Shown here: piece by piece, positions 1-64,000 of the stretch
How the letters are laid out: each line of letters begins with the position of its first letter
Numbering within the stretch: position 1 is the first letter of the stretch
Assembly (NCBI GenBank): GCA_016932995.1
Contig: JAFGBU010000010.1
Coordinates: forward strand, 124,001-188,000
Length of the DNA stretch: 64,000 nt
Origin: Desulfovibrionaceae bacterium
GTDB taxonomy: Bacteria; Desulfobacterota; Desulfovibrionia; Desulfovibrionales; Desulfovibrionaceae
Reading direction: 5' to 3'
Notes under the pieces: model-generated
What the model was told of the DNA's origin: nothing
The model's database searches: none
What the model saw: only the letters and a program-made list of their open reading frames with translations
Translations under genes and position numbers: made by a program

Positions 1-35
1 TGGTGTGCAGCTGAAAAAAGAACTCCTCGGACATG
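1..35 (-). CDS. possible 5' end of a leftward gene running off the window
   Basis: An ATG on the minus strand at 35 opens a frame beginning MSEEFFFQL that stays open to the left edge. A GGGGAG sequence lies about 8 bases upstream of it. A second in-frame ATG lies 15 bases further upstream (50), so the start is uncertain. Only about 11 codons are visible and no family can be assigned. It would be divergent from the radical SAM gene at 226. Confidence 0.35.
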
Positions 36-225
36 ACGCGGCTCCCCATCCGGTTTGAAAAAACCCCAAAGGCCTTGGCGCACAACAGTCGTGGTTAATA
101 TCATTCGGCCCGGTTATCAACGAAAACATGCGCCCGGCCGGGCCCGGGCAGGGGCGGCTTGATAATGGCTCCGGGCTCAAGTATGAGGCCCGAAAGACCA
201 CGGCGCGCCAGCCAGGGAGGGCCTT

Positions 226-1110
226 TTGTCGACCGTTCCCCTGTCCAGGATCAAGAAGGCCAACATCGACACCTGCACCCTGTGCAACCATCGCTGCGTC
301 TTCTGCCCCAGCCACCGGGCCCGGGCGCTAAAAAACACCCTGTCCATGGACGACTTCCGCCTGGTCCTGGACCAGGTCTGCGGCCAGGCCGAGATCAGCG
401 AGCTCGGGCTCTCGGCCAAGGGCGAGCCCCTGCTGAACAAGGACCTCGAAAACATGGTCGCCTTGGCCAAGCGCGGGCGCAAGATTCCCTACGTCTACAT
501 CAGCACCAACGGCGCCCTGCTCCACGGCCCGAGGCTGGCCGCGCTCCTGGACGCCGGCCTGGACAGCGTAAAGTTCTCGATCAACGCCTTTGACCGCGAG
601 GGCTATCGCCGGGTCCACGGCAGGGACGACTTCGACCTGGTGCTGGAAAACCTCGGCCTGGCCATCAAGGAAAAGTCGCGCCGGCCGTTCAGGATACTGG
701 TCTCCGCGGTCACTGAGCTGCCGGACCGGGTGATCCGCGAGCGCCTGGAGGCCCTTTTGGGCCCCGGAATCAAGGCCCTGGACCACATCTGGCACTACGG
801 CCGCTGCTACATGCCCGGGTTTCCGGAACCGCCCGCGCCCCCGGACGCGGCCTACAGGCCCTGCCCCCTGATCTTCAACGAGATATACGTGGACGCCAAC
901 TGCGACCTGATGGCCTGCTGCGTGGACTACTTCGGGGAGCTCAGGTTCGGCAACCTCAAGGACCGGCCCCTGTCCGAGCTCTGGGCCGGGCCCGGGTTCG
1001 AGGCCTTAAGGCGCATGCACAGGGAGCGCTCGCTGCCCGAGGGCCACATGTGCAGGCTGTGCCTGACCCACAGCTTCAGGACCCAGGACAAGACCTGCCT
1101 GGAAGACTAG
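226..1110 (+). CDS. radical SAM/SPASM-domain protein
   Basis: This 294-residue protein has the radical SAM iron-sulfur motif CX3CX2C at C20, C24 and C27, followed by a TIM-barrel-like body. A C-terminal cysteine-rich SPASM-type region includes CDLMACC near the middle of the last third and CRLC close to the end. Such proteins use S-adenosylmethionine to generate a 5'-deoxyadenosyl radical; SPASM members carry auxiliary Fe-S clusters. The substrate is not evident. The start is a TTG preceded at 5 bases by a strong AGGGAGG ribosome site (214-220). Neighbours make surface sugars, so a sugar or glycan substrate is possible but inferred. Its 3' end overlaps the convergent next gene by 35 bases. Confidence 0.82.
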   Translation: MSTVPLSRIKKANIDTCTLCNHRCVFCPSHRARALKNTLSMDDFRLVLDQVCGQAEISELGLSAKGEPLLNKDLENMVALAKRGRKIPYVYISTNGALLHGPRLAALLDAGLDSVKFSINAFDREGYRRVHGRDDFDLVLENLGLAIKEKSRRPFRILVSAVTELPDRVIRERLEALLGPGIKALDHIWHYGRCYMPGFPEPPAPPDAAYRPCPLIFNEIYVDANCDLMACCVDYFGELRFGNLKDRPLSELWAGPGFEALRRMHRERSLPEGHMCRLCLTHSFRTQDKTCLED

Positions 1111-2374
1111 CCGACGCCGAGCCGGACTGTCCCCGGAGCCTGGCCAGCAGGTGGGCCGGGAGCTTGGCCTTGCCCACGTAGGAAAAAGGCACCCGACCCC
1201 GGTACAGCCTGCGCACCGCGGCCATGCTGCCCAGGGCGGGCAGGTCCTGCGGCAGGTCGAGCAGGCCTTGGAGGCAGTCCAGGTGCTGCTCGAACGAGTC
1301 CCGATCCGGGTTGGCGTAAATCTTGGAGCGGACCGCCTCGTAGTCGGCCTCGGAAAAATCCGCTCCCTCCAGGCCCTGCTCCAGAAACGGCCCCAGCTCG
1401 TCCGCGGACCCGAGCCTGAGCGAACAGGTGCTCACGATGTCCGTCTGGATGGCGTCCAGCCTGCGGAACCGGCTGCCCGAGGGCAGGTACAGGCCGGGCC
1501 TGTGCCACAGGGCCAGCTCCATGCCCACGGACGAGCCGCGCATGACCGCCAGGTCGCAGAACTTGTAGGCCCAGGAGGTGTCCTTCTCCTCGATGGCCCT
1601 GAGCCCCCAGCGCTCGGCCGAGGTGCAGCCCTTGTTCTCCGGGTCGAAGCCGTGGCCGTAGAACTTGTACTCCCAGGGGTGCATCTTGAGCCCCAGGTTC
1701 AGGCCCGCGGCCCTGACCGCCTCGACGATCTTGCCGAAGCTTAAGTCCAGGGCGTCGAGGCGGTCCGGGAGCCAGAGGACCAGGGGCCGGTCCGGGTCCA
1801 GGCCGTACTTGGCGAAAAAGGAGGCGCGGTCGCTGACCCGGGTGGTCCAGACATTGGGCAGGGGCTCGTAGAAGATGTTTCCGGCGAAGAATATGCCCTT
1901 GGCCGCGGGCAGCAGGCGCGAGGACCGGGACCTGGAGTACTCGACCTCGAACCACAGGGTCAGGGGGTGCTGCATTATGCAGAAGTCGGCCCCGGAGTAG
2001 GAGAAGTCCATGAGCAGGCCGCCGAGCTGGGCGGTCTTGGCCCCATGGCGCTCGCGGACCAGCCGGATCATGTCCGGGACCTCAATGTCCCGATAGGCGT
2101 CGAACAGGCACAGCCTGGCGGGGGTGTCTTCCAGGACGGCCCGGATATCCCTGCGCGAGAGGACCAGGACGCCGAGGCCCGCCAGGCTGTCCACGTCCTG
2201 GGGGGACACGTCGATGCCCAGCTGCAGGCCGCGGGTGGGGTCGGTGCCGATGAGCACCAGGCTGCGCAGGCCCCTGGCGGCCAGGCCCTGGTGCAGGCTG
2301 ATTATCTTGTGGTAGCTGCCGCCGTGGACATTGGCCAGCACGGTGAGGACGTCAAGGTTGCCCGGGCCAGGCAT
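1076..2374 (-). CDS. GT-B-like surface polysaccharide protein
   Basis: This 432-residue protein begins MPGPGNLDVLTVL; the ATG at 2374 is preceded by GGGAG and lies 16 bases after the epimerase stop, so the pair is probably co-transcribed. An N-terminal Rossmann-like half is followed by a second half with a histidine-containing LGLKMHPWEYKF stretch and a GSSVGMELAL segment. These resemble GT-B proteins of the capsule/CDP-glycerol-transferase or epimerase type. No signal peptide or membrane segment is seen. A role in cell-surface glycan synthesis is inferred from fold-like features and from the NeuC-type neighbour. I do not recognise the exact family. Confidence 0.65.
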   Translation of the reverse strand: MPGPGNLDVLTVLANVHGGSYHKIISLHQGLAARGLRSLVLIGTDPTRGLQLGIDVSPQDVDSLAGLGVLVLSRRDIRAVLEDTPARLCLFDAYRDIEVPDMIRLVRERHGAKTAQLGGLLMDFSYSGADFCIMQHPLTLWFEVEYSRSRSSRLLPAAKGIFFAGNIFYEPLPNVWTTRVSDRASFFAKYGLDPDRPLVLWLPDRLDALDLSFGKIVEAVRAAGLNLGLKMHPWEYKFYGHGFDPENKGCTSAERWGLRAIEEKDTSWAYKFCDLAVMRGSSVGMELALWHRPGLYLPSGSRFRRLDAIQTDIVSTCSLRLGSADELGPFLEQGLEGADFSEADYEAVRSKIYANPDRDSFEQHLDCLQGLLDLPQDLPALGSMAAVRRLYRGRVPFSYVGKAKLPAHLLARLRGQSGSASASLPGRSCPGS

Positions 2375-2390
2375 GGTCTTCTCCCGGACC

Positions 2391-3548
2391 TCAGGCCAGG
2401 TCATGGAAGCCCTTTTTGAGGATCGAGCCCAGGTCCGCGGCCTTGAGCGCGTCCCTGATCCTGGCCGAGGTGCCCTGCTGCTCAAAGGGGCTGCTCATGC
2501 CGGAAAGCCCGCGCCTGAAGCCCTCGGACAGGGCCAAATCAAGGGCCGCGGCGATCTCGGCCGCGGACGGCCCGCAGTCGATGACGTTCTCGGCCCGCAG
2601 CCTGCCCTTCTGGCGGTCCCCGACATTGACCACCGGGACCCTGAAGCTCGGGGCCTCGACTATGCCGGACGAGGAGTTGCCGACCACGACACAGGCCCGG
2701 CTCATGGCGCTCAGGTACCTGAGCTGGCCCAGGGAGGCGAAGGCCGCGGCCCGGCCGGGGTTCGCGGCCGCATACTCGTCGATCATGCGGTTGATTGCCA
2801 GGCCCCCGGGGTCCGCGTTGGCCTTGGTCAGGACCAGGCCCAGGTCCGGGACCGAATCCAGGGCCTCCAAGAGCTCCGCGAACCTCTCTTCGGCCCGGCC
2901 CGGCTCCAGGCTCGGCGGGTGAAAGGTTACCAATGCGAAGCGGCCTGCCAGGTCAAGGCCCAGGTCCGCCTCCAGCTCCTGCCTGGAGAGCAGCTTGAGC
3001 CTGCGGATGCTCTCGACCCCCAGGGCCCCGACATTGAAGACCCGGTCCGGGTCCTCGCCGAGCTGGACGACCCTGCGGCGGTAGGCCTCGGCGCAGGTGA
3101 AGTGCAGGTGGCTGAGCTTGGTTATGGCGTGCCTGAAGGACTCGTCCGCTGAGCCGAAGCTGGCCTCCCCGCCGTGGATGTGGGCCAGGGGCAGGCCGCA
3201 CAGGGCCGCGGCCAGGGCCGCGGCCAGGGCCTCGTAGCGGTCCCCGAGGATGACCACGATGTCCGGCCGAAGCCGCGCCAGGGCCGCGCCGCAGCCCGAA
3301 AGGCACAGCCCGGCCGAACGGCAGAGCGCCTCGGCCGAGTCCGAGCCCAGGTCCATGTCCACCCTCTCGGATATCTCGAACCCGTGGGCCTCGATCTCCA
3401 GGTAGGTGAGCCCGAAGTCCGGACAGAGGTGCGTCCCGCTGACCAGGATTTGCAGCCCCAGGTCCGGGTCCTGGCGCACGGCCTCCATGAGCGGCCTGAG
3501 TATGCCGTACTCGGCCCGGGTCGCGGTGAAAAAGCAGATCCTGCGCAT
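2391..3548 (-). CDS. neuC: NeuC/LegG-type UDP-N-acetylhexosamine 2-epimerase (hydrolysing)
   Basis: The 385-residue protein carries the hallmarks of hydrolysing UDP-sugar 2-epimerases. These are a TATRAEYG start, LGDRYEALAAA, AHIHGGE, DESFRHAITKLSHLHF, and a C-terminal VVGNSSSGIVEA loop. The family converts UDP-GlcNAc (or UDP-diNAc-bacillosamine in LegG) to the free manno-sugar plus UDP. This is the entry step to sialic or legionaminic acid-like nonulosonates used on lipopolysaccharide, capsule or flagellin. No nonulosonate synthase or CMP-transferase is in view, so the end product cannot be fixed. It sits 24 bases downstream of a SPASM radical SAM gene on the same strand. Confidence 0.88.
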   Translation of the reverse strand: MRRICFFTATRAEYGILRPLMEAVRQDPDLGLQILVSGTHLCPDFGLTYLEIEAHGFEISERVDMDLGSDSAEALCRSAGLCLSGCGAALARLRPDIVVILGDRYEALAAALAAALCGLPLAHIHGGEASFGSADESFRHAITKLSHLHFTCAEAYRRRVVQLGEDPDRVFNVGALGVESIRRLKLLSRQELEADLGLDLAGRFALVTFHPPSLEPGRAEERFAELLEALDSVPDLGLVLTKANADPGGLAINRMIDEYAAANPGRAAAFASLGQLRYLSAMSRACVVVGNSSSGIVEAPSFRVPVVNVGDRQKGRLRAENVIDCGPSAAEIAAALDLALSEGFRRGLSGMSSPFEQQGTSARIRDALKAADLGSILKKGFHDLA

Positions 3549-3572
3549 GGCTTGCCCCGGTTTGACGACCGG

Positions 3573-4553
3573 TCAGGTCTCCTGAAGCCCGGGCAGGCTC
3601 AGGCCCATGTAGTCGTAGCAGGTGCGGCAGAGCGCAAGGGCCTGGTATTTCCTCTGGGCCAAGAGCCTCCTGTAGCCCTCCATGCGCTCCGAGACCCAGC
3701 ACTCCTGAAGCGATTCGCTCTTGAGGTCCCCGGCGAGCATCAGGTTGTCGAAGTCCCGGCAGCAGGCCGAGACCGTGCCGTCCCAGTTGACGGTCAGCTT
3801 GTCAAAGACCTCGGGGCAGAACTTGGGGTGCCTCTTGACCACGCTCTCCTTGGGCATGAGCCTGGCCAAAAGCTCCTTTTCCGAATCCGTGAAGTCTCCC
3901 TGGTCCGGGTCCACGGTGTCGAAAAAGGTCCGGCCCACGGTCACCAGGTCGGCGTACTCGGACATCTCCCGGCGAAAGGCGCGCACCTGGTCGGCGCTTT
4001 CGTAGGTGATTGTTGTTGATATGTGCAGGAAGGGCAGGGGCCGGTCCCCGCGCAGCTCGCTGAAGGCGCGGACCTTGGCCCTGAGCTGGTCGAAGTAGTC
4101 CCGGTTGCGCATCTCGCGGAACGACTTGCGGTCCACGCCCTGAAAGGAGAACTTCATGCTCTCCAGGCCCATGTCCACCAGGGCCCGCATCTGGGCCCGG
4201 TCAATGAGCCCGCCGTTGGTGCAGAAGTGGACCATGAGCCCGGCCTGCTTGGCCTGGTCCACGAACCTGAGCCAGTCGGGGTGCAGGGTCGGCTCGCCCC
4301 AGCCGATGACCCGCACGGGAATGGCCGGGCCCTTGAGCTCGGAGACCAGGCGCTCGAAGACCGGCTCGGCCATGAAGCCCTTGGCCTTGTTCCTGAGCGG
4401 GACCCTCTGGGCGCACATCAGACAGCGGAAGTTGCAGTTGTTGGTCAGCTCCAGGTCCACGTGCGTCGGCCAGGCCGGGAGGTTTTCGACCTTGTCCTGC
4501 GGGTCGCGCAGGTTGCAGGCGTCGTAGACGGGCTGAAAGGGGTTTTTCCTCAA
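3573..4553 (-). CDS. radical SAM/SPASM-domain protein
   Basis: This enzyme has the cluster motif CNFRCLMC (C40, C44, C47 counted from the chosen start), then VIGWGEPTLHPD, a motif typical of the family. A C-terminal SPASM-like region contains SACCRDF and CRTCYDYMG. I chose the TTG at 4553 (MRKNPFQPVYD): GGAG lies 7 bases upstream, and the extra 34 residues of the longer open frame look untranslated and have no ribosome site. It heads a leftward set with the NeuC-type epimerase and the GT-B-like gene, so a modification of a surface sugar or a peptide is plausible. The substrate is unknown. Confidence 0.8.
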   Translation of the reverse strand: MRKNPFQPVYDACNLRDPQDKVENLPAWPTHVDLELTNNCNFRCLMCAQRVPLRNKAKGFMAEPVFERLVSELKGPAIPVRVIGWGEPTLHPDWLRFVDQAKQAGLMVHFCTNGGLIDRAQMRALVDMGLESMKFSFQGVDRKSFREMRNRDYFDQLRAKVRAFSELRGDRPLPFLHISTTITYESADQVRAFRREMSEYADLVTVGRTFFDTVDPDQGDFTDSEKELLARLMPKESVVKRHPKFCPEVFDKLTVNWDGTVSACCRDFDNLMLAGDLKSESLQECWVSERMEGYRRLLAQRKYQALALCRTCYDYMGLSLPGLQET

Positions 4554-4866
4554 CTCGCATCTCCATGCCCGCGCCGGGCGCGCGGCTTTGAAATCCTTAG
4601 TCCCGGCCGGCCCCGAGGTCAAGGCGGCCGGCCGGGGGACCGGAACAGTGCTCAATCCTGCGGGCCGGCCGCCGCAGCATCCCGGGCTCCGCAGTGAACC
4701 AGGCGGCCGGACCTCTTGCGCCTCCGTACCCGCGGGCGCGGCCCTTCTCCTGGTCCGGGTCCAGGCCCAGAAGACGCCCCAGGGGCGGCCAAAGGCTTTA
4801 CATGGCAGGCTATCTTTTATTTTTATGAAATAAATGCAAGAACATGAAGGAACGGGGCCTTGGCGC
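4554..4866. other. intergenic region with an AT-rich patch
   Basis: No gene could be supported in this stretch of about 310 bases between two leftward genes. Most of it is very GC-rich. A sharply AT-rich patch (about 4808-4835, TATCTTTTATTTTTATG and following) stands out and could hold a leftward promoter for the radical SAM gene. A TTGCAT-like -35 and a weak -10 can be drawn on the minus strand, giving a long leader, but neither is convincing. Confidence 0.4.
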
Positions 4867-6087
4867 TCAATTTTCCTTGAGCACGTCCAAAATGCCTATG
4901 CGCGAGGCCTGCCAGGCCGGGTAGGTCCCGGCCGCAAGCCCCAGGGCGACCGAGCCGGCCAGGGTGGCCGCAAGGAGCAGGGGCTCGATCACAAAGGGCA
5001 GGCCGCCGAAGACGCAGACCCCGGCGACCACGGCCACGCTGGCCAGGACCCCGGTCAGTCCGCCGCAGCCGGCCATTATCCCGGCCTCGAACAGGAACTG
5101 GCGGATGATGTCCAGCCTGCGGCCGCCGACCGCCCGGCGTATGCCTATCTCCGTGCGCCTGCTCCTGACGATGAGCACCATTATGGACAGAATCCCCAGG
5201 CCGCCCACGGCAAAGGACACCGAGGAGGTGATCATGCCCAGGGTCTGGACCAGGTCCAGGGCCTCGCGCTGGAGCTGCATGGCGTCCTTGCCCGAGAGCA
5301 GGCTGAAGTCGTCCTTTTCGCCGGGCCCGAGCTTGTGGCTGCGGCGCATGACCTCGGCGGCCGCGGCCTTGACCATGGGGATGTCCGCGGCCTTGTCCAG
5401 GCGCAGGAACACCCCGCTTATCCAGATCTGGTTCGAGGCCCGGCGCATGTAGGTGGACAGGGGCACGAAGACCTGCTCGTCCTGATCCGCGCCGGAGAGG
5501 TCCTGGCCCTTGGCCTCCATGACCCCGACGACCTCGAACCCGGCCTTGTAGATGTAGACCGTCCGGCCGATGGCCTTTTCCGGTTCGCCGAACAGCCGCT
5601 CGGCGATCTTCAGCCCCAGCACGCAGACCTTGGCCCGGGCGTCCTCCTCGGCCCGGCTGAAGAACCGGCCCAGGCCCGCGTGGTGGCTGCGGATGTCCGG
5701 ATACTCCGGCCAGGTCGCGGTGACCTGGCAGGTGACCGTGTTGCGGCCGCTCCTGATGGGCATGGACTTGGTGATCAGGGGCGCGCCCGAGATCACGGAC
5801 GGGACCTGGCGCATGAGGGCCAGGGCGTCGGACACGGTGAAGTTGCTGGCCTCGGCAAAGAGCCTGACCCCGCCCCGGCCGTGAAACCGGGACTGACCGG
5901 CCATGACCGCGAACAGGTTGGGGCCCAGCTTTTCGGTCTCCAGCTCGGCGCTCTTGACCATGCTCTTGGCCACGTGCTGGACCCCGGTGAAGGCCAGCGC
6001 GCCCAGAAACACCCCGAGCATGGCCAGCACGGCCCTGAGCTTGTGCGTGGCCAGGGAGGAGACGGCTATCTTGAGGTTCAGAAACAT
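4867..6087 (-). CDS. MacB/FtsX-type ABC transporter permease
   Basis: This 406-residue protein has the MacB_PCD plus FtsX layout. A first membrane helix (about residues 15-40) is followed by a large periplasmic core domain and three C-terminal helices, with the conserved RRTEIGIRRAVGGRR coupling loop between helices 2 and 3. It ends in PAWQASRIGILDVLKEN, typical of the family. Such permeases work with a separate ATPase in macrolide, lipoprotein or lipid export. No ABC ATPase gene lies next to it in this window. Its ATG overlaps the glycosyltransferase stop as TGATG and follows GGAGGGCGG, indicating translational coupling. Confidence 0.85.
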   Translation of the reverse strand: MFLNLKIAVSSLATHKLRAVLAMLGVFLGALAFTGVQHVAKSMVKSAELETEKLGPNLFAVMAGQSRFHGRGGVRLFAEASNFTVSDALALMRQVPSVISGAPLITKSMPIRSGRNTVTCQVTATWPEYPDIRSHHAGLGRFFSRAEEDARAKVCVLGLKIAERLFGEPEKAIGRTVYIYKAGFEVVGVMEAKGQDLSGADQDEQVFVPLSTYMRRASNQIWISGVFLRLDKAADIPMVKAAAAEVMRRSHKLGPGEKDDFSLLSGKDAMQLQREALDLVQTLGMITSSVSFAVGGLGILSIMVLIVRSRRTEIGIRRAVGGRRLDIIRQFLFEAGIMAGCGGLTGVLASVAVVAGVCVFGGLPFVIEPLLLAATLAGSVALGLAAGTYPAWQASRIGILDVLKEN

Positions 6088-7745
6088 CAGCCGCCCTCCG
6101 GCCGGAGCGCTGCCGAGCCGCCCAGGTCCCCCAGGACCCCGCTCTTGGCCGACAAGTCCCGCATCAGGGACAGCTCGGCCCTGGCCCGTATCCTGGACAT
6201 CTCCTCGGGGCCGTAGCGCTTCTTGAGCTTGAACAGGTTGGCCCTGGCGTTGGCCGCGCCCACCGGATCGCGGCGATTGGCCCGGCCGGTCCTCTTGAGG
6301 TGGCCCACGGCCAGGTGTCCCTGGTAGGCCGCGGTCTTTCCGGCCAGGGCCAGGCGCAGGTCCCGGTCCAGGTCGTCGAACTGGGACGGGGAGAGCCCGA
6401 TGTCGAACCCCCCGTCCCTGACCAGGTCCGAGGTCCTGAACAGGTGGCAGCAGCCGGTCACGGACACGCAGGGCCGCAAATAGTCGAACTGGCCCAGGTC
6501 CATGACCTGCAGGTGGAGGTCCGTGACCGGGCCGGGGTCCTGGTCCTGGGACCCGGACGCATACTCCGGCCTGGGCTGGAGGTCGGCGCACTGGATCACG
6601 CTCTTGGCCGCCGCGTCCACGACCTTGCAGCCCCAGACCGAGGCCTCGGGGTACTCGCGCGCGGCCAGGCCGAGCCTGGCCAGCCAGTCCGGGGGCACCA
6701 GCGCGTCGTCGTCCACAAACGCCGCCCAGGGCCGCTGCCGGACCTCGGGCAGGCTGATCAGCCAGTTCCTGGCCGCGGGCGCGCCGATGTTCACGGGTAA
6801 AACGATCCTGGCCAGGACCTCCGGGCCGAGCCTGGCCTCCCAGGCGTCCAGGACCCGGGGCGTGTCGTCCCGGCTGCCGTTGTCCAGGACCACGATCCTG
6901 ACCCCGCTCAGGTCGCTTCGGCCGAGCGCGGCCAGGCAGCGCTCCAGGTCGCGGGCCTTTTCGTGGCTGTACACGAGCACGGAGACCCCACCCTTGAGCA
7001 CAACGGTCTCGCGGTCCAGGCCCCTGGCCAGGTCAAAGGCCCTGAACACCAGGTTGACGTTCCACGGCCTGGCCTTGAGGGCCGCAAGCCAGCGGGCCAG
7101 GGCCTGGTCCCGGTGGCCGAGCCTGTGCCGACACAGGCCTTTTTTTTCGTTGATCCCGGCCAGAGGCAGGGTCTGGGCCGCGCCGGAGTAGAGGTCCAGG
7201 GCCCTCTCGAAGTCCCCGGCGTGGGCGCAGAGGTCGGCGGCCACCATGAGCCGGACCGGCTCCAGGGCCCCGGGCCAGGGCCCCTGGAAGTAGGCCGCGG
7301 CCTCGGCCGGCCGTCCCTGGGCCAGGGCCAGGCCGCACAGGGCCTGCAGGTGGCGCAGGTTGAGCGCCTCCCGGTCCAGCTCGGCCCTCAAGAGCTCCAG
7401 GGCCGCCTCGGGGTCCTGGCGGCCGAGTATCCTGGCCAGTCTCGGGCAGGGCGGCCCCCAGGCCTTGGACACCGCCTCCAGGGCCAGGGACAGGCCCGGG
7501 CAGGGCGTCTGCCCGGCGGACACGGACAAGACCTGGGCGGCCAGTCCGCCGTCCAGGGGCTCGTGCTCCCAGGCCGCGCAGAGCATGTCCCGGGCCAGGT
7601 CCATGAGCGCCGCGCCCTTGGGGGCCTTTTTCTGGACCAGGGCCAGGGCGTCCCTGGCCATGCCCGCCAGGTGAAGCCTTCCGCAGCCGCCCAGACAGAG
7701 CTTGGCCAAGATGTCGCCGGGAAGCTCGCGCCAGTCGAAGTTCAT
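6087..7745 (-). CDS. family 2 glycosyltransferase with N-terminal helical repeat region
   Basis: The 552-residue protein has two parts. The first 230 residues are alanine- and leucine-rich helices that resemble degenerate TPR repeats. The rest is a GT-A domain with SVLVYSHEKARDL, VVLDNGSRDDTP and the nucleotide-sugar/metal motif AAFVDDDALVPPDW. The GT2 family transfers a sugar from a nucleotide donor to a glycan, lipid or protein acceptor; the acceptor here is unknown. The ATG at 7745 begins MNFDWREL and follows a GGGGGG-like ribosome site. It is translationally coupled to the downstream permease, so export or modification of the same product is possible (inference). Confidence 0.82.
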   Translation of the reverse strand: MNFDWRELPGDILAKLCLGGCGRLHLAGMARDALALVQKKAPKGAALMDLARDMLCAAWEHEPLDGGLAAQVLSVSAGQTPCPGLSLALEAVSKAWGPPCPRLARILGRQDPEAALELLRAELDREALNLRHLQALCGLALAQGRPAEAAAYFQGPWPGALEPVRLMVAADLCAHAGDFERALDLYSGAAQTLPLAGINEKKGLCRHRLGHRDQALARWLAALKARPWNVNLVFRAFDLARGLDRETVVLKGGVSVLVYSHEKARDLERCLAALGRSDLSGVRIVVLDNGSRDDTPRVLDAWEARLGPEVLARIVLPVNIGAPAARNWLISLPEVRQRPWAAFVDDDALVPPDWLARLGLAAREYPEASVWGCKVVDAAAKSVIQCADLQPRPEYASGSQDQDPGPVTDLHLQVMDLGQFDYLRPCVSVTGCCHLFRTSDLVRDGGFDIGLSPSQFDDLDRDLRLALAGKTAAYQGHLAVGHLKRTGRANRRDPVGAANARANLFKLKKRYGPEEMSRIRARAELSLMRDLSAKSGVLGDLGGSAALRPEGG

Positions 7746-7811
7746 GCCAGCCCCCCTGTGCCTAGCGCGCCGCAAGGACCTGTTTGACAGGGCCGAGGAC
7801 CTTGGGCGAGA

Positions 7812-8657
7812 ATGCCTGGCAAGGTATCAACTTTGATCAAAAACCGCCACAAGGAAGCCGGCCCCGGGCCGCGCCGCCTGGCCGTGGTCATCCTGCACTA
7901 CGGCCGCGCCGAGCTGACCGCCCGCCTCCGGGACCAGATACTGGAAACCGACCCGGACTGGTCGGACCAAGTCCTGGTCCTGGACAACCACGCCCCACAG
8001 CCCTTTGACCGGGCCTGGAAGAGGCTCGGACAAAACCTGTTCTGGGCCGGGGCCCTTGAGTACGCCCTGGCCGCGCTCGGCCAAGAGGGGTTCAGCCACG
8101 TCTGGTTCCTGAACAACGACCTGATATTCGCCTCCGCCCCGCCGCACCTCGGCAGGGCCTGGGCCAGGCTGGCGCGCCTGGAGGCGGCCCTGGGCCCGGT
8201 GGGCCTGTACTCGCCCTCGGCCCTGCGCAACCCCTACCACCCGCAGATGGTCCAGGACCCGGCCATGCAGTACCGGACCGCGACGCTTGTGGACGGCATC
8301 GCGCCCCTGCTCAGCCTGGCCTGCGTCCGGGACCTGGGCGGCCTGGACCTCCGGGGCAACCCCTACGGCTACGGGGTGGACCTGTTCCTGGCCCTGTCCG
8401 CGGCCAGGGCCGGCTGGCCCGTGGTGGTCGATCACCAGGTCGCGGTGCGCCACACCTACCACAGCACGGCCAGGACCGTTGACGGGTTCATGGAGCTTGC
8501 GGCCGCAGCCGAGGCCGCGTACCTGGAAAAACGGCTCGGCCCGGACTACGCGGCCCGGCTCGAAGAGCTGAAAACGGACTTCGCGGACCACCCCGAGATC
8601 CAGCCCCGGGCTCAGGCCGCGGACTCCAGGGCCTCGAGGACAAAGGCCCGGACATAG
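7812..8657 (+). CDS. family 2-like glycosyltransferase
   Basis: This 281-residue protein shows LAVVILHYGRAELT, VLVLDNHAP and a WFLNNDLIFA stretch in the place of the GT2 DXD motif. It ends with WPVVVDHQVAVRHTYHST, like rhamnosyl- and other GT2 enzymes that use an NND motif. It is divergent from the leftward GT2 gene and overlaps the 3' end of larC by 46 bases. The ATG at 7812 has a poor ribosome site. A TTG at 7833 with AAGG 8 bases upstream is an alternative, and a TTGACA at 7784 followed by a -10-like GAGAAT overlaps the ATG, which would favour the later start. Confidence 0.75.
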   Translation: MPGKVSTLIKNRHKEAGPGPRRLAVVILHYGRAELTARLRDQILETDPDWSDQVLVLDNHAPQPFDRAWKRLGQNLFWAGALEYALAALGQEGFSHVWFLNNDLIFASAPPHLGRAWARLARLEAALGPVGLYSPSALRNPYHPQMVQDPAMQYRTATLVDGIAPLLSLACVRDLGGLDLRGNPYGYGVDLFLALSAARAGWPVVVDHQVAVRHTYHSTARTVDGFMELAAAAEAAYLEKRLGPDYAARLEELKTDFADHPEIQPRAQAADSRASRTKART

Positions 8658-9343
8658 GTCGGCCGCTCGTCGCAGGACCTGGTCCCGGAACCGTAGCCGA
8701 CCCTGGCGATCACGCCCGCGGGAAGCCGGCCAAAGGAGTCGGCCAGGCGCCTGACAAGGGCCATGCCCGTGGGCGTGGCGGCCTCGATGCCCAGGTCCGT
8801 GGAAAAGGTCGGTATGCCCTTGGCCAGCTCGGCCACGGCCGGGGGCGGGACAGGGTGTCTGCCGTGGGCCATGTCCACGAAGCCCGAGCCCAGATTCACG
8901 GCCGAGCAGACCACCCTGGCCGGGGCCAGGCTCTCGACCAGGACCAGGGCCCCGACCACGTCGACCACGGTGTCCACGGCCCCGATCTCGTGGAAGTGGA
9001 CGCGCTCCACAGCCACCTGGTGGACCTTGGCCTCGGCCCGGGCCAGGTCCTCGAACACGGCGCAGGCCCCCTGCCTGACCGGGTCGGAAAGCGCTTTGCC
9101 CTCGACCATGGCCTTGAGGTCGCGCAGGTGCCTGAGCGGCTGCTCGCTGGTCTGGCGCACGTCGACGAACCCCGTGCGCACGCCGGACACCATCCTCTCT
9201 TCCAGCCTCAGCTCGAAGCCCTGCAGGCCGATTCGTTGAAGCTCGCTGCGGAGCAGGTCGAAGGGCGCGCCGGCGTCCACCAGGGCGGCCAGGAGCATGT
9301 CCCCGCTCACGCCCGTGGAGCAGTCCAGAAAAAGGGTCTTCAT
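8612..9343 (-). CDS. larC: LarC1-only nickel insertion protein (lacks LarC2 domain)
   Basis: The N-terminal domain of LarC is clear: MKTLFLDCSTGVSGDM, the histidine-rich VHFHEIGAVDTVVDVVGA, HGRHPVPPPA and IEAATPTGMAL. LarC inserts nickel into the pyridinium dithiocarboxylate precursor made by LarB and LarE, giving the pincer cofactor of lactate racemase and related enzymes. The protein stops after RPTYVRAFVLEALESAA at 243 residues. Full-length LarC is usually about 400 residues, with a LarC2 domain that binds CTP. No LarC2-like frame is seen downstream, where an opposite-strand glycosyltransferase gene begins. ATGA overlap with larB shows tight coupling. Confidence 0.88.
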   Translation of the reverse strand: MKTLFLDCSTGVSGDMLLAALVDAGAPFDLLRSELQRIGLQGFELRLEERMVSGVRTGFVDVRQTSEQPLRHLRDLKAMVEGKALSDPVRQGACAVFEDLARAEAKVHQVAVERVHFHEIGAVDTVVDVVGALVLVESLAPARVVCSAVNLGSGFVDMAHGRHPVPPPAVAELAKGIPTFSTDLGIEAATPTGMALVRRLADSFGRLPAGVIARVGYGSGTRSCDERPTYVRAFVLEALESAA

Positions 9344-10083
9344 TTCTCCCCCTGCATGTTGATTACATGGGCCAGGTACCCGGCCCCGAAGCCGTTGTCT
9401 ATGTTCACCACGCCCACGCCCGGGGCGCAGGAGTTGAGCATGGTCAACAGGGCGGCCAGGCCGCCGAAGCTGGAGCCGTAGCCCACGCTGGTGGGCACGG
9501 CGATGACCGGCGGGGCGCAGACCCCGGAGACCACCGAGGCCAGGGCCCCGTCCATCCCGGCCACGGCGATCACCGCCCTGGCCGCGCAGAACTCGTCCAT
9601 GACCGCCAGGAGCCTGTGCACCCCGGCCACGCCGCAGTCCAGGTGCCGGACCACGGCGCTGCCCAGGAACTCTGCGGTCTGGGCCGCCTCCTCGGCCACC
9701 GGCAGGTCCGAGGTCCCGGCGCTGACGACCACGATCTTGCCCCTGGGCTCGGGCCTGGGGCCCGGGTCGTGGATCAGGAGCCTGGACAGCGGATCAAAGA
9801 TCACCTCGAGATCACGGCTGACCCGCTCCAGGTGCCCGGCGTCGGCCCTTGTTCCCAGTGCGCGGCCCGTGGCCCGGGCCAGCTCGGCAAAGGCCAAAAC
9901 GACCTGGTCCGGGGTCTTGCCCTGGCAAAAGACGACCTCCGGGTGGTTGGTGCGCAGCTGCCGGTGGTGGTCGATCTTGGCCGCGCCCTGGTCCGCGAAC
10001 GTCTCGCGGACCAGGTGCCGCTTGAGCTCCTCCCTGGACAGCCGGCCGCCTTGAAAGGCGTCGAGCAGATCGTCGAAGCTCAC
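9340..10083 (-). CDS. larB: LarB, nickel-pincer cofactor biosynthesis
   Basis: LarB carboxylates the pyridinium ring of nicotinic acid adenine dinucleotide and hydrolyses the phosphoanhydride, the first step to the nickel-pincer nucleotide. This 247-residue protein has the PurE-like C-terminal core typical of LarB: KIVVVSAGTSDLPVAEEA, LDCGVAGVHRL, AVAGMDGALASVV and VPTSVGYGSSFGG. The length fits the family. It starts with GTG overlapping the larE stop (GTGA) and ends overlapping the larC start (ATGA), so larE-larB-larC is translated as a unit. Confidence 0.93.
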   Translation of the reverse strand: MSFDDLLDAFQGGRLSREELKRHLVRETFADQGAAKIDHHRQLRTNHPEVVFCQGKTPDQVVLAFAELARATGRALGTRADAGHLERVSRDLEVIFDPLSRLLIHDPGPRPEPRGKIVVVSAGTSDLPVAEEAAQTAEFLGSAVVRHLDCGVAGVHRLLAVMDEFCAARAVIAVAGMDGALASVVSGVCAPPVIAVPTSVGYGSSFGGLAALLTMLNSCAPGVGVVNIDNGFGAGYLAHVINMQGEK

Positions 10084-10817
10084 CTGCCGCGCCCCCTGAT
10101 CACCACCTCCGGGCAGCCGATCCTGCGGGCCGAATCGATCAGCCGTTTTTTTGCGCTCACGTCGAGATCACCGCCGGCGCTTAACATATCGACTATCATC
10201 ACCGTGTCCTCATCACGGACCTTGGCCCCTTCCAGGCCCTCAGCCCGGAGCAGGTCCTCCAGCCTCTCCACCCGTTGCAGCCGCTCCGGGCTGAGGGCCA
10301 GGCCCCTGGCCACGCGCGTGGCCAGGCAGCTCTGGGCCGGGGCCGCGGCGCTGGGCAGCCCGAGGCCGGCGGCCAAGCGCCTGACATCGTCCTTGAACAG
10401 GCCGATCTCGGCCAGGGGCGAGCGCACCCCGAGCTCCCCGAGGGCCCGCAGGCCGGGCCGCATCGGGTCGTCGTCCGCATTGGTCCCGTCCAGCACGGCC
10501 ACGCCCTTGAGCATGGTCAACATGCGGCGCTTGCAGTGGTAGCAGCGGTCCGGGCCGTTGCGCGCGATGTCCGGGTCGGCCAAAAAATCCGCCTTCCTGA
10601 CCTCGTGGGCCAGGTCCATGGACCTGGCCACCCGGCCGGCCCTGTCCAGCTCGCGCGCGGACATCAGCCCGGTGTCCACGGTGACCGCCAGCAGATTGTC
10701 CCCAAGGGCCTGTTGCCCGGCCGCGGCCACCAGGCTGCTGTCCACCCCGCCCGAGAAGGCGACCACTGCCCGGCCAAGGGGCCTGATGGCGTCCACGAGT
10801 CTCGAAAATCGGATCAT
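10080..10817 (-). CDS. larE: LarE, ATP-dependent sulfur-transfer protein of pincer cofactor synthesis
   Basis: LarE adenylates the carboxyl groups made by LarB and replaces them with sulfur. The 245-residue protein has the PP-loop SGGVDS at 22-27, a CYHC motif at C92/C95 and a further cysteine in the QSCLATR segment at C164. LarE exists as a sacrificial single-cysteine form and as a form with three cysteines holding a [4Fe-4S] cluster. The CxxC plus third cysteine here is compatible with the cluster form, but this is inferred from spacing only. The ATG at 10817 (MIRFSRLVDAI) fits the family start. It lies 31 bases after the MATE gene. Confidence 0.92.
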   Translation of the reverse strand: MIRFSRLVDAIRPLGRAVVAFSGGVDSSLVAAAGQQALGDNLLAVTVDTGLMSARELDRAGRVARSMDLAHEVRKADFLADPDIARNGPDRCYHCKRRMLTMLKGVAVLDGTNADDDPMRPGLRALGELGVRSPLAEIGLFKDDVRRLAAGLGLPSAAAPAQSCLATRVARGLALSPERLQRVERLEDLLRAEGLEGAKVRDEDTVMIVDMLSAGGDLDVSAKKRLIDSARRIGCPEVVIRGRGR

Positions 10818-10848
10818 GGCCGAAAATTGTCCCAACAGGGCCCTGGTG

Positions 10849-12255
10849 TCAAGAAATGTCCGGCCCGGCCGCAAGGGTCTCGATCACCCGGACGGACCTC
10901 CACCGGCCCTGCCTGAACCTCCGCCAGAGCACGGCCCCGAGCACGAACACGTAGGCCGAAAGACAACACCAGGCCGCGTACAGGCCAAGGCCCAGGACCT
11001 TGAGGGTCAAAAACAGGGGCAGGGCCATGCAGCCCACAGAGGCCCAAAGCACGGCCAGCATGGTGAACCGGGTGTCCCCGGCGCCCTTGAGGGCCCCGGA
11101 GCAGACCAGGGCGAAGGCGTCCAGGAGGCTGTACAGGGCCACGAACCTGAGCAGGACCCGGCCCGTGGCCGCGATGGGCGCGTATTCCTCCGGGCCCAGG
11201 TCCCGGGTCCTGAAAAGGCCCATGAGCCAGTCCGGGAAGGCCAAAAACACGAAGGCCATGGCCGCCATGTAGATCAGGGCCACGCGCAGGGTGTTCCAGG
11301 TGGAGCGCGCGGCCAGGTCCGGGAGCCCGCGGCCCATGGCCTGGCCGACCAGCACGCTCGCGGCCATGGACAGACCGACCATGGGCAGAAAGGACAGGTG
11401 GTTGATGGCGATGACGATGTTGCTGGCCGCCAAGGCCTCCCGGCCCAGGCCGCCGACCACGAACACGAACAGGGTCACAGCCAGCATGTCGATGAACAGC
11501 TGGGCCCCGCCCGGGGCCCCGAAGCGCAGAAGGCGCAGCAGGAGCTCGCGGTCCAGGGCCCTGTTTCTCCAGACCGCGAAGCGGGCGTTGTTTTCCTTGG
11601 TGAAGATCAGGGCCGCGAAAAGCCCGAGGCTCACGGCCCACGAGGCCACCGTGGCCAGGCCGGCCCCGGCGATGCCCAGCTCCGGGAAGAACCAGGCCCC
11701 GTTTATCAGGGCGTAGTCCAGGGGGATGTTCAGCCCCGCGCCGATCAGGTTCACGATCATGACCGGCATGGTCAGGCCCCGGCCGGAAAAGAAGCAGGAC
11801 AGGCAGGCCGAGGTCACGCCGAGGCCGGAGCCCATGGTCAGGATGAAGTAGTACTCCGCCTCCAGCCTGCGGACCTCGGGCGGGTGGCCTGAAAGCGAGA
11901 ACAGGGGCCCGGCCAGAAGGGCCAGGCAGGCAAGGGCCAGGCCCGCGAACAGGCAGAACCACAGGCCCTGCCAGAGCGCGGCCCCGACCCTTTCCCGGGC
12001 CCCGGACCCGACGTACTGGGCCACGAACACGGCCACGTACTCGGCCAGGCCCAGAAAAAAGGCCGTGAACAGAAACGAGGCCAGGCCCGCGGGCAGGCTC
12101 GCGGCTATGGCCTCCAGGGAGTAGCGGCTCAAAAAGATGCGGTCCGTGAACTGCATGACCGTGATCGAGCCCAGGCTGACCACCAGGGGCAGGCCCACGG
12201 CCAGGACCTGGCCGTACCCGCCCGGGGACCCCCGTCCGCCCGCGTTTTGGCGCAT
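10849..12255 (-). CDS. MATE-family multidrug/metabolite exporter
   Basis: This 468-residue membrane protein has about 12 hydrophobic helices in two similar halves and family motifs such as QFTDRIFLSRYS, a GAGLNIPLDYALI segment and the second-half SNIVIAINHLSFLPMVGLS. MATE proteins export cationic drugs or metabolites using a sodium or proton gradient. The ATG at 12255 follows AAGGAGAGG, an excellent ribosome site, and the longer upstream open frame lacks one. It is the first gene of a leftward set with larE, larB and larC, so a transported substrate connected with that pathway is possible but unproven. Confidence 0.88.
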   Translation of the reverse strand: MRQNAGGRGSPGGYGQVLAVGLPLVVSLGSITVMQFTDRIFLSRYSLEAIAASLPAGLASFLFTAFFLGLAEYVAVFVAQYVGSGARERVGAALWQGLWFCLFAGLALACLALLAGPLFSLSGHPPEVRRLEAEYYFILTMGSGLGVTSACLSCFFSGRGLTMPVMIVNLIGAGLNIPLDYALINGAWFFPELGIAGAGLATVASWAVSLGLFAALIFTKENNARFAVWRNRALDRELLLRLLRFGAPGGAQLFIDMLAVTLFVFVVGGLGREALAASNIVIAINHLSFLPMVGLSMAASVLVGQAMGRGLPDLAARSTWNTLRVALIYMAAMAFVFLAFPDWLMGLFRTRDLGPEEYAPIAATGRVLLRFVALYSLLDAFALVCSGALKGAGDTRFTMLAVLWASVGCMALPLFLTLKVLGLGLYAAWCCLSAYVFVLGAVLWRRFRQGRWRSVRVIETLAAGPDIS

Positions 12256-12325
12256 GAAACCTCTCCTTGTCCGAGGCGGAACCTTCACCCCTGGCCGGGA
12301 TGCTGTCAACCGGCGATAATCCGGC

Positions 12326-12353
12326 TTGCATGGAGACAAAATCCTGCTATATT
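12326..12353 (+). promoter_or_regulatory. predicted sigma-70 promoter of the YeeE/YedE pair
   Basis: TTGCAT (12326-12331) and TATATT (12348-12353) are separated by 16 bases. They sit in the divergent gap between the MATE gene and the sulfur transporter pair and point rightward, with the transporter ATG 45 bases further on. Confidence 0.5.
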
Positions 12354-12397
12354 CGTAGCTATCCGTCTCCAGTTAGAGCAGGAAGGAGGTGCTGGCC

Positions 12398-12919
12398 ATG
12401 GGTCCGAAATATCCCAAAAGCAAAGCCTGGAGCCCGTATGCGGCCGGGGCCCTGGCCGGGCTGCTCCTGGCCCTGTCCGTGTTGGTGGCCGGAAGCTACT
12501 TCGGGGCCTCGACCACCTTTGTGCGCTCGGCCGGCCTGATCGAGCAGGTCGTCTCGCCCGGGCACGTGGACTCCCTGGAGTACTTCGCCAAAGAGGTCCC
12601 GAAGATAGACTGGCAGTTCATGTTCGTGATCGGGATATTTCTCGGCTCCCTGGTCAGCTCCCTGAGCTCCGGGACCTTCCGGGTCCAGGCCGTGCCCGAC
12701 GCCTGGCGCGAACGCTTCGGCGCCAATCCGGCGACCAGGGCGGTGGTCGCCTTTTGCGGCGGGGTCATCGCCATGTTCGGGGCCAGGCTGGCCGGAGGCT
12801 GCCCCAGCGGCCACGGCCTGAGCGGCCTGGCCCAGATGGCCCTGAGCGGCTACGTGGCCCTGATCTGCTTCTTCATCGGGGGCGTGTTCGTGGCCCGCAT
12901 ACTCTACAGGGGGAGGTAG
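12398..12919 (+). CDS. YeeE/YedE-family sulfur transporter, first half
   Basis: This 173-residue protein has about four membrane helices and the GCPSGHG cysteine motif (FGARLAGGCPSGHGLSG) that is diagnostic of YeeE/YedE (TsuA-like) thiosulfate or sulfur-compound channels. Full-length members are about 350 residues with two related halves; here each half is a separate gene. The ATG at 12398 follows GGAAGGAGGT with 7-base spacing, one of the best ribosome sites in the window. A GTG nine bases earlier overlaps that site and was rejected. The second half follows after 3 bases. Confidence 0.88.
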   Translation: MGPKYPKSKAWSPYAAGALAGLLLALSVLVAGSYFGASTTFVRSAGLIEQVVSPGHVDSLEYFAKEVPKIDWQFMFVIGIFLGSLVSSLSSGTFRVQAVPDAWRERFGANPATRAVVAFCGGVIAMFGARLAGGCPSGHGLSGLAQMALSGYVALICFFIGGVFVARILYRGR

Positions 12920-12922
12920 GCC

Positions 12923-13447
12923 ATGGACCTTGTTTACGGGCTGGTCACCGGCGTGCTCTTCGGGCTGCTCATGCAAAAGTCCGAGGTCCTGCGCTACGAC
13001 AGGCAGATCGGGGCCCTGAGGCTCAAGGACATGACCATCGTCAAGTTCATGCTCACGGCCGTGATCGTGGCCATGGCCGGGATATACGCCCTCTACGACC
13101 TCAACCTGGTCAAGCTGTCGATCAAGGGCGCGAGCCTGGGCGGCCAGATACTGGGCGGCCTGATCTTCGGCGCGGGCTGGGGGCTTCTGGGCTACTGCCC
13201 GGGCACCTCGGCCGGGGCCCTGGGCGAGGGACGCTGGGACGCGGCCTGGGGGATCCTGGGCATGCTCCTGGGCGCGGCCGTGTTCGCGGAGATGTACACC
13301 TCGCTCAAAAACACGGTGCTCGCCTGGGGAGACCTGGGCAAGCTCACCCTGCCGGGCGTGCTCGGCCTGGGCAACTGGGTGGCAATAGCCGGGATCTGGG
13401 TCCTGGCCCTGGTCCTGTTCTGGTGGTTCGAGCAGAAAAGACTCTAA
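12923..13447 (+). CDS. YeeE/YedE-family sulfur transporter, second half
   Basis: The 174-residue protein has four predicted helices and the matching half motif GYCPGTSAGALGEGRWDA. This cysteine and the one in the upstream half would line the sulfur-compound path if the two proteins pair. It begins MDLVYGLVTGV only 3 bases after the first half, and both share one promoter. Substrate (thiosulfate, other reduced sulfur or selenium species) is inferred from the family. It ends in SEQ-like WWFEQKRL and is followed by a strong hairpin that separates it from the convergent glycosyltransferase. Confidence 0.87.
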   Translation: MDLVYGLVTGVLFGLLMQKSEVLRYDRQIGALRLKDMTIVKFMLTAVIVAMAGIYALYDLNLVKLSIKGASLGGQILGGLIFGAGWGLLGYCPGTSAGALGEGRWDAAWGILGMLLGAAVFAEMYTSLKNTVLAWGDLGKLTLPGVLGLGNWVAIAGIWVLALVLFWWFEQKRL

Positions 13448-13464
13448 GGCGGGGCCTCCAAGAG

Positions 13465-13506
13465 CCAGGGGGCCCGCCAAGGCCTTTCGCCCGGCGGGCC
13501 CCCTGG
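13465..13506. terminator. 14-bp perfect hairpin between convergent genes
   Basis: CCAGGGGGCCCGCC (13465-13478) pairs perfectly with GGCGGGCCCCCTGG (13493-13506) around a 14-base loop. It starts 18 bases after the transporter stop and ends 14 bases before the end of the convergent glycosyltransferase. It has no T-tract, so it could be a bidirectional terminator or an mRNA 3'-end stabiliser. Confidence 0.6.
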
Positions 13507-13519
13507 TTCCCGATCCTGA

Positions 13520-14560
13520 TCAAGAATCCCCTTTCGCGGCCTGGTCCCCCGGCCTTGGGCCGGATCCTTCGGGCCCAGGCCCCGGGGCCTGGGCCCGGCC
13601 GTTTCTGACCAGCTCCCTGACCAGGTACGGCTTGGCCCCGGTCACCGAGTCCAGGGTGTTCTTCAACAGCTCCAGGATAAAGCCCAGGGAGATGAAGCCC
13701 AGGGAGGCGACGTAGAACAGGATGGCCCCGAAGAACGGCGGCCGGGTGCCCATGTGCTCGCCCAGAAAGAACTTCTCGTAGAGCAGCCAGGCCATGACCA
13801 GGGAGGCCGCGGCGAAGAACAGCAGGCTTATCCTGCCGAACAGATACAGGGGCCGCTGCTTGAAGGAGTTCTGGAACCAGAGCATGACGATGTCGAAGAG
13901 CACGTCCACGGAGCGGCCCAGGCCGTAGTGGCTCTGGCCCGCGAACCTGGGCGGGGCCGAGGTCGGCACCTCGGTCACCGCTCCGCCCATGCCGTGGACC
14001 AGGGCGGGTATGAGCCGGTGCTGGCCCTCCCTCAGGTTCAGGCTGCGGGCGACATCGCCCCTCAAGCAGGACAATCCGCCCATGTCGTGGGCCTGGCACT
14101 TGCTCGTGGCCCGAAGCAGCCAGTTGGCGACCCGGCTCGGCAGACGCCTGAGGATCAAGGACTCCTCCCTGTTGCGGCGCAGGCCCGAGACCAGGTCCCA
14201 GCCCTTGCGCATCTCCTCTATGAGCAGGGGGACCTCCTCGGGCCGGTGCTGGAGGTCCGCGTCCATGACCACCACGTACCGGCCCCGGGTGTGCTGCAGG
14301 CCCGCGTAGATGGCCGTGCACTGGCCCCTGTTCCTGGTCAGGAAGACGCCCAAAATGTTCGGGTCCTTGGCCGAGAGCTCGCGGATGATGTCCCCGGTCG
14401 AGTCCGTGGACCCGTCGTTGACCAGGACCAGCTCAAAGCTCACTCCCATGCCGGACAGGGCCGCGCTGATCCGGCGGTGAAACTCGCGCACGCACAGCTC
14501 CTCGTTGTGCATGGGCGTGACCACGCTGACCTCGACCGCGTCCTGCCTCTTCTTTGCCAT
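13520..14560 (-). CDS. polyprenyl-phosphate-type family 2 glycosyltransferase (DPM1/GtrB-like)
   Basis: The N-terminal 230 residues form a GT-A domain with SVVTPMHNEE, LVLVNDGSTDST and VVMDADLQHRPEEVP (metal/nucleotide motif). Two C-terminal transmembrane helices follow (about residues 240-265 and 280-305). This is the layout of GtrB/ArnC/DPM1-like enzymes, which transfer a sugar from a nucleotide donor to undecaprenyl phosphate on the cytoplasmic face. Its product would serve as donor for periplasmic GT-C enzymes such as the GT39-like protein at 16985. It is followed closely upstream by the YdjC-type deacetylase gene (2-base gap), suggesting one operon. Confidence 0.87.
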   Translation of the reverse strand: MAKKRQDAVEVSVVTPMHNEELCVREFHRRISAALSGMGVSFELVLVNDGSTDSTGDIIRELSAKDPNILGVFLTRNRGQCTAIYAGLQHTRGRYVVVMDADLQHRPEEVPLLIEEMRKGWDLVSGLRRNREESLILRRLPSRVANWLLRATSKCQAHDMGGLSCLRGDVARSLNLREGQHRLIPALVHGMGGAVTEVPTSAPPRFAGQSHYGLGRSVDVLFDIVMLWFQNSFKQRPLYLFGRISLLFFAAASLVMAWLLYEKFFLGEHMGTRPPFFGAILFYVASLGFISLGFILELLKNTLDSVTGAKPYLVRELVRNGRAQAPGPGPEGSGPRPGDQAAKGDS

Positions 14561-14562
14561 GC

Positions 14563-15420
14563 CTAGCCCTGCGCCTTGGATTTTTCACGGCCCAATCGGC
14601 CGTAGTTGGTGAGCTCGGCCCCCAGGTCCCTTAAGACCCCGGTCCAGGCCGGGTCCGACAAGAGCCCGTACTCGTCCGCCCACTGGCCGGACACGCGCAT
14701 GGGCCCGAACTCCGGGGGCAGGGGCGGGTCTCCGGGCTGGGCGAGCCCCGGATGGCAGACCACCTCGATCAGCCCGGGCCTGTGGCGTTCAATATACCGC
14801 CTGAAGGCCCCGGGCAAGAGCGCCCGGCCCTGGTCGGCCACGCCCCAGACCAGATCGGGCCAGCCGACCCCGGGCGTGGGGCGCTGAAACAGGGCGCAGG
14901 CGGACAAGAACTTGGCCCTGATCCCGCCCAGGTCGAGCCGCAACAGCGGGCTGCGCTCCCTGGGCCTGCGCACCCATTTGATCCCGAAGCGCTTGGCCGT
15001 CCTGCAGGCCGCGGACATGAGCCCGGGCCAGGCGTGGACGTGCTTCTCGCTGTCGCAGTGCGTCGGCCTGACCCCGAGGTCCACGATCCTTTGGATCTGC
15101 CTGGACCACTCGCGCTCCACCTGGCCCATGTCCACCCTGCCGAGCACATATCGCGCAAGCAGCTTGGCGTAGCCGCCCAGAAACAGGCCGTCCGGCCCGA
15201 CCAGGCTGGAGACCTCGGCCGGGGGGCCCAGGGGCCTGCCCCTTAAGATGTTCAGGTGCGCGCCGAGACCCACCCCCTGGACCCGGGCCGCGGCCTCCAG
15301 GTCCGGGCCGTTGGCCAGCAGGCTGGACGAGGTGAGCACCCCTGATCCGGCCAGGGCCTCGACGGCCCGGCGCACGGCCGGGTGCAGGCCCAGGTCGTCC
15401 GCGTTGACAACCACAAACAT
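14563..15420 (-). CDS. YdjC/ChbG-family carbohydrate deacetylase
   Basis: The 285-residue protein shows the family landmarks VVNADDLGLHPAV at the N-terminus, LTSSSLLANGPD, GLGAHLNILRGRPL, THCDSEKHVHAWPG and IEVVCHPG. The aspartate and histidines in these motifs bind the metal. YdjC proteins remove N-acetyl groups from diacetylchitobiose, and HpnK relatives act on hopanoid-linked sugars. Association with a polyprenyl-phosphate glycosyltransferase 2 bases downstream suggests deacetylation of a lipid-linked N-acetyl sugar, which is inference. Confidence 0.85.
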   Translation of the reverse strand: MFVVVNADDLGLHPAVRRAVEALAGSGVLTSSSLLANGPDLEAAARVQGVGLGAHLNILRGRPLGPPAEVSSLVGPDGLFLGGYAKLLARYVLGRVDMGQVEREWSRQIQRIVDLGVRPTHCDSEKHVHAWPGLMSAACRTAKRFGIKWVRRPRERSPLLRLDLGGIRAKFLSACALFQRPTPGVGWPDLVWGVADQGRALLPGAFRRYIERHRPGLIEVVCHPGLAQPGDPPLPPEFGPMRVSGQWADEYGLLSDPAWTGVLRDLGAELTNYGRLGREKSKAQG

Positions 15421-15587
15421 GGCCGCACCCTACGTCAGAATCCCGGGCCTGGCAAAGGCCCGGGCCCGGCCCGAGCGCCCGGCCGCTCGGCCCGGACCAT
15501 GGTCAAGGCCCTTTTTCCTTGAGCTCCGGTTGCCTTCCGGTTAAAAACATGGTCAGCTATGTTTATATCCAACAGGTCAAGATAGCG

Positions 15588-16085
15588 ATGGAAACGCCCG
15601 GCAACACATCCGCGGCCCTGGCCGCGTCCAACCTGGCCAGGCTCGTGTCCAGGGCCCTGGCCGCCAGGATGCTCCCGCACGGGGTCCTGCCCGCGGCCCT
15701 GCCGGTGCTCTCCCGGCTGTGGGAAAAAAACGGCCTGACCCAGAACGAGCTCTGCGGCCTGGTCGGGGTGGAGCAGCCCACAATGGCCAAGACCCTGGGC
15801 AGGATGGTCCGCGACGGCCTGGTCTGCCGCGAGCCGGACCCAACAGACCGGCGCAGGGCGAACATCCTGCCCACGGACCGGGCCGAGGCCCTGAAGCCGG
15901 TCCTGCGGCGCGCCGAGGACGAGGTCAACGAGATCATCTGCAAGGGCATGACCCATTTCGAGCGCGAGCTGTTCGTCAGGTTCCTGCTCCAGGCCTGCGA
16001 GGGCCTGCAAAAGGACCTGAGCGAGCCCTTCCTGCTCCTGGTCGAGGTGCTTGAGGACGGCGGCCGGGGCGGGGACCGAAAATGA
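15588..16085 (+). CDS. MarR-family transcriptional regulator
   Basis: This 165-residue protein has a winged-helix domain with LTQNELCGLVGVEQPTMAKTLGRMVRDGLV followed by the wing REPDPTDRRR, the standard MarR signature, and flanking dimerisation helices. MarR proteins usually repress nearby genes and release DNA on binding a small ligand. I chose the ATG at 15588 (METPGNTSAA), although earlier ATGs exist in frame. Neighbours are envelope sugar genes, and the next gene (methyltransferase) follows on the same strand with its own promoter, so targets are unclear. Confidence 0.85.
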   Translation: METPGNTSAALAASNLARLVSRALAARMLPHGVLPAALPVLSRLWEKNGLTQNELCGLVGVEQPTMAKTLGRMVRDGLVCREPDPTDRRRANILPTDRAEALKPVLRRAEDEVNEIICKGMTHFERELFVRFLLQACEGLQKDLSEPFLLLVEVLEDGGRGGDRK

Positions 16086-16100
16086 CCTGTCTCTGATTCC

Positions 16101-16129
16101 TTGCAAAGCGCGGTTGCGGCGGGTAAAAC
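16101..16129 (+). promoter_or_regulatory. predicted promoter of the methyltransferase/GT39 pair
   Basis: TTGCAA (16101-16106) and TAAAAC (16124-16129) are separated by 17 bases in the gap after the MarR gene, about 50 bases before the methyltransferase start. Confidence 0.45.
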
Positions 16130-16178
16130 CTTTTGTCCGGGCCCTGGGGCCCATTGATCGCCAGCTATCGGGACGGTG

Positions 16179-16988
16179 ATGAGGCGCTACAAAGAGGTGT
16201 TGGTCGGCGGCAAGGCGGTGCGCAAGCACGTCCGGGACATTGAAAAGGACCGGGCCATAATGCGCCTTTTGCCCGGCCAGGGCCTGGACATCTACGAGGC
16301 CAGCGCCGGGCTCGGCGGGCTGGCCCGGGTCCTGGCCGACGCCGGGCACAGGGTTGTGGTCTCCAACTTCCGCAGCCTGGGCCTGGAGGGCCTGGACGAG
16401 CGCGAGGCCGACCTGAACCGGGACCTGCCCTTTGCGGACGGGCAGTTCGACGCCATCGTCTGCCGGGAGGTCATCGAGCACGTCGAGTCGGCGCCCCACA
16501 CCCTGAGGGAGTTCAACCGCTGCCTCAGGCCCGGCGGCCGCCTGGTCCTGACCTTCCCCAACCGGCTGCACATCCGCTCCAGGTTCTACCACCTGCTGAC
16601 CTGCTTCTACCGGGGCATGAAGTCGCCCATCAACCTCGACGTGCCCTTTGGCGAGGCGCACATCAATCTCATCGGCTATCCGGAGATGGACTACTTCCTG
16701 CGCCACGCCGGGTTCAAGGTCCTTGGGGTGGACACCGCCCAGACCCAGGTCTCCGACTACCTGCTCCTGGCCCTGGCCCCGCTGTTCAGGCTGGTGACCA
16801 TGTACTACCTCCTGGAGCACAAGAAGCGCGCCCAGGAGCACGACAAGACCAGGCCCGAGAACAGGGCCTACAACGCCCATATGGCCAGGGTCCTGACCAG
16901 CAGGCCGGTGTTCATCGGCAAGGGGCTGATCGTCTCGGCCCAAAAGGGCCCGGGCGCCGAGTTCGGCCCCGGGCGGGCGGGTTCGTGA
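16179..16988 (+). CDS. class I SAM-dependent methyltransferase
   Basis: The 269-residue protein has a degenerate glycine-rich motif I (IYEASAGLGGLARVLADAG), motif II around FDAIVCREVIEHVESAP and motif III LRPGGRLVLTFPN, the Methyltransf_11/UbiE-like pattern. A hydrophobic stretch near residues 190-210 (LLLALAPLFRLVTMYYLL) suggests membrane contact. The likely substrate is a sugar or lipid of the cell envelope, because the gene overlaps the GT39-like glycosyltransferase by GTGA. GTG at 16176 is an alternative start just before the ATG; GGGAC lies upstream. Confidence 0.82.
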   Translation: MRRYKEVLVGGKAVRKHVRDIEKDRAIMRLLPGQGLDIYEASAGLGGLARVLADAGHRVVVSNFRSLGLEGLDEREADLNRDLPFADGQFDAIVCREVIEHVESAPHTLREFNRCLRPGGRLVLTFPNRLHIRSRFYHLLTCFYRGMKSPINLDVPFGEAHINLIGYPEMDYFLRHAGFKVLGVDTAQTQVSDYLLLALAPLFRLVTMYYLLEHKKRAQEHDKTRPENRAYNAHMARVLTSRPVFIGKGLIVSAQKGPGAEFGPGRAGS

Positions 16989-18571
16989 GACCCCTGGGGC
17001 CGCCGCAAAGAGACCGCTCCTGGGCCTGGGCCTGGGCCATAATCCTTGCGGCCACGGCCGTGAGGCTGTGGTTCGCGGCCTCGGGCCAGCTGAACCTGGT
17101 CCAGGACGAGGCCCAGTACTGGGACTGGACCAGGCGGCTGCAGCTGACCTACTACTCCAAGGGCCCGCTCATCGCCTGGTACATCTCCCTGTGGACCAAG
17201 GTCCTGGGAAACACCGAGCTCGGGGTCCGCTTCGGCTCGATAGTCATGTCCCTGCTGACCCAGGCCGCGCTGTTCATCGGCCTGGCAGGGCTCATGAACC
17301 GGCCCCGGGCCGGGCTGTGGGCCCTGGCGGTCTACAACACCATGCCGATCATCGGCGCGTACTCGGTGTTGATGTCCACGGACAGCCTGTTTCTGTTCTT
17401 CTGGACCGGGGCGGTGTTCTGCCTGTACGCGGCGGGCAGGTCCCGCGGTCCCGGCCGGGCGGTCAGCCCGGCGGCCCTGGCCGGGCTCGGCCTTTTCCTG
17501 GCCGGGGGGGTCCTGTCCAAGTACACCATGCTCGGGTTTCCCGCGCTCGCCGCGTGCTACGTCCTGCGGCTCAAGATCGGGCGCTCGGCCCCAAGGGGCC
17601 TGGTCATCGGAACCCTGGCCGCCCTGGCCGCGGGCCTGTTCATCGGGTTTCTGCCCACCCTGATCTGGAACATCCAAAACGAGTTCGTGGGCTACAGGCA
17701 CGTCCTGCACCTGGTCGGGGTCTCGGGGGCCACGTCGGAGGCCTTTTTCAAGCCCAACCGCTTCCTGGAGTTTCTGGCCCTGCAGACCGCGGTCATCTCG
17801 CCCTGGTGGCTGTTGTTCATGTTCTACGGGGGGGCAAAGGCGCTCAGCGCGGCCCTCGGCCGGCGGCCGAGGGCCTGGGGGGCGGACAAAGACCAGTCGC
17901 TTTTGCTGGCGCTCTTTTTCTGGCCGGTGTGGGGGCTCTTTCTGGTCTGGAGCCTGCACGCCAAGATTTTGTCCAACTGGACCATCGTCAGCCTGGTCAC
18001 GGGCGCGGCAATGGCCGGCCTGGCCCTGGAGGGGCTCGCGTCGCGCAAAAAACGCCTGCCGGCCCTGGGCTGGGCCTCGCTCATCCTGGGCCTTGCGGTC
18101 TTCTTGGTCCTGCACTTCGGCCAGGGCCTGCCCCTGCCCGCGCAGTACAACCCGGCCCAGCGCCTCAAGGGCTGGCAGGACCTGGGCGCCGAGGTCGGCA
18201 GACTGGCCGGGTCCAGGTTCGAGGACCCGGCCCGGGTGTTCTACTTCAGCGACCTGTACGACCTGACCGCGGCCCTGGCCTTTTATGTGCCCGGTCAGCC
18301 GAGGACCTTTTGCGTCTGGGCCGAGGACAGGCGCATGAACCAGTACGACCTCTGGCCCGGGCCCGAGGACAGGCTCGGCTGGGACGCGGTGTTCGTGCGC
18401 AAGCGCTTTGCCGACGGCGTGCCCGAGGAGGTGAAAAAGATGTTCAGGCGCATCGACCCGGCAATCAAGTTTCAAACGACGTTCAATGGCAACCCGGCAA
18501 GAAAGTTCACTATTTTTTGCTGCCACGGGTACACCGGCTACTGGCCCCGCCAGGAGGGCGGGGGGTTCTAA
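16985..18571 (+). CDS. ArnT/PMT-like (GT39/GT83) membrane glycosyltransferase
   Basis: This 528-residue protein has about 10-12 transmembrane helices. The acidic motif LVQDEAQYWDWTRRL comes just after helix 1, and the first periplasmic loop continues TYYSKGPLIAWYISLWTKVLGNTELGVRF. This is the GT-C arrangement of ArnT and RgtA-like enzymes. They move a sugar from undecaprenyl-phosphate to lipid A, core glycan or another acceptor in the periplasm. The polyprenyl-phosphate glycosyltransferase at 13520 could make its donor. It starts with a GTG that overlaps the methyltransferase stop (GTGA). The C-terminal 150 residues are soluble. Confidence 0.85.
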   Translation: MRPLGPPQRDRSWAWAWAIILAATAVRLWFAASGQLNLVQDEAQYWDWTRRLQLTYYSKGPLIAWYISLWTKVLGNTELGVRFGSIVMSLLTQAALFIGLAGLMNRPRAGLWALAVYNTMPIIGAYSVLMSTDSLFLFFWTGAVFCLYAAGRSRGPGRAVSPAALAGLGLFLAGGVLSKYTMLGFPALAACYVLRLKIGRSAPRGLVIGTLAALAAGLFIGFLPTLIWNIQNEFVGYRHVLHLVGVSGATSEAFFKPNRFLEFLALQTAVISPWWLLFMFYGGAKALSAALGRRPRAWGADKDQSLLLALFFWPVWGLFLVWSLHAKILSNWTIVSLVTGAAMAGLALEGLASRKKRLPALGWASLILGLAVFLVLHFGQGLPLPAQYNPAQRLKGWQDLGAEVGRLAGSRFEDPARVFYFSDLYDLTAALAFYVPGQPRTFCVWAEDRRMNQYDLWPGPEDRLGWDAVFVRKRFADGVPEEVKKMFRRIDPAIKFQTTFNGNPARKFTIFCCHGYTGYWPRQEGGGF

Positions 18572-18713
18572 AAAAATCAAAAAAAAACTTTTCCCGAAAA
18601 TCCCCCAAATGCCCTTTCTCCGTGGCCGGATGCAGGGCTAACGCACGTGGCTCTCAATTTAACTTTTCAGCCGGGTTTTGTTAAGATTCCGAAATTGAAA
18701 ACGATGTACTTCT

Positions 18714-18742
18714 TTGACAAACGTTGACTAAGCTGGACATAT
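18714..18742 (+). promoter_or_regulatory. predicted sigma-70 promoter of the HTH/unknown pair
   Basis: A consensus TTGACA (18714-18719) is followed after 17 bases by ACATAT (18737-18742), or after 18 by CATATA. The region is markedly AT-rich against the surrounding sequence. The HTH gene begins 37 bases downstream. Confidence 0.55.
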
Positions 18743-18778
18743 ATTGTACTCGGCAGGACAAGCTGGTATCTGAGTGAA

Positions 18779-19024
18779 ATGGATAGTACTCCCAAGACAC
18801 CAGCCCTGTACACGGTGCGCGAGGTGGCCGAGGCCCTGAGGGTTCATAGCCGGACGGCTTACCGGCTGATAACCCAGGGAGACATCAAGGCCATCAAGAT
18901 CGGCAGTCAGTGGAGGGTGCCTGAGAGGGCGTTGATGGACTATATAGAGTCCGGATGGCGCAAGTCCCTCAGGGAAAAGCCGCGGGCCGGGAAGGGTCCG
19001 CGGCAGCTCAAGCTTCCCATGTGA
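18779..19024 (+). CDS. excisionase-type (HTH_17/MerR-like) DNA-binding protein
   Basis: The 81-residue protein is nearly all helix-turn-helix: YTVREVAEALRVHSRTAYR then LITQGDIKAIKIGSQWRVP, the standard excisionase-family (SinR/Xis, HTH_17) pattern, followed by a basic tail ending in LKLPM. Such proteins act as small DNA-binding regulators or recombination directionality factors. No integrase or recombinase is nearby, so a regulatory role is more likely. The ATG has only a weak ribosome site (GAGTGAA). It is followed 29 bases later by an unrecognised gene that is probably co-transcribed. Confidence 0.85.
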   Translation: MDSTPKTPALYTVREVAEALRVHSRTAYRLITQGDIKAIKIGSQWRVPERALMDYIESGWRKSLREKPRAGKGPRQLKLPM

Positions 19025-19053
19025 TCGTGGCCGCAGTGAGTCGAGGTGTAAAG

Positions 19054-19461
19054 ATGCCCAAGAAATCAGTCTCGCCCGGGGCCGAGGAAGGCAAGTGGGT
19101 GCATGAGGTCAATCTGACCAACGACTATGGTCAGGACATCCGTTTTGTCGGCCAGTTGAAGTCCGAGGACATGCATTTCAACAGCCACAGCGGCGTGCTC
19201 ACGGTGGAGAAGGTTTACGACATGGGTGACGGGCGCAGGGCCTACGGCGTGATTTCGGCCATCGGCTCGACCCGGGAGCGCAGGGCGTACATCATCGAGG
19301 AGCTGGGCGACCGTTGCCGGGTCTCCAACGGCTCCGTGGAGCTCGAGCTGGACACCGAGGAGCTGTTGTACTTTCTGTCCCTGGCCCTGGAGTCGGAGAG
19401 CTCGCGGGCCAGCGGGCAGGGTTTCTCGCACATGTTGGGCAGGCTGGCCGCGAACCAGTAG
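19054..19461 (+). CDS. unrecognised 135-residue protein
   Basis: I do not recognise this family. The protein is soluble and acidic, with a beta-rich N-terminal half (WVHEVNLTNDYGQDIRFVGQLKSEDMHF) and a more helical C-terminal half (DTEELLYFLSLALESE). It has no cysteines that pair, no membrane helix and no signal peptide. The ATG at 19054 follows GAGGTG at 6 bases; a longer frame beginning inside the HTH gene has no support. Co-transcription with the excisionase-type protein and a following double terminator mark the two genes as a self-contained unit. Confidence 0.75.
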   Translation: MPKKSVSPGAEEGKWVHEVNLTNDYGQDIRFVGQLKSEDMHFNSHSGVLTVEKVYDMGDGRRAYGVISAIGSTRERRAYIIEELGDRCRVSNGSVELELDTEELLYFLSLALESESSRASGQGFSHMLGRLAANQ

Positions 19462-19480
19462 GCGGGAAGTGGAATTTTTC

Positions 19481-19587
19481 GAGGGGGCCTCCGGCCCCCT
19501 TTTTTTTGTTGTTGGCTGCGCGAGGCGGGCCGGGCCAAGGCCCGCTGAGGGATCGAGGTCCTCTTCCTGCGCCGGGCGGCCGGGGCC
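19481..19587. repeat. direct repeat unit 1 (terminator plus tail)
   Basis: This stretch of about 107 bases matches 19644-19749 nearly base for base. Differences are one extra C in the hairpin, a C/T change in the loop and one G/T change after it. It begins with a T-tailed hairpin and runs through GCGCGAGGCGGGCCGGGCC to GGCGGCCGGGGCC. Confidence 0.92.
19483..19507 (+). terminator. intrinsic terminator after the 135-residue gene
   Basis: GGGGGCC (19483-19489), loop TCC and GGCCCCC (19493-19499) form a perfect 7-bp stem followed by eight Ts (19500-19507). It lies 21 bases after the stop codon. Confidence 0.88.
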
Positions 19588-19643
19588 GATCGCCCAACAG
19601 GAGCAGGGTCCCTGTTTTTCAGCCGCCCGGAACCCAGGCCCCG

Positions 19644-19749
19644 GAGGGGGCCTCTGGCCCCTTTTTTTTGTTGTTGTCTGCGCGAGGCGGGCCGGGCCAA
19701 GGCCCGCTGAGGGATCGAGGTCCTCTTCCTGCGCCGGGCGGCCGGGGCC
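19644..19749. repeat. direct repeat unit 2 (terminator plus tail)
   Basis: Second copy of the unit at 19481-19587, separated from it by 56 bases. The two copies are in the same orientation and both start with the hairpin and T-tract, so the terminator itself has been duplicated. Confidence 0.92.
19647..19669 (+). terminator. second, duplicated intrinsic terminator
   Basis: GGGGCC (19647-19652), loop TCT and GGCCCC (19656-19661) form a 6-bp stem followed by eight Ts (19662-19669). It is the duplicate of the terminator at 19483. Confidence 0.85.
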
Positions 19750-19757
19750 CAAGCCCT

Positions 19758-19780
19758 AGAGGGGACCTTTGGTCCCCTCT
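19758..19780. terminator. 10-bp palindromic hairpin at the end of pfkA
   Basis: AGAGGGGACC (19758-19767) and GGTCCCCTCT (19771-19780) pair perfectly around a TTT loop. It starts immediately after the pfkA stop on the minus strand. Read rightward it is followed by TTATT, so it can serve both convergent genes. Confidence 0.75.
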
Positions 19781-21106
19781 TTATTCCTTGCCGCTCGGGG
19801 CCTGGGGGAGCATCTGGCCGGTGGACTCCATCACCGCCCGCCAGTAGTCGCAGTTGGTGTTCAGCTTCTTTCTCTTTCTGGTCACCAGCTTGAGCGGCAG
19901 GTGGACGTATCTGGACTGGAGCCTGGTAACCACCATGCCGGTCTTGCCGGCCATGGCCGCGTGCACGGCGTTTTGTCCGAGGAAGCCGCAGTATACGCGA
20001 TCATAGGCATTGGCCGGCACAGAGCGGATGATGTAGCTCGGGTCGATGAACTTCAGGGTGATCTCGATGTCTTTTTTCTTGAAATAGTCCTTGATCGAGG
20101 AGGTCAAGAGGTCGCAGACGTCGCAGAGCACCGGGTTTCCGGAGGCGTCGGTCTGTTTTGATATCCCGCACAGGTTCTGGCCCGCGCCCTCGGCGCAGAG
20201 GATCACCGCGTGACCTCTTTTTTCGAGTCTTCTTTCCAGGGCCGGGAGCAGGCCGTTTTGGCCTTCGAGTTCGAACAGGTGTTCGGGGATCAGGACGAAG
20301 TTCACCTCTTTCAGGGCCAGGGCGGCCTGGGCGGCGATGAAGCCCGACTCGCGGCCCATGACCTTGACCAGGCCGATGCCGTTGAAGGCGCCGGTGGCCT
20401 CCACGTGCGCGCACTGGATGGATTCGGTGGCCTTTTCGACCGCGGTGTCGAAGCCGAAGGACCGGGTGATGAAGCTGATGTCGTTGTCGATGGTCTTTGG
20501 GATGCCGATGATCGATATCTTGGTGCCGCGCTTTTTGATCTCATTGACCAGGTTCTTGGCGGCCTTCATTGTGCCGTCGCCGCCGATCATGAACAGCACG
20601 TTGATGTTCATGCGCTCCAGGGCGTCGACCACGGCGTCCGAGGGCTGGGGGCCCCTGGAGGAGCCCAGGACCGTGCCGCCGAACTGGTGGATGTCGGCCA
20701 CGGCCTCGGGCGTGAGTTCCACCACCTCGTGTCCGTAGGCCGGGATGAAGCCCTGGAGCCCGAAGCGGACGCCCAGGACCGAGGCCACGTGGTAGTTGTG
20801 GTGGGCCTCCATGACTATGGCCCTTATGACGTCGTTGATTCCCGGGCACAGGCCGCCGCAGGTGACTATGGCGCACTTCACCTTGGAGGTGTCGAAGTAC
20901 AAGAGTTCCCTGGGGCCGGCCTTTTCAAATTGAAAGGGCCGGGGCGCGGCCGCGAGCTCGGAGAACTCCTCGTCCGAAAGGTGCAGGGTGACGGTTTCGG
21001 AGTCTCCGGTGAAGCGGCACTTGGGCAGGGGCGTGGGGATCTTGGCCTTGCCCAGGGCCTCTATCTTCGTGTCGTAGAGGCCGGAGCCGGTTTCTTTCTT
21101 GGCCAT
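19781..21106 (-). CDS. pfkA: ATP-type 6-phosphofructokinase, group II (clan X-like)
   Basis: Phosphofructokinase makes fructose 1,6-bisphosphate, the committed step of glycolysis. This 441-residue form is longer than the E. coli-type enzyme and has TCGGLCPGINDVIR, IGGDGTMKAA, IGIPKTIDNDI and VMGRESGFIAAQAALA. The glycine after GGD (GGDGT) is typical of ATP users, while PKTIDND is the group II signature shared with pyrophosphate enzymes. That combination occurs in ATP-dependent clan X enzymes. The ATG follows GCGGAGG. It is monocistronic, facing the duplicated terminator block. Confidence 0.9.
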   Translation of the reverse strand: MAKKETGSGLYDTKIEALGKAKIPTPLPKCRFTGDSETVTLHLSDEEFSELAAAPRPFQFEKAGPRELLYFDTSKVKCAIVTCGGLCPGINDVIRAIVMEAHHNYHVASVLGVRFGLQGFIPAYGHEVVELTPEAVADIHQFGGTVLGSSRGPQPSDAVVDALERMNINVLFMIGGDGTMKAAKNLVNEIKKRGTKISIIGIPKTIDNDISFITRSFGFDTAVEKATESIQCAHVEATGAFNGIGLVKVMGRESGFIAAQAALALKEVNFVLIPEHLFELEGQNGLLPALERRLEKRGHAVILCAEGAGQNLCGISKQTDASGNPVLCDVCDLLTSSIKDYFKKKDIEITLKFIDPSYIIRSVPANAYDRVYCGFLGQNAVHAAMAGKTGMVVTRLQSRYVHLPLKLVTRKRKKLNTNCDYWRAVMESTGQMLPQAPSGKE

Positions 21107-21161
21107 TCATCCTCCGCTTTTCCGGTGTCTTGTGCGCTGGTCGCGTCAGGGGGCGGGTTTA

Positions 21162-21190
21162 TTCTTATATAACAAGTTGTCGTGAGTAAA
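21162..21190 (-). promoter_or_regulatory. predicted promoter of pfkA
   Basis: On the minus strand TTTACT (21190-21185) is followed by an AT-rich TATATAAGAATAAA stretch. TAAGAA at 17-base or TATAAG at 15-base spacing can serve as -10. It lies about 55 bases upstream of the pfkA ATG. Confidence 0.4.
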
Positions 21191-21205
21191 GGCGGGCCGG
21201 GCCGC

Positions 21206-22642
21206 TCAGGGCAGCTCGCCCTGGCCCAGGTCGATCCACTCCGGGTCGGTGTCCATTCTCAGGTTGTTTCTGGCGGGCAAGAGCCCTGGCCTTGGTTCGA
21301 GGTCCTGGCTTGCGGGGGCCTGCCTCCACCAGAGGAAAAAGCCCTTGTCCTTGACGTAGCGACAGTTCAGGGCCTGGTACCCGGCCTGGAAGACCCTGTC
21401 GTACAATATGTAATCGACACCTCTTACCTTGTGCAGGCCGTTCCCGTTTCCGGGCACAGGGACCCAATCATTGGCCAGGGCCTGTTCGCAGGGCCGGCCG
21501 TTCGGCACGCCGTAGTATCTGATGACCCCGTCGATGTCCCTCAATTTAAGCACGTTTTTTGATTTCGAGAACAGCAGGCGCAGGCTCGGGGCGATCATTT
21601 TCCGGGTCACGGACCACTCGGTCAGGCCGGTTCCGAAGTACAGGTTGTCGTCGGCCAGAAAGAGCCTGGGGGCCTCGAGGCCGGCGAGCTCCTCGGGGTT
21701 TGCCGGCCTTGCGTGGACGATGTTCCAGCAGGCCCGGCCGGTCTTGGCCCTGGTCAGGCTGCAGATGTTTTCGCTGATCAGGGCCTGGTCAAAGGGCCCG
21801 CCGGGCACGGTAAAGGACCTTGTCCTGGGCCCCAGGCCCAGGGAGCAGATATGGACCTCGCCGCTGGGCATGGCCGCGGCGACCAGGCCCTGGTTTGCGC
21901 TAAGACCCATGGCCAGGGGCCTGGAGCCCAGGGACAAAACCCTTTGAAGGGGCCCGGCGGGCGGTCCGATCCACAGGCCGTGCCGCGCGTCGAGCAGGAC
22001 AAGCCGGGGCGTCTTGCCGGACAGCCCGAGCCAGGCAACCGGGCCGGGGCAGTCGGGCTCGATCTTCAGGGCCGCCTTTTCGGGCTCGTTCAGGTCAAAG
22101 AGGTATATGGCCGGGCTGTCCGTGGCGCAGGCCGCGAGCCAGGGGTTGTCCGGGGCAAAGGCGAGTCGGCCGACCCGGGCCCTGTCCGGCAGAAAGCAAT
22201 GCTGGCGCGGCCACTTGCTCCAGACCAGGATGTCGCCGTTCCACATGGCCGCGGCCAGGCCGTCGATGTTTCCGGAAAAGGCGGTGACGTTTTCGGCGAT
22301 CGCCGGGCTGGCCGGGCCCGGGGCGAGGAGGTCAAAAAAAAAGCCTTCGCTCCCCTGGGGCGGCGGGGAGTAGAGGTTTGCGGGCCGCCTGGCGCGCATC
22401 AGCTCCAGGGCCTGGGTCTTGAGGGCCGGGGTGGTGCTCGGCCGGTCTTGGGAAAAGCGGTCCACATAGCGCTCCCCGACCCCTGGCCGGGCCTCGTCCG
22501 CAAGGTCTTCCGCAAAGGCCGCGCGGCCTGCCGAAAGGAGCGCCTGACCCAAGACAAGCGTTGCAAACAGGGCTCGCAAAAGCATCCGTCCGAGGCCTCG
22601 CCCCGGGCCCCTGGCCCTGACTAATTCAACTATCCTCAACAT
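21206..22642 (-). CDS. exported beta-propeller-like protein of unknown function
   Basis: The 478-residue protein begins with a basic segment and a hydrophobic helix ending LLSAGRAAFA, a signal peptide or anchor with cleavage near residue 45. The body is rich in repeated strands of the WD40/YVTN propeller kind (DGLAAAMWNGDILVWSKWP, RVGRLAFAPDNPWLAACATDS, GLVAAAMPSGEVHICSL). These suggest a periplasmic propeller. No catalytic motif is seen. The ATG at 22642 gives the best signal sequence; a TTG at 22675 is also in frame. It is 48 bases downstream of the heptose kinase gene and probably co-transcribed. Confidence 0.65.
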   Translation of the reverse strand: MLRIVELVRARGPGRGLGRMLLRALFATLVLGQALLSAGRAAFAEDLADEARPGVGERYVDRFSQDRPSTTPALKTQALELMRARRPANLYSPPPQGSEGFFFDLLAPGPASPAIAENVTAFSGNIDGLAAAMWNGDILVWSKWPRQHCFLPDRARVGRLAFAPDNPWLAACATDSPAIYLFDLNEPEKAALKIEPDCPGPVAWLGLSGKTPRLVLLDARHGLWIGPPAGPLQRVLSLGSRPLAMGLSANQGLVAAAMPSGEVHICSLGLGPRTRSFTVPGGPFDQALISENICSLTRAKTGRACWNIVHARPANPEELAGLEAPRLFLADDNLYFGTGLTEWSVTRKMIAPSLRLLFSKSKNVLKLRDIDGVIRYYGVPNGRPCEQALANDWVPVPGNGNGLHKVRGVDYILYDRVFQAGYQALNCRYVKDKGFFLWWRQAPASQDLEPRPGLLPARNNLRMDTDPEWIDLGQGELP

Positions 22643-22690
22643 GTTTTGTCCGGTTCGGGCTGAAACCTCGGCCAAAGAGAAAAAATTCTG

Positions 22691-23707
22691 CTAGCCCAGC
22701 CAGTTGCAGACCTCGGGCCGGGGCATGGAGGCCACGGCCTGGGAGAGGTCCTCCACGCCGGCCGCGGCCGCGCCGACCTGGCCGACCACCACGCCCGCGG
22801 CGTAGTTGGCCAGGATGCCTGCGGTCAGGAGGTCCGCGCCCGCGGCCAGGGCCAGGCCGAGGGTGGCGATGACCGTGTCCCCGGCCCCGGTGACGTCAAA
22901 GACCTTGCGGGCGATTGTTGGAATGTAAACCACCTTGCCCGGGCCCAGAAACAGGGCCATGCCCTCGCCGCCAAGGGTCACGAGCAGGTTCCTGCAGCGC
23001 AGGGCCTTGAAGATGGCCAGGCCGGCCCTGATGATGTCCCGGCGGTCCTCGATGAGCACCCCGGAGCCCTCCTGGGTCTCCTTCTTGTTCGGGGTCAGGA
23101 TGTCCACTTCCTTGTATTGCTTGAAGTTCCTCAGCTTGGGGTCAACGAGAATCAGGGGCCTTTGGGCCTGGGCCTGGACCTCGGCCCGGAGCCTGTCCAT
23201 GAACGCCTTGGACACCAGGCCCTTGCCGTAGTCCGAGAGGATCACCACCCGCTGGCCGGGCAGGTCCCGGCGGATGAGGTCAAAGAGCTGGTCGAGCCTG
23301 GCCCTGTCCACGGCCGCGGAGCTCTCCCGGTCCACCCTGACGATCTGCTGGCCGCCGGCCATGACCCTGGTCTTTCTGGTCGTCGGCCTGGCCGGGTCTC
23401 TGAGCAGCCGGGCCTCGACCCCGGACTGCTCGAACAGGAGACGAAGCTGGTCAGCGCCCGGGTCGCCGCCGATCAGGCCGTAGACGCTCGGCCTGCCGCC
23501 CAGGGAGGCGATGTTCCGGGCCACGTTCCCGGCCCCTCCGGCAAGGAGGTGCTCGGACTGGACCCGGACCACGGGCACCGGGGCCTCGGGCGATATCCTG
23601 TCCACCTCGCCGACCACGTACTGATCGATCATCACATCGCCGATGATCATGACCTTGCGGCCGGACATCCCCTGGATCATTTCAAGCAGATTGTTTTTGA
23701 ATTCCAT
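22691..23707 (-). CDS. rfaE1: D-glycero-beta-D-manno-heptose-7-phosphate kinase (RfaE1 domain)
   Basis: This PfkB/ribokinase-fold protein has VMIIGDVMIDQYVVGEVDRISPEAP at its start, LAGGAGNVARNIASLGG, NKKETQEG and the catalytic VFDVTGAGDTVIATL near the C-terminus. These match the kinase half of HldE. The enzyme makes heptose 1,7-bisphosphate for ADP-heptose and lipopolysaccharide core. At 338 residues it lacks the C-terminal cytidylyl-type domain, which must be a separate gene elsewhere. The ATG at 23707 follows AAGG by 7 bases; a longer in-frame start is unlikely. Confidence 0.92.
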   Translation of the reverse strand: MEFKNNLLEMIQGMSGRKVMIIGDVMIDQYVVGEVDRISPEAPVPVVRVQSEHLLAGGAGNVARNIASLGGRPSVYGLIGGDPGADQLRLLFEQSGVEARLLRDPARPTTRKTRVMAGGQQIVRVDRESSAAVDRARLDQLFDLIRRDLPGQRVVILSDYGKGLVSKAFMDRLRAEVQAQAQRPLILVDPKLRNFKQYKEVDILTPNKKETQEGSGVLIEDRRDIIRAGLAIFKALRCRNLLVTLGGEGMALFLGPGKVVYIPTIARKVFDVTGAGDTVIATLGLALAAGADLLTAGILANYAAGVVVGQVGAAAAGVEDLSQAVASMPRPEVCNWLG

Positions 23708-23800
23708 ATGAATGCCTTGGAGATGAAGACCTCTTGAACCGCCCCGCGCCCGGCCTGCGGCCGGGCTCTCGATCACCACGCGATTGCCGGTTAATCACGG

Positions 23801-24721
23801 TCAGTGGTCAATGGTCACCCCGAACAGGCCGGCAAGGCGCATCAGGTCGCTCTCAGTGTCGAAATGAAAGGTCACCTTGCCCTTGTCCGGCAGGCCGGAG
23901 ACGCGCACCCTGACCTCAAAGGCCCGGCTCAGGCCCTCCTGGAGGCCGAGGAGCCGGGGGTCGGCCTTGACCGGCCCGGACTTGGCCCGGACCACGGCCC
24001 GGCCGCCCGCCCCGGACAGGGCCGGGGCCTCGGGCAGGGCGCCGTGCTTCTTCCAGTGCGCGGCCTCGGCCTCGGCCTGGCGCACGGACAGGCCGTGGTC
24101 CAGGAGCCGCTGGTAGAGCCCGGCCCGGACTTGGTCATCGGTCACCGAGACCAGGGCCCGGCCGTGGCCCGCGCTCAGCCGGCCCTCCTGGATGTCCCTT
24201 TGCATGGCCTCGGGCAGGCCCAGGAGCCGGACCGCGTTGGTCAGGGCCGGCCGGCTCTTGCCCAGGTGGGCGGCCAGCTCCTCCTGGCTGAACTCGAAAC
24301 GCTCCAGGAGCTGCTGATAGCCCTTGGCCTCCTCTATGGGGTTCAGGTCCTCGCGCTGGAGGTTCTCGATGAGGGCGATGGCCAGGCTCTCCCGGTCGGA
24401 CAAATCGCGCACGAGCACGGGAATGTCCTGCAGCCCGGCCAGGCGCGAGGCCCTGAACCGGCGCTCCCCGGCCACCAGCTCGTAGCTCCCGGCGCCGTCC
24501 GGCCGGACCAGGACCGGCTGCAGCACGCCCTTGGACTTGATGGAGGCGGCCAGCTCGTTCAGGGACTGCTCGGAAAAGTTCTGCCTGGGCTGAAAGCGGT
24601 TCGGGCGGATGGCGTCCAGCGACAGCATGCGCACCTCGGACCCGGCCTCGGCGCGGTCACGGCCCGGGCCCCCCAAAAGCGCGTCAAGCCCCCTTCCCAG
24701 TCCACGTACCCCTGTAGCCAT
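23801..24721 (-). CDS. parB: ParB chromosome-partitioning protein
   Basis: The 306-residue protein has the N-terminal GLGRGLDALLG motif that contacts ParA. It continues with the ParB/Srx CTP-binding domain (IRPNRFQPRQNF, ELVAGERRFRASRLAG, IALIENLQREDLNPIEEA) and the HTH KorB-like region (SQEELAAHLGKSRPALTNAVRLL). A short C-terminal dimerisation domain ends it. ParB loads on parS and spreads as a CTP-dependent clamp, working with ParA to segregate origins. The ATG follows GGAGGGGAC. In most bacteria parB directly follows parA; here an opposite-strand gene lies between them. Confidence 0.95.
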   Translation of the reverse strand: MATGVRGLGRGLDALLGGPGRDRAEAGSEVRMLSLDAIRPNRFQPRQNFSEQSLNELAASIKSKGVLQPVLVRPDGAGSYELVAGERRFRASRLAGLQDIPVLVRDLSDRESLAIALIENLQREDLNPIEEAKGYQQLLERFEFSQEELAAHLGKSRPALTNAVRLLGLPEAMQRDIQEGRLSAGHGRALVSVTDDQVRAGLYQRLLDHGLSVRQAEAEAAHWKKHGALPEAPALSGAGGRAVVRAKSGPVKADPRLLGLQEGLSRAFEVRVRVSGLPDKGKVTFHFDTESDLMRLAGLFGVTIDH

Positions 24722-24756
24722 GTCCCCTCCAGATAAGGCGGTCTTGCGACCCGGCC

Positions 24757-24785
24757 TTGCTAGGCGCGGGCCTTGTGTCTATATT
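24757..24785 (+). promoter_or_regulatory. predicted promoter of the zinc-ribbon gene
   Basis: TTGCTA (24757-24762) and TATATT (24780-24785) are separated by exactly 17 bases in the gap divergent from parB. The zinc-ribbon ATG is 48 bases further on. Confidence 0.55.
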
Positions 24786-24832
24786 CAACGGGTCAAGGCA
24801 AAAGATCGAAATCATCCCCCTGCGGAGGCCCC

Positions 24833-25267
24833 ATGAGCAACGACCAGGTCACTGAACTGTTTGACAAGGACGGCAACCTGATCGGCGCGATCCTGGGCCC
24901 CCGGGCCTGGAACGCGGCCAAGCAGACCGTGTGCAAGGCCCTTGGCCTGAGCCCCGAGCCGGCCTTGAAGGAACCCCCTGAACCCCTTGCCGACTGGGAA
25001 ACGCTAAAGCAATACTGGGACTTTCCTTATCCCGTGGACACCGATGTCCGGTGCCCTGAATGCGGCAACTCCACTGCGGACTGGTCCGCGGACGAGCCCC
25101 GCAGGTTCAGGCTCACAGGCGCCAACCTCGGGGGGCTTGTGGCCTTCAGGTGCCAAAAATGCCGGGCCAAGATCATCAAGCGGCACTTCAAGGACAAGAT
25201 CGAGACCGAGTCCGTTCCATTCCAGCCGACCAAGGACATAAAAAAGGAATCCGGCCTGGCGCGCTGA
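24833..25267 (+). CDS. zinc-ribbon protein inserted between parA and parB
   Basis: The 144-residue protein has two CXXC pairs, CPECGN near residue 80 and CQKCRA near residue 112, that would bind one zinc. They are separated by a segment containing RRFRLTGANLGGLVAFR. The rest is charged and soluble. I do not recognise a specific family or function. The ATG at 24833 follows GGAGG at about 5 bases. It is transcribed opposite to parB (divergent) and parA (convergent, 22-base gap) and has its own promoter, so it is not part of the par operon. Confidence 0.8.
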   Translation: MSNDQVTELFDKDGNLIGAILGPRAWNAAKQTVCKALGLSPEPALKEPPEPLADWETLKQYWDFPYPVDTDVRCPECGNSTADWSADEPRRFRLTGANLGGLVAFRCQKCRAKIIKRHFKDKIETESVPFQPTKDIKKESGLAR

Positions 25268-25289
25268 TCCCGACCCTGCCGGCCCATGG

Positions 25290-26078
25290 CTACGAGGCCT
25301 TGGCCTGGGCCCTGGCGGTCTTGCTCCTGGCCACTTCCTGGGCCAGGGCCAGATACGCGACCGACCCCGCGGACTTGATGTCGTAGGTTATCACCGGCTT
25401 GCCGAAGCTCGGGGCCTCTGAGAGCCGAACGTTCCTGGGCACGATGACCTCGAAGAGGTGCTGGGGAAAGGCCTTGCGCACCTCGTTTTTTACCTGCCAA
25501 GACAACCTGTTGCGCTGATCGTACATGGTCAGGACCACGCCGAGCACGTCCAGGTCCGGGTTCAGGCGCTTGCGCACCAGCTCATAGGTCATGAGCAGCT
25601 GGGCGATGCCCTCCAGGGCGTAGTACTCGCACTGCAGGGGCACGAGCAGCTCCCTGGCGGCGCACAGGGCGTTCACCGTGAGTATGCCCAGGGACGGCGG
25701 GCAGTCGAAGATGATGTACTCGAACTCCTGGTCCAGGGGCATTACCAGGTCCCGGACATAGTATTCGCGGCCGAGCTTGTCCACGAGCTCGACCTCTGCG
25801 CCGACCAGGTCCTGGGAGGCCGGAACAAGGGACAGGTAGGGGATGGCCGTCTTGTACACGGCCTTGCGCACCTGGGAGGGCTCGAAGAGCACCGAGTACA
25901 GGTTCACCCGCCTGTCCCCGGGATAGAAGCCCAGGCCGCTGGAGGCGTTGCCCTGCGGGTCGCAGTCCACGAGCAGGACCCGCTTTTCCATGACCGCCAG
26001 GGAGGCGGAGAGGTTGACGGCCGTGGTCGTCTTGCCCACCCCGCCCTTTTGGTTCGCGACAACTATTCTTCTGGACAC
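25290..26078 (-). CDS. parA: ParA/Soj chromosome-partitioning ATPase
   Basis: The 262-residue protein has the deviant Walker A KGGVGKT at 11-17, DCDPQGNASSG, YIIFDCPPSLG (Walker B region) and VIVPRNVRLSEAPSFGKP, all standard for chromosomal ParA. It binds DNA as an ATP dimer and is stimulated by ParB. I chose the GTG at 26078 because GGAGGCG lies 8 bases upstream. A longer frame would begin inside a parS site at 26131 and is rejected. It is encoded upstream of parB, but an opposite-strand zinc-ribbon gene separates the two. Confidence 0.95.
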   Translation of the reverse strand: MSRRIVVANQKGGVGKTTTAVNLSASLAVMEKRVLLVDCDPQGNASSGLGFYPGDRRVNLYSVLFEPSQVRKAVYKTAIPYLSLVPASQDLVGAEVELVDKLGREYYVRDLVMPLDQEFEYIIFDCPPSLGILTVNALCAARELLVPLQCEYYALEGIAQLLMTYELVRKRLNPDLDVLGVVLTMYDQRNRLSWQVKNEVRKAFPQHLFEVIVPRNVRLSEAPSFGKPVITYDIKSAGSVAYLALAQEVARSKTARAQAKAS

Positions 26079-26130
26079 TGTCGGCGCCTCCGGTTTCTCT
26101 GGACCTGACGCGGCCCGGCCGGGCCGTGAC

Positions 26131-26146
26131 GGTTTCACGTGAAACC
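26131..26146. promoter_or_regulatory. parS site 1
   Basis: GGTTTCACGTGAAACC is a perfect 16-base palindrome holding the 14-base core GTTTCACGTGAAAC of the bacterial parS consensus. It lies 53 bases upstream of the parA start. Confidence 0.93.
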
Positions 26147-26155
26147 TGCCGCCCC

Positions 26156-26171
26156 TGTTTCACGTGAAACC
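26156..26171. promoter_or_regulatory. parS site 2
   Basis: TGTTTCACGTGAAACC matches parS at 15 of 16 positions. It is spaced 25 bases (centre to centre) from parS site 1, about two and a half helical turns. Confidence 0.93.
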
Positions 26172-26290
26172 AAAAACAACTTGGGGGAGAACTTATTCTG
26201 AAAAGCGCCGGAAATCAAGGCAACCGGACCAGGCCCGGACCGAAAAAACCCGCGCCCTTTCGGCCGGATGCAAAAAACGAAAAATTTTTC

Positions 26291-27298
26291 TCAGGCCCGG
26301 TAATAGTCGAGGTACCAATCCACGAACCTGGAGATGCCCGTCTCGATGCTGGTTGCAGGCCTGAACCCGATGTCCCGGACCAGGTCCGCTATGTCCGCCT
26401 CGGTCTCCGGGACATCGCCCGGCTGCATGGGCAGGTAGTTCTTCCTGGCCTTTTTGCCCAGCCGGTCCTCCAGGACCTCGATATACCGCGACAGGTCCAC
26501 GACATTGCTGTTGCCGATGTTGTAGAGCTTGTAGGGCGCGGGGCTCGATGACGGGTCCGGGGCCTGGCCGGACCAGTCCGGGTTCGGCCTGGCCGGCCGC
26601 TCGGTCACCCGCGCCACGCCCTCGACTATGTCCTCGATATAGGTGAAGTCGCGGCGCATGTGGCCGTGGTTGAAGACATTGATGGGCTCGTCCGCAAGTA
26701 TGGCCTTGGTGAACAGGAACAGGGCCATGTCCGGCCTGCCCCACGGGCCGTACACGGTGAAAAAGCGCAGGCCCGTGCACGGCAGGCCGAAGAGGTGGCT
26801 GTAGGAATGGGCCATGAGCTCGTTGGACTTCTTGGAGGCCGCGTACAGGCTGACCGGGTGGTCCACGTTGTCGTGGACCGAGAAGGGCAGCTTGGTGTTC
26901 AGCCCGTAGACCGAGCTGCTCGAGGCGAAGACCAGGTGCGCGACCTTGGCCCGGCGGCAGGCCTCCAGCACGTTCAGAAAGCCGACGATGTTCGAGTCGA
27001 TGTACGCCCTCGGGTTCTCAAGGCTGTAGCGGACCCCGGCCTGGGCCGCCAAGTTGACCACGTGGCTGAAGCCGTGCTTGTCAAAAAGCAGCTGCAGGCC
27101 CAGGGAGTCGTTCAGGTCCAGGTGGGCGAACACAAACCCGGAGTGGCCCTTGAGCAGGGCCAGCCGGTCCTTTTTTATGCCCACGTCGTAGTAGTCGTTG
27201 AGGTTGTCCAGGCCGACCACGTCGTGCCCCAGGTCCAGAAAACGCCTGCTCAGGTGGAAGCCGATAAATCCGGCCGCGCCGGTGACCAGTATCTTCAT
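26291..27298 (-). CDS. NAD-dependent nucleotide-sugar epimerase (UDP-glucuronate 4-epimerase-like)
   Basis: The 335-residue extended SDR begins [17 protein letters not shown], the glycine-rich NAD motif. It has [15 protein letters not shown], the SSSSVYG triad serine, YAASKK (catalytic Tyr/Lys) and [16 protein letters not shown], close to UDP-glucuronate 4-epimerases. It interconverts UDP-glucuronate and UDP-galacturonate or a related sugar for surface glycans. An alternative ATG lies six bases earlier (27304). It is upstream of parA on the same strand with the two parS sites between them. Confidence 0.85.
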
Positions 27299-27352
27299 GC
27301 CCATCTTCAGTTTGTCGTGCGGGGAGTAAGTCCCGGCCAGGTTGAGGGGTGA

Positions 27353-28120
27353 TTACGCCTTGTCGTCGCCGTCCTCGCCGCGCACCGCCTTCAACCCCAG
27401 GCGAAAGAGGTCCAGGGGTATGGGCAGCACCGTGCTCGCCTTGCTCTCGGCCGACATCTCGCGCAGGGTCTGCAGGTACCTGAGCTGCAGGGCCTGGGGG
27501 TGCTTGCCGATGATCTCCGCGGCCTGGGCCAGCTTGTCCGCGGCCTGGTACTCGCCCTCGGCGTTGATCACCTTTGCCCGGCGCTCGCGCTCGGCCTCGG
27601 CCTGCTTGGCCATGGCCCGCTGCATGTCCTGGGGCAGGTCGATGTACTTCACCTCGACCGTGCTGACCTTGATGCCCCAGGGGTCGGTATGCAGATCCAG
27701 AATGGTCTGTATCTGGCTGTTGACCTTGTCGCGGTGCGAGAGCAGCTCGTCAAGTTCGACGCCACCACATACGCTACGAAGGGTGGTTTGGGCAAGCTGC
27801 GATGTGGCGAACATGTAGTCCTCGACCTCGATGATCGCCTTGATCGGATCCACGACCCGAAAGTAGACCACCGCGTTGACCTTGACGCTCACGTTGTCCC
27901 TGGTGATCACGTCCTGATTGGGCACGTCCAGGGTCAGGATGCGCAGGGAGACCTTGGTCAGCTTGTCCACCAGCGGGATGAGGATGATCAGCCCCGGGCC
28001 CTTGGCCCCGATGATCCGGCCGAGCCGGAAGACCACGCCGCGCTCATACTCGTTCAGGACCCTGAGGCTGGATATGACGATCAACACAAGGATGACCAGG
28101 GCGGGCAAAAGCGAATACAT
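27353..28120 (-). CDS. slipin (stomatin-like SPFH membrane protein)
   Basis: The 255-residue protein has one N-terminal membrane helix (about residues 3-20) and a band-7/SPFH domain with [26 protein letters not shown] and [16 protein letters not shown] long helical C-terminus ([18 protein letters not shown]) follows. Slipins oligomerise in the membrane and are substrates or partners of NfeD proteases. The nfeD gene lies 9 bases upstream, which fits the widespread nfeD-slipin operon. The ATG follows AGGAG by 7 bases. Confidence 0.92.
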
Positions 28121-28129
28121 GGCTTGCTC

Positions 28130-29509
28130 CTATTTGGTTGCGTCTTCCGGCCGACCCGCCGGCCCGACAAAAAGGGTCAGGCCCTTCACGGCCTCTATGA
28201 CCACCTGGCCGCCGACAACCGGCCCGGCCCAGCCCGATCCGGCCCGGTCCGGCCCGGCCGTCGCGGACCAGATCTCCCCGCGCACAAAGACCTTGCCCCG
28301 GTCCCCGGCCCATTCCAGGACCACGGCCTCGAGCCCGACCATGGCGTTCTGGCCCAGGGTCGAGGCCCCGGACTGGGCCTTGGCGACCTTGAACACGACC
28401 AGGGCGACCAGGCCGGAAAGCACGAGCGCCGTGGGCAGGGTGGTGCCCAGGGACAGGGGCTCGAACCCGGACTCGGTCCGGTACAGGATGACCGAGCCGA
28501 TGAACAGGCAGACCAGGCCGCCGACGCTGAGCATCCCGTAGCTGGTGACCTTGATCTCCAGGCCGAAGAGCACCAGCCCGAACAGGATGAGCAGCAGGCC
28601 AGCGATGTTGGTCGGCAGGATGGACAGGGCGTACAGGGCCATCAGCAGGCAGATGCCCCCGAACACGCCCGGGAACACGGCCCCCGGGGTGGTCAGCTCG
28701 AAGAACAGCCCGGCCAGCCCGCCCAGGAGCAGAAAGTAGGCCACCTGCGGGTGCAGGAGCCAGGACAAAAACAGGTAGCGGAACCCGGGCTCGTGCTCGA
28801 CAAGCCTGATCTCGGCCTCTGAAAAGGATATCCTCTTGCCGCCATGGCCCACGCCCCGGGCCCCGGCCTGGGCCAGAAAATCCAGGGGCGTGGCGACGAC
28901 GAAGTCCACGACCCGCAGCTTGAGGGCCTGGTCCGCGCTGACGCTCACGCTCTTTTCCACGGCCTCCACGTACCACTCGGCGTTTCTGCCCCGGGACTCG
29001 GCCACCCCGCGCACCAGGCTTACGATGTCGTTCTTGACCTTCTCGGCCATGGTCCCGGTGATGTCCCCGCCCCCGACCTGGACCGGCGAGGCCGCGCCGA
29101 TGGTCGATTGCGGGCTCATGGCCGAGACGTCGGCCGCAGCGACCAGAAAGACCCCGGCCGAGGCCGCCCTGGCCCCGGAAGGTCCGACCCAGACCCCGAC
29201 CGGGACCGGGGAGTTGAGGATCATCTTGACCATCTCGCGCATGGACTCGCCCAGGCCGCCCGGGGTGTCCAGGCGCAGCAAGAGCATCTGGAAGCCCTGG
29301 TCCCGGCACCTGGCCAGGGACTCCCTGAGCAGGTCCTCCTGGGCCGGGGAGATGGCCGAGGCCATCTGGACATAGAGGACCTTGAACACCGGGGCCTGCC
29401 CACTGTCCGGCCCATTGTCCGGCCCGCTGTCCTGGCCCTGGCCGGCCAGGGCCGGGGCAAGCCCGACCAAAAGGGCCACAACGCAGGCAGTGATTCGAAG
29501 CGCTTTCAT
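28130..29509 (-). CDS. NfeD, long form: membrane serine protease with OB-fold tail
   Basis: This 459-residue protein has a signal sequence (about residues 5-22) and a ClpP-like domain with LLRLDTPGGL and GPSGARAASAGVFLVAAAD. The serine at about 117 is the probable nucleophile, and a lysine near 157-159 would complete the dyad. Four to five membrane helices and a C-terminal NfeD OB domain (LEAVVLEWAGDRGKVFVRGEIW) follow. The archaeal relative cleaves stomatin, and the slipin gene lies just downstream. A short DSGPDNGPDSG repeat after the signal peptide comes from small tandem DNA repeats. Confidence 0.9.
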   Translation of the reverse strand: MKALRITACVVALLVGLAPALAGQGQDSGPDNGPDSGQAPVFKVLYVQMASAISPAQEDLLRESLARCRDQGFQMLLLRLDTPGGLGESMREMVKMILNSPVPVGVWVGPSGARAASAGVFLVAAADVSAMSPQSTIGAASPVQVGGGDITGTMAEKVKNDIVSLVRGVAESRGRNAEWYVEAVEKSVSVSADQALKLRVVDFVVATPLDFLAQAGARGVGHGGKRISFSEAEIRLVEHEPGFRYLFLSWLLHPQVAYFLLLGGLAGLFFELTTPGAVFPGVFGGICLLMALYALSILPTNIAGLLLILFGLVLFGLEIKVTSYGMLSVGGLVCLFIGSVILYRTESGFEPLSLGTTLPTALVLSGLVALVVFKVAKAQSGASTLGQNAMVGLEAVVLEWAGDRGKVFVRGEIWSATAGPDRAGSGWAGPVVGGQVVIEAVKGLTLFVGPAGRPEDATK

Positions 29510-29531
29510 CCCGGACCCCCGAGACTATGAA

Positions 29532-29558
29532 CATATAGGGCTATTGACCGCTGTTCAA
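29532..29558 (-). promoter_or_regulatory. possible promoter of nfeD-slipin
   Basis: On the minus strand TTGAAC (29558-29553) precedes TATATG (29537-29532) with a short 15-base spacer. ATTGA and TCAAT form an inverted repeat across the -35. Confidence 0.35.
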
Positions 29559-29617
29559 TGTCTTTTGTTCTATCCGGGAACAGGCGGCCCGCGCCGCCGG
29601 GCGCAAGGGCCCCGGTC

Positions 29618-30163
29618 CTAAAGGCCCAGGGCAAAGAGCGGGGCCGCGGCCTTTGCGCGCTCCTCTTCGGACATCTCCAGGAGCAGGGCCGGGTCGGGCA
29701 GGGTGATGACCTTGATCCGACCCGCGGCCCCTGAGGGTTCCCCGGACCCAAGCACGAGGTCGGCGTCCTCCCCGAAAAAGGCCACCACTGGGACCCCCAG
29801 CTCAAGGCAGCCGCGCCAAAAAAGCCTCGGGTTCTCGACCAGATTTCCGCGCACAGGCTCGGTGCAGGGCCAAAAGGCCGTGGTCCCCTTGGGCCAGCCC
29901 AAGGCCCCGAGCAGCCCGCGGAACAGGGCGGCCCTGGCCGGATCCGGGCTGCCGCCCAGGTCCCGGCCGAGCAGATGGTAGGTCCAGACGATCCTCGCGG
30001 ACTTGGGCGCGCGGCGAAGATACTCGTCCCAGGGCGCGGGCCAGGCCTCGGGCCCCCGGCCCGGGCCAGAACCCCGGCCGGGCCGATAGAGGTATCGCAG
30101 ACCCGCGGCCAGCCAGGGCCGCAGGCGCTCGCCGGCGTCTAGAGCTGAAGCAGAAGGTCCCAT
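29618..30163 (-). CDS. uncharacterised protein downstream of coaBC
   Basis: The 181-residue protein is soluble and I do not recognise it. It contains WDEYLRRAPKSARIVWTYHLLGRDL, WPKGTTAFWPCTEP and a strand-rich PVVAFFGEDADLVLG segment. The last resembles the core of a uracil-DNA-glycosylase-like or Rossmann-type fold, but this is too weak to name. The ATG at 30163 lies within the last codons of coaBC (25-base overlap), implying translation after coaBC. The ribosome site is weak, so the start is uncertain. Confidence 0.6.
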   Translation of the reverse strand: MGPSASALDAGERLRPWLAAGLRYLYRPGRGSGPGRGPEAWPAPWDEYLRRAPKSARIVWTYHLLGRDLGGSPDPARAALFRGLLGALGWPKGTTAFWPCTEPVRGNLVENPRLFWRGCLELGVPVVAFFGEDADLVLGSGEPSGAAGRIKVITLPDPALLLEMSEEERAKAAAPLFALGL

Positions 30164-31362
30164 ATGCGCCAGGCGACTTCGGTCTTGGGCAGCTCGGGCC
30201 ACTGCTCGATGCGGCCGGCCGCGTCCGCGACCACCACCTTGTTGGTCATGGTCCCGAAGCCGCTGCCCTTGACGTTGATGTAGTTGCCGACAATGAGGTC
30301 CAGGTTCTTGGCCTTGAGCTTGGTCTTCAGCGAGGCGTTCAGGGACGAGGTCTCGGCCGCAAACCCGATGAGCCTCTGGCCTGGCCTTTTGCTTGCCCCG
30401 AGATCAAGGAGGATGTCCGGGTTGGGCAGAAACTCGATGCTCAGCCCGGCCTGGGCCTCCTTTTTCTTGAACTTCTTGCGGCCAAAGGGTTTGGGCCTGA
30501 AGTCCGCGACCGCCGCGCACATGCAGGCCGCGTCCATGTCCGGCCAGAGGTCGCCGACCGCCTCGAGCATCTCCCGGGCCGAGGCCACGCGCACGACCTT
30601 CAGGCCCTCGGGGAGCCGGGTGTCCACCGGTCCGGCCACGGCCACGACCTCCGCGCCCCTGAGCCAGGCGGCCAGGGCCAGGCAGGTCCCCATGATCCCG
30701 GTCGAGGGGTTGGACCAGAACCGGGCCGGGTCCCAGTGCTCCCTGGTCGGGCCCAGGGACACGAGTATCTTCTTTCCGGCCAGGTCGTTGGGCGAAAGGG
30801 CCCTGAGCACCGCGGCGTGGATGTCAAAGACCTCGGCCAGCCGGCCGGCGCCCTTGTCCCCGCAGGCGACCCCGCCGCAGGCCGGGCCCACGCCGATGAA
30901 GCCGCGGCCAAGCAACTTGGCCCAGTTCTCCCGGGTCGCGGGGTTCTCCCACATGGCCGGGTTCATGGCCGGGGCCACGATCTTGGGCCCTGAAAAGGCC
31001 AAGGCCTGGCAGGAGAGCATGTCGTCGGCCAGGCCCGCGGCCAGCTTGGCGATGATGTCGGCCGTGGCCGGGGCCACGACCAGGACGTCCGCGTTTTTGC
31101 CCGGCTCCAGGTGGCCGAGCCGGTCCGGGGAATCGAACATCCCGGTGTACACGGGATCAGCGCCCAGGGCCTCGAACAAGAGCGCGGACAAGAACCTCTG
31201 GCAGCCGCGGGTCAGGGTGGCCGAGACCGCGCAGTTGTTCTCAAGCAGGCGTCTCAGCAGGTCCAGGGCCCGGTAGGCGGCCACGCTGCCCGTGACGCCC
31301 AGATGGACCCGCTTGCCGAGATAGCCCGTGAAGCAGAGGTTGTCCGCCCTGTCCCGGGACAT
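30139..31362 (-). CDS. coaBC: CoaBC, phosphopantothenoylcysteine synthetase/decarboxylase
   Basis: This bifunctional coenzyme A enzyme joins cysteine to 4'-phosphopantothenate using CTP and then decarboxylates the product. The flavin-binding CoaC half has GVTGSVAAYRALDLLR, APAMNPAMWENPAT and the active-site region GGVACGDKGAGRLAE. The CoaB half has SLGPTREHWDPARFWSNPSTGIMG, VAGPVDTRLP, a KFKKKE lysine loop and IGFAAET. At 407 residues its length is normal. It begins with ATG overlapping the lipoprotein stop (TAATG), so it is translationally coupled to it. Confidence 0.95.
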   Translation of the reverse strand: MSRDRADNLCFTGYLGKRVHLGVTGSVAAYRALDLLRRLLENNCAVSATLTRGCQRFLSALLFEALGADPVYTGMFDSPDRLGHLEPGKNADVLVVAPATADIIAKLAAGLADDMLSCQALAFSGPKIVAPAMNPAMWENPATRENWAKLLGRGFIGVGPACGGVACGDKGAGRLAEVFDIHAAVLRALSPNDLAGKKILVSLGPTREHWDPARFWSNPSTGIMGTCLALAAWLRGAEVVAVAGPVDTRLPEGLKVVRVASAREMLEAVGDLWPDMDAACMCAAVADFRPKPFGRKKFKKKEAQAGLSIEFLPNPDILLDLGASKRPGQRLIGFAAETSSLNASLKTKLKAKNLDLIVGNYINVKGSGFGTMTNKVVVADAAGRIEQWPELPKTEVAWRIWDLLLQL

Positions 31363-31868
31363 TACTTGGGCAGGTCCTGTTCGGCAACGCCCGAGCGGCG
31401 CTTGCCGCTTGCCGCAGCGCCGTTTTCCCTGGCCTCGACCGCAAACACCCTGAGCTTGACCTTGAACCCGTCCACGATCTGCACCATGCAGCTCTTGTTG
31501 AACTTCTCGAAGATGAGCACCGACTTCTCGCCCTTGAGCGCGGCCACGGCCTGCCAGTTGTCCTTGGGCATGTTGTTCGTGAAGAAGTTGATCACGTCGG
31601 TGACCACCACGCGGCCCTCAAAGACCTCGAGGCTCACCCGGAACTTCTTGGTGTCCATGGTGTAGCTCTCGTCGTCGACCCTGGCCATCTCCTTGGGGAT
31701 GAGGATGTCGTCGAACTCGTAGTAGAAGTTCGGGGCGTCATAGGTCGCCTGGACCGCCTGGTCGCCGCCCTGGGGGGTGTCCTTGGCCGCGCCGGTGCCC
31801 TTCCCGGCGCAGGAAGCAAGGAGCGTCATCAAAACAACCATGATCAGCGCGTGAAGAGAAATTCGCAT
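31362..31868 (-). CDS. small lipoprotein of unknown function
   Basis: The 168-residue protein has a lipoprotein signal MRISLHALIMVVLMTLLASC with the lipobox cysteine at about 20. A disordered Gly/Thr linker and a globular domain follow (FYYEFDDILIPKEM, VFEGRVVVTDVINFFTNNMPKDNW, VLIFEKFNKSCMVQI). That domain resembles small periplasmic DUF-type beta-alpha proteins. The ATG at 31868 follows GGAGGAGGG, a strong site. It is the first gene of the lipoprotein-coaBC-unknown operon. Confidence 0.82.
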   Translation of the reverse strand: MRISLHALIMVVLMTLLASCAGKGTGAAKDTPQGGDQAVQATYDAPNFYYEFDDILIPKEMARVDDESYTMDTKKFRVSLEVFEGRVVVTDVINFFTNNMPKDNWQAVAALKGEKSVLIFEKFNKSCMVQIVDGFKVKLRVFAVEARENGAAASGKRRSGVAEQDLPK

Positions 31869-31987
31869 GCCCTCCTCCTCAAGGAATCGTTGATGTCCGG
31901 CGCCTAAGCGCCCATGCAGCTCTCCGGGCTTATATATCAGGACCGGCCCAAAGCTCAAAGCCCGGACGCCCTGCCGGGGCAGGAGGT

Positions 31988-32629
31988 CTAGCGGCCGCCC
32001 AGGCTCTCCAGCTTGTGCTTCAGGGTCTGATCCAGGTCCTTGCGCTCCCTGCGCAGCCTCTGCAGCTCCTCCTCCAACTGCCTTATCCTCTCCGGATCGG
32101 CCGGGACAGGGGGCAAAAGGGGCTCCTCGCCGGGCCGGGAGCGGACATCCCGGCTCGGGGCCGGGGACGCGGCCCCAGGCGCAGCGGCGCGGCTCCTCCT
32201 GAACTCCTTCTGGCTCCTGGCCAGGAGCACGAAGGCCTTCTTGAGCTTGCGGATCTCCTCGCGCAGGTCCTCGACCTGGCGCTTCTGGTCCGCCACGAGC
32301 TCAAGGTGGCAGGCCAGGCGCTCCAGGACCTGGGGCAGGACTGCCCCCTGGACCGCAGGGACGGCAAGCCCGCCGGGTCCCGGGCCCGGGACGTCGATTA
32401 CCCGGGGCAGGTCCTTGGCCAGGGTCGCGGCTATCTCCGGGGTCAGCAGGCCGTCCCGGTACAGGCCGAAGACCCGCCTGAAGACCTCGACGCTGGGCAG
32501 GGGGTATCTGGTGGTCCGGCCGACCTTTTTCCCGCCCAGAAACTCCCTGAACAGGGACGCGTAGCGTCTGGCCGTGGGCGCGGGTATCCCCGTGGTCCTG
32601 GCTATCTCGGCAACCGACAACCATTCCAT
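31988..32629 (-). CDS. MerR-type HTH regulator with coiled-coil tail
   Basis: The 213-residue protein starts MEWLSVAEIARTTGIPAPTARRYASLFREFL, a MerR-family helix-turn-helix. It continues with a wing-like TTRYPLPSVEVFRRVFGLYRDG and long charged coiled coils (about residues 115-150 and 175-213) on either side of a proline-rich linker. No metal-binding cysteines are seen in the tail. It is divergent from queA. The predicted -10 on the minus strand is only 8 bases from this ATG, so the mRNA may lack a leader. An in-frame GTG at 32647 is an alternative start. Confidence 0.78.
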   Translation of the reverse strand: MEWLSVAEIARTTGIPAPTARRYASLFREFLGGKKVGRTTRYPLPSVEVFRRVFGLYRDGLLTPEIAATLAKDLPRVIDVPGPGPGGLAVPAVQGAVLPQVLERLACHLELVADQKRQVEDLREEIRKLKKAFVLLARSQKEFRRSRAAAPGAASPAPSRDVRSRPGEEPLLPPVPADPERIRQLEEELQRLRRERKDLDQTLKHKLESLGGR

Positions 32630-32637
32630 GCCTTGGG

Positions 32638-32666
32638 TTAGTATCACGATATCACTGCAAATCAAA
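32638..32666 (-). promoter_or_regulatory. predicted promoter of the MerR-type gene
   Basis: Minus-strand TTTGAT (32666-32661) and TACTAA (32643-32638) are separated by 17 bases. The spacer contains TATCACGATATCAC (plus strand), with overlapping short inverted repeats that could bind the regulator itself. Confidence 0.5.
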
Positions 32667-32753
32667 CCATTTGCACCGGCCGGGCACGCCGCATGCAACA
32701 TGCTGCAATGATTAAACAAACCATCGAGGGACAAGGCCCGAAACAGGCCCGTG

Positions 32754-32782
32754 TTGCCCTGGCCCGGGCCAGGGCGTATACA
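32754..32782 (+). promoter_or_regulatory. predicted promoter of queA
   Basis: TTGCCC (32754-32759) and TATACA (32777-32782) are separated by 17 bases. The queA ATG at 32792 starts only 9 bases after the -10 element. Confidence 0.55.
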
Positions 32783-32791
32783 TTGCCTCCC

Positions 32792-33901
32792 ATGCAGCCC
32801 CAGGACAAGGACCCGCGGCCGGACGCGGACGACTTCAGGCTCGAGAGCTACCGCTACCGCCTGCCCGGCCGAAGCATAGCCCAGCGCCCGGCCCAAGCCA
32901 GGGACCGCTCAAGGCTCATGGTCCTGGACCGGGCGGCGCGGGCCACGCGCATCAGGACCTTCCCGGACCTGGTCGAAGAGCTCCCCGAGAACTGCCTGGT
33001 GGTGGCCAACAACTCCCGGGTCGTGCCGGCAAGGCTGAGCGGCCGCAAGCCGAGCGGCGGCCGGATCGAGTTCCTGCTGCTCACGCCCCTGCCGCTCCTG
33101 GAGATCGAAAAAACCGCCCAGGGCCGCAGCCGGGCCGTGGCCCAGGGGCTGTTGCGGGCCTCCAAGGCCCCGGGCCCGGGCCTGCGCCTGGACTTCGGCC
33201 CGGACCTGTCGGTCACGGTCCGTGAGCGCCACGACTTCGGCCGCTGCCAGGTGGACCTGGAGTGGTCCGGGGACCTGGGCTCGATCCTGGAGCGCAGCGG
33301 CAGCATGCCCCTGCCGCCCTACATCCAGCGGCCGGCGGACCGCGAGGACCTGGCCCGCTACCAGACCGTGTACGCGCGCAGGGACCGGTCCGGCTCGGTG
33401 GCCGCGCCCACGGCCGGGCTGCACTTCACCGAGGACATCAAAACGCGCCTCGCCGGGCGCGGGGCCGAGTGGGTCGAGCTGACCCTGTACGTGGGCTACG
33501 GGACCTTCAGCCCGCTGCGCTGCCCGGACATCCGCGGGCACCTCATGCACGAGGAATACGTCGACATCCCGGAGCAGACCGCGGCCAAGGTGGCCCAGGC
33601 CAGGCATGAGGGCCGTCCGGTGCTCGCCGTGGGCACGACCACGGTCCGGGCCCTGGAGGGCGCGTACGCGGCCCTGGGGCGCATCAGCGGGTTTGCGGGC
33701 ATGACCAATCTGTTCATCACTCCGGGCTTCGAGTTCAAGGTCGTGGACCATGTGCTGACCAATTTCCATTTGCCAGAATCTTCGCTGGTGATTATGGTTT
33801 CGGCTCTGGCCGGCAGGAAAAACATCATGGCCGCCTATGAACAGGCCCTGGAAAACGGCTTCCGTTTCTTTTCGTACGGCGACGCCATGCTCATCCTGTA
33901 A
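32792..33901 (+). CDS. queA: QueA, S-adenosylmethionine:tRNA ribosyltransferase-isomerase
   Basis: QueA transfers the ribosyl part of S-adenosylmethionine to preQ1 in tRNA, giving epoxyqueuosine. The 369-residue protein has YRYRLPGRSIAQRPAQARDRSRL at its start, VVANNSRVVPARLSG, VAAPTAGLHFT, ELTLYVGYGTFSPLR, ITPGFEFKVVDHVLTNFHLPES and LVIMVSALAG, all strongly conserved in the family. The ATG at 32792 fits the homologous start, although no ribosome site precedes it. The gene is followed by a very GC-rich hairpin and then the ferredoxin gene. Confidence 0.95.
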   Translation: MQPQDKDPRPDADDFRLESYRYRLPGRSIAQRPAQARDRSRLMVLDRAARATRIRTFPDLVEELPENCLVVANNSRVVPARLSGRKPSGGRIEFLLLTPLPLLEIEKTAQGRSRAVAQGLLRASKAPGPGLRLDFGPDLSVTVRERHDFGRCQVDLEWSGDLGSILERSGSMPLPPYIQRPADREDLARYQTVYARRDRSGSVAAPTAGLHFTEDIKTRLAGRGAEWVELTLYVGYGTFSPLRCPDIRGHLMHEEYVDIPEQTAAKVAQARHEGRPVLAVGTTTVRALEGAYAALGRISGFAGMTNLFITPGFEFKVVDHVLTNFHLPESSLVIMVSALAGRKNIMAAYEQALENGFRFFSYGDAMLIL

Positions 33902-33904
33902 ACA

Positions 33905-33943
33905 GCCCGGGCCCGGGGCCCGTTTTCCGGGCCGGGCCCGGGC
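33905..33943 (+). terminator. GC-only hairpin after queA
   Basis: GCCCGGGCCCGG (33905-33916) pairs with CCGGGCCCGGGC (33932-33943), 3 bases after the queA stop. There is no T-tract. Termination or 3'-end protection are both possible. Confidence 0.45.
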
Positions 33944-33992
33944 AGGACCGGCCCGCTTAAGGCCGTCATATTCTCAAGTGGAGGAGGGGGAG

Positions 33993-34229
33993 ATGTCCCG
34001 AATCGTGGTTCTGGAGGACCGCTGCAAGGGTTGCCTGCTGTGCGTCGCGGCCTGTCCCGCGGGCATCATCAGACAGTCCGGGCGGTTCAACCAGAACGGC
34101 TACAAGGTGGTCGAGGTGCCGGACGAGGACAAGGACAAATGCACGGGCTGCGCCTCCTGCGCCATAACCTGCCCGGACGTGGCCATCAGGGTCTACCGGT
34201 CCAAGAAGAAGGAGGCGGCCGATGACTAG
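33993..34229 (+). CDS. 2[4Fe-4S] ferredoxin subunit of the 2-oxoacid oxidoreductase
   Basis: The 78-residue protein has two cluster motifs, CKGCLLCVAACP and CTGCASCAITCP, so it carries two [4Fe-4S] clusters. It is the delta-type electron-transfer subunit of KorDABC/VorDBAC enzymes. The ATG at 33993 follows GGAGGAGGGGGAG, an excellent ribosome site. Its end overlaps the alpha subunit start by 8 bases, so the four genes at 33993-36618 form one operon. Confidence 0.92.
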   Translation: MSRIVVLEDRCKGCLLCVAACPAGIIRQSGRFNQNGYKVVEVPDEDKDKCTGCASCAITCPDVAIRVYRSKKKEAADD

Positions 34230-35292
34230 GAAGTCGCCTGAAAAGATATTCATCAAGGGCAACGAGGCCATCGCCCGCGGGGCCATCGCCGCCGGGTGCA
34301 AGTGCTTTTTCGGCTACCCGATCACGCCCCAGAACGACATCCCGGAGTACATGTCCCAGGCCCTTGTCGAGGCCGGGGGCGAGTTCGTCCAGGCCGAGAG
34401 CGAGGTGGCCTCGGCGAACATGCTCCTGGGCGCCGGGGCCTGCGGGATCCGGGCCATGACCTCGTCCAGCAGCCCGGGCATCTCCCTGATGCAGGAGGCC
34501 ATCTCGTACATGGCCGGCAGCGAGATACCCGCGGTCATCGTGAACATGAACCGGGGCGGCCCGGGCCTCGGGGACATCGGCCCCAGCCAGGGCGACTACT
34601 TCCAGTCCACCCGCGGCGGCGGGCACGGCGACTACCGGACCCTGGTCCTGGCCCCGGCCTCCTGCCAGGAGGCCTACGACCTGATCATCAAGGCCTTTGA
34701 CCTGGCCTTCAAGTACCGCAACCCGGTCCTGATCCTGGGCGACGCCATCCTGGGGAACATGAAGGAGGCGGTCAGCCCCTGGAAGCCCGCGCCGGTGGAC
34801 CCGGCCGAGGCCGCGGACTGGCGGCTGGAGGGCGCAAAGGGCCGCGGCCCGAGGCTGCACAAGTCCCTGTACCTGCACGAGGGCGAGCTCGCGGGCCAGA
34901 ACAAGCGGCTCCAGGAAAAGTACCTGGCCATGCAGGCCGAGACCGACTTCGAGCTCTACCGGACAGAGGACGCCGACCTGGTGGTCTGCGCCTACGGGTC
35001 CATCGCCCGCATCGCCAAGAGCGCGGTGCGCAAGCTGCGCAAGGAGGGCCTCAAGGTCGGGCTCTTCCGGCCCGTGAACCTGTACCCCTTCCCGTCCGGG
35101 CCCCTGGCCGAACTGGCCGGGCAGGGCAAGCGCTTCCTGACCATCGAGCACAACCTGGGCCAGATGGTCGAGGACGTGCGCCTGAGCGTCAGGGGCCTGG
35201 CCGACTCGGAGCAGTTCAGCGTCTATCCCGGCAACCTGCCCCTGCCGGACGACTTCGAAGAGCCCATCAAAAAAGCCCTTGCGGGGAAATGA
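34222..35292 (+). CDS. vorB: 2-oxoacid:ferredoxin oxidoreductase alpha subunit (VorB-type)
   Basis: The 356-residue protein carries the pyrimidine-binding and domain II regions of the alpha subunit: FIKGNEAIARGAIAAGCKCFFGYPITPQNDIPE, AESEVASANMLLGAGACG, TSSSSPGISLMQE and MNRGGPGLGDIGPSQGDY. These match VorB-like enzymes that oxidise branched-chain 2-oxoacids (3-methyl-2-oxobutanoate) to acyl-CoA with reduction of ferredoxin. The substrate range (2-oxoisovalerate or 2-oxoglutarate) cannot be fixed from sequence alone. It overlaps the ferredoxin gene by 8 bases. Confidence 0.9.
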   Translation: MTRKSPEKIFIKGNEAIARGAIAAGCKCFFGYPITPQNDIPEYMSQALVEAGGEFVQAESEVASANMLLGAGACGIRAMTSSSSPGISLMQEAISYMAGSEIPAVIVNMNRGGPGLGDIGPSQGDYFQSTRGGGHGDYRTLVLAPASCQEAYDLIIKAFDLAFKYRNPVLILGDAILGNMKEAVSPWKPAPVDPAEAADWRLEGAKGRGPRLHKSLYLHEGELAGQNKRLQEKYLAMQAETDFELYRTEDADLVVCAYGSIARIAKSAVRKLRKEGLKVGLFRPVNLYPFPSGPLAELAGQGKRFLTIEHNLGQMVEDVRLSVRGLADSEQFSVYPGNLPLPDDFEEPIKKALAGK

Positions 35293-35293
35293 C

Positions 35294-36072
<779 letters not shown>

Positions 36073-36076
<4 letters not shown>

Positions 36077-36618
36077 GCAGATACACGGACGTCATCATCG
36101 CCGGGTTCGGGGGCCAGGGGGTCCTGCTCATCGGCAACCTGCTGGCCTACGCAGGCATGAGCCAGGGTCTGAACGTGACCTACATCCCGGTCTACGGCGT
36201 GGAGATGCGCGGCGGCACGGCCAACTGCACCGTGGTCCTGTCCGAGGACGAGATCGGCTCGCCCATCATCCACAGGCCCGAGGGCCTGATAGTCATGAAC
36301 CGGCCCTCCCTGGACAAGTTCCAGCCCAGGCTCAAGGACCATGGGGTCCAGATCGTGAACAGCTCGCTCATCGACCAGGAACTGGCCGAAAAGGACCGGG
36401 TGCGCTCGGTCCTGGTGCCGGCCAACGAGATCGCGGACCGGATCGGAAACACCCGCATGGCCAACATGGTCGCCCTGGGCGCGTACGTGAAGGCCACGGG
36501 CTTTCTGCCCCTGGAGGCGGTGATAACAAGCCTGGAAAAGGTCATCTCCCCGCACTACAAGAAGCTGATCCCCAAAAACGCCGAGGCCATCCGGGCCGGC
36601 GCGGAGTGCGTGAAATAG
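36073..36618 (+). CDS. 2-oxoacid:ferredoxin oxidoreductase gamma subunit
   Basis: The 181-residue protein starts DVIIAGFGGQGVLLIGNLLA and has TYIPVYGVEMRGGTANCTVVLS and NTRMANMVALGAYVKATG, the standard gamma-subunit core. It completes the heterotetramer with the ferredoxin, alpha and beta subunits encoded just upstream. Start ATG overlaps the beta stop (ATGA). The radical SAM gene follows after 10 bases and may be part of the same transcript. Confidence 0.92.
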
Positions 36619-36628
36619 GGCCTGGGCC

Positions 36629-38227
36629 ATGAACGCGCTGCTGATCAACCCCGAAAGCCCGGAGACCTTCTGGAAGCTGAGCACTCTGTGCGGCTTAAGC
36701 GGCAAAAAGGCCCTGCTGCCGCCGCTCGGGCTGATCACGGTGGCCGCGCTCCTGCCCCGGGACTGGAACCTCAGGCTCGTGGACCAGGAGGTCCAGGACC
36801 TGACCGAGGAGGACTGGGCCTTTTCGGACATCGCCCTTGTCTCCGGGATGATCATCCAGCGCGAGGCGATCCACGAGACCATCAGCCAGGCCGGACAAAG
36901 GGGCGTGCCCGTGGTCGTGGGCGGGCCGTACGCCAGCATCATGCCCGAAGAGGTCCTGGCCCGGGGCTGCGACTTCCTGGTCCAGGGCGAGGGAGAGCAC
37001 GCGGTGCCGGCCCTGGTCCGGGCCCTGGAAGCCGGCCGGACCAGCGGCGTGTTCAGGGGCCAGCGGCCGGGCATGTCCGAGTCGCCCCTGCCCAGGATCG
37101 ACCTTGTGCGCATGCAGGACTATGTGACCATGCCCCTGCAGATCACCCGCGGCTGCCCCTATGACTGCGAATTCTGCAATGTCTCGGCCCTTTACGGCCG
37201 AAAGCTCAGGACCAAGGACCTGGACCAGGTCCTGGCCGAGATGGAGGCCCTGTACCGGGCCGGCTGGAGGAGCGAGGTCTTCATCTGCGACGACAACTTC
37301 ATAGGCAACAGGAAAAAGGCCAAGGTCCTGTTGGCCGCGATGTACGACTGGCTGAAGAAAAAGGACATGCCTTTCAACTTCTGGACCCAGGCCTCCCTGG
37401 ACCTGGGCCAGGACCAGGAGCTCATGGACCTGATGACCAGGGCCAACTTCGCCCACGTGTTCATCGGCGTGGAGTCGAGCGAGCCCGAGGTGCTGGAGGC
37501 GGCCAACAAGCACCAGAACACCGCCCGCCCCCTGGCCGAGAGCATAAACACGATCACCAAGAACGGGCTCACGGTCATGGCCAGCTTCATCCTCGGCCTT
37601 GACCGGGAGAGCCCGGGCGCAGGGGAGAGGATAGTCTCCCTGGTCAATCGGACAAACGTCCCCCTGGTCATGGTCAACATCCTTCACGCCGCGCCAAGCA
37701 CCAGGCTCTGGGAGCGCCTGAAGAAGGAGGGCCGGCTCATCGAGGAAAAAACCCAGGGCGACTCGCACGTCGGGGGCATGAACCTGGTCCCCCAGCGTCC
37801 GGCCAAGGACATATACAACGAGCACATGCAGGCCTGGGACCGGCTGTACGACAGCGCCGCGTTTCTCAACCGCCTGCGCCGCTACTACCAAACCATGCGC
37901 CCGACGCGGCGGGCCCTGGGCCGGGAGGATCAAGGGCCTGTAAAAAGGACCCGGGCCCCCCTGGGCCAGACCCTGTCCAACCTCAGGTCCCTGATCCTGC
38001 TCTGCTGGGCGCTCGGCGTGCGGGACCGGAACAGGGCCCTGTTCTGGAAATGCCTTCTGGCCATCCGGCGGGACAACCCCTCAAGAATCATACGCTTTCT
38101 CGCGGACTGCGGCACCTGCTACTCGATCATGACCTACAAAAACACCCGGCTCCGCGGACTGCACAAAAGGCTCATGGCCGAGCAGGACGTTGACCGTCCG
38201 GCCGCGACCGGGGCCGAGCATGCCTGA
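36629..38227 (+). CDS. B12-binding radical SAM protein (with C-terminal DUF4070-like region)
   Basis: This 532-residue protein has an N-terminal cobalamin-binding-type Rossmann domain (MNALLINPESPETFW, LLPPLGLITVAALLP, VVVGGPYASIMPEEVL). The radical SAM core follows, with GCPYDCEFC (C176, C180, C183), CDDNFIGNR and FIGVESSEPEVLE. The C-terminal 200 residues resemble DUF4070 of hopanoid- and lipid-related family members. The usual DXHXXG B12 histidine motif is not seen, so cobalamin binding is uncertain. Its position after the oxidoreductase operon gives no substrate clue. It overlaps aroE by 8 bases. Confidence 0.85.
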   Translation: MNALLINPESPETFWKLSTLCGLSGKKALLPPLGLITVAALLPRDWNLRLVDQEVQDLTEEDWAFSDIALVSGMIIQREAIHETISQAGQRGVPVVVGGPYASIMPEEVLARGCDFLVQGEGEHAVPALVRALEAGRTSGVFRGQRPGMSESPLPRIDLVRMQDYVTMPLQITRGCPYDCEFCNVSALYGRKLRTKDLDQVLAEMEALYRAGWRSEVFICDDNFIGNRKKAKVLLAAMYDWLKKKDMPFNFWTQASLDLGQDQELMDLMTRANFAHVFIGVESSEPEVLEAANKHQNTARPLAESINTITKNGLTVMASFILGLDRESPGAGERIVSLVNRTNVPLVMVNILHAAPSTRLWERLKKEGRLIEEKTQGDSHVGGMNLVPQRPAKDIYNEHMQAWDRLYDSAAFLNRLRRYYQTMRPTRRALGREDQGPVKRTRAPLGQTLSNLRSLILLCWALGVRDRNRALFWKCLLAIRRDNPSRIIRFLADCGTCYSIMTYKNTRLRGLHKRLMAEQDVDRPAATGAEHA

Positions 38228-39029
38228 CTCCTACGGAATCATCGGCCACCCCCTGGGCCACAGCCTGAGCCCGGTCCTGCACAACTGGGGCTTCCGGGAA
38301 AACGGCCTGGACGCGGTCTACGAGGCCTGGCCCGTGCGGCCCTTTGAGCTGGCCGGGTTCATGGACCGGGTGCGCAGGACCCCGATCCTGGGCCTGTCCG
38401 TGACCATCCCCCACAAGCGGGCGGTGATGGCCCTTCTGGACGGCCTGGGCCCCAGGGCCGAGGCCGTGGGCGCGGTGAACACGATCTTCTGGCGCCGGGA
38501 CGAGCTGCTCGGCGAGAACACCGATGTCCTGGGCATTGCCGGGCCCCTGCGCGGCCTGGGGCTCAAGGTGGGGACGGCCCTGGTCCTGGGCGCCGGAGGC
38601 GCGGCCAGGGCCGCGGTGGCCGGGCTCAGGGAGCTTGGCGCAAAGCGCATCCTGGTCGCCAACCGGACCAGGTCAAGGGCCGAGGCCCTGGCCAGGGACC
38701 TCGGGGCCGAGGCCGTGGACTGGGAGCACAGGGCCGGGCTCGGCGCGGGGCTGATAATAAACGCCACGCCCCTGGGCCTGGCCGGGGACATGGAGAACCT
38801 CTCGCCCTGGCCCGATGACGCCCCCCTGGCCGGGGCCGTGGTCTTCGACCTGGTCTACAACCCCTTGAGGACAAGGCTCCTGGCCCGGGCCGAGGCCCAG
38901 GGCTGCATGACCGTGTCGGGCCTGGAAATGTTCGTGCACCAGGGCCTGGCCCAGTTCGAGATCTGGACCGGCAGGCGCCTGGACCCGGACGCGGCCAAGG
39001 CCCTGCTGCTCAGGGCCCTTGGGGGCTGA
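38220..39029 (+). CDS. aroE: AroE, shikimate dehydrogenase
   Basis: AroE reduces 3-dehydroshikimate to shikimate with NADPH in aromatic amino acid synthesis. The 269-residue protein has YGIIGHPLGHSLSPVLHNWGF, LGLSVTIPHKRAVM (catalytic lysine), GAVNTIFWR, GENTDVLG, the NADP motif VLGAGGAARAAVAGL and the NRTRSRAEAL phosphate site. The ATG at 38220 overlaps the radical SAM stop by 8 bases and is followed directly by the conserved N-terminus. The gene ends just before the multi-hairpin element. Confidence 0.94.
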   Translation: MPDSYGIIGHPLGHSLSPVLHNWGFRENGLDAVYEAWPVRPFELAGFMDRVRRTPILGLSVTIPHKRAVMALLDGLGPRAEAVGAVNTIFWRRDELLGENTDVLGIAGPLRGLGLKVGTALVLGAGGAARAAVAGLRELGAKRILVANRTRSRAEALARDLGAEAVDWEHRAGLGAGLIINATPLGLAGDMENLSPWPDDAPLAGAVVFDLVYNPLRTRLLARAEAQGCMTVSGLEMFVHQGLAQFEIWTGRRLDPDAAKALLLRALGG

Positions 39030-39030
39030 T

Positions 39031-39181
39031 CTTAGGAGGCTGTTGATAAACAACCTCCGCGCGCCAGGACGGCGCGCCCGGAATCATTGGAAAGCAATGA
39101 TTCCGGAGAGTTGGCGAAACCGCGCTTTCGCCAAATCGAGTTGAAAAAGTCCAGGACGGACTTTTTCAACATTCTGTTAGG
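39031..39181. repeat. five-hairpin element with imperfect terminal inverted repeats
   Basis: Five stem-loops stand in a row in the aroE/lytic transglycosylase convergent gap. (1) 39035-39058, GGAGG/CCTCC with an inner TGTT/AACA. (2) GCGCGCC/GGCGCGC, loop AGGAC (39059-39077). (3) CCGGAATCATTG/CAATGATTCCGG, 12 bp, loop GAAAG (39078-39106). (4) TTGGCGAAA/TTTCGCCAA (39111-39134). (5) GTTGAAAAAGTCC/GGACTTTTTCAAC, 13 bp, loop AGGAC (39140-39170). The ends, CTTAGGAGGCTGTTGATAAA at 39031-39050 and the reverse complement of 39162-39181, agree at 14 of 20 positions. It could be a MITE-like repeat or a structured RNA, and it probably also ends transcription from both sides. Confidence 0.8.
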
Positions 39182-39192
39182 GAATCTTCGGG

Positions 39193-40818
39193 CTAGCGCA
39201 CGTAGACCTTGAGGCTGTCCCCGGGCCGGATGACGGCCCGCTCGTTCAGGGCGTTCCACTCCATGAGCGCGTCGGCCGAGACCCCGAACCGCTTGGAAAT
39301 GGACCACAGGTTGTCGCCCTTGCGCACCTGGTAGCGGACCAGGGTCTCCTTGACCTTTTCCGCCTCCTTGCGGGCCAGGCGCGTGGCCTGTCCGCCGCCG
39401 TCCGGGACATAGACCTTCTGCCCGACCCTGAGCCTGGTGCGCCGGTTCATGCCGTTGGCCTTGAGCAGGGTGTCCAGGCCGACCCCGAACCTGCGGGAGA
39501 TGTCCCACATGGTGTCGCCCCGGCGGACCACGTAGTTGCCGCGCTTGAGCGCCAGGGAGCGCACCTTGCCGGCCTCGGCCCCGGCCTCGGCCCCGGCATC
39601 GGCGCTGAGCACGGGCCTGGAGGACTCCCTGCCCGGGACCATGACCCTCTGCCCCGGCCTGAGCAGGTTGGAGCGCGTGTTGTTGACCATCTTGAGCACG
39701 CTGACCGGCACCCCGTAGCGCCGCGATATCCGGTACCAGCTGTCCCCGCTGCGGACCGCATGGCAGATGTATCCGGCATACGGCCTGGAGCCCGGGCTCT
39801 TCAGGTAGGCCAGGACCAGGCCGACCTTTTCCCTGGGCACGTGGGCCACGCAGGTCGTGTCCGGCGGGCTGACCTGCCTGCGGAAGGCCGGGTTCAGCCT
39901 GTGGAAGTCGTCCCAGCGCATGTCCCCGGCCTTGGCCAGGGCCAGGAGGTCCGTGCCGCCCGGGACCTCGAGGTCCTCGAAGTCCTCGGCCGCGTCCCAG
40001 TTCACGGGCTCGAAGCCCAAGGCCTCCAGGTTCTGGAATATCTTGGAGATGGCTATGAACTTGGGCACGTAGTTGCGGGTCTCCTTCCTGAGCTTGGCCC
40101 GGCCCCTGAGGCGGTGGTTCTCGGCCGCGAGCTCGAAGAAGTCGTTGGCATTGGTCTTTTCCAGGGCCCGGCTGATCTTGCCCTCGCCCGCGTTGTAGGC
40201 GGCCAGGGCCAGATACCAGTCCCCGAACTGGGCATAGAGGTCCGAAAGGTATTTGGCCGCGGACTCGGTGGCCAGGCACGGGTCGCGGCGCTCGTCGATC
40301 CACCAGTCCGAACGCAGGCCGTACTTGCGGCCGGTGAAGGGCATGAACTGCCACATGCCCGCGGCCCCGGCCCAGGAACAGGCCCAGACATTGTAGCCGC
40401 TCTCGGCAAAGGGCAGAAGGACCAGGTCCTGGGGCAGGCCGTGGCGGGTGAAGGCCTTGCGCACATAGGGCAGGTAGGGCTCGGAGCGCTTCAGCCACTT
40501 GGCGAAGGTGTTGCGCGCCGTGTGGGTGAAAAAGGTGAAGTAGCGCCGGACCTCCTTGGTGTCGTGCAGGTCCAGGTCGAAGTCCAGTCCGAACCGGGAC
40601 TTGAGCACCTCCTGCTCGGTTCCGGACAGGGAGCTCCGGTCCTGGTTCGGATCAGTGGACAGCTCTCTTTCCAGGGGCACGGACCCGTCGCCCTCCTCGG
40701 ACAGGGTGGCGTTGGCCTCGAGCTGGGACAGGGAGGCCTTGGGGGCGCACGAAAACAAAAACAAGAGCCCGGCCAAAAGACAGAGGAGCCAGGTCGTCTT
40801 CCCACCGCCGCGTCTCAA
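39193..40818 (-). CDS. MltD-like membrane-bound lytic transglycosylase with three LysM domains
   Basis: The 541-residue lipoprotein has a signal ending LLFLFSC, an SLT domain with LLPFAESGYNVWACSWAGAAGMWQFMP (catalytic Glu in the ESGY segment) and LALAAYNAGEGKI. Three LysM domains follow at about 355-400, 430-475 and 495-540 (HAVRSGDSWYRISRRYGVP, YVVRRGDTMWDISRRFGV, YQVRKGDNLWSISKRFGV). It cleaves peptidoglycan with formation of 1,6-anhydromuramic ends. I chose TTG at 40818 because GGAGG lies 4 bases upstream and the signal peptide starts there; an upstream extension would add 48 unlikely residues. Confidence 0.9.
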   Translation of the reverse strand: MRRGGGKTTWLLCLLAGLLFLFSCAPKASLSQLEANATLSEEGDGSVPLERELSTDPNQDRSSLSGTEQEVLKSRFGLDFDLDLHDTKEVRRYFTFFTHTARNTFAKWLKRSEPYLPYVRKAFTRHGLPQDLVLLPFAESGYNVWACSWAGAAGMWQFMPFTGRKYGLRSDWWIDERRDPCLATESAAKYLSDLYAQFGDWYLALAAYNAGEGKISRALEKTNANDFFELAAENHRLRGRAKLRKETRNYVPKFIAISKIFQNLEALGFEPVNWDAAEDFEDLEVPGGTDLLALAKAGDMRWDDFHRLNPAFRRQVSPPDTTCVAHVPREKVGLVLAYLKSPGSRPYAGYICHAVRSGDSWYRISRRYGVPVSVLKMVNNTRSNLLRPGQRVMVPGRESSRPVLSADAGAEAGAEAGKVRSLALKRGNYVVRRGDTMWDISRRFGVGLDTLLKANGMNRRTRLRVGQKVYVPDGGGQATRLARKEAEKVKETLVRYQVRKGDNLWSISKRFGVSADALMEWNALNERAVIRPGDSLKVYVR

Positions 40819-40848
40819 GGGCCCTCCGCTGGAAGCGCTTTTGAAAAA

Positions 40849-40867
40849 TTTTAGAAAAAATCTAAAA
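40849..40867 (-). other. AT-rich hairpin with T-tail in the transglycosylase leader
   Basis: Read leftward, TTTTAGA pairs with TCTAAAA around TTTTT and is followed by TTTTTC. This resembles a weak intrinsic terminator, 30 bases before the transglycosylase start and in its orientation. It stands out in a GC-rich region. Confidence 0.45.
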
Positions 40868-40946
40868 CCCTTTCTTGTCCAGCCATTAGCTAACCCAAGT
40901 CCGGGTCGATTGCAAGACCGGCTAAGATGGAATAGACAGGCCGGAC

Positions 40947-41714
40947 ATGGAACGGCGATCAAGGGCGGACAAGGCCGCGGACATGTCCTGGGTGAGCGGC
41001 AGAAAGCCGGTCAGGGAGCTCTTGGGCTCGAGCCCGGCGAGCATCGACCTGGTCCTGGTGGCCAAGGGCCGCAGGGACACGGCCCTGGAGGACATCATCC
41101 GGGCCTGCCGCGGCCGGGGCGTGCGCTTCAGGCTCGCGGACAAGGCCGCCCTGGACAGGGCCTGCCAGGGCAACCACCAGGGCGTGGCCGCGCGCTGCGC
41201 TGCCCTGGAGTACGTGGATCTCAAGGAGCTCATCGACCTGACCCCTTCCGCGCCCCTGCCCCTGCTCGTGGCCCTGGACCAGGTCCAGGACCCGGGAAAC
41301 GTGGGCGTCCTGGCCCGGACCATCTACGCCCTGGGCGGGGCCGGGCTCATCGTCTGCGCCCATGGCGGCGCCTTTCTGGGCCCGGCCGCGGTCAGGTCCA
41401 GCGCCGGGGCCCTGACTCGGCTGCCCGTGGCCAGGGTGACCAACCTGGGCCGGGCGGTCACGGACTGCGCCCGGGCCGGGCTGTTCACCTACTGCGCCCA
41501 GGACCGGCCCGGCGCGGTCAATGTCCTGAAGGCCGGGCCGGCCATGCCCGCGCTGCTCGTGCTGGGCAACGAGGAAAAGGGCCTGCGCCCCGGGGTGGCC
41601 AAGCACTGCGCCGAAAGCCTGTTCATCCCCCTGGCCAGGGACTTCGACTCCCTGAACGTGGCCCAGGCCGGGGCGATCATGGTCGCCGAGTTCTCCAGGC
41701 GCACAGCCTCCTGA
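40947..41714 (+). CDS. rlmB: RlmB/TrmH-family 23S rRNA 2'-O-methyltransferase
   Basis: The 255-residue SpoU protein has the N-terminal substrate-binding domain (SGRKPVRELLGSSP, GNHQGVAARCAAL). It is followed by motifs 1-3 of the SPOUT knot: LVALDQVQDPGNVGVLARTIYALGGAG, LLVLGNEEKGLRPGV and FIPLARDFDSLNVAQAGAIMVAEFSR. These match RlmB, which methylates Gm2251 of 23S rRNA; tRNA targets in the same family cannot be excluded. It is divergent from the lytic transglycosylase and convergent with fliQ. Confidence 0.88.
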   Translation: MERRSRADKAADMSWVSGRKPVRELLGSSPASIDLVLVAKGRRDTALEDIIRACRGRGVRFRLADKAALDRACQGNHQGVAARCAALEYVDLKELIDLTPSAPLPLLVALDQVQDPGNVGVLARTIYALGGAGLIVCAHGGAFLGPAAVRSSAGALTRLPVARVTNLGRAVTDCARAGLFTYCAQDRPGAVNVLKAGPAMPALLVLGNEEKGLRPGVAKHCAESLFIPLARDFDSLNVAQAGAIMVAEFSRRTAS

Positions 41715-41734
41715 AGGCGCGGCCCAGGGGCCGT

Positions 41735-42004
41735 TCAGCGCACGTAGTTGGGGAGATTCAGGAACAGGTCCCTGGTGTAGGTGGTCATCTTGTCCATGAT
41801 CCAGGGAAAGGCGATGAGCAGCGCCAAAAAAATGGCGACGATCTTGGGGACCATGGTCAGGGTCATCTCCTGGATCTGGGTCGCGGCCTGAAGCACGCTC
41901 ACGATGATGCCCACGACCATGCCTATGCCGAGCATGGGCAGGGAGATGATCAGGGCCATCTCGATGGCCTGGCGGGCGAAGCCGACTACGAACTCCGGGG
42001 TCAT
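41735..42004 (-). CDS. fliQ: FliQ, flagellar export gate protein
   Basis: The 89-residue protein has the two long hydrophobic helices of FliQ (ALIISLPMLGIGMVVGIIVSVLQAATQIQ and MVPKIVAIFLALLIAFPWIMDKM). It opens MTPEFVVGFARQAIEMAL. FliQ forms the flagellar type III export gate with FliP and FliR. It is the last gene of the leftward flagellar operon in view; fliR and flhB, which often follow, are not present here. Confidence 0.94.
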   Translation of the reverse strand: MTPEFVVGFARQAIEMALIISLPMLGIGMVVGIIVSVLQAATQIQEMTLTMVPKIVAIFLALLIAFPWIMDKMTTYTRDLFLNLPNYVR

Positions 42005-42038
42005 GTCCCTATGCCCTTCGGGCGCACCACCGCCCGGG

Positions 42039-42797
42039 TCACATGAAGGTGTTCACCACCGAGCCGATGAGCAGGTTCCAGCCGTCGACCATGATGAACA
42101 GAAGTATCTTGAACGGCAGCGAAATCATCACCGGCGGCAGCATCATCATGCCCATGGACAAGAGGATGCTGGCCACGACCATGTCCAGGATCAGAAACGG
42201 GATGTAGATGAGAAAGCCGATGGTGAACCCGGTCTTGAGCTCGCTGATGGTGTAGGCGGCGATCAGGAGGATGGTCGGCACGTCCTCCCTGGTCTTGGGC
42301 CGCTCCTGCTTGGTGATCGAGTAGAAGATGGACAGGTCCTTTTCCCGGGTGTGCTTGAACAAAAACTCGCGCATGGGCACCTGGGCCTTGGACAGGGCCT
42401 CCTTGAACCCGATCTCCTCGTTCAGATAGGGCTGCAGGGCCTGGTCGTTCATCTGCTTGCCCACCGGAAACATGATCACCAGGGTCATGAAGATGGCCAG
42501 GCTGGCCAATATCTGGTTCGGCGGCATCTGCTGGGTGCCCATGGCCTGCCTGAGGAAGTGGAAGACGACGATGATGCGCGTGAACGAGGTCATGGTCAGC
42601 AGGATGGCCGGGGCCATGGCCAGGACCGTGAACAGGAACAGTATCTCCAGGAGCACGGAGACCTGCTCGGGCTCGGCCTGGCCCGCGGCGAGCTTCATGG
42701 TCAGGGTCGGTATGCTCGGCCCCTGGGCCAGGGCCAGGGCCGGGGCGAAAAAAAGACCCGCGAGGCAGAACAGGATCAGGGCCCGGCTAGCGTTCAT
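42039..42797 (-). CDS. fliP: FliP, flagellar export gate protein
   Basis: The 252-residue protein has a signal peptide (MNASRALILFCLAGLFFAPALALAQ) and four membrane helices. Conserved FliP blocks are MTSFTRIIVVFHFLRQAMGTQQMPPNQIL, LLIAAYTISELKTGFTIGFLIYIPFLILDMVVASILLSMGMMMLPP and ISLPFKILLFIMVDGWNLL. It forms the core pentamer of the export gate with FliQ and FliR. The start overlaps the end of fliO by 11 bases, indicating co-translation. Confidence 0.96.
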   Translation of the reverse strand: MNASRALILFCLAGLFFAPALALAQGPSIPTLTMKLAAGQAEPEQVSVLLEILFLFTVLAMAPAILLTMTSFTRIIVVFHFLRQAMGTQQMPPNQILASLAIFMTLVIMFPVGKQMNDQALQPYLNEEIGFKEALSKAQVPMREFLFKHTREKDLSIFYSITKQERPKTREDVPTILLIAAYTISELKTGFTIGFLIYIPFLILDMVVASILLSMGMMMLPPVMISLPFKILLFIMVDGWNLLIGSVVNTFM

Positions 42798-43191
42798 CCT
42801 TTTTCCAGTTCAGAAGCTCGGCGAAGTCGCTGGGCTCCTCGGGCAAGGTCTTGTCCGAGGAGTCCTCGGCCAAGAGGTTGACGCTCCCCTCGGTGACCCC
42901 GAGGACCAGTATCCGGTCCAGGACCCGGACAACGGCCACGCTCTGCCTGTTGCCGAGCACAAGCCGGCCCAAAAGCACCGGGGTCTCCCCGCCCCTGCCC
43001 CTGGCCAGGCCCCTCGGCCCGAAGCGCCTCAGGAGATAGAAGCCCAGAAGCAGGACCCCGACCAGGACGCACAGCCACATGGCCATGTTCCAGTAGGCGG
43101 CCCAGCCGGTGTCCGGGACCTGGACCGCGGCCTTGCCCGCGGCGTCGGCCATGGTCCCGAGCATCGAGGTTGCGTTGCCCGCGTCAGCCAA
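42787..43191 (-). CDS. fliO: FliO, flagellar biosynthesis protein
   Basis: The 134-residue protein has a single membrane helix (about residues 36-52, MWLCVLVGVLLLGFYLLRRF) after a short periplasmic N-terminus. A cytoplasmic domain follows with VLLGRLVLGNRQSVAVVRVLDRILVLGVTEGSVNLL. This is the FliO pattern. FliO helps assemble the FliP ring. The TTG start overlaps the fliN stop by 8 bases; ATGs at codons 10 and 14 are alternatives but lack ribosome sites. Confidence 0.88.
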   Translation of the reverse strand: MADAGNATSMLGTMADAAGKAAVQVPDTGWAAYWNMAMWLCVLVGVLLLGFYLLRRFGPRGLARGRGGETPVLLGRLVLGNRQSVAVVRVLDRILVLGVTEGSVNLLAEDSSDKTLPEEPSDFAELLNWKKDER

Positions 43192-43732
43192 GCTGCTTGA
43201 CCCTCTCGATGGGACTGATGATGTCCGTGAGCCTGATGCCGAACTTCTCGTTTATGACCACGGCCTCGCCGCGGGCCACAAGCTTTCCGTTGACGTATAT
43301 CTCCAGGGGCTCGCCGGCCAGCTTGTTGAGCTCGACCACCGAGCCCTGGCCGAGCTGGAGAAGCTCGTTGATCAACAGCTTGGTCCGGCCGAGCTCCGCG
43401 GAGACCTCCAAGGGGATGTCCAGGATGAAGTCCAGGTCGCGCCTGGTGCCCTCGTGGGCCGTCTTGGCTTCCTGGGTGAGGTCCTTGAACTTGGCGTCCT
43501 TGACCTTGGTGTCCAGGAACTGTTTTTCCTTCTCCTTCTTGAGATCGGTCTCCTCCTGGTCCGCCAGGGCCGAGGCCCACTCGTCGGCCAGGGCGTCGTC
43601 CGCGGCGGCAGCGGCGACGGCAGCGTCCTCGGCGCCTCCGCCCTCGGCCCCGGCCTCGGCCTCGCCCTGCTCGCCCAAGGCCTCTGCCCACTCCTGGGCC
43701 AGTTGATCCTGGTCCTTCTCTTCTTCGGCCAT
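43184..43732 (-). CDS. fliN: FliN, flagellar motor switch protein
   Basis: The C-terminal 75 residues form the SpoA domain of FliN: FILDIPLEVSAELGRTKLLINELLQLGQGSVVELNKLAGEPLEIYVNGKLVARGEAVVINEKFGIRLTDI. It forms the C-ring with FliM and FliG. The 182-residue length is long because of an acidic, low-complexity N-terminus. That region holds two copies of a motif resembling the FliH-binding sequence of enterobacterial FliN: LAQEWAEALGEQ (11-22) and LADEWASALADQ (48-59). The gene lies between fliL and fliO. Confidence 0.94.
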   Translation of the reverse strand: MAEEEKDQDQLAQEWAEALGEQGEAEAGAEGGGAEDAAVAAAAADDALADEWASALADQEETDLKKEKEKQFLDTKVKDAKFKDLTQEAKTAHEGTRRDLDFILDIPLEVSAELGRTKLLINELLQLGQGSVVELNKLAGEPLEIYVNGKLVARGEAVVINEKFGIRLTDIISPIERVKQLG

Positions 43733-43835
43733 GACTACACCCCTCTGATGCCTGTTGCAGGACGCCGGACCGGCTCCCGCCGGGCCCGACGCCGGACCTC
43801 AAGCCGGGCCCCAAGCCCTTTCTGCAAAAAGCATG

Positions 43836-44348
43836 CTATTGAATGACCATCTCCGTGATGTACACCCGCAGGACCTTGCCGTTGCCCACGACCTGGTTCA
43901 GCCGGTCCACGATCTCCTGCTTGAGCTTGATCTTGTCCTCCACCGTGGACAGGCCCTCGTAGGTCTTGCTGGACAAGAGCAGGAGCATCTTGTCCTTGAT
44001 CTTGGCCTGGGCCCGGTCGAGCTCCTTGCGGGCGTCGTTGTCCTTGACCTCCACGTCCAGCCCCAGCTTGAGATAGCGCCTGCCCAGGGGGTCGGCCAGG
44101 TTGACCAGAAAGGAGGGCAGGGTCACGATGACCCCCTCGACGTCGGCCTTGGGCTTGACCGCCTCGGCCTGTCCGGGGGCCGTTGAGGGCCCGGCGGCCT
44201 CGTCCGGAGACTTGGCGAAGAACTTGAGGTAGGCGAACCAGCCGCCGCCCGCCAGGGCCGCCAAGAGGACCCCGATGATTATCCACTTGAGCAGGCCCTT
44301 CTTCTTTTTCTTCTGTTCCCCTTCAGGGGAGAGATGTTCTTCGGCCAC
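43836..44348 (-). CDS. fliL: FliL, flagellar basal body-associated protein
   Basis: The 170-residue protein has a lysine-rich cytoplasmic start (KKKKKGLLK), one membrane helix (about residues 22-40) and a periplasmic domain with GVIVTLPSFLVNLADPLGRRYLKLGLDVEVKD ending KVLRVYITEMVIQ, typical of FliL. FliL surrounds stator units and adjusts motor torque. It starts with GTG; GGTGGTG lies further upstream. It is 50 bases after the second MotB-like gene and about 100 bases before fliN. Confidence 0.92.
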   Translation of the reverse strand: MAEEHLSPEGEQKKKKKGLLKWIIIGVLLAALAGGGWFAYLKFFAKSPDEAAGPSTAPGQAEAVKPKADVEGVIVTLPSFLVNLADPLGRRYLKLGLDVEVKDNDARKELDRAQAKIKDKMLLLLSSKTYEGLSTVEDKIKLKQEIVDRLNQVVGNGKVLRVYITEMVIQ

Positions 44349-44397
44349 GGCTAGTCACCACCTTTCTTGGGTTCGATCGCGCCAATGGTTCCCGGCC

Positions 44398-45129
44398 CTA
44401 GAGGATGTAGGCGCCCAGTTTGAGGGCCGTCTTCATGTATATCTCCACCCGGCGGTTCGTCTGTCTGCCCTCGGGCGTGGCGTTGCCGGCCAGGGGCAGG
44501 TTCGGGCCGTAGGCGGAGACGGAAAAACGCTGGTTGGGCACGCCCTTGGAAACGAAAAATTCGAGCACGGACAGGGCCCGGTCCCCGGAGAGCTCAAAGG
44601 CCCGGTCCGGGGCCTCGGCAGCGTCCGAATAGCCCCGCAGGTTGACCGGGGCCCGGGTGGCGTTGAGCAGGGGCACCAGCCGGCCGAGGATGGCCTTTCC
44701 CGGGGGGGTCAGCTCGCTTTGGCCCTCAACGAACAGCATCTTGTCGGAAAGCGCGAGCCCCACGCCCTCGGGCCGGGCCAGGACCTCCAGGTTGCTCATC
44801 AGCTCGGCCCGGTTGACCTCCTCGGGCAGGGACTGGTCCGGGAAGAGCAGGTCCTTGATGCGGTCCTTTTTGTCCAGGATGTCCCAGGGCCGCTCCATGA
44901 GGTCCACCACCAGACGCTCCTTCTTGGCCGTGACCCTGCCCGCGCCCCTGCGGGCCAGAAGGCCCAGGTCCCCGGTGCGCAGGGTCACCGTGGTCAGGAC
45001 GCTGTTGTCCATTGACGACATACTGAGCAAGAGCACGAAAAATGTCAAAAGAAGGGTCACCAGGTCGGAAAAGGTGACCATCCAGGTCGCCAGGGGCGGG
45101 CAGTGCTTTTTCTTCTCCCTCTTGGCCAT
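44398..45129 (-). CDS. MotB-like OmpA-domain protein (second of two)
   Basis: The 243-residue protein has one membrane helix with the stator aspartate in MVTFSDLVTLLLTFFVLLLSM (D22). A C-terminal OmpA/MotB peptidoglycan-binding domain is recognisable (MLFVEGQSELTPPGKAILGRLVPLL, LRGYSDAAE, LSGDRALSVLEFF, RRVEIYMK). It is shorter than the upstream MotB and diverged. It may form a mixed stator with the other MotB, or pair with the same MotA under different conditions. It follows the first MotB gene by 18 bases on the same strand. Confidence 0.88.
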   Translation of the reverse strand: MAKREKKKHCPPLATWMVTFSDLVTLLLTFFVLLLSMSSMDNSVLTTVTLRTGDLGLLARRGAGRVTAKKERLVVDLMERPWDILDKKDRIKDLLFPDQSLPEEVNRAELMSNLEVLARPEGVGLALSDKMLFVEGQSELTPPGKAILGRLVPLLNATRAPVNLRGYSDAAEAPDRAFELSGDRALSVLEFFVSKGVPNQRFSVSAYGPNLPLAGNATPEGRQTNRRVEIYMKTALKLGAYIL

Positions 45130-45147
45130 GGCGAAGACCCCTAAGCC

Positions 45148-45972
45148 CTATTGCCGGGGCAGGGGGTTGAGCCTGAACTCGAACCCGTTGATGTCAATGG
45201 CCTCCGGCGGCCGATCCATTCCCTTGACCTCCTCCCTGATCTCGGTCCGCTCCCGCGAGCTCCGCTTGTCCAGGACCAGGTCCACCCTGCGGTTCTTGAC
45301 CCGCTCCTCGGGGTCGTTGACGTTGTAGTGCGGGTGGAACTTGCCGAAGGCCTCCAGCCGGAGCATGTCCGGGTCCATGCCCCGGTCCAGGAGAAACCTG
45401 TAGACCGAAAGGACCCGGGTCAGGGAAAGCCGCCAGGAAAGGTCCGGGAAGCGGTCGTCGTCGCCGACCCTGAAGTCCTCGCCCAGCTCGTCGCGCATGT
45501 CCGAGGTGTGCCCGGCCAGGAGCAGGGGGTACCTGATCCTGGTCAGCACGGGCAGCATGACCTCGAGCAGCTCCCGGCCGCGGCCGGTGATGAGGCTCGA
45601 GTCGGGCTCGAAGAGCACGTCCGCGTCTATGGACAGGACCTGCACGAAACGGTTGGACTCGAAGCGGATGTCCTGCTCGGCGTTCTCCCAGAGCATGTCC
45701 TTTAAGAACTCCAGGTCCTCGTAGCCCTCCATGGGGCCCGGCTCCACGGTGCGCTTGGTCTCGGTGCGGGTCAGGACGTCGTGGCTCTGGAGGCCCCAGC
45801 CGAAGGTGCCGATGATCGAGCCCAGGACCACCAGCTTGCGCCTCTCGTCGACCTTGGCCATGCTCACCAGGAGCACGAAAAAGGTGAGCATGAGGGTCAT
45901 CATGTCCGTGAAGGTGATGAGCCAACCCGGCATCTCGGGGCAAGCGCCCCGGCACTTCTTTTTCTTGGCCAT
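45148..45972 (-). CDS. motB: MotB, flagellar stator protein
   Basis: The 274-residue protein has a cysteine- and lysine-rich tip (MAKKKKCRGAC), a helix WLITFTDMMTLMLTFFVLLVSM with the proton- or sodium-carrying aspartate D23, and an OmpA-like domain (DVLFEPDSSLITGRGRELL, LLAGHTSDMRDE, SWRLSLTRVLSVYRFLL, RRVDLVLDKRSSRE). It anchors the stator to peptidoglycan and forms the ion channel with MotA. It lies 14 bases after motA and is probably the main stator partner. Confidence 0.93.
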   Translation of the reverse strand: MAKKKKCRGACPEMPGWLITFTDMMTLMLTFFVLLVSMAKVDERRKLVVLGSIIGTFGWGLQSHDVLTRTETKRTVEPGPMEGYEDLEFLKDMLWENAEQDIRFESNRFVQVLSIDADVLFEPDSSLITGRGRELLEVMLPVLTRIRYPLLLAGHTSDMRDELGEDFRVGDDDRFPDLSWRLSLTRVLSVYRFLLDRGMDPDMLRLEAFGKFHPHYNVNDPEERVKNRRVDLVLDKRSSRERTEIREEVKGMDRPPEAIDINGFEFRLNPLPRQ

Positions 45973-45986
45973 TGGCCCGCCCCTGG

Positions 45987-46748
45987 TTAGTCGACGGCCT
46001 TGCGGTCCTTGGGCGCCAGATAGCTGTTCAATTTCTCGGCGATGATCCGCGGGTTCTCGCCCTTGGAGATGGACAGGATGCCCTCCATGATCATCTCCCG
46101 GATAAGGACCTCCTCCTTGCTCCTGGTCTTGAGCTTGCCGGACATGGGGTTGAAGACCAGGTTGGCCAGAAGCGCGCCGTAAAAGGTGGTGATCAGGGCC
46201 ACGGCCATGGCCGGGCCGATGGTGCTCGGGTCGCTCATGGTCTGGAGCATCTGGACCAGGCCGATGACCGTTCCGATCATGCCCATGGCCGGGGCGATGG
46301 TGCCCATGACCGCCATGAGCTCGGCCCCGATCTCGTGTCTGCCCTCCAGGTACTGGACCTCGGTCTCCAGGATGTCCTGGATGGCCTGGGGCTCAAGGCC
46401 GTCCACGGTGAGCTGCAGGCCCTTGCGCATGTAGTCGTCGTCTATCTCCTTGAGCAGGGGCTCCAGGGACAGGATGCCCTCGCGCCTGGCGCGGTTGGCG
46501 TAGTCCATGAAGTTGGTGATTATTTCCGCGGGCACGGGCAGGCTGGAAAAGAACGTGTTCTTGACCACGCCGATGACCCCGAGCACCCGGCCGAGCGGGT
46601 AGTTGACCAGGGAGGCGCCGATGGTCCCGCCCACGACGATGAGCGCCGAGGGGATGGAGACGAAGATCATCAGGCTGCCGCCGGTGACGATGCCGCTGAC
46701 GACCAGCCCGAAGGACATGACTATCCCGATTATGGTCGCAAGATCCAT
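45987..46748 (-). CDS. motA: MotA, flagellar stator protein
   Basis: The 253-residue protein has four membrane helices, with the pore-lining MAVMGTIAPAMGMIGTVIGLVQML and MAVALITTFYGALLANLVFNPMSGKL in the last two. A cytoplasmic loop between helices 2 and 3 contacts FliG (YANRARREGILSLEPLLKE). MotA forms the five-fold ring around the MotB dimer and conducts the driving ion. It is the first gene of the leftward flagellar operon; a short gap separates it from the yggS gene. Confidence 0.94.
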   Translation of the reverse strand: MDLATIIGIVMSFGLVVSGIVTGGSLMIFVSIPSALIVVGGTIGASLVNYPLGRVLGVIGVVKNTFFSSLPVPAEIITNFMDYANRARREGILSLEPLLKEIDDDYMRKGLQLTVDGLEPQAIQDILETEVQYLEGRHEIGAELMAVMGTIAPAMGMIGTVIGLVQMLQTMSDPSTIGPAMAVALITTFYGALLANLVFNPMSGKLKTRSKEEVLIREMIMEGILSISKGENPRIIAEKLNSYLAPKDRKAVD

Positions 46749-46766
46749 AGCGCTAGCTCACAAAGC

Positions 46767-47498
46767 TCACGTCTTGCCCAATTTGCAGGGCCTCGGGCCG
46801 AAGATGTCCGTTCCTATGCGCACCAGGGTGGCGCCTTCGGCCACGGCCTGCCGATAGTCCGCGGACATGCCCATGGACAGATGCCCGAGCCTTTGCCCCA
46901 ACCTCGCCTCCAGCCCGTCCCTGAGCTCCCTGAGCCTGGAAAAATACGGCCTGGAGAGCTCGGGGTCCTCGAAAAACGGCGGCATGACCATGAGCCCGGC
47001 GAGGCGCAGGCCCTTGAGCCCGGCCACCTGCTCGGCCAAAACCGGCAGATCGCATTCGGCCACGCCCCTCTTGTGTTCCTCTCCGCCCATGCCCACCTGG
47101 ATGAGCACGTCCTGGCGCACCCCCAGCTCCAGGGCCCTTTTGTGCAAAACCTGGGCCAACTTAAGCGAGTCCAGGCTGTGGACCAGGTCGAAACGCCCGG
47201 CCACGAACTTGGCCTTGTTGCTCTGCAGGCCGCCGATGAAGTGCCAGGACACGTCCAGGCCCGCAAGCTCGGCCTGCTTGTCCCTGGCCTCCTGGACATA
47301 GGACTCGCCGAAGCGAACCTGCCCGGCCCTTGCGAGCTCGGCCACGTCCGAGGCCGGGTGCAGCTTGGACACCGCCACCAAAAGCACCTCGGCCGGGTTC
47401 CGGCCCGCGCGGCCCGCGGCCTCCTCGAGCCCTGACCGGACCCGGGCCAGCCGCGCGGCCAACTCCCGTCCCCTCTCGGAAAACATCTCTTCAGCCAT
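46767..47498 (-). CDS. yggS: YggS-family pyridoxal phosphate homeostasis protein
   Basis: The 243-residue protein has VLLVAVSKLHPASDVAELARAG with the PLP-binding lysine, FGESYVQEARDKQAEL, SWHFIGGLQSNKAKF, and LSMGMSADYRQAVAEGATLVRIGTDIFG at the C-terminus. These match PLPBP/YggS, a non-catalytic PLP-binding protein that affects amino acid and vitamin B6 homeostasis. The ATG at 47498 (MAEEMFSERG) was chosen over an earlier TTG/ATG because the added residues do not fit the family. It lies 18 bases upstream of motA. Confidence 0.92.
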   Translation of the reverse strand: MAEEMFSERGRELAARLARVRSGLEEAAGRAGRNPAEVLLVAVSKLHPASDVAELARAGQVRFGESYVQEARDKQAELAGLDVSWHFIGGLQSNKAKFVAGRFDLVHSLDSLKLAQVLHKRALELGVRQDVLIQVGMGGEEHKRGVAECDLPVLAEQVAGLKGLRLAGLMVMPPFFEDPELSRPYFSRLRELRDGLEARLGQRLGHLSMGMSADYRQAVAEGATLVRIGTDIFGPRPCKLGKT

Positions 47499-47555
47499 AT
47501 CGGTCCGGCCCTTGTTTAACTTAACGAACAATACCGGAAAGAACAAAACCGCGGT

Positions 47556-48464
47556 CTAGATGCCCAGGCCCAGGCCGCGCAGAAAATGCGGGTCCTCCTG
47601 CCAGTCGCTGCGGACCTTGACCCAGAGGTCCAGCCGGACCCTGGTCTCCAGCATCTCCTCCAGGTCCCTGCGGGCCTGGGTCCCGACCTCCTTGAGCACC
47701 CGGCCGGCCTTGCCGATGACCATGGCCTTGTGGTTCTCCCGGCAGACGTAGATCACCGCGGCGATGTCCACGCGGCCCTCGCCCTCGTCCCAGGACTCGA
47801 CCTCCACGGCCACGGAGTAGGGCAGCTCCTGCCTGAGCAGGAGAAAGAGCTTTTCCCTGACCGTCTCCGCGGCCATGAAGCGCAGGGGCGCGGTGGATAT
47901 CTGGTCCTCGGGGAACATGGCCGGGGCCTCGGGAAGAAGCGAGACCAGCCTTTCCAGCAGCCGGTCCGTGCCCTCGCCGCTCAGGGCCGAGACCGGAAAC
48001 AGCTCGGCCCCGGGCAGGGCCCGGCCCAGGGCCGCGAGCACGGGCAGCAGCCCGGCCTTGTCCCTTATCCGATCGACCTTGTTCACGGCCGCGAGCACCG
48101 GCCGGCCGGTCTGGGCCACGGGCCCGGCCAGGGAGTCCAGGTCAGCGGCCAGGGCCCCGGGCCGCTTGGCGTACAGGGCGCCGTCCAGGACCACGAGGAT
48201 CGCGTCGGCCCCGGCCAGGGCGTTCCGGGCCGAATCGGCCAGAAAGCGGTTCAGCCTGCCCCCGCGCCTGTGCACCCCCGGGGTGTCCAGAAAGACCACC
48301 TGGGCCTCGTCCGTGGTCAGGATGCCGGTGATGCGGTTGCGCGTGGTCTGGGGCCGGGGCGAGACAATGGCCACCTTCTGCCCCAGATAGGCGTTCATGA
48401 GCGTGCTCTTGCCCGCGTTTGGCGGGCCGATCAGGGCCGCCCAACCGAATCTGTGTCCAGTCAT
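47556..48464 (-). CDS. era: Era, ribosome assembly GTPase
   Basis: The 302-residue protein has the G1 motif GPPNAGKST (13-21), the switch region TTRNRITGI, G3 DTPGVH, G4 NKVD and a C-terminal KH domain (IYVCRENHKAMVIGKAGRVLKEVGTQARRDLEEML). Era binds 16S rRNA near its 3' end and checks 30S maturation. The ATG at 48464 fits the family start. A long open frame that continues upstream through topA in another frame is not part of the gene. Confidence 0.95.
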   Translation of the reverse strand: MTGHRFGWAALIGPPNAGKSTLMNAYLGQKVAIVSPRPQTTRNRITGILTTDEAQVVFLDTPGVHRRGGRLNRFLADSARNALAGADAILVVLDGALYAKRPGALAADLDSLAGPVAQTGRPVLAAVNKVDRIRDKAGLLPVLAALGRALPGAELFPVSALSGEGTDRLLERLVSLLPEAPAMFPEDQISTAPLRFMAAETVREKLFLLLRQELPYSVAVEVESWDEGEGRVDIAAVIYVCRENHKAMVIGKAGRVLKEVGTQARRDLEEMLETRVRLDLWVKVRSDWQEDPHFLRGLGLGI

Positions 48465-48485
48465 AAACAACCTATCCCCGACAAT

Positions 48486-48506
48486 AAAAAAGGCTCCCGT
48501 GGAGCC
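48486..48506 (-). terminator. intrinsic terminator after topA
   Basis: On the minus strand GGCTCC, loop ACG and GGAGCC are followed by six Ts (48491-48486). It sits about 45 bases beyond the topA stop and 22 bases before era, so era must have its own promoter or rely on read-through. Confidence 0.9.
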
Positions 48507-48550
48507 ATCTTCACGCAAAAGACCCTCGGAGTCCAGGGGCCGGACAGGGC

Positions 48551-50953
<2,403 letters not shown>

Positions 50954-51088
50954 AACGAGGCCTTGCATAGCCAGCTAATCGGCGCATGGCAAGTCCGGCA
51001 AGCCCTTTTGGCCCGGGGGGTCAGAACGCGCCCAAAGGCGCGCCGGACAAGGGCCGCAGGCCTCGGGGCCCGGGCCCGGGCCAAGGCT

Positions 51089-52744
51089 CTAGTCGGCTTT
51101 TTTCCAGTCCCTTTCGCGGATCTCGGCCCGCTTTATCTTGCCGCTGATGGTCTTGGGCAGGGCCTCCACGTAGTCGATGAGGCGCGGGTACTTGTAGGGC
51201 GCGGTCTGCTTCTTGACGTGCTCCTGCAGGGCCGAGGTCAGCTCCTCGGAGGGCGAAAAGCCCTTGGCCAGGACCACCGTGGCCTTGACCGCCTGGCCGC
51301 GCACCGGGTCCGGCGCGGCGGTGACCGCGGCCTCGACCACGGCCTGGTGGGTGATGAGCGCGCTCTCGACCTCAAAGGGCCCGATGCGGTATCCGGAGCT
51401 CTTGATCAGGTCGTCGGTGCGGCCCAGGAACCAGAAGTAGCCGTCCTCGTCCATCCAGGCCTTGTCCCCGGTGTGGTAGTAGTCGGCCTTCAGGACCCTG
51501 GCCGTGCGCTCGGGCTCGTCCAGATAGCCGTCGAACAGCCCCAGGGGCCGCCCGGCCCCGAGGTCGATGCAGATCTCGCCCTCCTCGCCCGGCCCGCAGA
51601 CCCGGCCGGCCTCGTCCAGGAGCACGATGTTCCAGCCCGGCGCGGGCCGGCCGATGGACCCGGGCTTGGGCCTCATGCACTTGAAGGTCGCCATCTGCAA
51701 ACAGGTCTCGGTCTGGCCGTAGCCCTCGTATATGGGCAGGCCCAGGGCCTTTTCCCAGGCCACGAACACCGACTCGTTCAACAGCTCGCCGGCCGTGGTG
51801 CAGTGCCTGAGCCCGGACAGGTCCCACTTGGAGAGGTCCTCGCGGATCAGGAAGCGGTAGACCGTGGGCGGGGCGCAAAAGGTCGTCACCCCGTGCCCGG
51901 CGATCATGTCCAGGAGCCTGGCCGGCTCGAACCGGCCCCGGAAGTCCCAGACAAAGACCACCGCCCCGGCCATCCACTGGCCGTAGAACTTGCCCCAGAC
52001 CGACTTGGCCCAGCCCGTGTCGGACAGGGTCAGGTGCACGTCGCCCGGCTCCAGGTCGTGCCACAGGGCCGCGGTGGCGTAGTGTCCCAGGGGATAGCTG
52101 TGGTCGTGGAGGACCATCTTGGGCATGCCCGTGGTCCCGGAGGAAAAGAAGATGACCATGGGCTCGCGGCCGCCGGGCGAGTCCGCGGCCCTTGCGAACC
52201 CCTCGTCCGCGTCCCTGACCAGGGCCTCGAAGTCCAACCAGCCGTCCATGGCCGGCCGGTCCCCGGCCTGGACGAGCACCTCCAGGTCCCGGCACTCGGC
52301 CCTGGCCTCCTGGACCCGCCCGGCCACGGAGTCCTCGACTATGCAGGCCCGGACCCGGGCGAAGTTGGCCCGAAACACGATGTCCTGGGCCGTGAGCAGG
52401 GCCGGGGAGGGGATGGGCAGGGCCCCGATCTTGGCCAGGGCGAGCATGCTCACCCAGTACTCCACCCTGCGGTACAGGATGAGCATGACCCGGTCGCCGC
52501 GGCCGATCCCCCGGCCGACCAGGGCGTTGGCCAGGCGGTTGGATGCGTCCCGGAAGTAGCCGAACCCGTACTCGCGCCGCGTCCCGGCGTCGTCCACGTG
52601 GATCATGGCCAGCCGGCCGGGGTCCTCGTCGGCCAGGGCGTCGGCCAGGTCAAAGGCGAAGTTGAAGTTCGCGGGCGCGGTGACCTTGAAATCCCTTATC
52701 AGCTCCTCGTATGAACGGGGTCTGATCTTTTCCGGCTTGAACAT
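51089..52744 (-). CDS. AMP-forming acyl-CoA synthetase
   Basis: The 551-residue adenylate-forming enzyme has the P-loop FFSSGTTGMPKMVLHDH, YEGYGQTET and the hinge region GDKAWMDEDGYFWFLGRTDDLIKSSGYRIGPFEVE. The catalytic lysine is in PKTISGKIKR near the C-terminus. It activates a carboxylate as acyl-AMP, then acyl-CoA. The sequence style (benzoate or medium-chain acyl-CoA ligase-like) points to short- or medium-chain or aromatic acids, but the substrate is not certain. The ATG at 52744 follows GAGGTGG. A partner HTH-cupin regulator lies 48 bases upstream. Confidence 0.85.
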   Translation of the reverse strand: MFKPEKIRPRSYEELIRDFKVTAPANFNFAFDLADALADEDPGRLAMIHVDDAGTRREYGFGYFRDASNRLANALVGRGIGRGDRVMLILYRRVEYWVSMLALAKIGALPIPSPALLTAQDIVFRANFARVRACIVEDSVAGRVQEARAECRDLEVLVQAGDRPAMDGWLDFEALVRDADEGFARAADSPGGREPMVIFFSSGTTGMPKMVLHDHSYPLGHYATAALWHDLEPGDVHLTLSDTGWAKSVWGKFYGQWMAGAVVFVWDFRGRFEPARLLDMIAGHGVTTFCAPPTVYRFLIREDLSKWDLSGLRHCTTAGELLNESVFVAWEKALGLPIYEGYGQTETCLQMATFKCMRPKPGSIGRPAPGWNIVLLDEAGRVCGPGEEGEICIDLGAGRPLGLFDGYLDEPERTARVLKADYYHTGDKAWMDEDGYFWFLGRTDDLIKSSGYRIGPFEVESALITHQAVVEAAVTAAPDPVRGQAVKATVVLAKGFSPSEELTSALQEHVKKQTAPYKYPRLIDYVEALPKTISGKIKRAEIRERDWKKAD

Positions 52745-52792
52745 ACAGCCCACCTCGTCTCGGCCCTGCAGGGCCGGTTTCCGGCCCAAGGC

Positions 52793-53344
52793 CTACAGGA
52801 TGACGTCCAGGAACTCGGCCGGGTTTCCGTCCAGGCCGCGCAGGGCGTGGCGGTTCTGGGAGTCGAAGTACAGGCTGTCCCCGGGCTCCAGGACCAGGAC
52901 CGTGTCGCCTATGCGCGCCTCGAGCCGACCCTTGAGCAGGTACAGGAACTCCTGGCCCGGGTGGCTGTTGTAGGCCAGGTCCTTGTCCTCCACGGCCGGG
53001 GCCTTGATCAGGAACGGGGTCATCCTGCGGCCGCTGAACTTGTAGGCCAGGTCCCTGTAGTCGTAGGTCTTGCGGCGGTCCACGGACAGGCCCTGGCCCC
53101 TGCGCACCAGCGAGCAGCTGCGCAGCCTGGACTCGTCCCCGGAGATGAGCACGGTCAGGTCCACCCGGCAGGCCTGGGAGACCTTGAGCAGATAGCCGAC
53201 TGGTATCTCGGACTCGCCGGACTCGAAACGGGCCACGTCCTCGGCCGAGGCCCCGACCCTTTGGGCCATGTCCTCTAGGTCGAAGCCCATGGCGTCGCGC
53301 AGGCCCCTCAGCCTGGGCGCGATCTCCTTGTAAGCCTGTTCCAT
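52793..53344 (-). CDS. HTH_XRE-cupin regulator, copy 1
   Basis: The 183-residue protein has an N-terminal XRE helix-turn-helix (LRGLRDAMGFDLEDMAQRVGASAEDVARFESGESEIPVGYLLKVSQA) and a C-terminal cupin barrel (HPGQEFLYLLKGRLEARIGDTVLVLEPGDSLYFDSQNRHALRG). Such regulators sense small molecules through the cupin. It sits between two acyl-CoA synthetase genes on the same strand, 33 bases from one and 48 from the other, and probably controls them. Confidence 0.87.
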   Translation of the reverse strand: MEQAYKEIAPRLRGLRDAMGFDLEDMAQRVGASAEDVARFESGESEIPVGYLLKVSQACRVDLTVLISGDESRLRSCSLVRRGQGLSVDRRKTYDYRDLAYKFSGRRMTPFLIKAPAVEDKDLAYNSHPGQEFLYLLKGRLEARIGDTVLVLEPGDSLYFDSQNRHALRGLDGNPAEFLDVIL

Positions 53345-53377
53345 GATCGTCTCCTTTTGTTCAGGACCCGGGGCCGG

Positions 53378-55033
53378 CTACTCCATGGCCTCGGGAAAGA
53401 GCCGGGCCGCCTGCTCCCTGAGCTTGTACTTCTGTATCTTGCCGCTCGCGGTCATGGGGTAGGAGTCCACAAAGGCGACGTACCTCGGTATCTTGTGCCA
53501 GGATATCCTGCCCCGGCAGAAGTCGCGCACGTCCTCGGGCTCCAGGTCCGCGCCCGCCTTGGGGATGACGAAGGCCCCGACCTCCTCCCCGTACCTGCGG
53601 CTGGGCACGCCCACGACCTGGACGTCGGACACGCCCTCCATGGCGTACAGGTACTCCTCTATCTCCCGGGGATAGACGTTCTCCCCGCCGCGGATGATCA
53701 TGTCCTTGAGCCGGCCGGTGATGGACAGGTAGCCGTCCTGGTCCAGGACCCCCAGGTCCCCGGTGTGCAGCCAGCCGTCCGGGTCCACGGCCCGGGCCGT
53801 GTCCTCGGGCAGGTTGTAGTAGCCCTTCATGACGTTGTAGCCCCGGCAGACCACCTCGCCCTGCCCGCCCGGGGCCACGGGTTGGTTGGTGGCCGGGTCC
53901 ACGGTGCGGACCTCGATCCCGGGCATGGCCCGGCCCACGGTCTCGGTGCGGCGCCTGAGGTCGTCGTCGGTCCGGGTCTGGGTGAGCACGGGCGAGCCCT
54001 CGGTCAGGCCGTAGCAGATGGTGATCTCGCGCTGGTTCATGCGCCCCATGACCCGCTTCATGACCTCCACCGGGCACGGCGATCCGGCCATGATCCCGGT
54101 GCGCAGGGAGCTGTAGTCGAAGCGGCTAAACAGCCTGTGCTCCAGCACGGCGATGAACATGGTCGGCACGCCGTAAAGGGCCGTGCACCTCTCGTGGTCC
54201 ACCGAGGTCATGACCAGGACCGGGTCGAAGGTCTCCAGGACGACCAGGGCCGAGCCGTGGCTGACCGCGGCGAGCACGCCCAGGACGCAGCCGAAGCAGT
54301 GGAACAGGGGCACGGGCAGGCAGACGCGGTCCCCGGGCCCCAGGCCCTGGTTCTCGCCGATCCAGAAGCCGTTGTTGGCGATGTTGCGGTGCGTGAGCTG
54401 CACGCCCTTGGGGAACCCGGTGGTGCCCGAGGTGTACTGCATGTTGACCACGTCGCCGGGCTTAAGCTCGGCCTGCCTGGCCCGATACCGGTCCTCGCCG
54501 GTCATGGCCGCGAGGGCCAGGACCTCGGCCAGGCTGTACATCCCGCGGTGCTTTTCCTGGCCCAGGAAAAACACCCTTTTCAGGTGCGGAAACCTGTCGC
54601 ACCTGAGAAAGCCCCGCTGCCGGGTCCTGAGCTCGGGCGCCAAATCGTAGACCGTGGACAGGTAATCGTGGTCCCGGTAGCCGTCGATGAGAAAGAGGTT
54701 CTCGGTCTCGGACTGGGCGAGCAGGTACTCGAGCTCGGCCTTGCGGTACTGGGTGTTGACCGTGACCAGCACGGCCCCGATCTTGGCCGTGGCGAACTGA
54801 AGGGCCACCCAGTAGGGCACGTTGGTCGCCCAGATGGCGACCTTCTCGCCCCTTTCCAGGCCCAGGGCCATGAGCCCCCGGGCCAGATCGTCGACCAGCC
54901 CGCCGAACTCGCGGTAGGTCAGCCTGAAGTCGCGGTCCACGTAGACCACGGCGTCGTTGTCGGGATATCTCTCAATGCTCTCGTCCAGTAGTCGGCCCAG
55001 GGTGATGTCCCTGATGGCGGCGTCTTTTTTCAT
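53378..55033 (-). CDS. AMP-forming long/medium-chain acyl-CoA synthetase
   Basis: The 551-residue enzyme has MQYTSGTTGFPKGVQLTHRNI (P-loop), LPLFHCFG-type VPLFHCFGCVLG, CYGLTEGSPVLTQT and LHTGDLGVLDQDGYLSITGRLKDMIIRGGENVYPREIE. The catalytic lysine lies in TASGKIQKYKLRE. These match FadD/FACL-type acyl-CoA synthetases that activate fatty acids with ATP. A 12-base gap separates it from the upstream HTH-cupin regulator and a 33-base gap from the downstream one. It is not closely similar in sequence to the other synthetase but has the same length. Confidence 0.88.
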   Translation of the reverse strand: MKKDAAIRDITLGRLLDESIERYPDNDAVVYVDRDFRLTYREFGGLVDDLARGLMALGLERGEKVAIWATNVPYWVALQFATAKIGAVLVTVNTQYRKAELEYLLAQSETENLFLIDGYRDHDYLSTVYDLAPELRTRQRGFLRCDRFPHLKRVFFLGQEKHRGMYSLAEVLALAAMTGEDRYRARQAELKPGDVVNMQYTSGTTGFPKGVQLTHRNIANNGFWIGENQGLGPGDRVCLPVPLFHCFGCVLGVLAAVSHGSALVVLETFDPVLVMTSVDHERCTALYGVPTMFIAVLEHRLFSRFDYSSLRTGIMAGSPCPVEVMKRVMGRMNQREITICYGLTEGSPVLTQTRTDDDLRRRTETVGRAMPGIEVRTVDPATNQPVAPGGQGEVVCRGYNVMKGYYNLPEDTARAVDPDGWLHTGDLGVLDQDGYLSITGRLKDMIIRGGENVYPREIEEYLYAMEGVSDVQVVGVPSRRYGEEVGAFVIPKAGADLEPEDVRDFCRGRISWHKIPRYVAFVDSYPMTASGKIQKYKLREQAARLFPEAME

Positions 55034-55045
55034 GGCCCGCCCCGG

Positions 55046-55621
55046 CTAGTCCGGAAAGTACACGACCGCGTAAATCTCGGCCGGGCCGTCCCCGGCGCAG
55101 GACACCCGGTGCGGGACCACGGAGTTGTAGTAGACGCTGTCCCCGGGCAAGAGCAGGTGGGTCTCGGCCCCGTACTCCACGCGCACCTGGCCGGACAGGA
55201 CCACGATGAACTCCTCGCCCTCGTGGCCCAACGGCTCGGCAACCGGGCCGGGCCTGTCGGGCTCGGGGTTGATGGTGATGAAGAAGGGCTCCATGTGGCG
55301 GTCGGTCTTGCCCCGGCCCAGGGAGTAGAAGCGGAGGTTCTCCGGACGCGGGCCGTCCTGGTGGGTGGTCAGCTCCTGCCTGCGCTCGCTGCGCCTGACG
55401 ATCAGCGGGTCGCGGCTGACCTGGTCGTCGAGAAAGGTGCCCAGCCGGACCCCCAGGGCCCGGGCGATCTTCATCAGCGGGCCCAGGGACGGGTGCGCCT
55501 CGTCCTGCTCAACGGCCCTCAAGAACTCCTCGGACAGCCCGGTCCGGCCGGCCATGTCCGCGAGGCTCAACTTCTGGTTCTCCCTGTAGGCGCGTATCCT
55601 GGCCCCGACCCTGCCTGACAT
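55046..55621 (-). CDS. HTH_XRE-cupin regulator, copy 2
   Basis: The 191-residue protein has the XRE domain (IRAYRENQKLSLADMAGRTGLSEEFLRAVEQDEAHPSLGPLMKIARAL) and the cupin (GHEGEEFIVVLSGQVRVEYGAETHLLLPGDSVYYNSVVPHRVS), followed by a short strand. It is the first gene of the leftward acyl-CoA synthetase cluster and lies downstream of an AT-rich promoter region with an inverted repeat. It most likely senses a fatty or aromatic acid or its CoA ester, by analogy with the family. Confidence 0.88.
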   Translation of the reverse strand: MSGRVGARIRAYRENQKLSLADMAGRTGLSEEFLRAVEQDEAHPSLGPLMKIARALGVRLGTFLDDQVSRDPLIVRRSERRQELTTHQDGPRPENLRFYSLGRGKTDRHMEPFFITINPEPDRPGPVAEPLGHEGEEFIVVLSGQVRVEYGAETHLLLPGDSVYYNSVVPHRVSCAGDGPAEIYAVVYFPD

Positions 55622-55713
55622 GTCCGCCTCCGTGTGCCCTTTTCCGATTGAAAAACCCTGTGCGCGCAGCGGGCTGCAAGACCAAAATGACTGCCTTTAA
55701 CCAAATAAAAACC

Positions 55714-55733
55714 TTTTGTCATCCGCGACAAAA
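55714..55733. promoter_or_regulatory. inverted-repeat operator candidate
   Basis: TTTTGTC (55714-55720) and GACAAAA (55727-55733) flank ATCCGC, an exact 7-bp inverted repeat with a 6-base centre. It lies in the divergent gap about 90 bases upstream of the second HTH-cupin gene and overlaps a possible leftward -35 (TTGTCG). Confidence 0.5.
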
Positions 55734-55789
55734 AGCCTGTGAAACAAGATTGTTACATGATGTTTTCCGTTCTGTGGCCGCTGTTTTCC

Positions 55790-55818
55790 TTGCAATGCCT
55801 TATGCTCCGGGCTACGAA
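55790..55818 (+). promoter_or_regulatory. predicted promoter of the TPR gene
   Basis: TTGCAA (55790-55795) and TACGAA (55813-55818) are separated by 17 bases. The chosen GTG start of the TPR gene is 37 bases further on. Confidence 0.5.
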
Positions 55819-55855
55819 TAAAAATGCGGGGGTCGCACCCCATAGCGAGGCCAAC

Positions 55856-56650
55856 GTGAACCTAGACATGCAACCGGGCGGCTCCGCCCCAACCGAACCC
55901 TTGCCGAACGACGAAAACCAGGGCTCCAGGATAAAGGGACTGTTCTCCCGCCAGGCCCAGGAAAAGGTCGGCACGGGCACGACCACGCGCGTGAACAAGG
56001 GCAAGACCTATCTGTTCGCCCAGGAGCGCGGGGACGGCAGGGTCGAGATCCAGCCCTTAAACGACAACAACGTCCCGGCCGGGCCAAAGACCGTGCTCTC
56101 CAAGGACCAGTTCCTGGAGGAATTCAGGCCCGAGCCCGAGTACTACCTGCTGGAGGTCTTTCCCAGGATACAGGAGCTGGAAAAAAGGATCGAGAAGGGC
56201 GAGGAGCAACGCCGGAAGGGCGCCTATTACAGCGCCGAGTTCGAGTTCAACGGCGCGCTCGAGGTGGACGTGGAGAACGTCCGGGCCAACTTCGGCCTGG
56301 GCCTGACCTACCTGTCCAAGGGCCAGACGGACAAGGCCGACGACATCCTGGGCCGGCTCGTGCGCCTGGATGCGGCCTTTGCCGCGGAGCACAAGCACCT
56401 GTTCAACGAGTTCGGCATCAGCCTGAGGAAGTCGGGCCTGCACGACCAGGCCGTCCAGTACTACTCAAGGGCCATGGAAATGGCCGACCACGACGAGAAC
56501 CTGCACTACAACCTGGCCAGGGCCCTGTACGCCAAGGGCGACCTGGCGGGCTGCGCCGAGCACCTGAACGCGGCCCTTGAGATCAACCCGAAGATGTCCG
56601 AGGCCAAGAAGCTCCGCAACCACCTGGACAAGCTGACCGCCCAGGCCTGA
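55856..56650 (+). CDS. TPR-repeat protein
   Basis: The 264-residue protein begins with a polar region (NLDMQPGGSAPTEPLPND). A mid-part follows (GKTYLFAQERGDGRVEIQPLNDNN) and then a helix (EYYLLEVFPRIQELEKRIEKGEEQRRKG). At least three tetratricopeptide repeats end it (AEFEFNGALEVDVENVRANFGLGLTYLSKGQTDKADDIL and the next two), so it is a protein-interaction scaffold. The GTG at 55856 follows GCGAGG. An earlier ATG at 55739 lies upstream of the promoter and was rejected. No partner can be named from the context. Confidence 0.72.
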   Translation: MNLDMQPGGSAPTEPLPNDENQGSRIKGLFSRQAQEKVGTGTTTRVNKGKTYLFAQERGDGRVEIQPLNDNNVPAGPKTVLSKDQFLEEFRPEPEYYLLEVFPRIQELEKRIEKGEEQRRKGAYYSAEFEFNGALEVDVENVRANFGLGLTYLSKGQTDKADDILGRLVRLDAAFAAEHKHLFNEFGISLRKSGLHDQAVQYYSRAMEMADHDENLHYNLARALYAKGDLAGCAEHLNAALEINPKMSEAKKLRNHLDKLTAQA

Positions 56651-57943
56651 TCAGCCGCGCCTGCGCGCCAGCCAGGAGTAAAAGAACTCGCCCAGCCGGG
56701 TGTCCGGGGGCGTGGCAAAGGTCCGCTCCGGGGCTGCGTCCGGCGTGCGCTCCAGAAACCCGGCCCTCAGGCTTTGGTTCTCGCCGGGGTTGAGGGTGCA
56801 GGTGAGCACGGCCATGACCCCGCCCGGGGCCAGGGCGGTCCAACAGTTGTCCAGGATCCGGGACTGGAGCGCGACCAGGCCGCGCAGATCCCGGGGCCGC
56901 CTCTTCCACTTGATGTCCGGCCGCCTGGACAGGACCCCCAGGCCCGAGCAGGGCAGGTCGAGGACCAGGCTTCGGACCTGGCCCGAGAGCGGCGCGGCCG
57001 CGTCGGCCCGGGCCCTGAAGACCAGGGCCTTTGGGACCTCCCGGCCGAGGGCCCTGACCCGCTCCGGGTGCGGATCGCTGGCCAGGACCGGGTCCAGGCC
57101 GAGGCCCAGGAGCAGGCGCGTCTTGTTCCCCCGGCCGCAGCAGGCGTCCCAGACCGGGCCCTGCCAGCGCTCGGGCCCGAGGGCGACAAGGGCCTGGTGC
57201 GCGGCAAAGCTCTGCCTGAACACGACCCCGGCCGGCGCGGCCTCAAGGGCCCGGGGCCGGGAGCCCGGGGCAAAGGCGAACGCGGCGCCCGAGCGCTCAA
57301 GGCAGTCCGGGTCCCGGGCCAGGTCCGCGGCCAGGCCGTCCGGCACAGGCCCGGACATGTCCAGCCACAGGCCGAGGGCCGGCGGACGGCACTGGGCCGC
57401 GAGACAGGCCTCGGCCGTCTCCCGGCCAAAGGACTCGACCCAGAGCCTGACGATCCACTCCGGACACGAGTAGTAGCGGCTCAGAAAGGCCGTCTCCGAG
57501 GCCCCGGCCCGGTAGAACTCCGGCTCCCGGGCCTCGGCGGCCAGGTCCGCGGCCCGCCTGAGCACGGCGTTGGCCAGCCCGGCCAGCCGGCCCCTGGTCA
57601 ATGTTTTGACGTGCTCCACGGCCCAGCTCACCGAGGCGTAGGCCGGGACCCGGTCCAGGAACAGCAGCTCGTACACCGCCAGGCCCAGGGCCAGGGACGC
57701 GGCCCGGGGCACGGCCGCCGGGTCCCTGAGCAGCCGGGACAGGACATGGTCCACCCGGCCCTTGAGCCGGAGAAAGCCGTAGCACAATTCCGTGGCCAGG
57801 CGGGCGTCGCGTCCGGCCAGCCCGGAGCGGGACAGGACCGAGTCCAGGGCGGCCTGAAGGTCGGTGGCCTTGAAAAGGGTTCGGGAAAGGCATTCAAGGG
57901 CCGCGGCCCGGGCCGCGGGCAGGGATTTATCCGGCCGCGCCAT
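56651..57943 (-). CDS. rsmB: RsmB, 16S rRNA m5C967 methyltransferase
   Basis: The 430-residue protein has an N-terminal NusB-like domain (AALECLSRTLFKATDLQAALDSVL, LATELCYGFLRLKGRVDHVL). The C-terminal methyltransferase domain has GPVWDACCGRGNKTRLLL (SAM binding), LVLDLPCSGLGVLSRRPDIKW and LTCTLNPGENQ with the catalytic cysteine. This matches RsmB/Sun. It methylates C967 of 16S rRNA. It overlaps the DUF116 gene by 17 bases. Its stop abuts the convergent TPR gene end. Confidence 0.93.
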   Translation of the reverse strand: MARPDKSLPAARAAALECLSRTLFKATDLQAALDSVLSRSGLAGRDARLATELCYGFLRLKGRVDHVLSRLLRDPAAVPRAASLALGLAVYELLFLDRVPAYASVSWAVEHVKTLTRGRLAGLANAVLRRAADLAAEAREPEFYRAGASETAFLSRYYSCPEWIVRLWVESFGRETAEACLAAQCRPPALGLWLDMSGPVPDGLAADLARDPDCLERSGAAFAFAPGSRPRALEAAPAGVVFRQSFAAHQALVALGPERWQGPVWDACCGRGNKTRLLLGLGLDPVLASDPHPERVRALGREVPKALVFRARADAAAPLSGQVRSLVLDLPCSGLGVLSRRPDIKWKRRPRDLRGLVALQSRILDNCWTALAPGGVMAVLTCTLNPGENQSLRAGFLERTPDAAPERTFATPPDTRLGEFFYSWLARRRG

Positions 57944-58796
57944 CGCCCACGGCCTCGGCCCCGGCGGCCTGGCCGCTGGAAACGACCCGGCCCCTGGGCC
58001 CGGCCTTGGCTTCCCGGTCCTCGGTCTCGGAGGGCAGAAACGCGGGATCGAGGAACTTCAGCAGGGCCTCTTCGACGTCCTGCAGGGCGACCTGGGTGTC
58101 CAGGCAGGGCCCGTGCGGCCGCATGTTGAGCACCCCATAGGCCGGCAGGGGGTAGACGTCCTGGATGCCGCTGGACAGGTCCCGCTCGCAGGCCACGGCC
58201 ACGATCATCTTGGGCCGGGTCTGGACCACGATGCGCCTGGCTATGGTCCCGCCGGTGGCGATGGCCAGGTGCACCCCGTACTTCTCCTGCAGGTCCAGGA
58301 GCCCGGCGATCGGGCACTTGCCGCAGCGCTTGCAGTTGTGGATGTTGTAGGTCAGCCGCCTGTCGCAGCGGCTGTTCTGCAGGCAGTGGGGCATGAGCAG
58401 GAGTATCTCCTCGGGCCGGTATCTGGCCGCCTCGGAAAGGACCAGCTCGTTGTTCACGTTTATGAACGAGGAGCGGATCTTTTCCTTGGACATGCCCAAG
58501 AGCCTTCCCAGCAGGGTGATGAGCGGCAGGAAGAGCTTGATGCTCATGCCCCTGAAGCGGCGGGCGAACGGGAATGTCCGGCCGAGCAGGACGTTCAGGA
58601 CCAGGCCCAGGGAGGACCAGGATAAAAAGACTATCAGCGCGCCGACCGCCGCGCCCAGGACCCAGCCCGCATAGGGGTGGATGTTCGTAAGGCCCACGTA
58701 GGGCACGACCCACAGGAGCGCGAGGAGCACGCAGATGAGAAAGTTGGTTCCGGAAATAAGGCCTATGAACAGCCTCTTCCTGGCCTTGTCCTGCAT
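57927..58796 (-). CDS. DUF116 membrane protein with cysteine-rich domain
   Basis: The 289-residue protein has two membrane segments (about residues 12-30 and 45-65). A soluble domain follows with CLQNSRCDRRLTYNIHNCKRCGKCPIAGLLDL, VACERDLSSGIQDVYPLPAYGVLN and HGPCLDTQV. These conserved cysteines define DUF116, which is thought to bind a metal or Fe-S centre, but its function is unknown. The gene often lies near fmt, def and rsmB in related bacteria, and here it sits between fmt and rsmB with overlap to rsmB. Confidence 0.88.
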   Translation of the reverse strand: MQDKARKRLFIGLISGTNFLICVLLALLWVVPYVGLTNIHPYAGWVLGAAVGALIVFLSWSSLGLVLNVLLGRTFPFARRFRGMSIKLFLPLITLLGRLLGMSKEKIRSSFINVNNELVLSEAARYRPEEILLLMPHCLQNSRCDRRLTYNIHNCKRCGKCPIAGLLDLQEKYGVHLAIATGGTIARRIVVQTRPKMIVAVACERDLSSGIQDVYPLPAYGVLNMRPHGPCLDTQVALQDVEEALLKFLDPAFLPSETEDREAKAGPRGRVVSSGQAAGAEAVGDGAAG

Positions 58797-58833
58797 GTGA
58801 GCCCTTCTTTGATCCGAGGCGCCGCGCCCGGGC

Positions 58834-59766
58834 CTAGCCCTTGAGGTAGCCGTTGCAAAAGGCCTTGGCGCTCATGGTCCTGCCGCCCTCGGGCCGGACC
58901 TCCGGGACAAGGTATATCCTGTCCGCGGCAACAATGGCCAGAAGCCCGTCGCGCTCGCCCAGGATGGTCCCGGGCCCGGCGTCTTTGGGCGCCTCGTCCC
59001 CGACCCTTCCCGGGGCAATGGCCAGGCGCATGTCCCTTTTACCATCCGGGGACCAAAAAAAATAGGCCCCGGGCCGCGGATGCACGGCCCTGACCTGGTT
59101 GTGTATCCGCCCGGCCGGCAGGCTCCAGTCCACCAGGCCGTCCCGCCTGGTCAGCTTGGGCGCGTAGCTGGCCAGGGAGTCGTCCTGGGCGACCTCTGTC
59201 AGCCGGCCCTGGGCGAGCCTCTGCAGGGCCTCGACCAGGCACTCCCCGCCCATCTCGGCCAGCTCGTCGTGGATGGTCCCGGCGTGGTCCTGGTCCCCGA
59301 TGCGCAGGGCGCGCTGCAAGAGGATGGGGCCCGTGTCCAGGCCGGCCTCCATGCGCATGATGGTCACCCCGGTGACCTGGTCGCCGTTCTGAATGGCCCT
59401 CTGGATGGGTGCCGGGCCCCGGTACTTGGGCAGGAGCGAGGCGTGGACATTGACCGGCATGAGCCGGGGCAGGTCGAGCACGGCCTGGGGCAGGATCAGC
59501 CCGTAGGCGGCCACGGCCAGGATGTCGGGCCCAAGCTCGGCCAGGGCCCGGACCTCGGCCTGGTCTTTGAAGTTCTCGGGCTGGCGCAGGACAAGCCCCC
59601 GGGCCAGGGCCAGGTCCTTGACCGGCGGGGGCGCGGGCCTCCGGCCCCGGCCCGCGGGCCTGTCCGGCCGGGTGTAGACCGCAACGACCCCGCAGCCGTC
59701 CCAGGCCAGAAGCCGGTCCAGGATCATTGCGGCGAACCCGGAGCTGCCCATGAACACGACCCTCAA
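58834..59766 (-). CDS. fmt: Fmt, methionyl-tRNA formyltransferase
   Basis: Fmt formylates initiator Met-tRNA from 10-formyltetrahydrofolate. The 310-residue protein has MRVVFMGSSGFAAMILDRLL, VYTRPDRPAGRGRR, VAAYGLILPQAVLDLP, NVHASLLPKYRGPAPIQRAI (catalytic Asn/His) and GVTIMRMEAGLDTGPIL. The C-terminal oligonucleotide-binding domain is also recognisable (DWSLPAGRIHNQVRAVHP). It starts with TTG overlapping the def stop (TTGA), with AAGG 7 bases upstream. def and fmt work in the same formylation cycle. Confidence 0.95.
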   Translation of the reverse strand: MRVVFMGSSGFAAMILDRLLAWDGCGVVAVYTRPDRPAGRGRRPAPPPVKDLALARGLVLRQPENFKDQAEVRALAELGPDILAVAAYGLILPQAVLDLPRLMPVNVHASLLPKYRGPAPIQRAIQNGDQVTGVTIMRMEAGLDTGPILLQRALRIGDQDHAGTIHDELAEMGGECLVEALQRLAQGRLTEVAQDDSLASYAPKLTRRDGLVDWSLPAGRIHNQVRAVHPRPGAYFFWSPDGKRDMRLAIAPGRVGDEAPKDAGPGTILGERDGLLAIVAADRIYLVPEVRPEGGRTMSAKAFCNGYLKG

Positions 59767-60281
59767 CTCTCGCCCTTCTCCCTCTGCCTCTGCAGTTTCC
59801 TGACCTTCTTGTCGTAGATTCCGCGCTTGAGGCGGCTGGCGTGGTCCAGGATGAGCACCCCGTTTAGGTGGTCGACCTCGTGCTGGATGATGACCGCCTG
59901 ATAGTCCAGGGCCTCGAACTCGACCGGCGCACCGTCGCGGTCAAGGGCCCTGACCCTGATCCTGTGGCTGCGCCTGATGGCGCACTTGAAGTCGGGCACG
60001 CTCAGGCAGCCCTCCTCGGACTCGACCTCGCCCTCGCGCTCCATGATCTCCGGGTTGACGAGCACCATCAGGCCCTTGCGCTCCTTGGGGCCCGTGGGGT
60101 CCACGGTGATCAACCTGAGGCCCTTGCCCACCTGGGGCGCGGCCAGGCCCACTCCGTCGTCCTCGTACATGGTCTCGACCATGTCCGTGACGAGCTGCTG
60201 CATCTCGGGTCCGAACTCGCCTATCGGCTCGGCCCTGAGCCTGAGCACCGGGTCCGGATATATGCTTACCGGAAGCTTCAT
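59763..60281 (-). CDS. def: Def, peptide deformylase
   Basis: The 172-residue enzyme has the three metal-site motifs GVGLAAPQVG (43-52), EEGCLSVP with the metal cysteine C92, and QHEVDHLNG with H134, E135 and H138. It removes the N-formyl group from nascent proteins. The ATG follows GGAGAAG. It overlaps the start of fmt by 4 bases and follows aspS by 6 bases, so the three genes form a tight operon. Confidence 0.96.
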   Translation of the reverse strand: MKLPVSIYPDPVLRLRAEPIGEFGPEMQQLVTDMVETMYEDDGVGLAAPQVGKGLRLITVDPTGPKERKGLMVLVNPEIMEREGEVESEEGCLSVPDFKCAIRRSHRIRVRALDRDGAPVEFEALDYQAVIIQHEVDHLNGVLILDHASRLKRGIYDKKVRKLQRQREKGES

Positions 60282-60287
60282 CTTCTC

Positions 60288-62114
60288 CTATTGATCCTGT
60301 TTGATCTCCCTGAGCCGCAGGCCCAGCTCCCTGAGCTGCCTGGCCTCGACCCCGGCCGGGGCCTCGGTCAGCGGACAGGCCGCCTTCTGGGTCTTGGGAA
60401 AGGCGATCACGTCGCGGATCGACCTGGCCCCGCTCAAGATCATGATAAGCCTGTCCAGGCCAAAGGCAATGCCCCCGTGGGGCGGGGCCCCGTACTTCAG
60501 GGCCTCGAGCATGAACCCGAACTTGGCCTCGGCCTCGGCCTCGGCTATGCCCAGGGCCCTGAACATGGCCCGCTGGGCCTCGGCCGTGTGGATGCGGATG
60601 GAGCCCCCGCCGATCTCGTGGCCGTTGAGCACCAGGTCGTAGGACCGGGCCAGGGCCCCGGCCGGGTCCGTGTCCAGGACCTCCATCTGGCCGGGCTGGG
60701 CCGAGGTGAACGGGTGGTGCCGGGCCATCCAGCGCTTTTCCTCCTCGTCCCACTCGAGCAGGGGAAAGTCCGTGATCCAGAGCGGGGAAAAGGTCCCCTC
60801 GGGAACCAGGCCGAAGCGCTCGGCCAGCCTGACCCTCAGGTTGCCCAGGGCGGTGTTGACCACCTCTGGCGGGCCGGCCTGGAAAAATACGATGTCCCCG
60901 AGCGCAAGGCCCAGGCGCTCGGTCAGGCCGGCGCGCTCCTCAGCGGACAGAAACTTGGCTATGGGCGACTGCCACTCGGCCTCCTTGACCTTGATCCAGG
61001 CCAGGCCCTGGGCCCCGTAGACCCGCACGAACTCGGTCAGGTCGTCGATCTCCTTGCGCGAGAGCACGGCCCCGGCCGGCACGCGCAGGGCCTTGACCAG
61101 CTCGGCCCGGGCAAAGAGCTTGAACTCCGAGCCGCGGACCAGGTCCGTGCACTCCTTGAGCGTAAGCCCGAAGCGCAGGTCGGGCTTGTCCAGGCCGAAG
61201 TCGCGCACGGCCTGGGCATAGGTCATGCGCGGAAAGGGCTCGACCAGGGACAGGCCCAGGGTGTCCTTAAACAGGGCCCGGACCAGGCCCTCGGCCAGGC
61301 CCATGACCAGCTCCTCGTCCACGAAGCTCATCTCGATGTCTATCTGGGTGAACTCGGGCTGGCGGTCGGCGCGCAGGTCCTCGTCCCGGAAGCACTTGAC
61401 GATCTGGTAGTAGCGGTCCAGGCCCGAGACCATGAGCAGCTGCTTGAACAGCTGGGGCGACTGGGGCAGGGCGTAGAACTCGCCCGGGTTCAGGCGGCTG
61501 GGCACCAGAAAGTCCCGCGCGCCCTCGGGCGTGGACCTGGTCAGGACCGGGGTCTCTATCTCCAGAAAGCCCTGGCCGTCCAGGTAGCGGCGCACGCTTC
61601 GGCAGGCCTTGTGGCGCAGGACCAGGTTCCGGGCCAGCCTGGGCCTGCGCAGGTCCAGGTAGCGGTGCTTGAGCCTGAGCTGCTCCGAGGCGTCCACGCG
61701 GTCCTCGACAGGGAAGGGCGGGGTCTCGGACAGGTTGAGCAGCTTCCACTCGTCGACCACGACCTCGATCGCGCCCGTGGCCAGGTTGGGGTTGACCATG
61801 CCCTCGGGCCGCTCGCGGACCTGGCCCTTGATCGCGATCACGTACTCGACGCGCAGGGCGTGGGCCCGCTCGTGGGCCTCGGCGTTGCGCTCCGGGCTGA
61901 AGACCACCTGGGTCAGGCCGCAGCGGTCGCGCAGGTCGATGAAGATGAGCCCGCCGTGGTCGCGCCGGAACTGGACCCAGCCCATGAGGCAGACCCGCGC
62001 GCCCAGATCCGACAGGGACAGCCCGGAGCAGTCGTGGCTGCGCCTCCAGCCGCCCAGGTCGTCTATGGTCCGGTACTCGTCGTATGTTCTCTCTTCGGGT
62101 TTTGTGTCCGACAT
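60288..62114 (-). CDS. aspS: AspS, aspartyl-tRNA synthetase
   Basis: The 608-residue class IIb synthetase has the N-terminal OB anticodon domain ([32 protein letters not shown]). Motif 2 is [23 protein letters not shown], a GAD insertion lies mid-protein, and motif 3 is [15 protein letters not shown]. It has the length of bacterial AspRS. Whether it is the non-discriminating type (needing GatCAB for Asn-tRNA) cannot be told from this window. It precedes def and follows hisS on the same strand. Confidence 0.95.
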
Positions 62115-62167
62115 TCAAGCCTTCCGTATGCTGGTTCGTTGTTTCAAGGCCCGCGGCGCGGGGCCTG

Positions 62168-63442
62168 CTAGCGGCCCGGGCCGCTCGGCGAGGGAAAAAA
62201 CCTGTCCAGCTTGTCCAAGAGCGTCTCCCGGCCCACGGACTCCTGGCCGTGGCCGGTCATGTCCTTGACCAGCACGGTCCCGGCCTCGAACTCCTCAAGG
62301 CCGATTATCAGGCAGGTCCGGGCCCGGTTCTTGTTGGCCTGGCGCAGCCTGCTCTTGAGGCTGGCCGCGCCGTAGCCGAGCTCGCCGCCCAGGCCGCGCT
62401 CCCTGAGCCGCTGGGCCAGAAGCGCGGCCTGGGCCTCGGCCCGATTGTCCAGGACCGCCAGATAGAAGTCCGGCTCCGGGTCCAAGACCGGGTCAAGGAG
62501 CATGGCCAGGCGGTCCATTCCGCAGGCAAAGCCGATCCCGGGCACGTCCGGGCCGCCCAGGGCGGCGACCAGCCCGTCGTAGCGGCCCCCGCCGGCCACG
62601 GCCGACTGGGCCCCGATCTCGCCCGAGCAGACCTCGAACGTGGTCCGCTGGTAGTAGTCCAGGCCGCGGACCAGCCGCGAATTCAGGGAGTGCTTGAGCC
62701 CGGCCGCGGAGATCATCTCCAGGACGGCCTCGAAATGCCTCCGGCACCCGGCGCAGACATGGCTGCTCACGGCCGGGGCGTCCTTGACCAGGTCCCTGCA
62801 CCCGGGCACCTTGCAGTCCAGGACCCGCAGGGGATTGGTCTTAACCCGGCGGCGGCAGTCCTCGCACAGGGCGTTGACATCCAGGGACCCGAAGAACCCG
62901 GTCAGGGCCTCGCGGTACGCGGGCCGGCACTCGGCGCAGCCCAGGGTGTTGAGCTCGAAGCTCAGGTCGTCCAGGCCCAGGGAGCCCAGAAAGGCCGCGA
63001 GCATGAGCAGTGTCTCGGCGTCGGCCTGGGGCTCGGCCGCGCCGAAGGTCTCGGCGTTTATCTGGTGGAACTGGCGCTGGCGGCCCATCTGGGGCCGCTC
63101 GTAGCGGAACATGGGCCCGAAGGTGTAGTAGCGGCTGACCCGGCCGGGCTGGTGCAGCCCGGAGTCCACAAAGGCCCGGACCACCCCGGCCGTGGCCTCG
63201 GGCCGCAGGGTCATGGACCGGCCCCTGCGGTCCGGGAAGCTGAACATCTCCTTGCCGACTACGTCGGTGTCCTCTCCGATGGACCTGGCGAACAGCTCGG
63301 TCCTCTCCAGGACCGGCACGCGCAGCTCGCCGAACCCGTAGCGGCCGAAGACCTCCCGGGCCCGCTGCTCCATGAGCGCGTACTTTGCGCTCTGCTCGGG
63401 AAAGAGGTCGTTGAAGCCCTTTATCTTCTGTATCCTGGCCAT
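62168..63442 (-). CDS. hisS: HisS, histidyl-tRNA synthetase
   Basis: The 424-residue class II synthetase has KIKGFNDLFPEQS, VPVLERTELFARSIGEDTDVVGKEMFSF, the motif 2 region MTLRPEATAGVVRAFVDSGLHQPGRVSRYYTFGPMFRYERPQMGRQRQFHQINAETFG, and LVRGLDYYQRTTFEV. The histidine-binding GGRYDGLVAALGG and a C-terminal anticodon-binding domain complete it. A cysteine-rich stretch (CEDCRRR, CKVPGC, CAGCRRH) in the insertion suggests a small metal site. The gene starts the leftward hisS-aspS-def-fmt set. Confidence 0.95.
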   Translation of the reverse strand: MARIQKIKGFNDLFPEQSAKYALMEQRAREVFGRYGFGELRVPVLERTELFARSIGEDTDVVGKEMFSFPDRRGRSMTLRPEATAGVVRAFVDSGLHQPGRVSRYYTFGPMFRYERPQMGRQRQFHQINAETFGAAEPQADAETLLMLAAFLGSLGLDDLSFELNTLGCAECRPAYREALTGFFGSLDVNALCEDCRRRVKTNPLRVLDCKVPGCRDLVKDAPAVSSHVCAGCRRHFEAVLEMISAAGLKHSLNSRLVRGLDYYQRTTFEVCSGEIGAQSAVAGGGRYDGLVAALGGPDVPGIGFACGMDRLAMLLDPVLDPEPDFYLAVLDNRAEAQAALLAQRLRERGLGGELGYGAASLKSRLRQANKNRARTCLIIGLEEFEAGTVLVKDMTGHGQESVGRETLLDKLDRFFPSPSGPGR

Positions 63443-63484
63443 GGCCGACCGTCCAAAATGTTTGCTTGTCCTTGGAAACGATTC

Positions 63485-63513
63485 TGGTTAGACCATAGCC
63501 CGCTGGTTGTCAA
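63485..63513 (-). promoter_or_regulatory. predicted promoter of the hisS operon
   Basis: On the minus strand TTGACA (63513-63508) is followed after 17 bases by TAACCA (63490-63485). The hisS ATG lies 42 bases downstream. Confidence 0.5.
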
Positions 63514-63556
63514 AACAGGGCCCGGGCAAGGGCTTAAAAGGGGCGGTGTCAGGGGC

Positions 63557-64000
63557 CTAGCAGCCCGGGCCGGGCTCGGTCTTCCAGGCCATCAGCGGGG
63601 TCAGGGGCCTTTCGCGCTCGAAGTCCACGCGCATGGCCGTGAACGCGCCCACGCAGGCCGGGTAGATGATCCCGTTGAGGTACCTCCAGGGCAGGGTCGG
63701 CCGCCAGGTGGCCATGGGCCCGGGCAGGACCGAACGGGTCGGGCCGGGCTTGCAGCCCGTGGCCGCAAGGACCAGGGAGCGCATCTCCGGCCAGGTGAAC
63801 CACCTGGCCCGGCGCAGGGTGCCGGCCGCGGTCCTGGGCGTGGGGCCGCTCGGCCGGCCGTGGGTCAGGTAGTACACGGACCAGCGGTTCAGAAACCCGA
63901 TCAGCACGCCCCTGGAGGCCACCCGGGCCGCCTCCCTGAGCACCGCGGCCGGGTCCCTGCAGAACTCGAGCACGTTCCAGAGCACCGCATAGTCAAAGGC
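63557..64000 (-). CDS. partial SAM-dependent methyltransferase (runs off the window)
   Basis: The visible 147 residues begin in mid-domain (AFDYAVLWNVLEFCRDPAAVLREAARVASRGVLIGFLN). This looks like motif II to motif III of a Methyltransf_11-type domain, here with VLEF where many have VLEH. A C-terminal segment YPACVGAFTAMRVDFER follows. The start lies beyond position 64000. It is on the same strand as hisS and ends 114 bases before its start. Substrate is unknown. Confidence 0.68.
   Translation of the reverse strand, partial: AFDYAVLWNVLEFCRDPAAVLREAARVASRGVLIGFLNRWSVYYLTHGRPSGPTPRTAAGTLRRARWFTWPEMRSLVLAATGCKPGPTRSVLPGPMATWRPTLPWRYLNGIIYPACVGAFTAMRVDFERERPLTPLMAWKTEPGPGC

Follow-up and report, generated by a model that had tools for sequence, protein, structure and literature searches.

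Predicted divergent leaderless transcripts from the gap between queA and a MerR-like regulator gene in Desulfovibrionaceae

The short gap between queA and a divergently oriented MerR-like gene carries, on either side, promoter-like boxes whose distance to a conserved ATG is fixed, with no usable SD sequence, and on the MerR-like side this layout is conserved across genera. The reading that we prefer, with a probability of about 0.7, is that two divergent transcripts are made which would be leaderless or nearly so, with some leeway in the exact start. A leaderless transcript is likely for the regulator and rather probable for queA in the source genome. Leaderless genes are already known as a kind, and the locus is probably a conserved instance of it.

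Genes, start codons and promoter boxes

The window, i.e. the whole stretch of 64,000 nt that was analysed, stems from a genome of 2.48 Mb in 49 contigs. The relevant features, with their basis in brackets, are:

31988..32629, minus strand: MerR-like HTH gene with a C-terminal coiled coil, 213 aa, ATG at 32629 (orthologs)
32630..32791, no strand: intergenic region of 162 bp with both predicted promoters (g29 comparison)
32638..32643, minus strand: predicted -10 of the MerR-like gene, TACTAA, 8 nt before the ATG (sequence; 54/73 orthologs)
32660..32665, minus strand: predicted -35 of the MerR-like gene, TTGATT, spacer 16 (sequence, orthologs)
32754..32759, plus strand: predicted -35 of queA, TTGCCC, spacer 17 (sequence, orthologs)
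32777..32782, plus strand: predicted -10 of queA, TATACA, 9 nt before the ATG (sequence, orthologs)
32792..33901, plus strand: queA coding region, tRNA preQ1(34) S-adenosylmethionine ribosyltransferase-isomerase, ATG at 32792 (family profiles)

The queA product matches its family over the whole length (NCBIfam NF001140, E 9e-123; TIGR00113, E 2.7e-102; both above cut-offs) and also Pfam PF02547. It diverges from the MerR-like gene across the 162-bp gap. The Pfam profile MerR_1 scores above cut-off in the orthologs L007 and L009 and below it in the window protein. Orthologs of the latter in named records belong to Pseudodesulfovibrio, Humidesulfovibrio and other Desulfovibrionaceae. The gene order fdx-queA / regulator-lipoprotein-coaBC is also found in Pseudodesulfovibrio pelocollis (the fdx and lipoprotein labels are our own reading), hence the regulator transcript may be polycistronic.

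Start codons were evaluated using a gene finder based on codon usage only, without SD or promoter input. Nine genes that could be recognised in the window served as its seed; an earlier version trained on the longest ORFs, which chose antisense ORFs, was dropped. The finder selected ATG 32629 and ATG 32792, the same two starts as in the preliminary description. Moreover, the N-terminus of queA (MQP..DFRLESYRY) has a counterpart in the G023 homolog (MQP..DFRLESYRYDLP), which supports ATG 32792. The MerR-like orthologs align with the window protein from residue 1 and start with ATG in 73/73 counted cases. In many of them an in-frame stop lies 6-33 nt ahead of this ATG, ruling out upstream starts there; the window frame is open upstream.

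By direct reading and by scan, TATACA ends 9 nt before the ATG of queA and TACTAA 8 nt before that of the MerR-like gene, exactly as first described. The 17-nt spacers originally given for both sides stand for queA only. On the other side TTGATT lies at 16 nt; a 17-nt register would read TTTGAT as -35, and the orthologs keep the 16-nt register. An extended -10 TG is located at 32645-32646. For queA an alternative -10, TACATT (32779-32784, 7 nt before the ATG, spacer 19 nt), overlaps TATACA. At 8 and 9 nt, the discriminators exceed the length seen most often in orthologs (6 nt). That neither gene has a usable ribosome site was borne out: queA shows no SD 4-mer near its ATG (duplex energy -3.2), and the MerR-like gene has an AAGG (duplex energy -5.4) which, at 1 nt from the ATG, is too close to serve as SD. 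The median over all called starts in the sample is -6.7.

Both predicted promoters match the consensus weakly (queA 8/12, MerR-like gene 7/12). A standard sigma-70 scan of 31000-34500 with a threshold of at least 9/12 reported neither of them, and several other 7-8/12 matches in the gap would lead to leaders of ~80-150 nt. Thus the window sequence alone proves little, and we rely on the comparison with orthologs and genome samples. The gap also holds an inverted repeat, TGCAAAT-caaacc-ATTTGCA (32656-32675), which overlaps the -35 of the regulator; this repeat was not seen by eye in the orthologs.

Conservation of the layout across orthologs

For the regulator side 77 loci of Desulfovibrionaceae were tried and 73 were placed by an N-terminal motif. 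L015, L125, L126 and L127, in which the motif was not matched, are left out of the counts; weaker paralogs are outside the set, and L013, an ortholog from another family, was held apart. We searched for a leaderless signature defined as TTG, 15-18 nt and TA, ending 4-10 nt before the ATG. It is present in 54/73 orthologs, whereas shuffling the same 60 nt gives an expectation of 4.1; as the genomes are related, the orthologs do not count as independent events. The split follows the genera: 54/54 in g1, g5, g14, g23, g24 and g29, 0/17 in g8 and 0/2 in g28. As the layout recurs in six related genera, it is probably real.

Among the 54 orthologs with signature the spacer is 16 nt in 53 and 17 nt in one, and the -10 ends 5 nt (1), 6 nt (37), 7 nt (8) or 8 nt (8) before the ATG. 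Letters outside the search pattern are conserved as well. In a genus-weighted profile the A and T of the -35 reach 1.85 and 1.82 bits and the extended -10 TG 2.0 and 1.35 bits, compared with 0.03-0.46 bits at the variable spacer positions 8-14; the TG is found in 53/54. An SD 4-mer is absent upstream of all 54 (0/54). A point against the leaderless reading is the strong duplex energy of the g23 regulator (-8.8).

The two g28 orthologs without signature, L008 and L109, lack a TTGAT box and carry an SD-like GGAGG ahead of the ATG. No queA was found upstream of L008 (1200 nt searched), L109 (500 nt) and L092 (500 nt). The out-of-family regulator L013 likewise has an SD 4-mer and no queA within 1200 nt upstream. 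In g8 the signature is missing in 17/17 orthologs though they adjoin queA, and an SD 4-mer is found in 2/17. The g8 loci (L076-L080, L086, L088 and others) have CACGTTGATCA-like letters upstream of the regulator in place of the promoter layout, several of them show an inverted repeat TCAAACA..TGTTTGA there, and on the queA side a direct repeat, GATTNTNACCA, is seen.

A gene tree of the regulator was built from 44 full-length rows, excluding shorter loci. Therein g28 joins g14, and g8 is surrounded by genera that have the leaderless layout. As both clades without this layout nest inside the tree, its presence looks like the older state on the regulator side, with two losses (g8 and g28). This reading is tentative owing to the long branches (L001, L013 and L014).

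On the queA side the counts are out of 70 rather than 73 because of the three loci without queA upstream. The layout is present in 14/70 orthologs, namely 1/1 in g1 (the source genome), 9/13 in g29 and 4/34 in g5. It is absent in the three g14, the one g23, the one g24 and the 17 g8 orthologs. Its distribution is thus patchy. An SD 4-mer precedes 3/3 queA genes of g14, and also two of the nine g29 genes matching the signature. A block ~35 nt ahead of queA is conserved in the main g5 genomes; judged by eye, it looks like a promoter that leaves a short leader. When four g29 loci are aligned, conservation is seen at both ends of the gap but not in its middle, a pattern which we take as the footprint of two predicted divergent promoters abutting both ATGs. 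In sum, the (near-)leaderless starts proposed earlier for both sides are upheld at sequence level by conserved promoter position, absence of SD and conserved ATG, strongly for the MerR-like gene and moderately for queA.

Proposed initiation and alternative explanations

We propose that two sigma-70-type promoters point away from each other in the gap, both sited such that transcription would start at, or ~0-4 nt from, the A of the respective ATG. Hence both mRNAs would lack a leader or have hardly any, and translation would begin by direct binding of ribosomes to the 5'-terminal AUG, independently of SD pairing. The use of the boxes by RNA polymerase, the exact start and initiation at the 5' AUG are the inferred steps. 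Consequently, the output of the regulator and, in the source genome, of queA would be set by promoter strength, with no regulation via a 5' UTR.

The evidence on the queA side also has to be read against a mixed layout, in which the regulator mRNA is leaderless and queA of the source genome is transcribed from a promoter farther upstream, with an ordinary SD-less leader. The 56/70 queA orthologs without the leaderless signature speak for it, as do the block ~35 nt upstream of queA in the main g5 genomes and the alternative 7-8/12 matches 82-149 nt upstream of queA in the window. However, TTGCCC-17-TATACA has the same layout as in nine g29 and four g5 orthologs, no upstream alternative was seen by eye to recur in relatives, and the ATG of queA has no SD nearby. 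We consider this arrangement unlikely, though worth bearing in mind. A quite improbable explanation is that the conserved block before the regulator acts as an operator (e.g. in autoregulation) that lies within a longer transcript, rather than as the promoter setting the start. Conservation does extend past the core promoter letters (ATC before TG), and the 7-bp inverted repeat at 32656-32675 of the source genome overlaps the -35. Yet the most conserved letters are the -35 and the extended -10, with a spacer of 16-17 nt and a fixed distance to the ATG. Moreover, no palindrome shared between genera was seen by eye, and the g29 alignment (four sequences) has no other conserved promoter-like block upstream.

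Normal leaders would also result if the true starts were elsewhere, i.e. at ATG 32693 or 32708 for queA or at an upstream GTG or TTG for the regulator. Both frames are indeed open upstream in the source genome, but homologs do not match the upstream residues, relatives have stops close upstream and the regulator ATG is kept throughout its counted orthologs, such that misplaced starts appear very improbable. Among the candidates considered, a MerR-type 19-nt spacing, an operator and wrong start codons, none fits better than the leaderless reading.

Family-wide background and relation to known systems

The signature was also evaluated in genome samples of 1.1 Mb in total (G000, the source genome, 384 kb with the window included; G028, 360 kb; G274, 360 kb), using starts called by our own simple gene finder. 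In the source genome alone, shifted controls gave 5-9 matches versus 7, and the signature is not separable there from ordinary promoters. Since these controls do not discriminate, SD-less and SD-led starts were compared over the three genomes. Counting ATG starts of first genes, the signature lies 4-10 nt upstream in 25/163 SD-less versus 4/214 SD-led cases (Fisher P 1.7e-6). Farther upstream, at 11-17, 18-24 and 25-31 nt, SD-less and SD-led starts of the three samples do not differ significantly. Shuffles of the 163 SD-less starts yield a mean of 2.7 matches and a maximum of 12. Of 345 starts in G000, 9 have a TANNNT whose end lies exactly 6 nt upstream, compared with at most 2 at the other distances between 0 and 39; no comparably clean 6-nt peak was found in G028 (2/274) or G274 (5/307).

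Two-sided signatures are found in 3/106 divergent pairs (1/43, 2/27 and 0/36 in the three samples). The single case of the 43 is the window locus, and one of the two cases among the 27 is its g29 counterpart. Hence, of the rarity in the phylum that had been supposed for back-to-back leaderless starts, the two-sided part is retained: such pairs are uncommon. One-sided cases are not rare. Given the contrast of 25/163 to 4/214, single leaderless genes look ordinary in Desulfovibrionaceae. Zheng et al. 2011 (PMC3160421) moreover give predicted leaderless genes in 8/33 delta-proteobacterial genomes, and consistent with this, the genomes sampled here appear to contain a genuine minority of leaderless genes.

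Further candidates were seen in the samples. Another divergent pair with a signature on both sides lies in G028 (L186, 10377/10491). Within the window, a gene starting at 15420 (minus strand) shows TTGCCA-17-TAGGGT, 6 nt before the ATG, and no SD 4-mer; its protein begins MFVVVNADDLGL and presumably resembles YdjC/ChbG-type deacetylases. SD-less starts with TANNNT 6-7 nt before the ATG in the source genome are L154 1981 (minus strand), L155 14267 (plus), L162 17682 (plus) and L169 17952 (plus), one of which begins like a response regulator (MQNKDIRILIVDDSPSMR).

Divergent pairs of regulator and target with a leaderless regulator mRNA are known from lambda cI, transcribed from PRM, and Tn1721 tetR. 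The window pair is similar in that a predicted leaderless regulator transcript diverges from a neighbouring gene. Unlike in those systems, the partner is a tRNA-modification gene whose mRNA is also predicted to be leaderless in some genera, and queA is at most a putative target of the regulator. Resemblance to MerR-family regulators lies in the predicted N-terminal HTH, with MerR_1 above cut-off in the two orthologs named above. Classic MerR targets have stretched promoter spacers of 19-20 nt, whereas the regulator described here falls under the MerR_1 cut-off and its own promoter has a spacer of 16 nt.

The leaderless TANNNT genes of Deinococcus-Thermus, as presented in Zheng et al. 2011 (PMC3160421) and Zhong et al. 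2025 (PMC12340547), share a -10 located few nt before the ATG and the lack of an SD, and the TANNNT peak at 6 nt in the G000 sample is alike. In contrast to the genes described there, the window locus keeps a recognisable -35, plus the extended -10 TG for the regulator, and is two-sided; the class as a whole is a minority here, with 25 of the 163 SD-less first-gene ATG starts.

Among the papers listed in literature searches (12 of 642 in one of them), there was no leaderless-mRNA study of sulfate-reducing bacteria and, by title, none on Desulfovibrio transcription starts. It is conceivable, if a long shot, that a bidirectional leaderless module in several Desulfovibrionaceae genera puts both the tRNA-queuosine gene and a regulator restricted to this family under SD-independent initiation, such that both proteins would still be made when 30S/SD initiation falls and the regulator would tune tRNA modification to the state of translation. 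What is useful is the conserved instance together with the signal at family level, according to which some SD-less genes of Desulfovibrionaceae may be leaderless. With this locus, leaderless expression in sulfate-reducing bacteria could be examined on a concrete and conserved example. Because the same gene pair is apparently leaderless or leadered in related genera, switching of the initiation mode may be studied at one single locus.

Follow-up and report, generated by a model that had tools for sequence, protein, structure and literature searches.

A five-hairpin element between aroE and a lytic transglycosylase gene, very probably an IS5-type MITE with loops that fit CsrA

The window, a 64,000-nucleotide stretch of Desulfovibrionaceae DNA, contains the aroE gene for shikimate dehydrogenase (positions 38190–39029, plus strand) and, convergent with it, a LysM/lytic transglycosylase gene (39193–40962, minus strand). 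Between the two genes lies a 141-bp element at positions 39036–39176, which is described here on its plus strand, the strand that reads AGGAC in the loops of its second and fifth hairpins. The element is flanked by the two copies of a 4-bp, unstranded target-site duplication, TTAG, at 39032–39035 (left) and 39177–39180 (right). TTAG is a YTAR site, and aroE ends 2 bp short of the left copy. The left terminal inverted repeat (39036–39050, plus strand) reads GAGGCTGTTGATAAA and is diverged. The right terminal inverted repeat (39158–39176, minus strand) reads inward as CAGAATGTTGAAAAAGTCC, with 17 of 19 bases the same as in the IS5-family end CAGGCTGTTGAAAAAGTCC.

Five hairpins on the plus strand, henceforth referred to as H1 to H5, follow one another along the element. 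H1 (39035–39058) contains one mismatch and represents the palindromic left end. H2 (39059–39077) consists of a 7-bp stem and an AGGAC loop; between lineages its stem covaries and a loop of the form A(N)GGA(N) is retained. H3 (39078–39106) has a 12-bp stem with compensatory changes at four pairs among the copies in the same genome, where its loop is found in both orientations. H4 (39108–39137) has 9 bp plus a further 2 bp after a gap, and its core, GAAACCGCGCTTTC, has close relatives in Gammaproteobacteria, Magnetococcales and the genome G026. H5 (39140–39170) combines a 13-bp stem with the second AGGAC loop, holds most of the right terminal repeat, and carries an A-tract/T-tract stem of the bidirectional-terminator type. 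The folding energy of the hairpin stretch was −85.2 kcal/mol, compared with −51.6 ± 4.6 kcal/mol for 200 dinucleotide shuffles of the same stretch (z = −7.35; 0/200). The initial annotation had described these five hairpins, the AGGAC loop common to two different stems (H2 and H5), and 20-base ends agreeing at 14 of 20 positions as inverted repeats, and all of these details were reproduced. Its 151-base unit was correct for the hairpins but 4–5 bases too wide at its limits, as the borders of the element at 39036 and 39176 are given by the TTAG on either side.

A whole-genome search identified the 141-bp element at 27–29 loci in the 2.48-Mb genome, the range allowing for halves at contig ends that may pair up as single insertions. 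Full copies are 88–97% identical. Recurrence of the 13-bp stem or the complete unit, which the initial annotation had anticipated, was thereby established at no fewer than 26 further places besides the junction copy. Of the 29 loci, 19 hold complete or almost complete copies and 3 hold short forms; the other 7 are half copies at contig ends, where the assembly breaks within the repeat. Nine contig ends (C3, C7, C8, C16, C38, C39, C44, C47 and C48) lie inside copies, so the repeat limits the assembly. The three short forms (63 bp) are missing precisely the 87-bp segment that runs between the two CCAGGACGG direct repeats, a loss expected from slippage. They are located at L034 2246–2309 and at L035 2267–2327 and 3699–3761. 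The two forms in L035, which are 1.4 kb apart, oppositely oriented and have one variant base in common, are probably related to each other, and given this inverted pair the short form may itself be mobile.

The terminal inverted repeats are imperfect and have the core AGnnTGTTGAnAAA in common. With one mismatch allowed, the end motif YTARNAGNNTGTTGANNAA gave 50 matches in the genome, all of them inside these copies, and a reversed control of the motif gave 0 matches in the genome. Both ends of the element are flanked by YTAR. Target-site duplications, which the initial annotation had suggested looking for, were found as 4-bp YTAR repeats: in a pooled, pattern-based set with YTAR at both ends, 39 of 46 pairs were identical 4-mers against 15.1 expected, and the maximum in 10,000 shuffles was 29. 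When the duplications of the host's own copies were scored by eye, identical 4-mers were present in 12 of the 20 copies with both ends readable (CTAG in 8, TTAG in 2, TTAA in 2); the duplications were mismatched in the other 8, which counts against reading the element as a MITE. Twelve relatives retain the convergent aroE–transglycosylase pair, the two genes lying −20 to 192 bp apart, and none of the 12 has the element at this junction; these relatives belong to other genera and so do not provide exact within-species empty sites.

The MITE-like character proposed in the initial annotation is borne out by these results. The element is short, lacks a transposase gene and occurs in many copies (141 bp, 27–29 loci); it has imperfect terminal inverted repeats together with a duplicated target, is missing from the junction in relatives, and has the same ends as an IS5-family element. 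On these sequence comparisons, the five-hairpin unit is very probably an IS5-type MITE, presumably mobilised in trans. H1 and H5, the outer hairpins, represent transposon ends that have become palindromic; H2, H3 and H4 between them make up a conserved core.

The IS5-family element was identified in a plasmid search using the palindromised end, which returned a Microvirga plasmid insertion sequence with the ends CAGGCTGTTGAAAAAGTCC and CAGGCTGTTGAAGAAGTC. This insertion sequence encodes a 363-amino-acid IS5-family transposase with DUF772 and DDE_Tnp_1 domains, which scored 281 bits with NF033581 (cut-off 140). Exact CTAG or TTAG duplications were observed in seven of seven plasmid insertions of this insertion sequence or its relatives. 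Ends of the same kind and YTAR duplications are found in the five-hairpin element, and for this reason it is assigned to the IS5-type MITEs. The Microvirga and Sinorhizobium plasmid insertion sequences (L205, L221–L226), which have CAGGCTGTTGAAAAAGTCC-type ends and YTAR duplications, differ from the element in being 1.5 kb long, in coding for the IS5-family transposase and a second protein, and in having no five-hairpin core.

No match to DDE_Tnp_1 (PF01609) or DUF772 (PF05598), the two domains searched for, was detected in the host genome (G000). An autonomous partner in the same genome, which is usual for a MITE but not strictly required, was therefore not detected by these two domains, and may have been lost or be missing from the assembly. 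We infer the putative enzyme that moved the element in this host from its counterparts in other bacteria. Since neither transposase domain was found, the element in the host genome is probably now immobile. A survey of 297 genomes of the class returned only an IS5 fragment, in one relative, with CAGGCCCTTGAAAAAC nearby. Two groups of candidate mobilisers were rejected: the DUF772 (IS1182-type) transposases of relatives, for which 11 loci were examined without finding matching paired ends, and the DDE_Tnp_1 loci of element-bearing genomes, whose ends do not match.

Genes flanking the host's own copies were called with a simple codon model. The 3' ends of these neighbouring genes are directed toward the element on 33 sides and away from it on 15, and a neighbour's stop codon lies inside the duplication in 16 of the 29 copies. 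In copies elsewhere, the left-hand gene runs exactly up to the element (distance 0) in 11 of 31 cases. Orientation relative to the genes is random, with 15 sense and 18 antisense cases among the own copies and 31 and 32 elsewhere. Of 22 CTAG sites in the window, 12 are stop codons, 6 are intergenic and 4 are intragenic. The preference for stop codons and gene 3' ends arises because CTAG is rare elsewhere in this GC-rich genome, and is largely a property of the YTAR target. With CTAG scarce and over half of its sites being stop codons, insertion at YTAR lands on or beside the 3' end of a gene, where the stop codon is duplicated instead of destroyed. The same placement of insertions by the YTAR target accounts for an element between convergent genes. 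By drawing a transposon toward stop codons, a YTAR target in a GC-rich genome would offer a simple route to harmless intergenic insertion.

The hairpins, chiefly H5, could alternatively serve as bidirectional terminators or insulators between convergent genes, with harmlessness or use explaining their persistence. This reading is unlikely. Within the region, H5 alone resembles a terminator: it has a GC stem between an A-tract and a T-tract and passes a terminator scan for a GC-rich stem followed by a T-run; 0.5 such sites are nevertheless expected by chance, and just 4 pairs, 3 of them G-C, extend from the T-tract to the loop. An ordinary hairpin terminator occupies the same junction in several relatives, but several have gaps of 8–26 bp and no terminator. 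The excess of insertions toward gene 3' ends would suit terminators but is already explained by the YTAR target, and five hairpins are not needed for termination.

The distribution of the IS5-type MITE among near relatives is patchy. The exact H5 stem was present in 3 of 348 genomes of the host's class, and a looser search, covering 58 relatives besides the host genome, identified related right ends or cores in 4. In a collection of 84,980 species, at least 105 stretches matched. The matches listed include Sedimenticola and other Gammaproteobacteria, Magnetococcales, several deltaproteobacterial MAGs and Desulfarculus, as well as Myxococcota, a Nitrospirae MAG and a Planctomycete. Some simple palindromes from Firmicutes and other groups also appear among the matches listed; they are not necessarily related to the element. 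Folding of each listed element placed hairpins in equivalent positions, the plan being retained incompletely in the Nitrospirae copy (L104). A search of viral contigs gave no H5 hairpin and five contigs with the end motif alone, and phage records gave no useful match to the element.

In the genome G026 (L043, L052, L055, L058, L060 and L062), another type of MITE combines the five-hairpin plan and its AGGAC loops with the ends TACCAAGTTGCG, TGA on both sides and a different H5 stem; H2 and the loops are unchanged. Several copies begin at the TGA stop codon of a gene, and the type looks like a TNA-target (IS1031-like) relative. The distribution as a whole points to a MITE family that is conserved in architecture, not in sequence, across distant bacteria, its stems swapped around constant loops.

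Covariation across copies, which the initial annotation had proposed to model, exceeded the shuffled level in both sets analysed. Among 29 Sedimenticola-type copies, two-sided changes were observed in 18 of 52 pairs, amounting to 48 cells against 11.7 in shuffles and at most 7 in a sliding-partner control. Among 17 own copies, 5 pairs and 9 cells showed such changes against 2.5 after shuffling. Counts for H5 in alignment A2 are uninformative, its arms being fixed by the search pattern; the arms of H1–H4 were not so fixed. Between lineages, H2 displays 14 different stems in 20 representatives and as many as 5 pair types at one position, counts that are not independent trials, as these lineage or subtype representatives, with hairpins listed by hand, are related by descent to some degree. 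One-sided changes gave G-U:A-C ratios of 17:12 and 9:11, so that decay of the stems carries no RNA-strand signature. Inverted loops were found for H5 in the own copies L025 and L026 and for H3, which occurs as GGAAGCC and GGCTTCC. Hairpin-templated correction would explain both the two-sided changes without a strand signature and the inverted loops, and the stems may stay palindromic mainly at the DNA level by this route.

The loops of H2 and H5 have the form A(N)GGA(N) and are closed mostly by C-G. GGA is present in the H2 loop of 18 of the 20 representatives and, among the matches listed, nearly always in the H5 loop, whereas a background set of 97 hairpins with perfect 8-bp stems, taken from outside the elements, has 3 such loops on either strand. 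In 29 copies of H2, the A, G, G and A positions are 93–97% conserved and the two N positions 69–79%; the loops of H3 and H4 likewise show variable and conserved positions. The SELEX consensus for E. coli CsrA is RUACARGGAUGU, with GGA in a hexaloop, and the repeats of CsrB read CAGGA(U/A/C)G (PMC7652899). In Sedimenticola, the common form of H2, GCGGTACAGGGATGTACCGC, includes GUACAGGGAUGU, which matches this consensus exactly. Several A(N)GGA(N) hairpin loops characterize CsrA-sequestering sRNAs, and two of the five loops of the element are of this type. The csrA gene was found in 10 of 11 host genomes, with none detected in the Planctomycete G064. A folded RNA with a protein partner, as put forward in the initial annotation, is thereby a testable lead, with CsrA as the candidate that fits the loops.

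Under this hypothesis, transcripts of master copies would bind CsrA through H2 and H5, whose conserved loops are of the A(N)GGA(N) form. The core might then be a mobile CsrA-binding module that titrates or recruits CsrA and either aids persistence of the element or regulates mRNAs that have the element at their 3' ends. Such a role would complement the assignment to MITEs rather than replace it, and is a tentative lead of low probability. The retention of GGA over 14 different H2 stems, the exact SELEX match, the greater conservation of A, G, G and A than of the N positions, the loops kept in G026 despite different ends and a different H5 stem, and the presence of csrA in the host genomes all argue for it. 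Against it stand the lack of orientation bias, decay without an RNA-strand signature, the inverted H5 loop of two own copies and the similar pattern of positions in the H3 and H4 loops. In addition, the 7–13 bp stems are longer than the short stems favoured by SELEX (PMC7652899), csrA is expected anyway in most host lineages and was not detected in G064, and no promoter-like site was found. No Rfam family matched at the gathering threshold, and relaxed matches in the window were all far below it; a match of RsmV to the H2 hairpin of L166 (7.9 bits, E 3.3) was at chance level. Searches of open-licence papers gave no relevant one linking CsrA with MITEs or quoting the end or stem sequences of the element.

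A broader and still more doubtful proposal is a multi-phylum mobile class that carries a five-hairpin RNA module, with CsrA sites in H2 and H5, between changing transposon ends; insertions would add CsrA-binding tails to mRNAs, and the copies would form a dispersed sponge. If the loops do bind CsrA, MITEs would be a vehicle for spreading regulation at the post-transcriptional level within genomes, and bacteria other than Gammaproteobacteria could possess an equivalent of CsrB-type RNAs in dispersed form. The element resembles the CsrA-sequestering sRNAs of the CsrB/RsmY/RsmZ type in its serial hairpins and CAGGA(U/A/C)G-type loops, but it is a mobile repeat scattered over the genome, whereas they are encoded by sRNA genes at single loci, and it matched no Rfam family at the gathering threshold.

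The mobile five-hairpin unit is of a known kind, the IS5-type MITE, and is unusual in its widely conserved five-hairpin plan. With the IS5-derived MITEs (reviewed in PMC10969869) it shares a short, non-autonomous, multicopy and intergenic nature, terminal inverted repeats, a 4-bp YTAR duplication and strongly folded transcripts. It differs from them in having five separate hairpins, with order and loops conserved across distant bacterial groups, and an asymmetric interior of fixed polarity in which stems are replaced and loops kept. The Chunjie MITE of Geobacter uraniireducens (PMC10969869) is likewise deltaproteobacterial and has dozens of copies and size variants, but measures 178–235 bp; it was compared by description only.

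REP and REPIN classes are marked by an associated RAYT (Y1 transposase) and by hairpins with GTAG/GGAG feet. The initial annotation had also considered a REPIN-like element, which a RAYT would move as single-stranded hairpins. The extragenic palindromes and dozens of intergenic copies are indeed features shared with REP, BIME and REPIN sequences; the duplicated YTAR flanks and the DDE-type inverted ends matching an IS5 element belong to a DDE (IS5) transposon, and make this reading very improbable. A chance cluster of palindromes around a terminator is practically negligible as an explanation, refuted by the further genome copies and opposed by the folding z score, the covariation and the occurrence in unrelated bacteria.

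Several minor observations were made on insertion sequences and size variants. On a Halioglobus pacificus plasmid (L209 2501–4357), ends with the same sequence, CTAG-CAGCCTGTTGAAAAAGTC, surround a transposase gene of the IS256 family, not IS5, possibly as one element nested in another. The genome G008 (L066, L077, L082, L084 and L085) contains ten equal-scoring copies of a DUF772 transposase gene, nine with a 493-amino-acid open frame; this insertion sequence was apparently recently active and does not have the ends of the five-hairpin element. In Sedimenticola, minimal forms of about 44 bp at L094 2845 and L186 7852 consist of a two-end palindrome with an A(N)GGA(N) loop and TTAG flanks. Extra hairpins within the plan extend the element to about 180–193 bp in L150 (Desulfarculus), L096 (Planctomycetaceae), and L108 and L127 (Delta E14).
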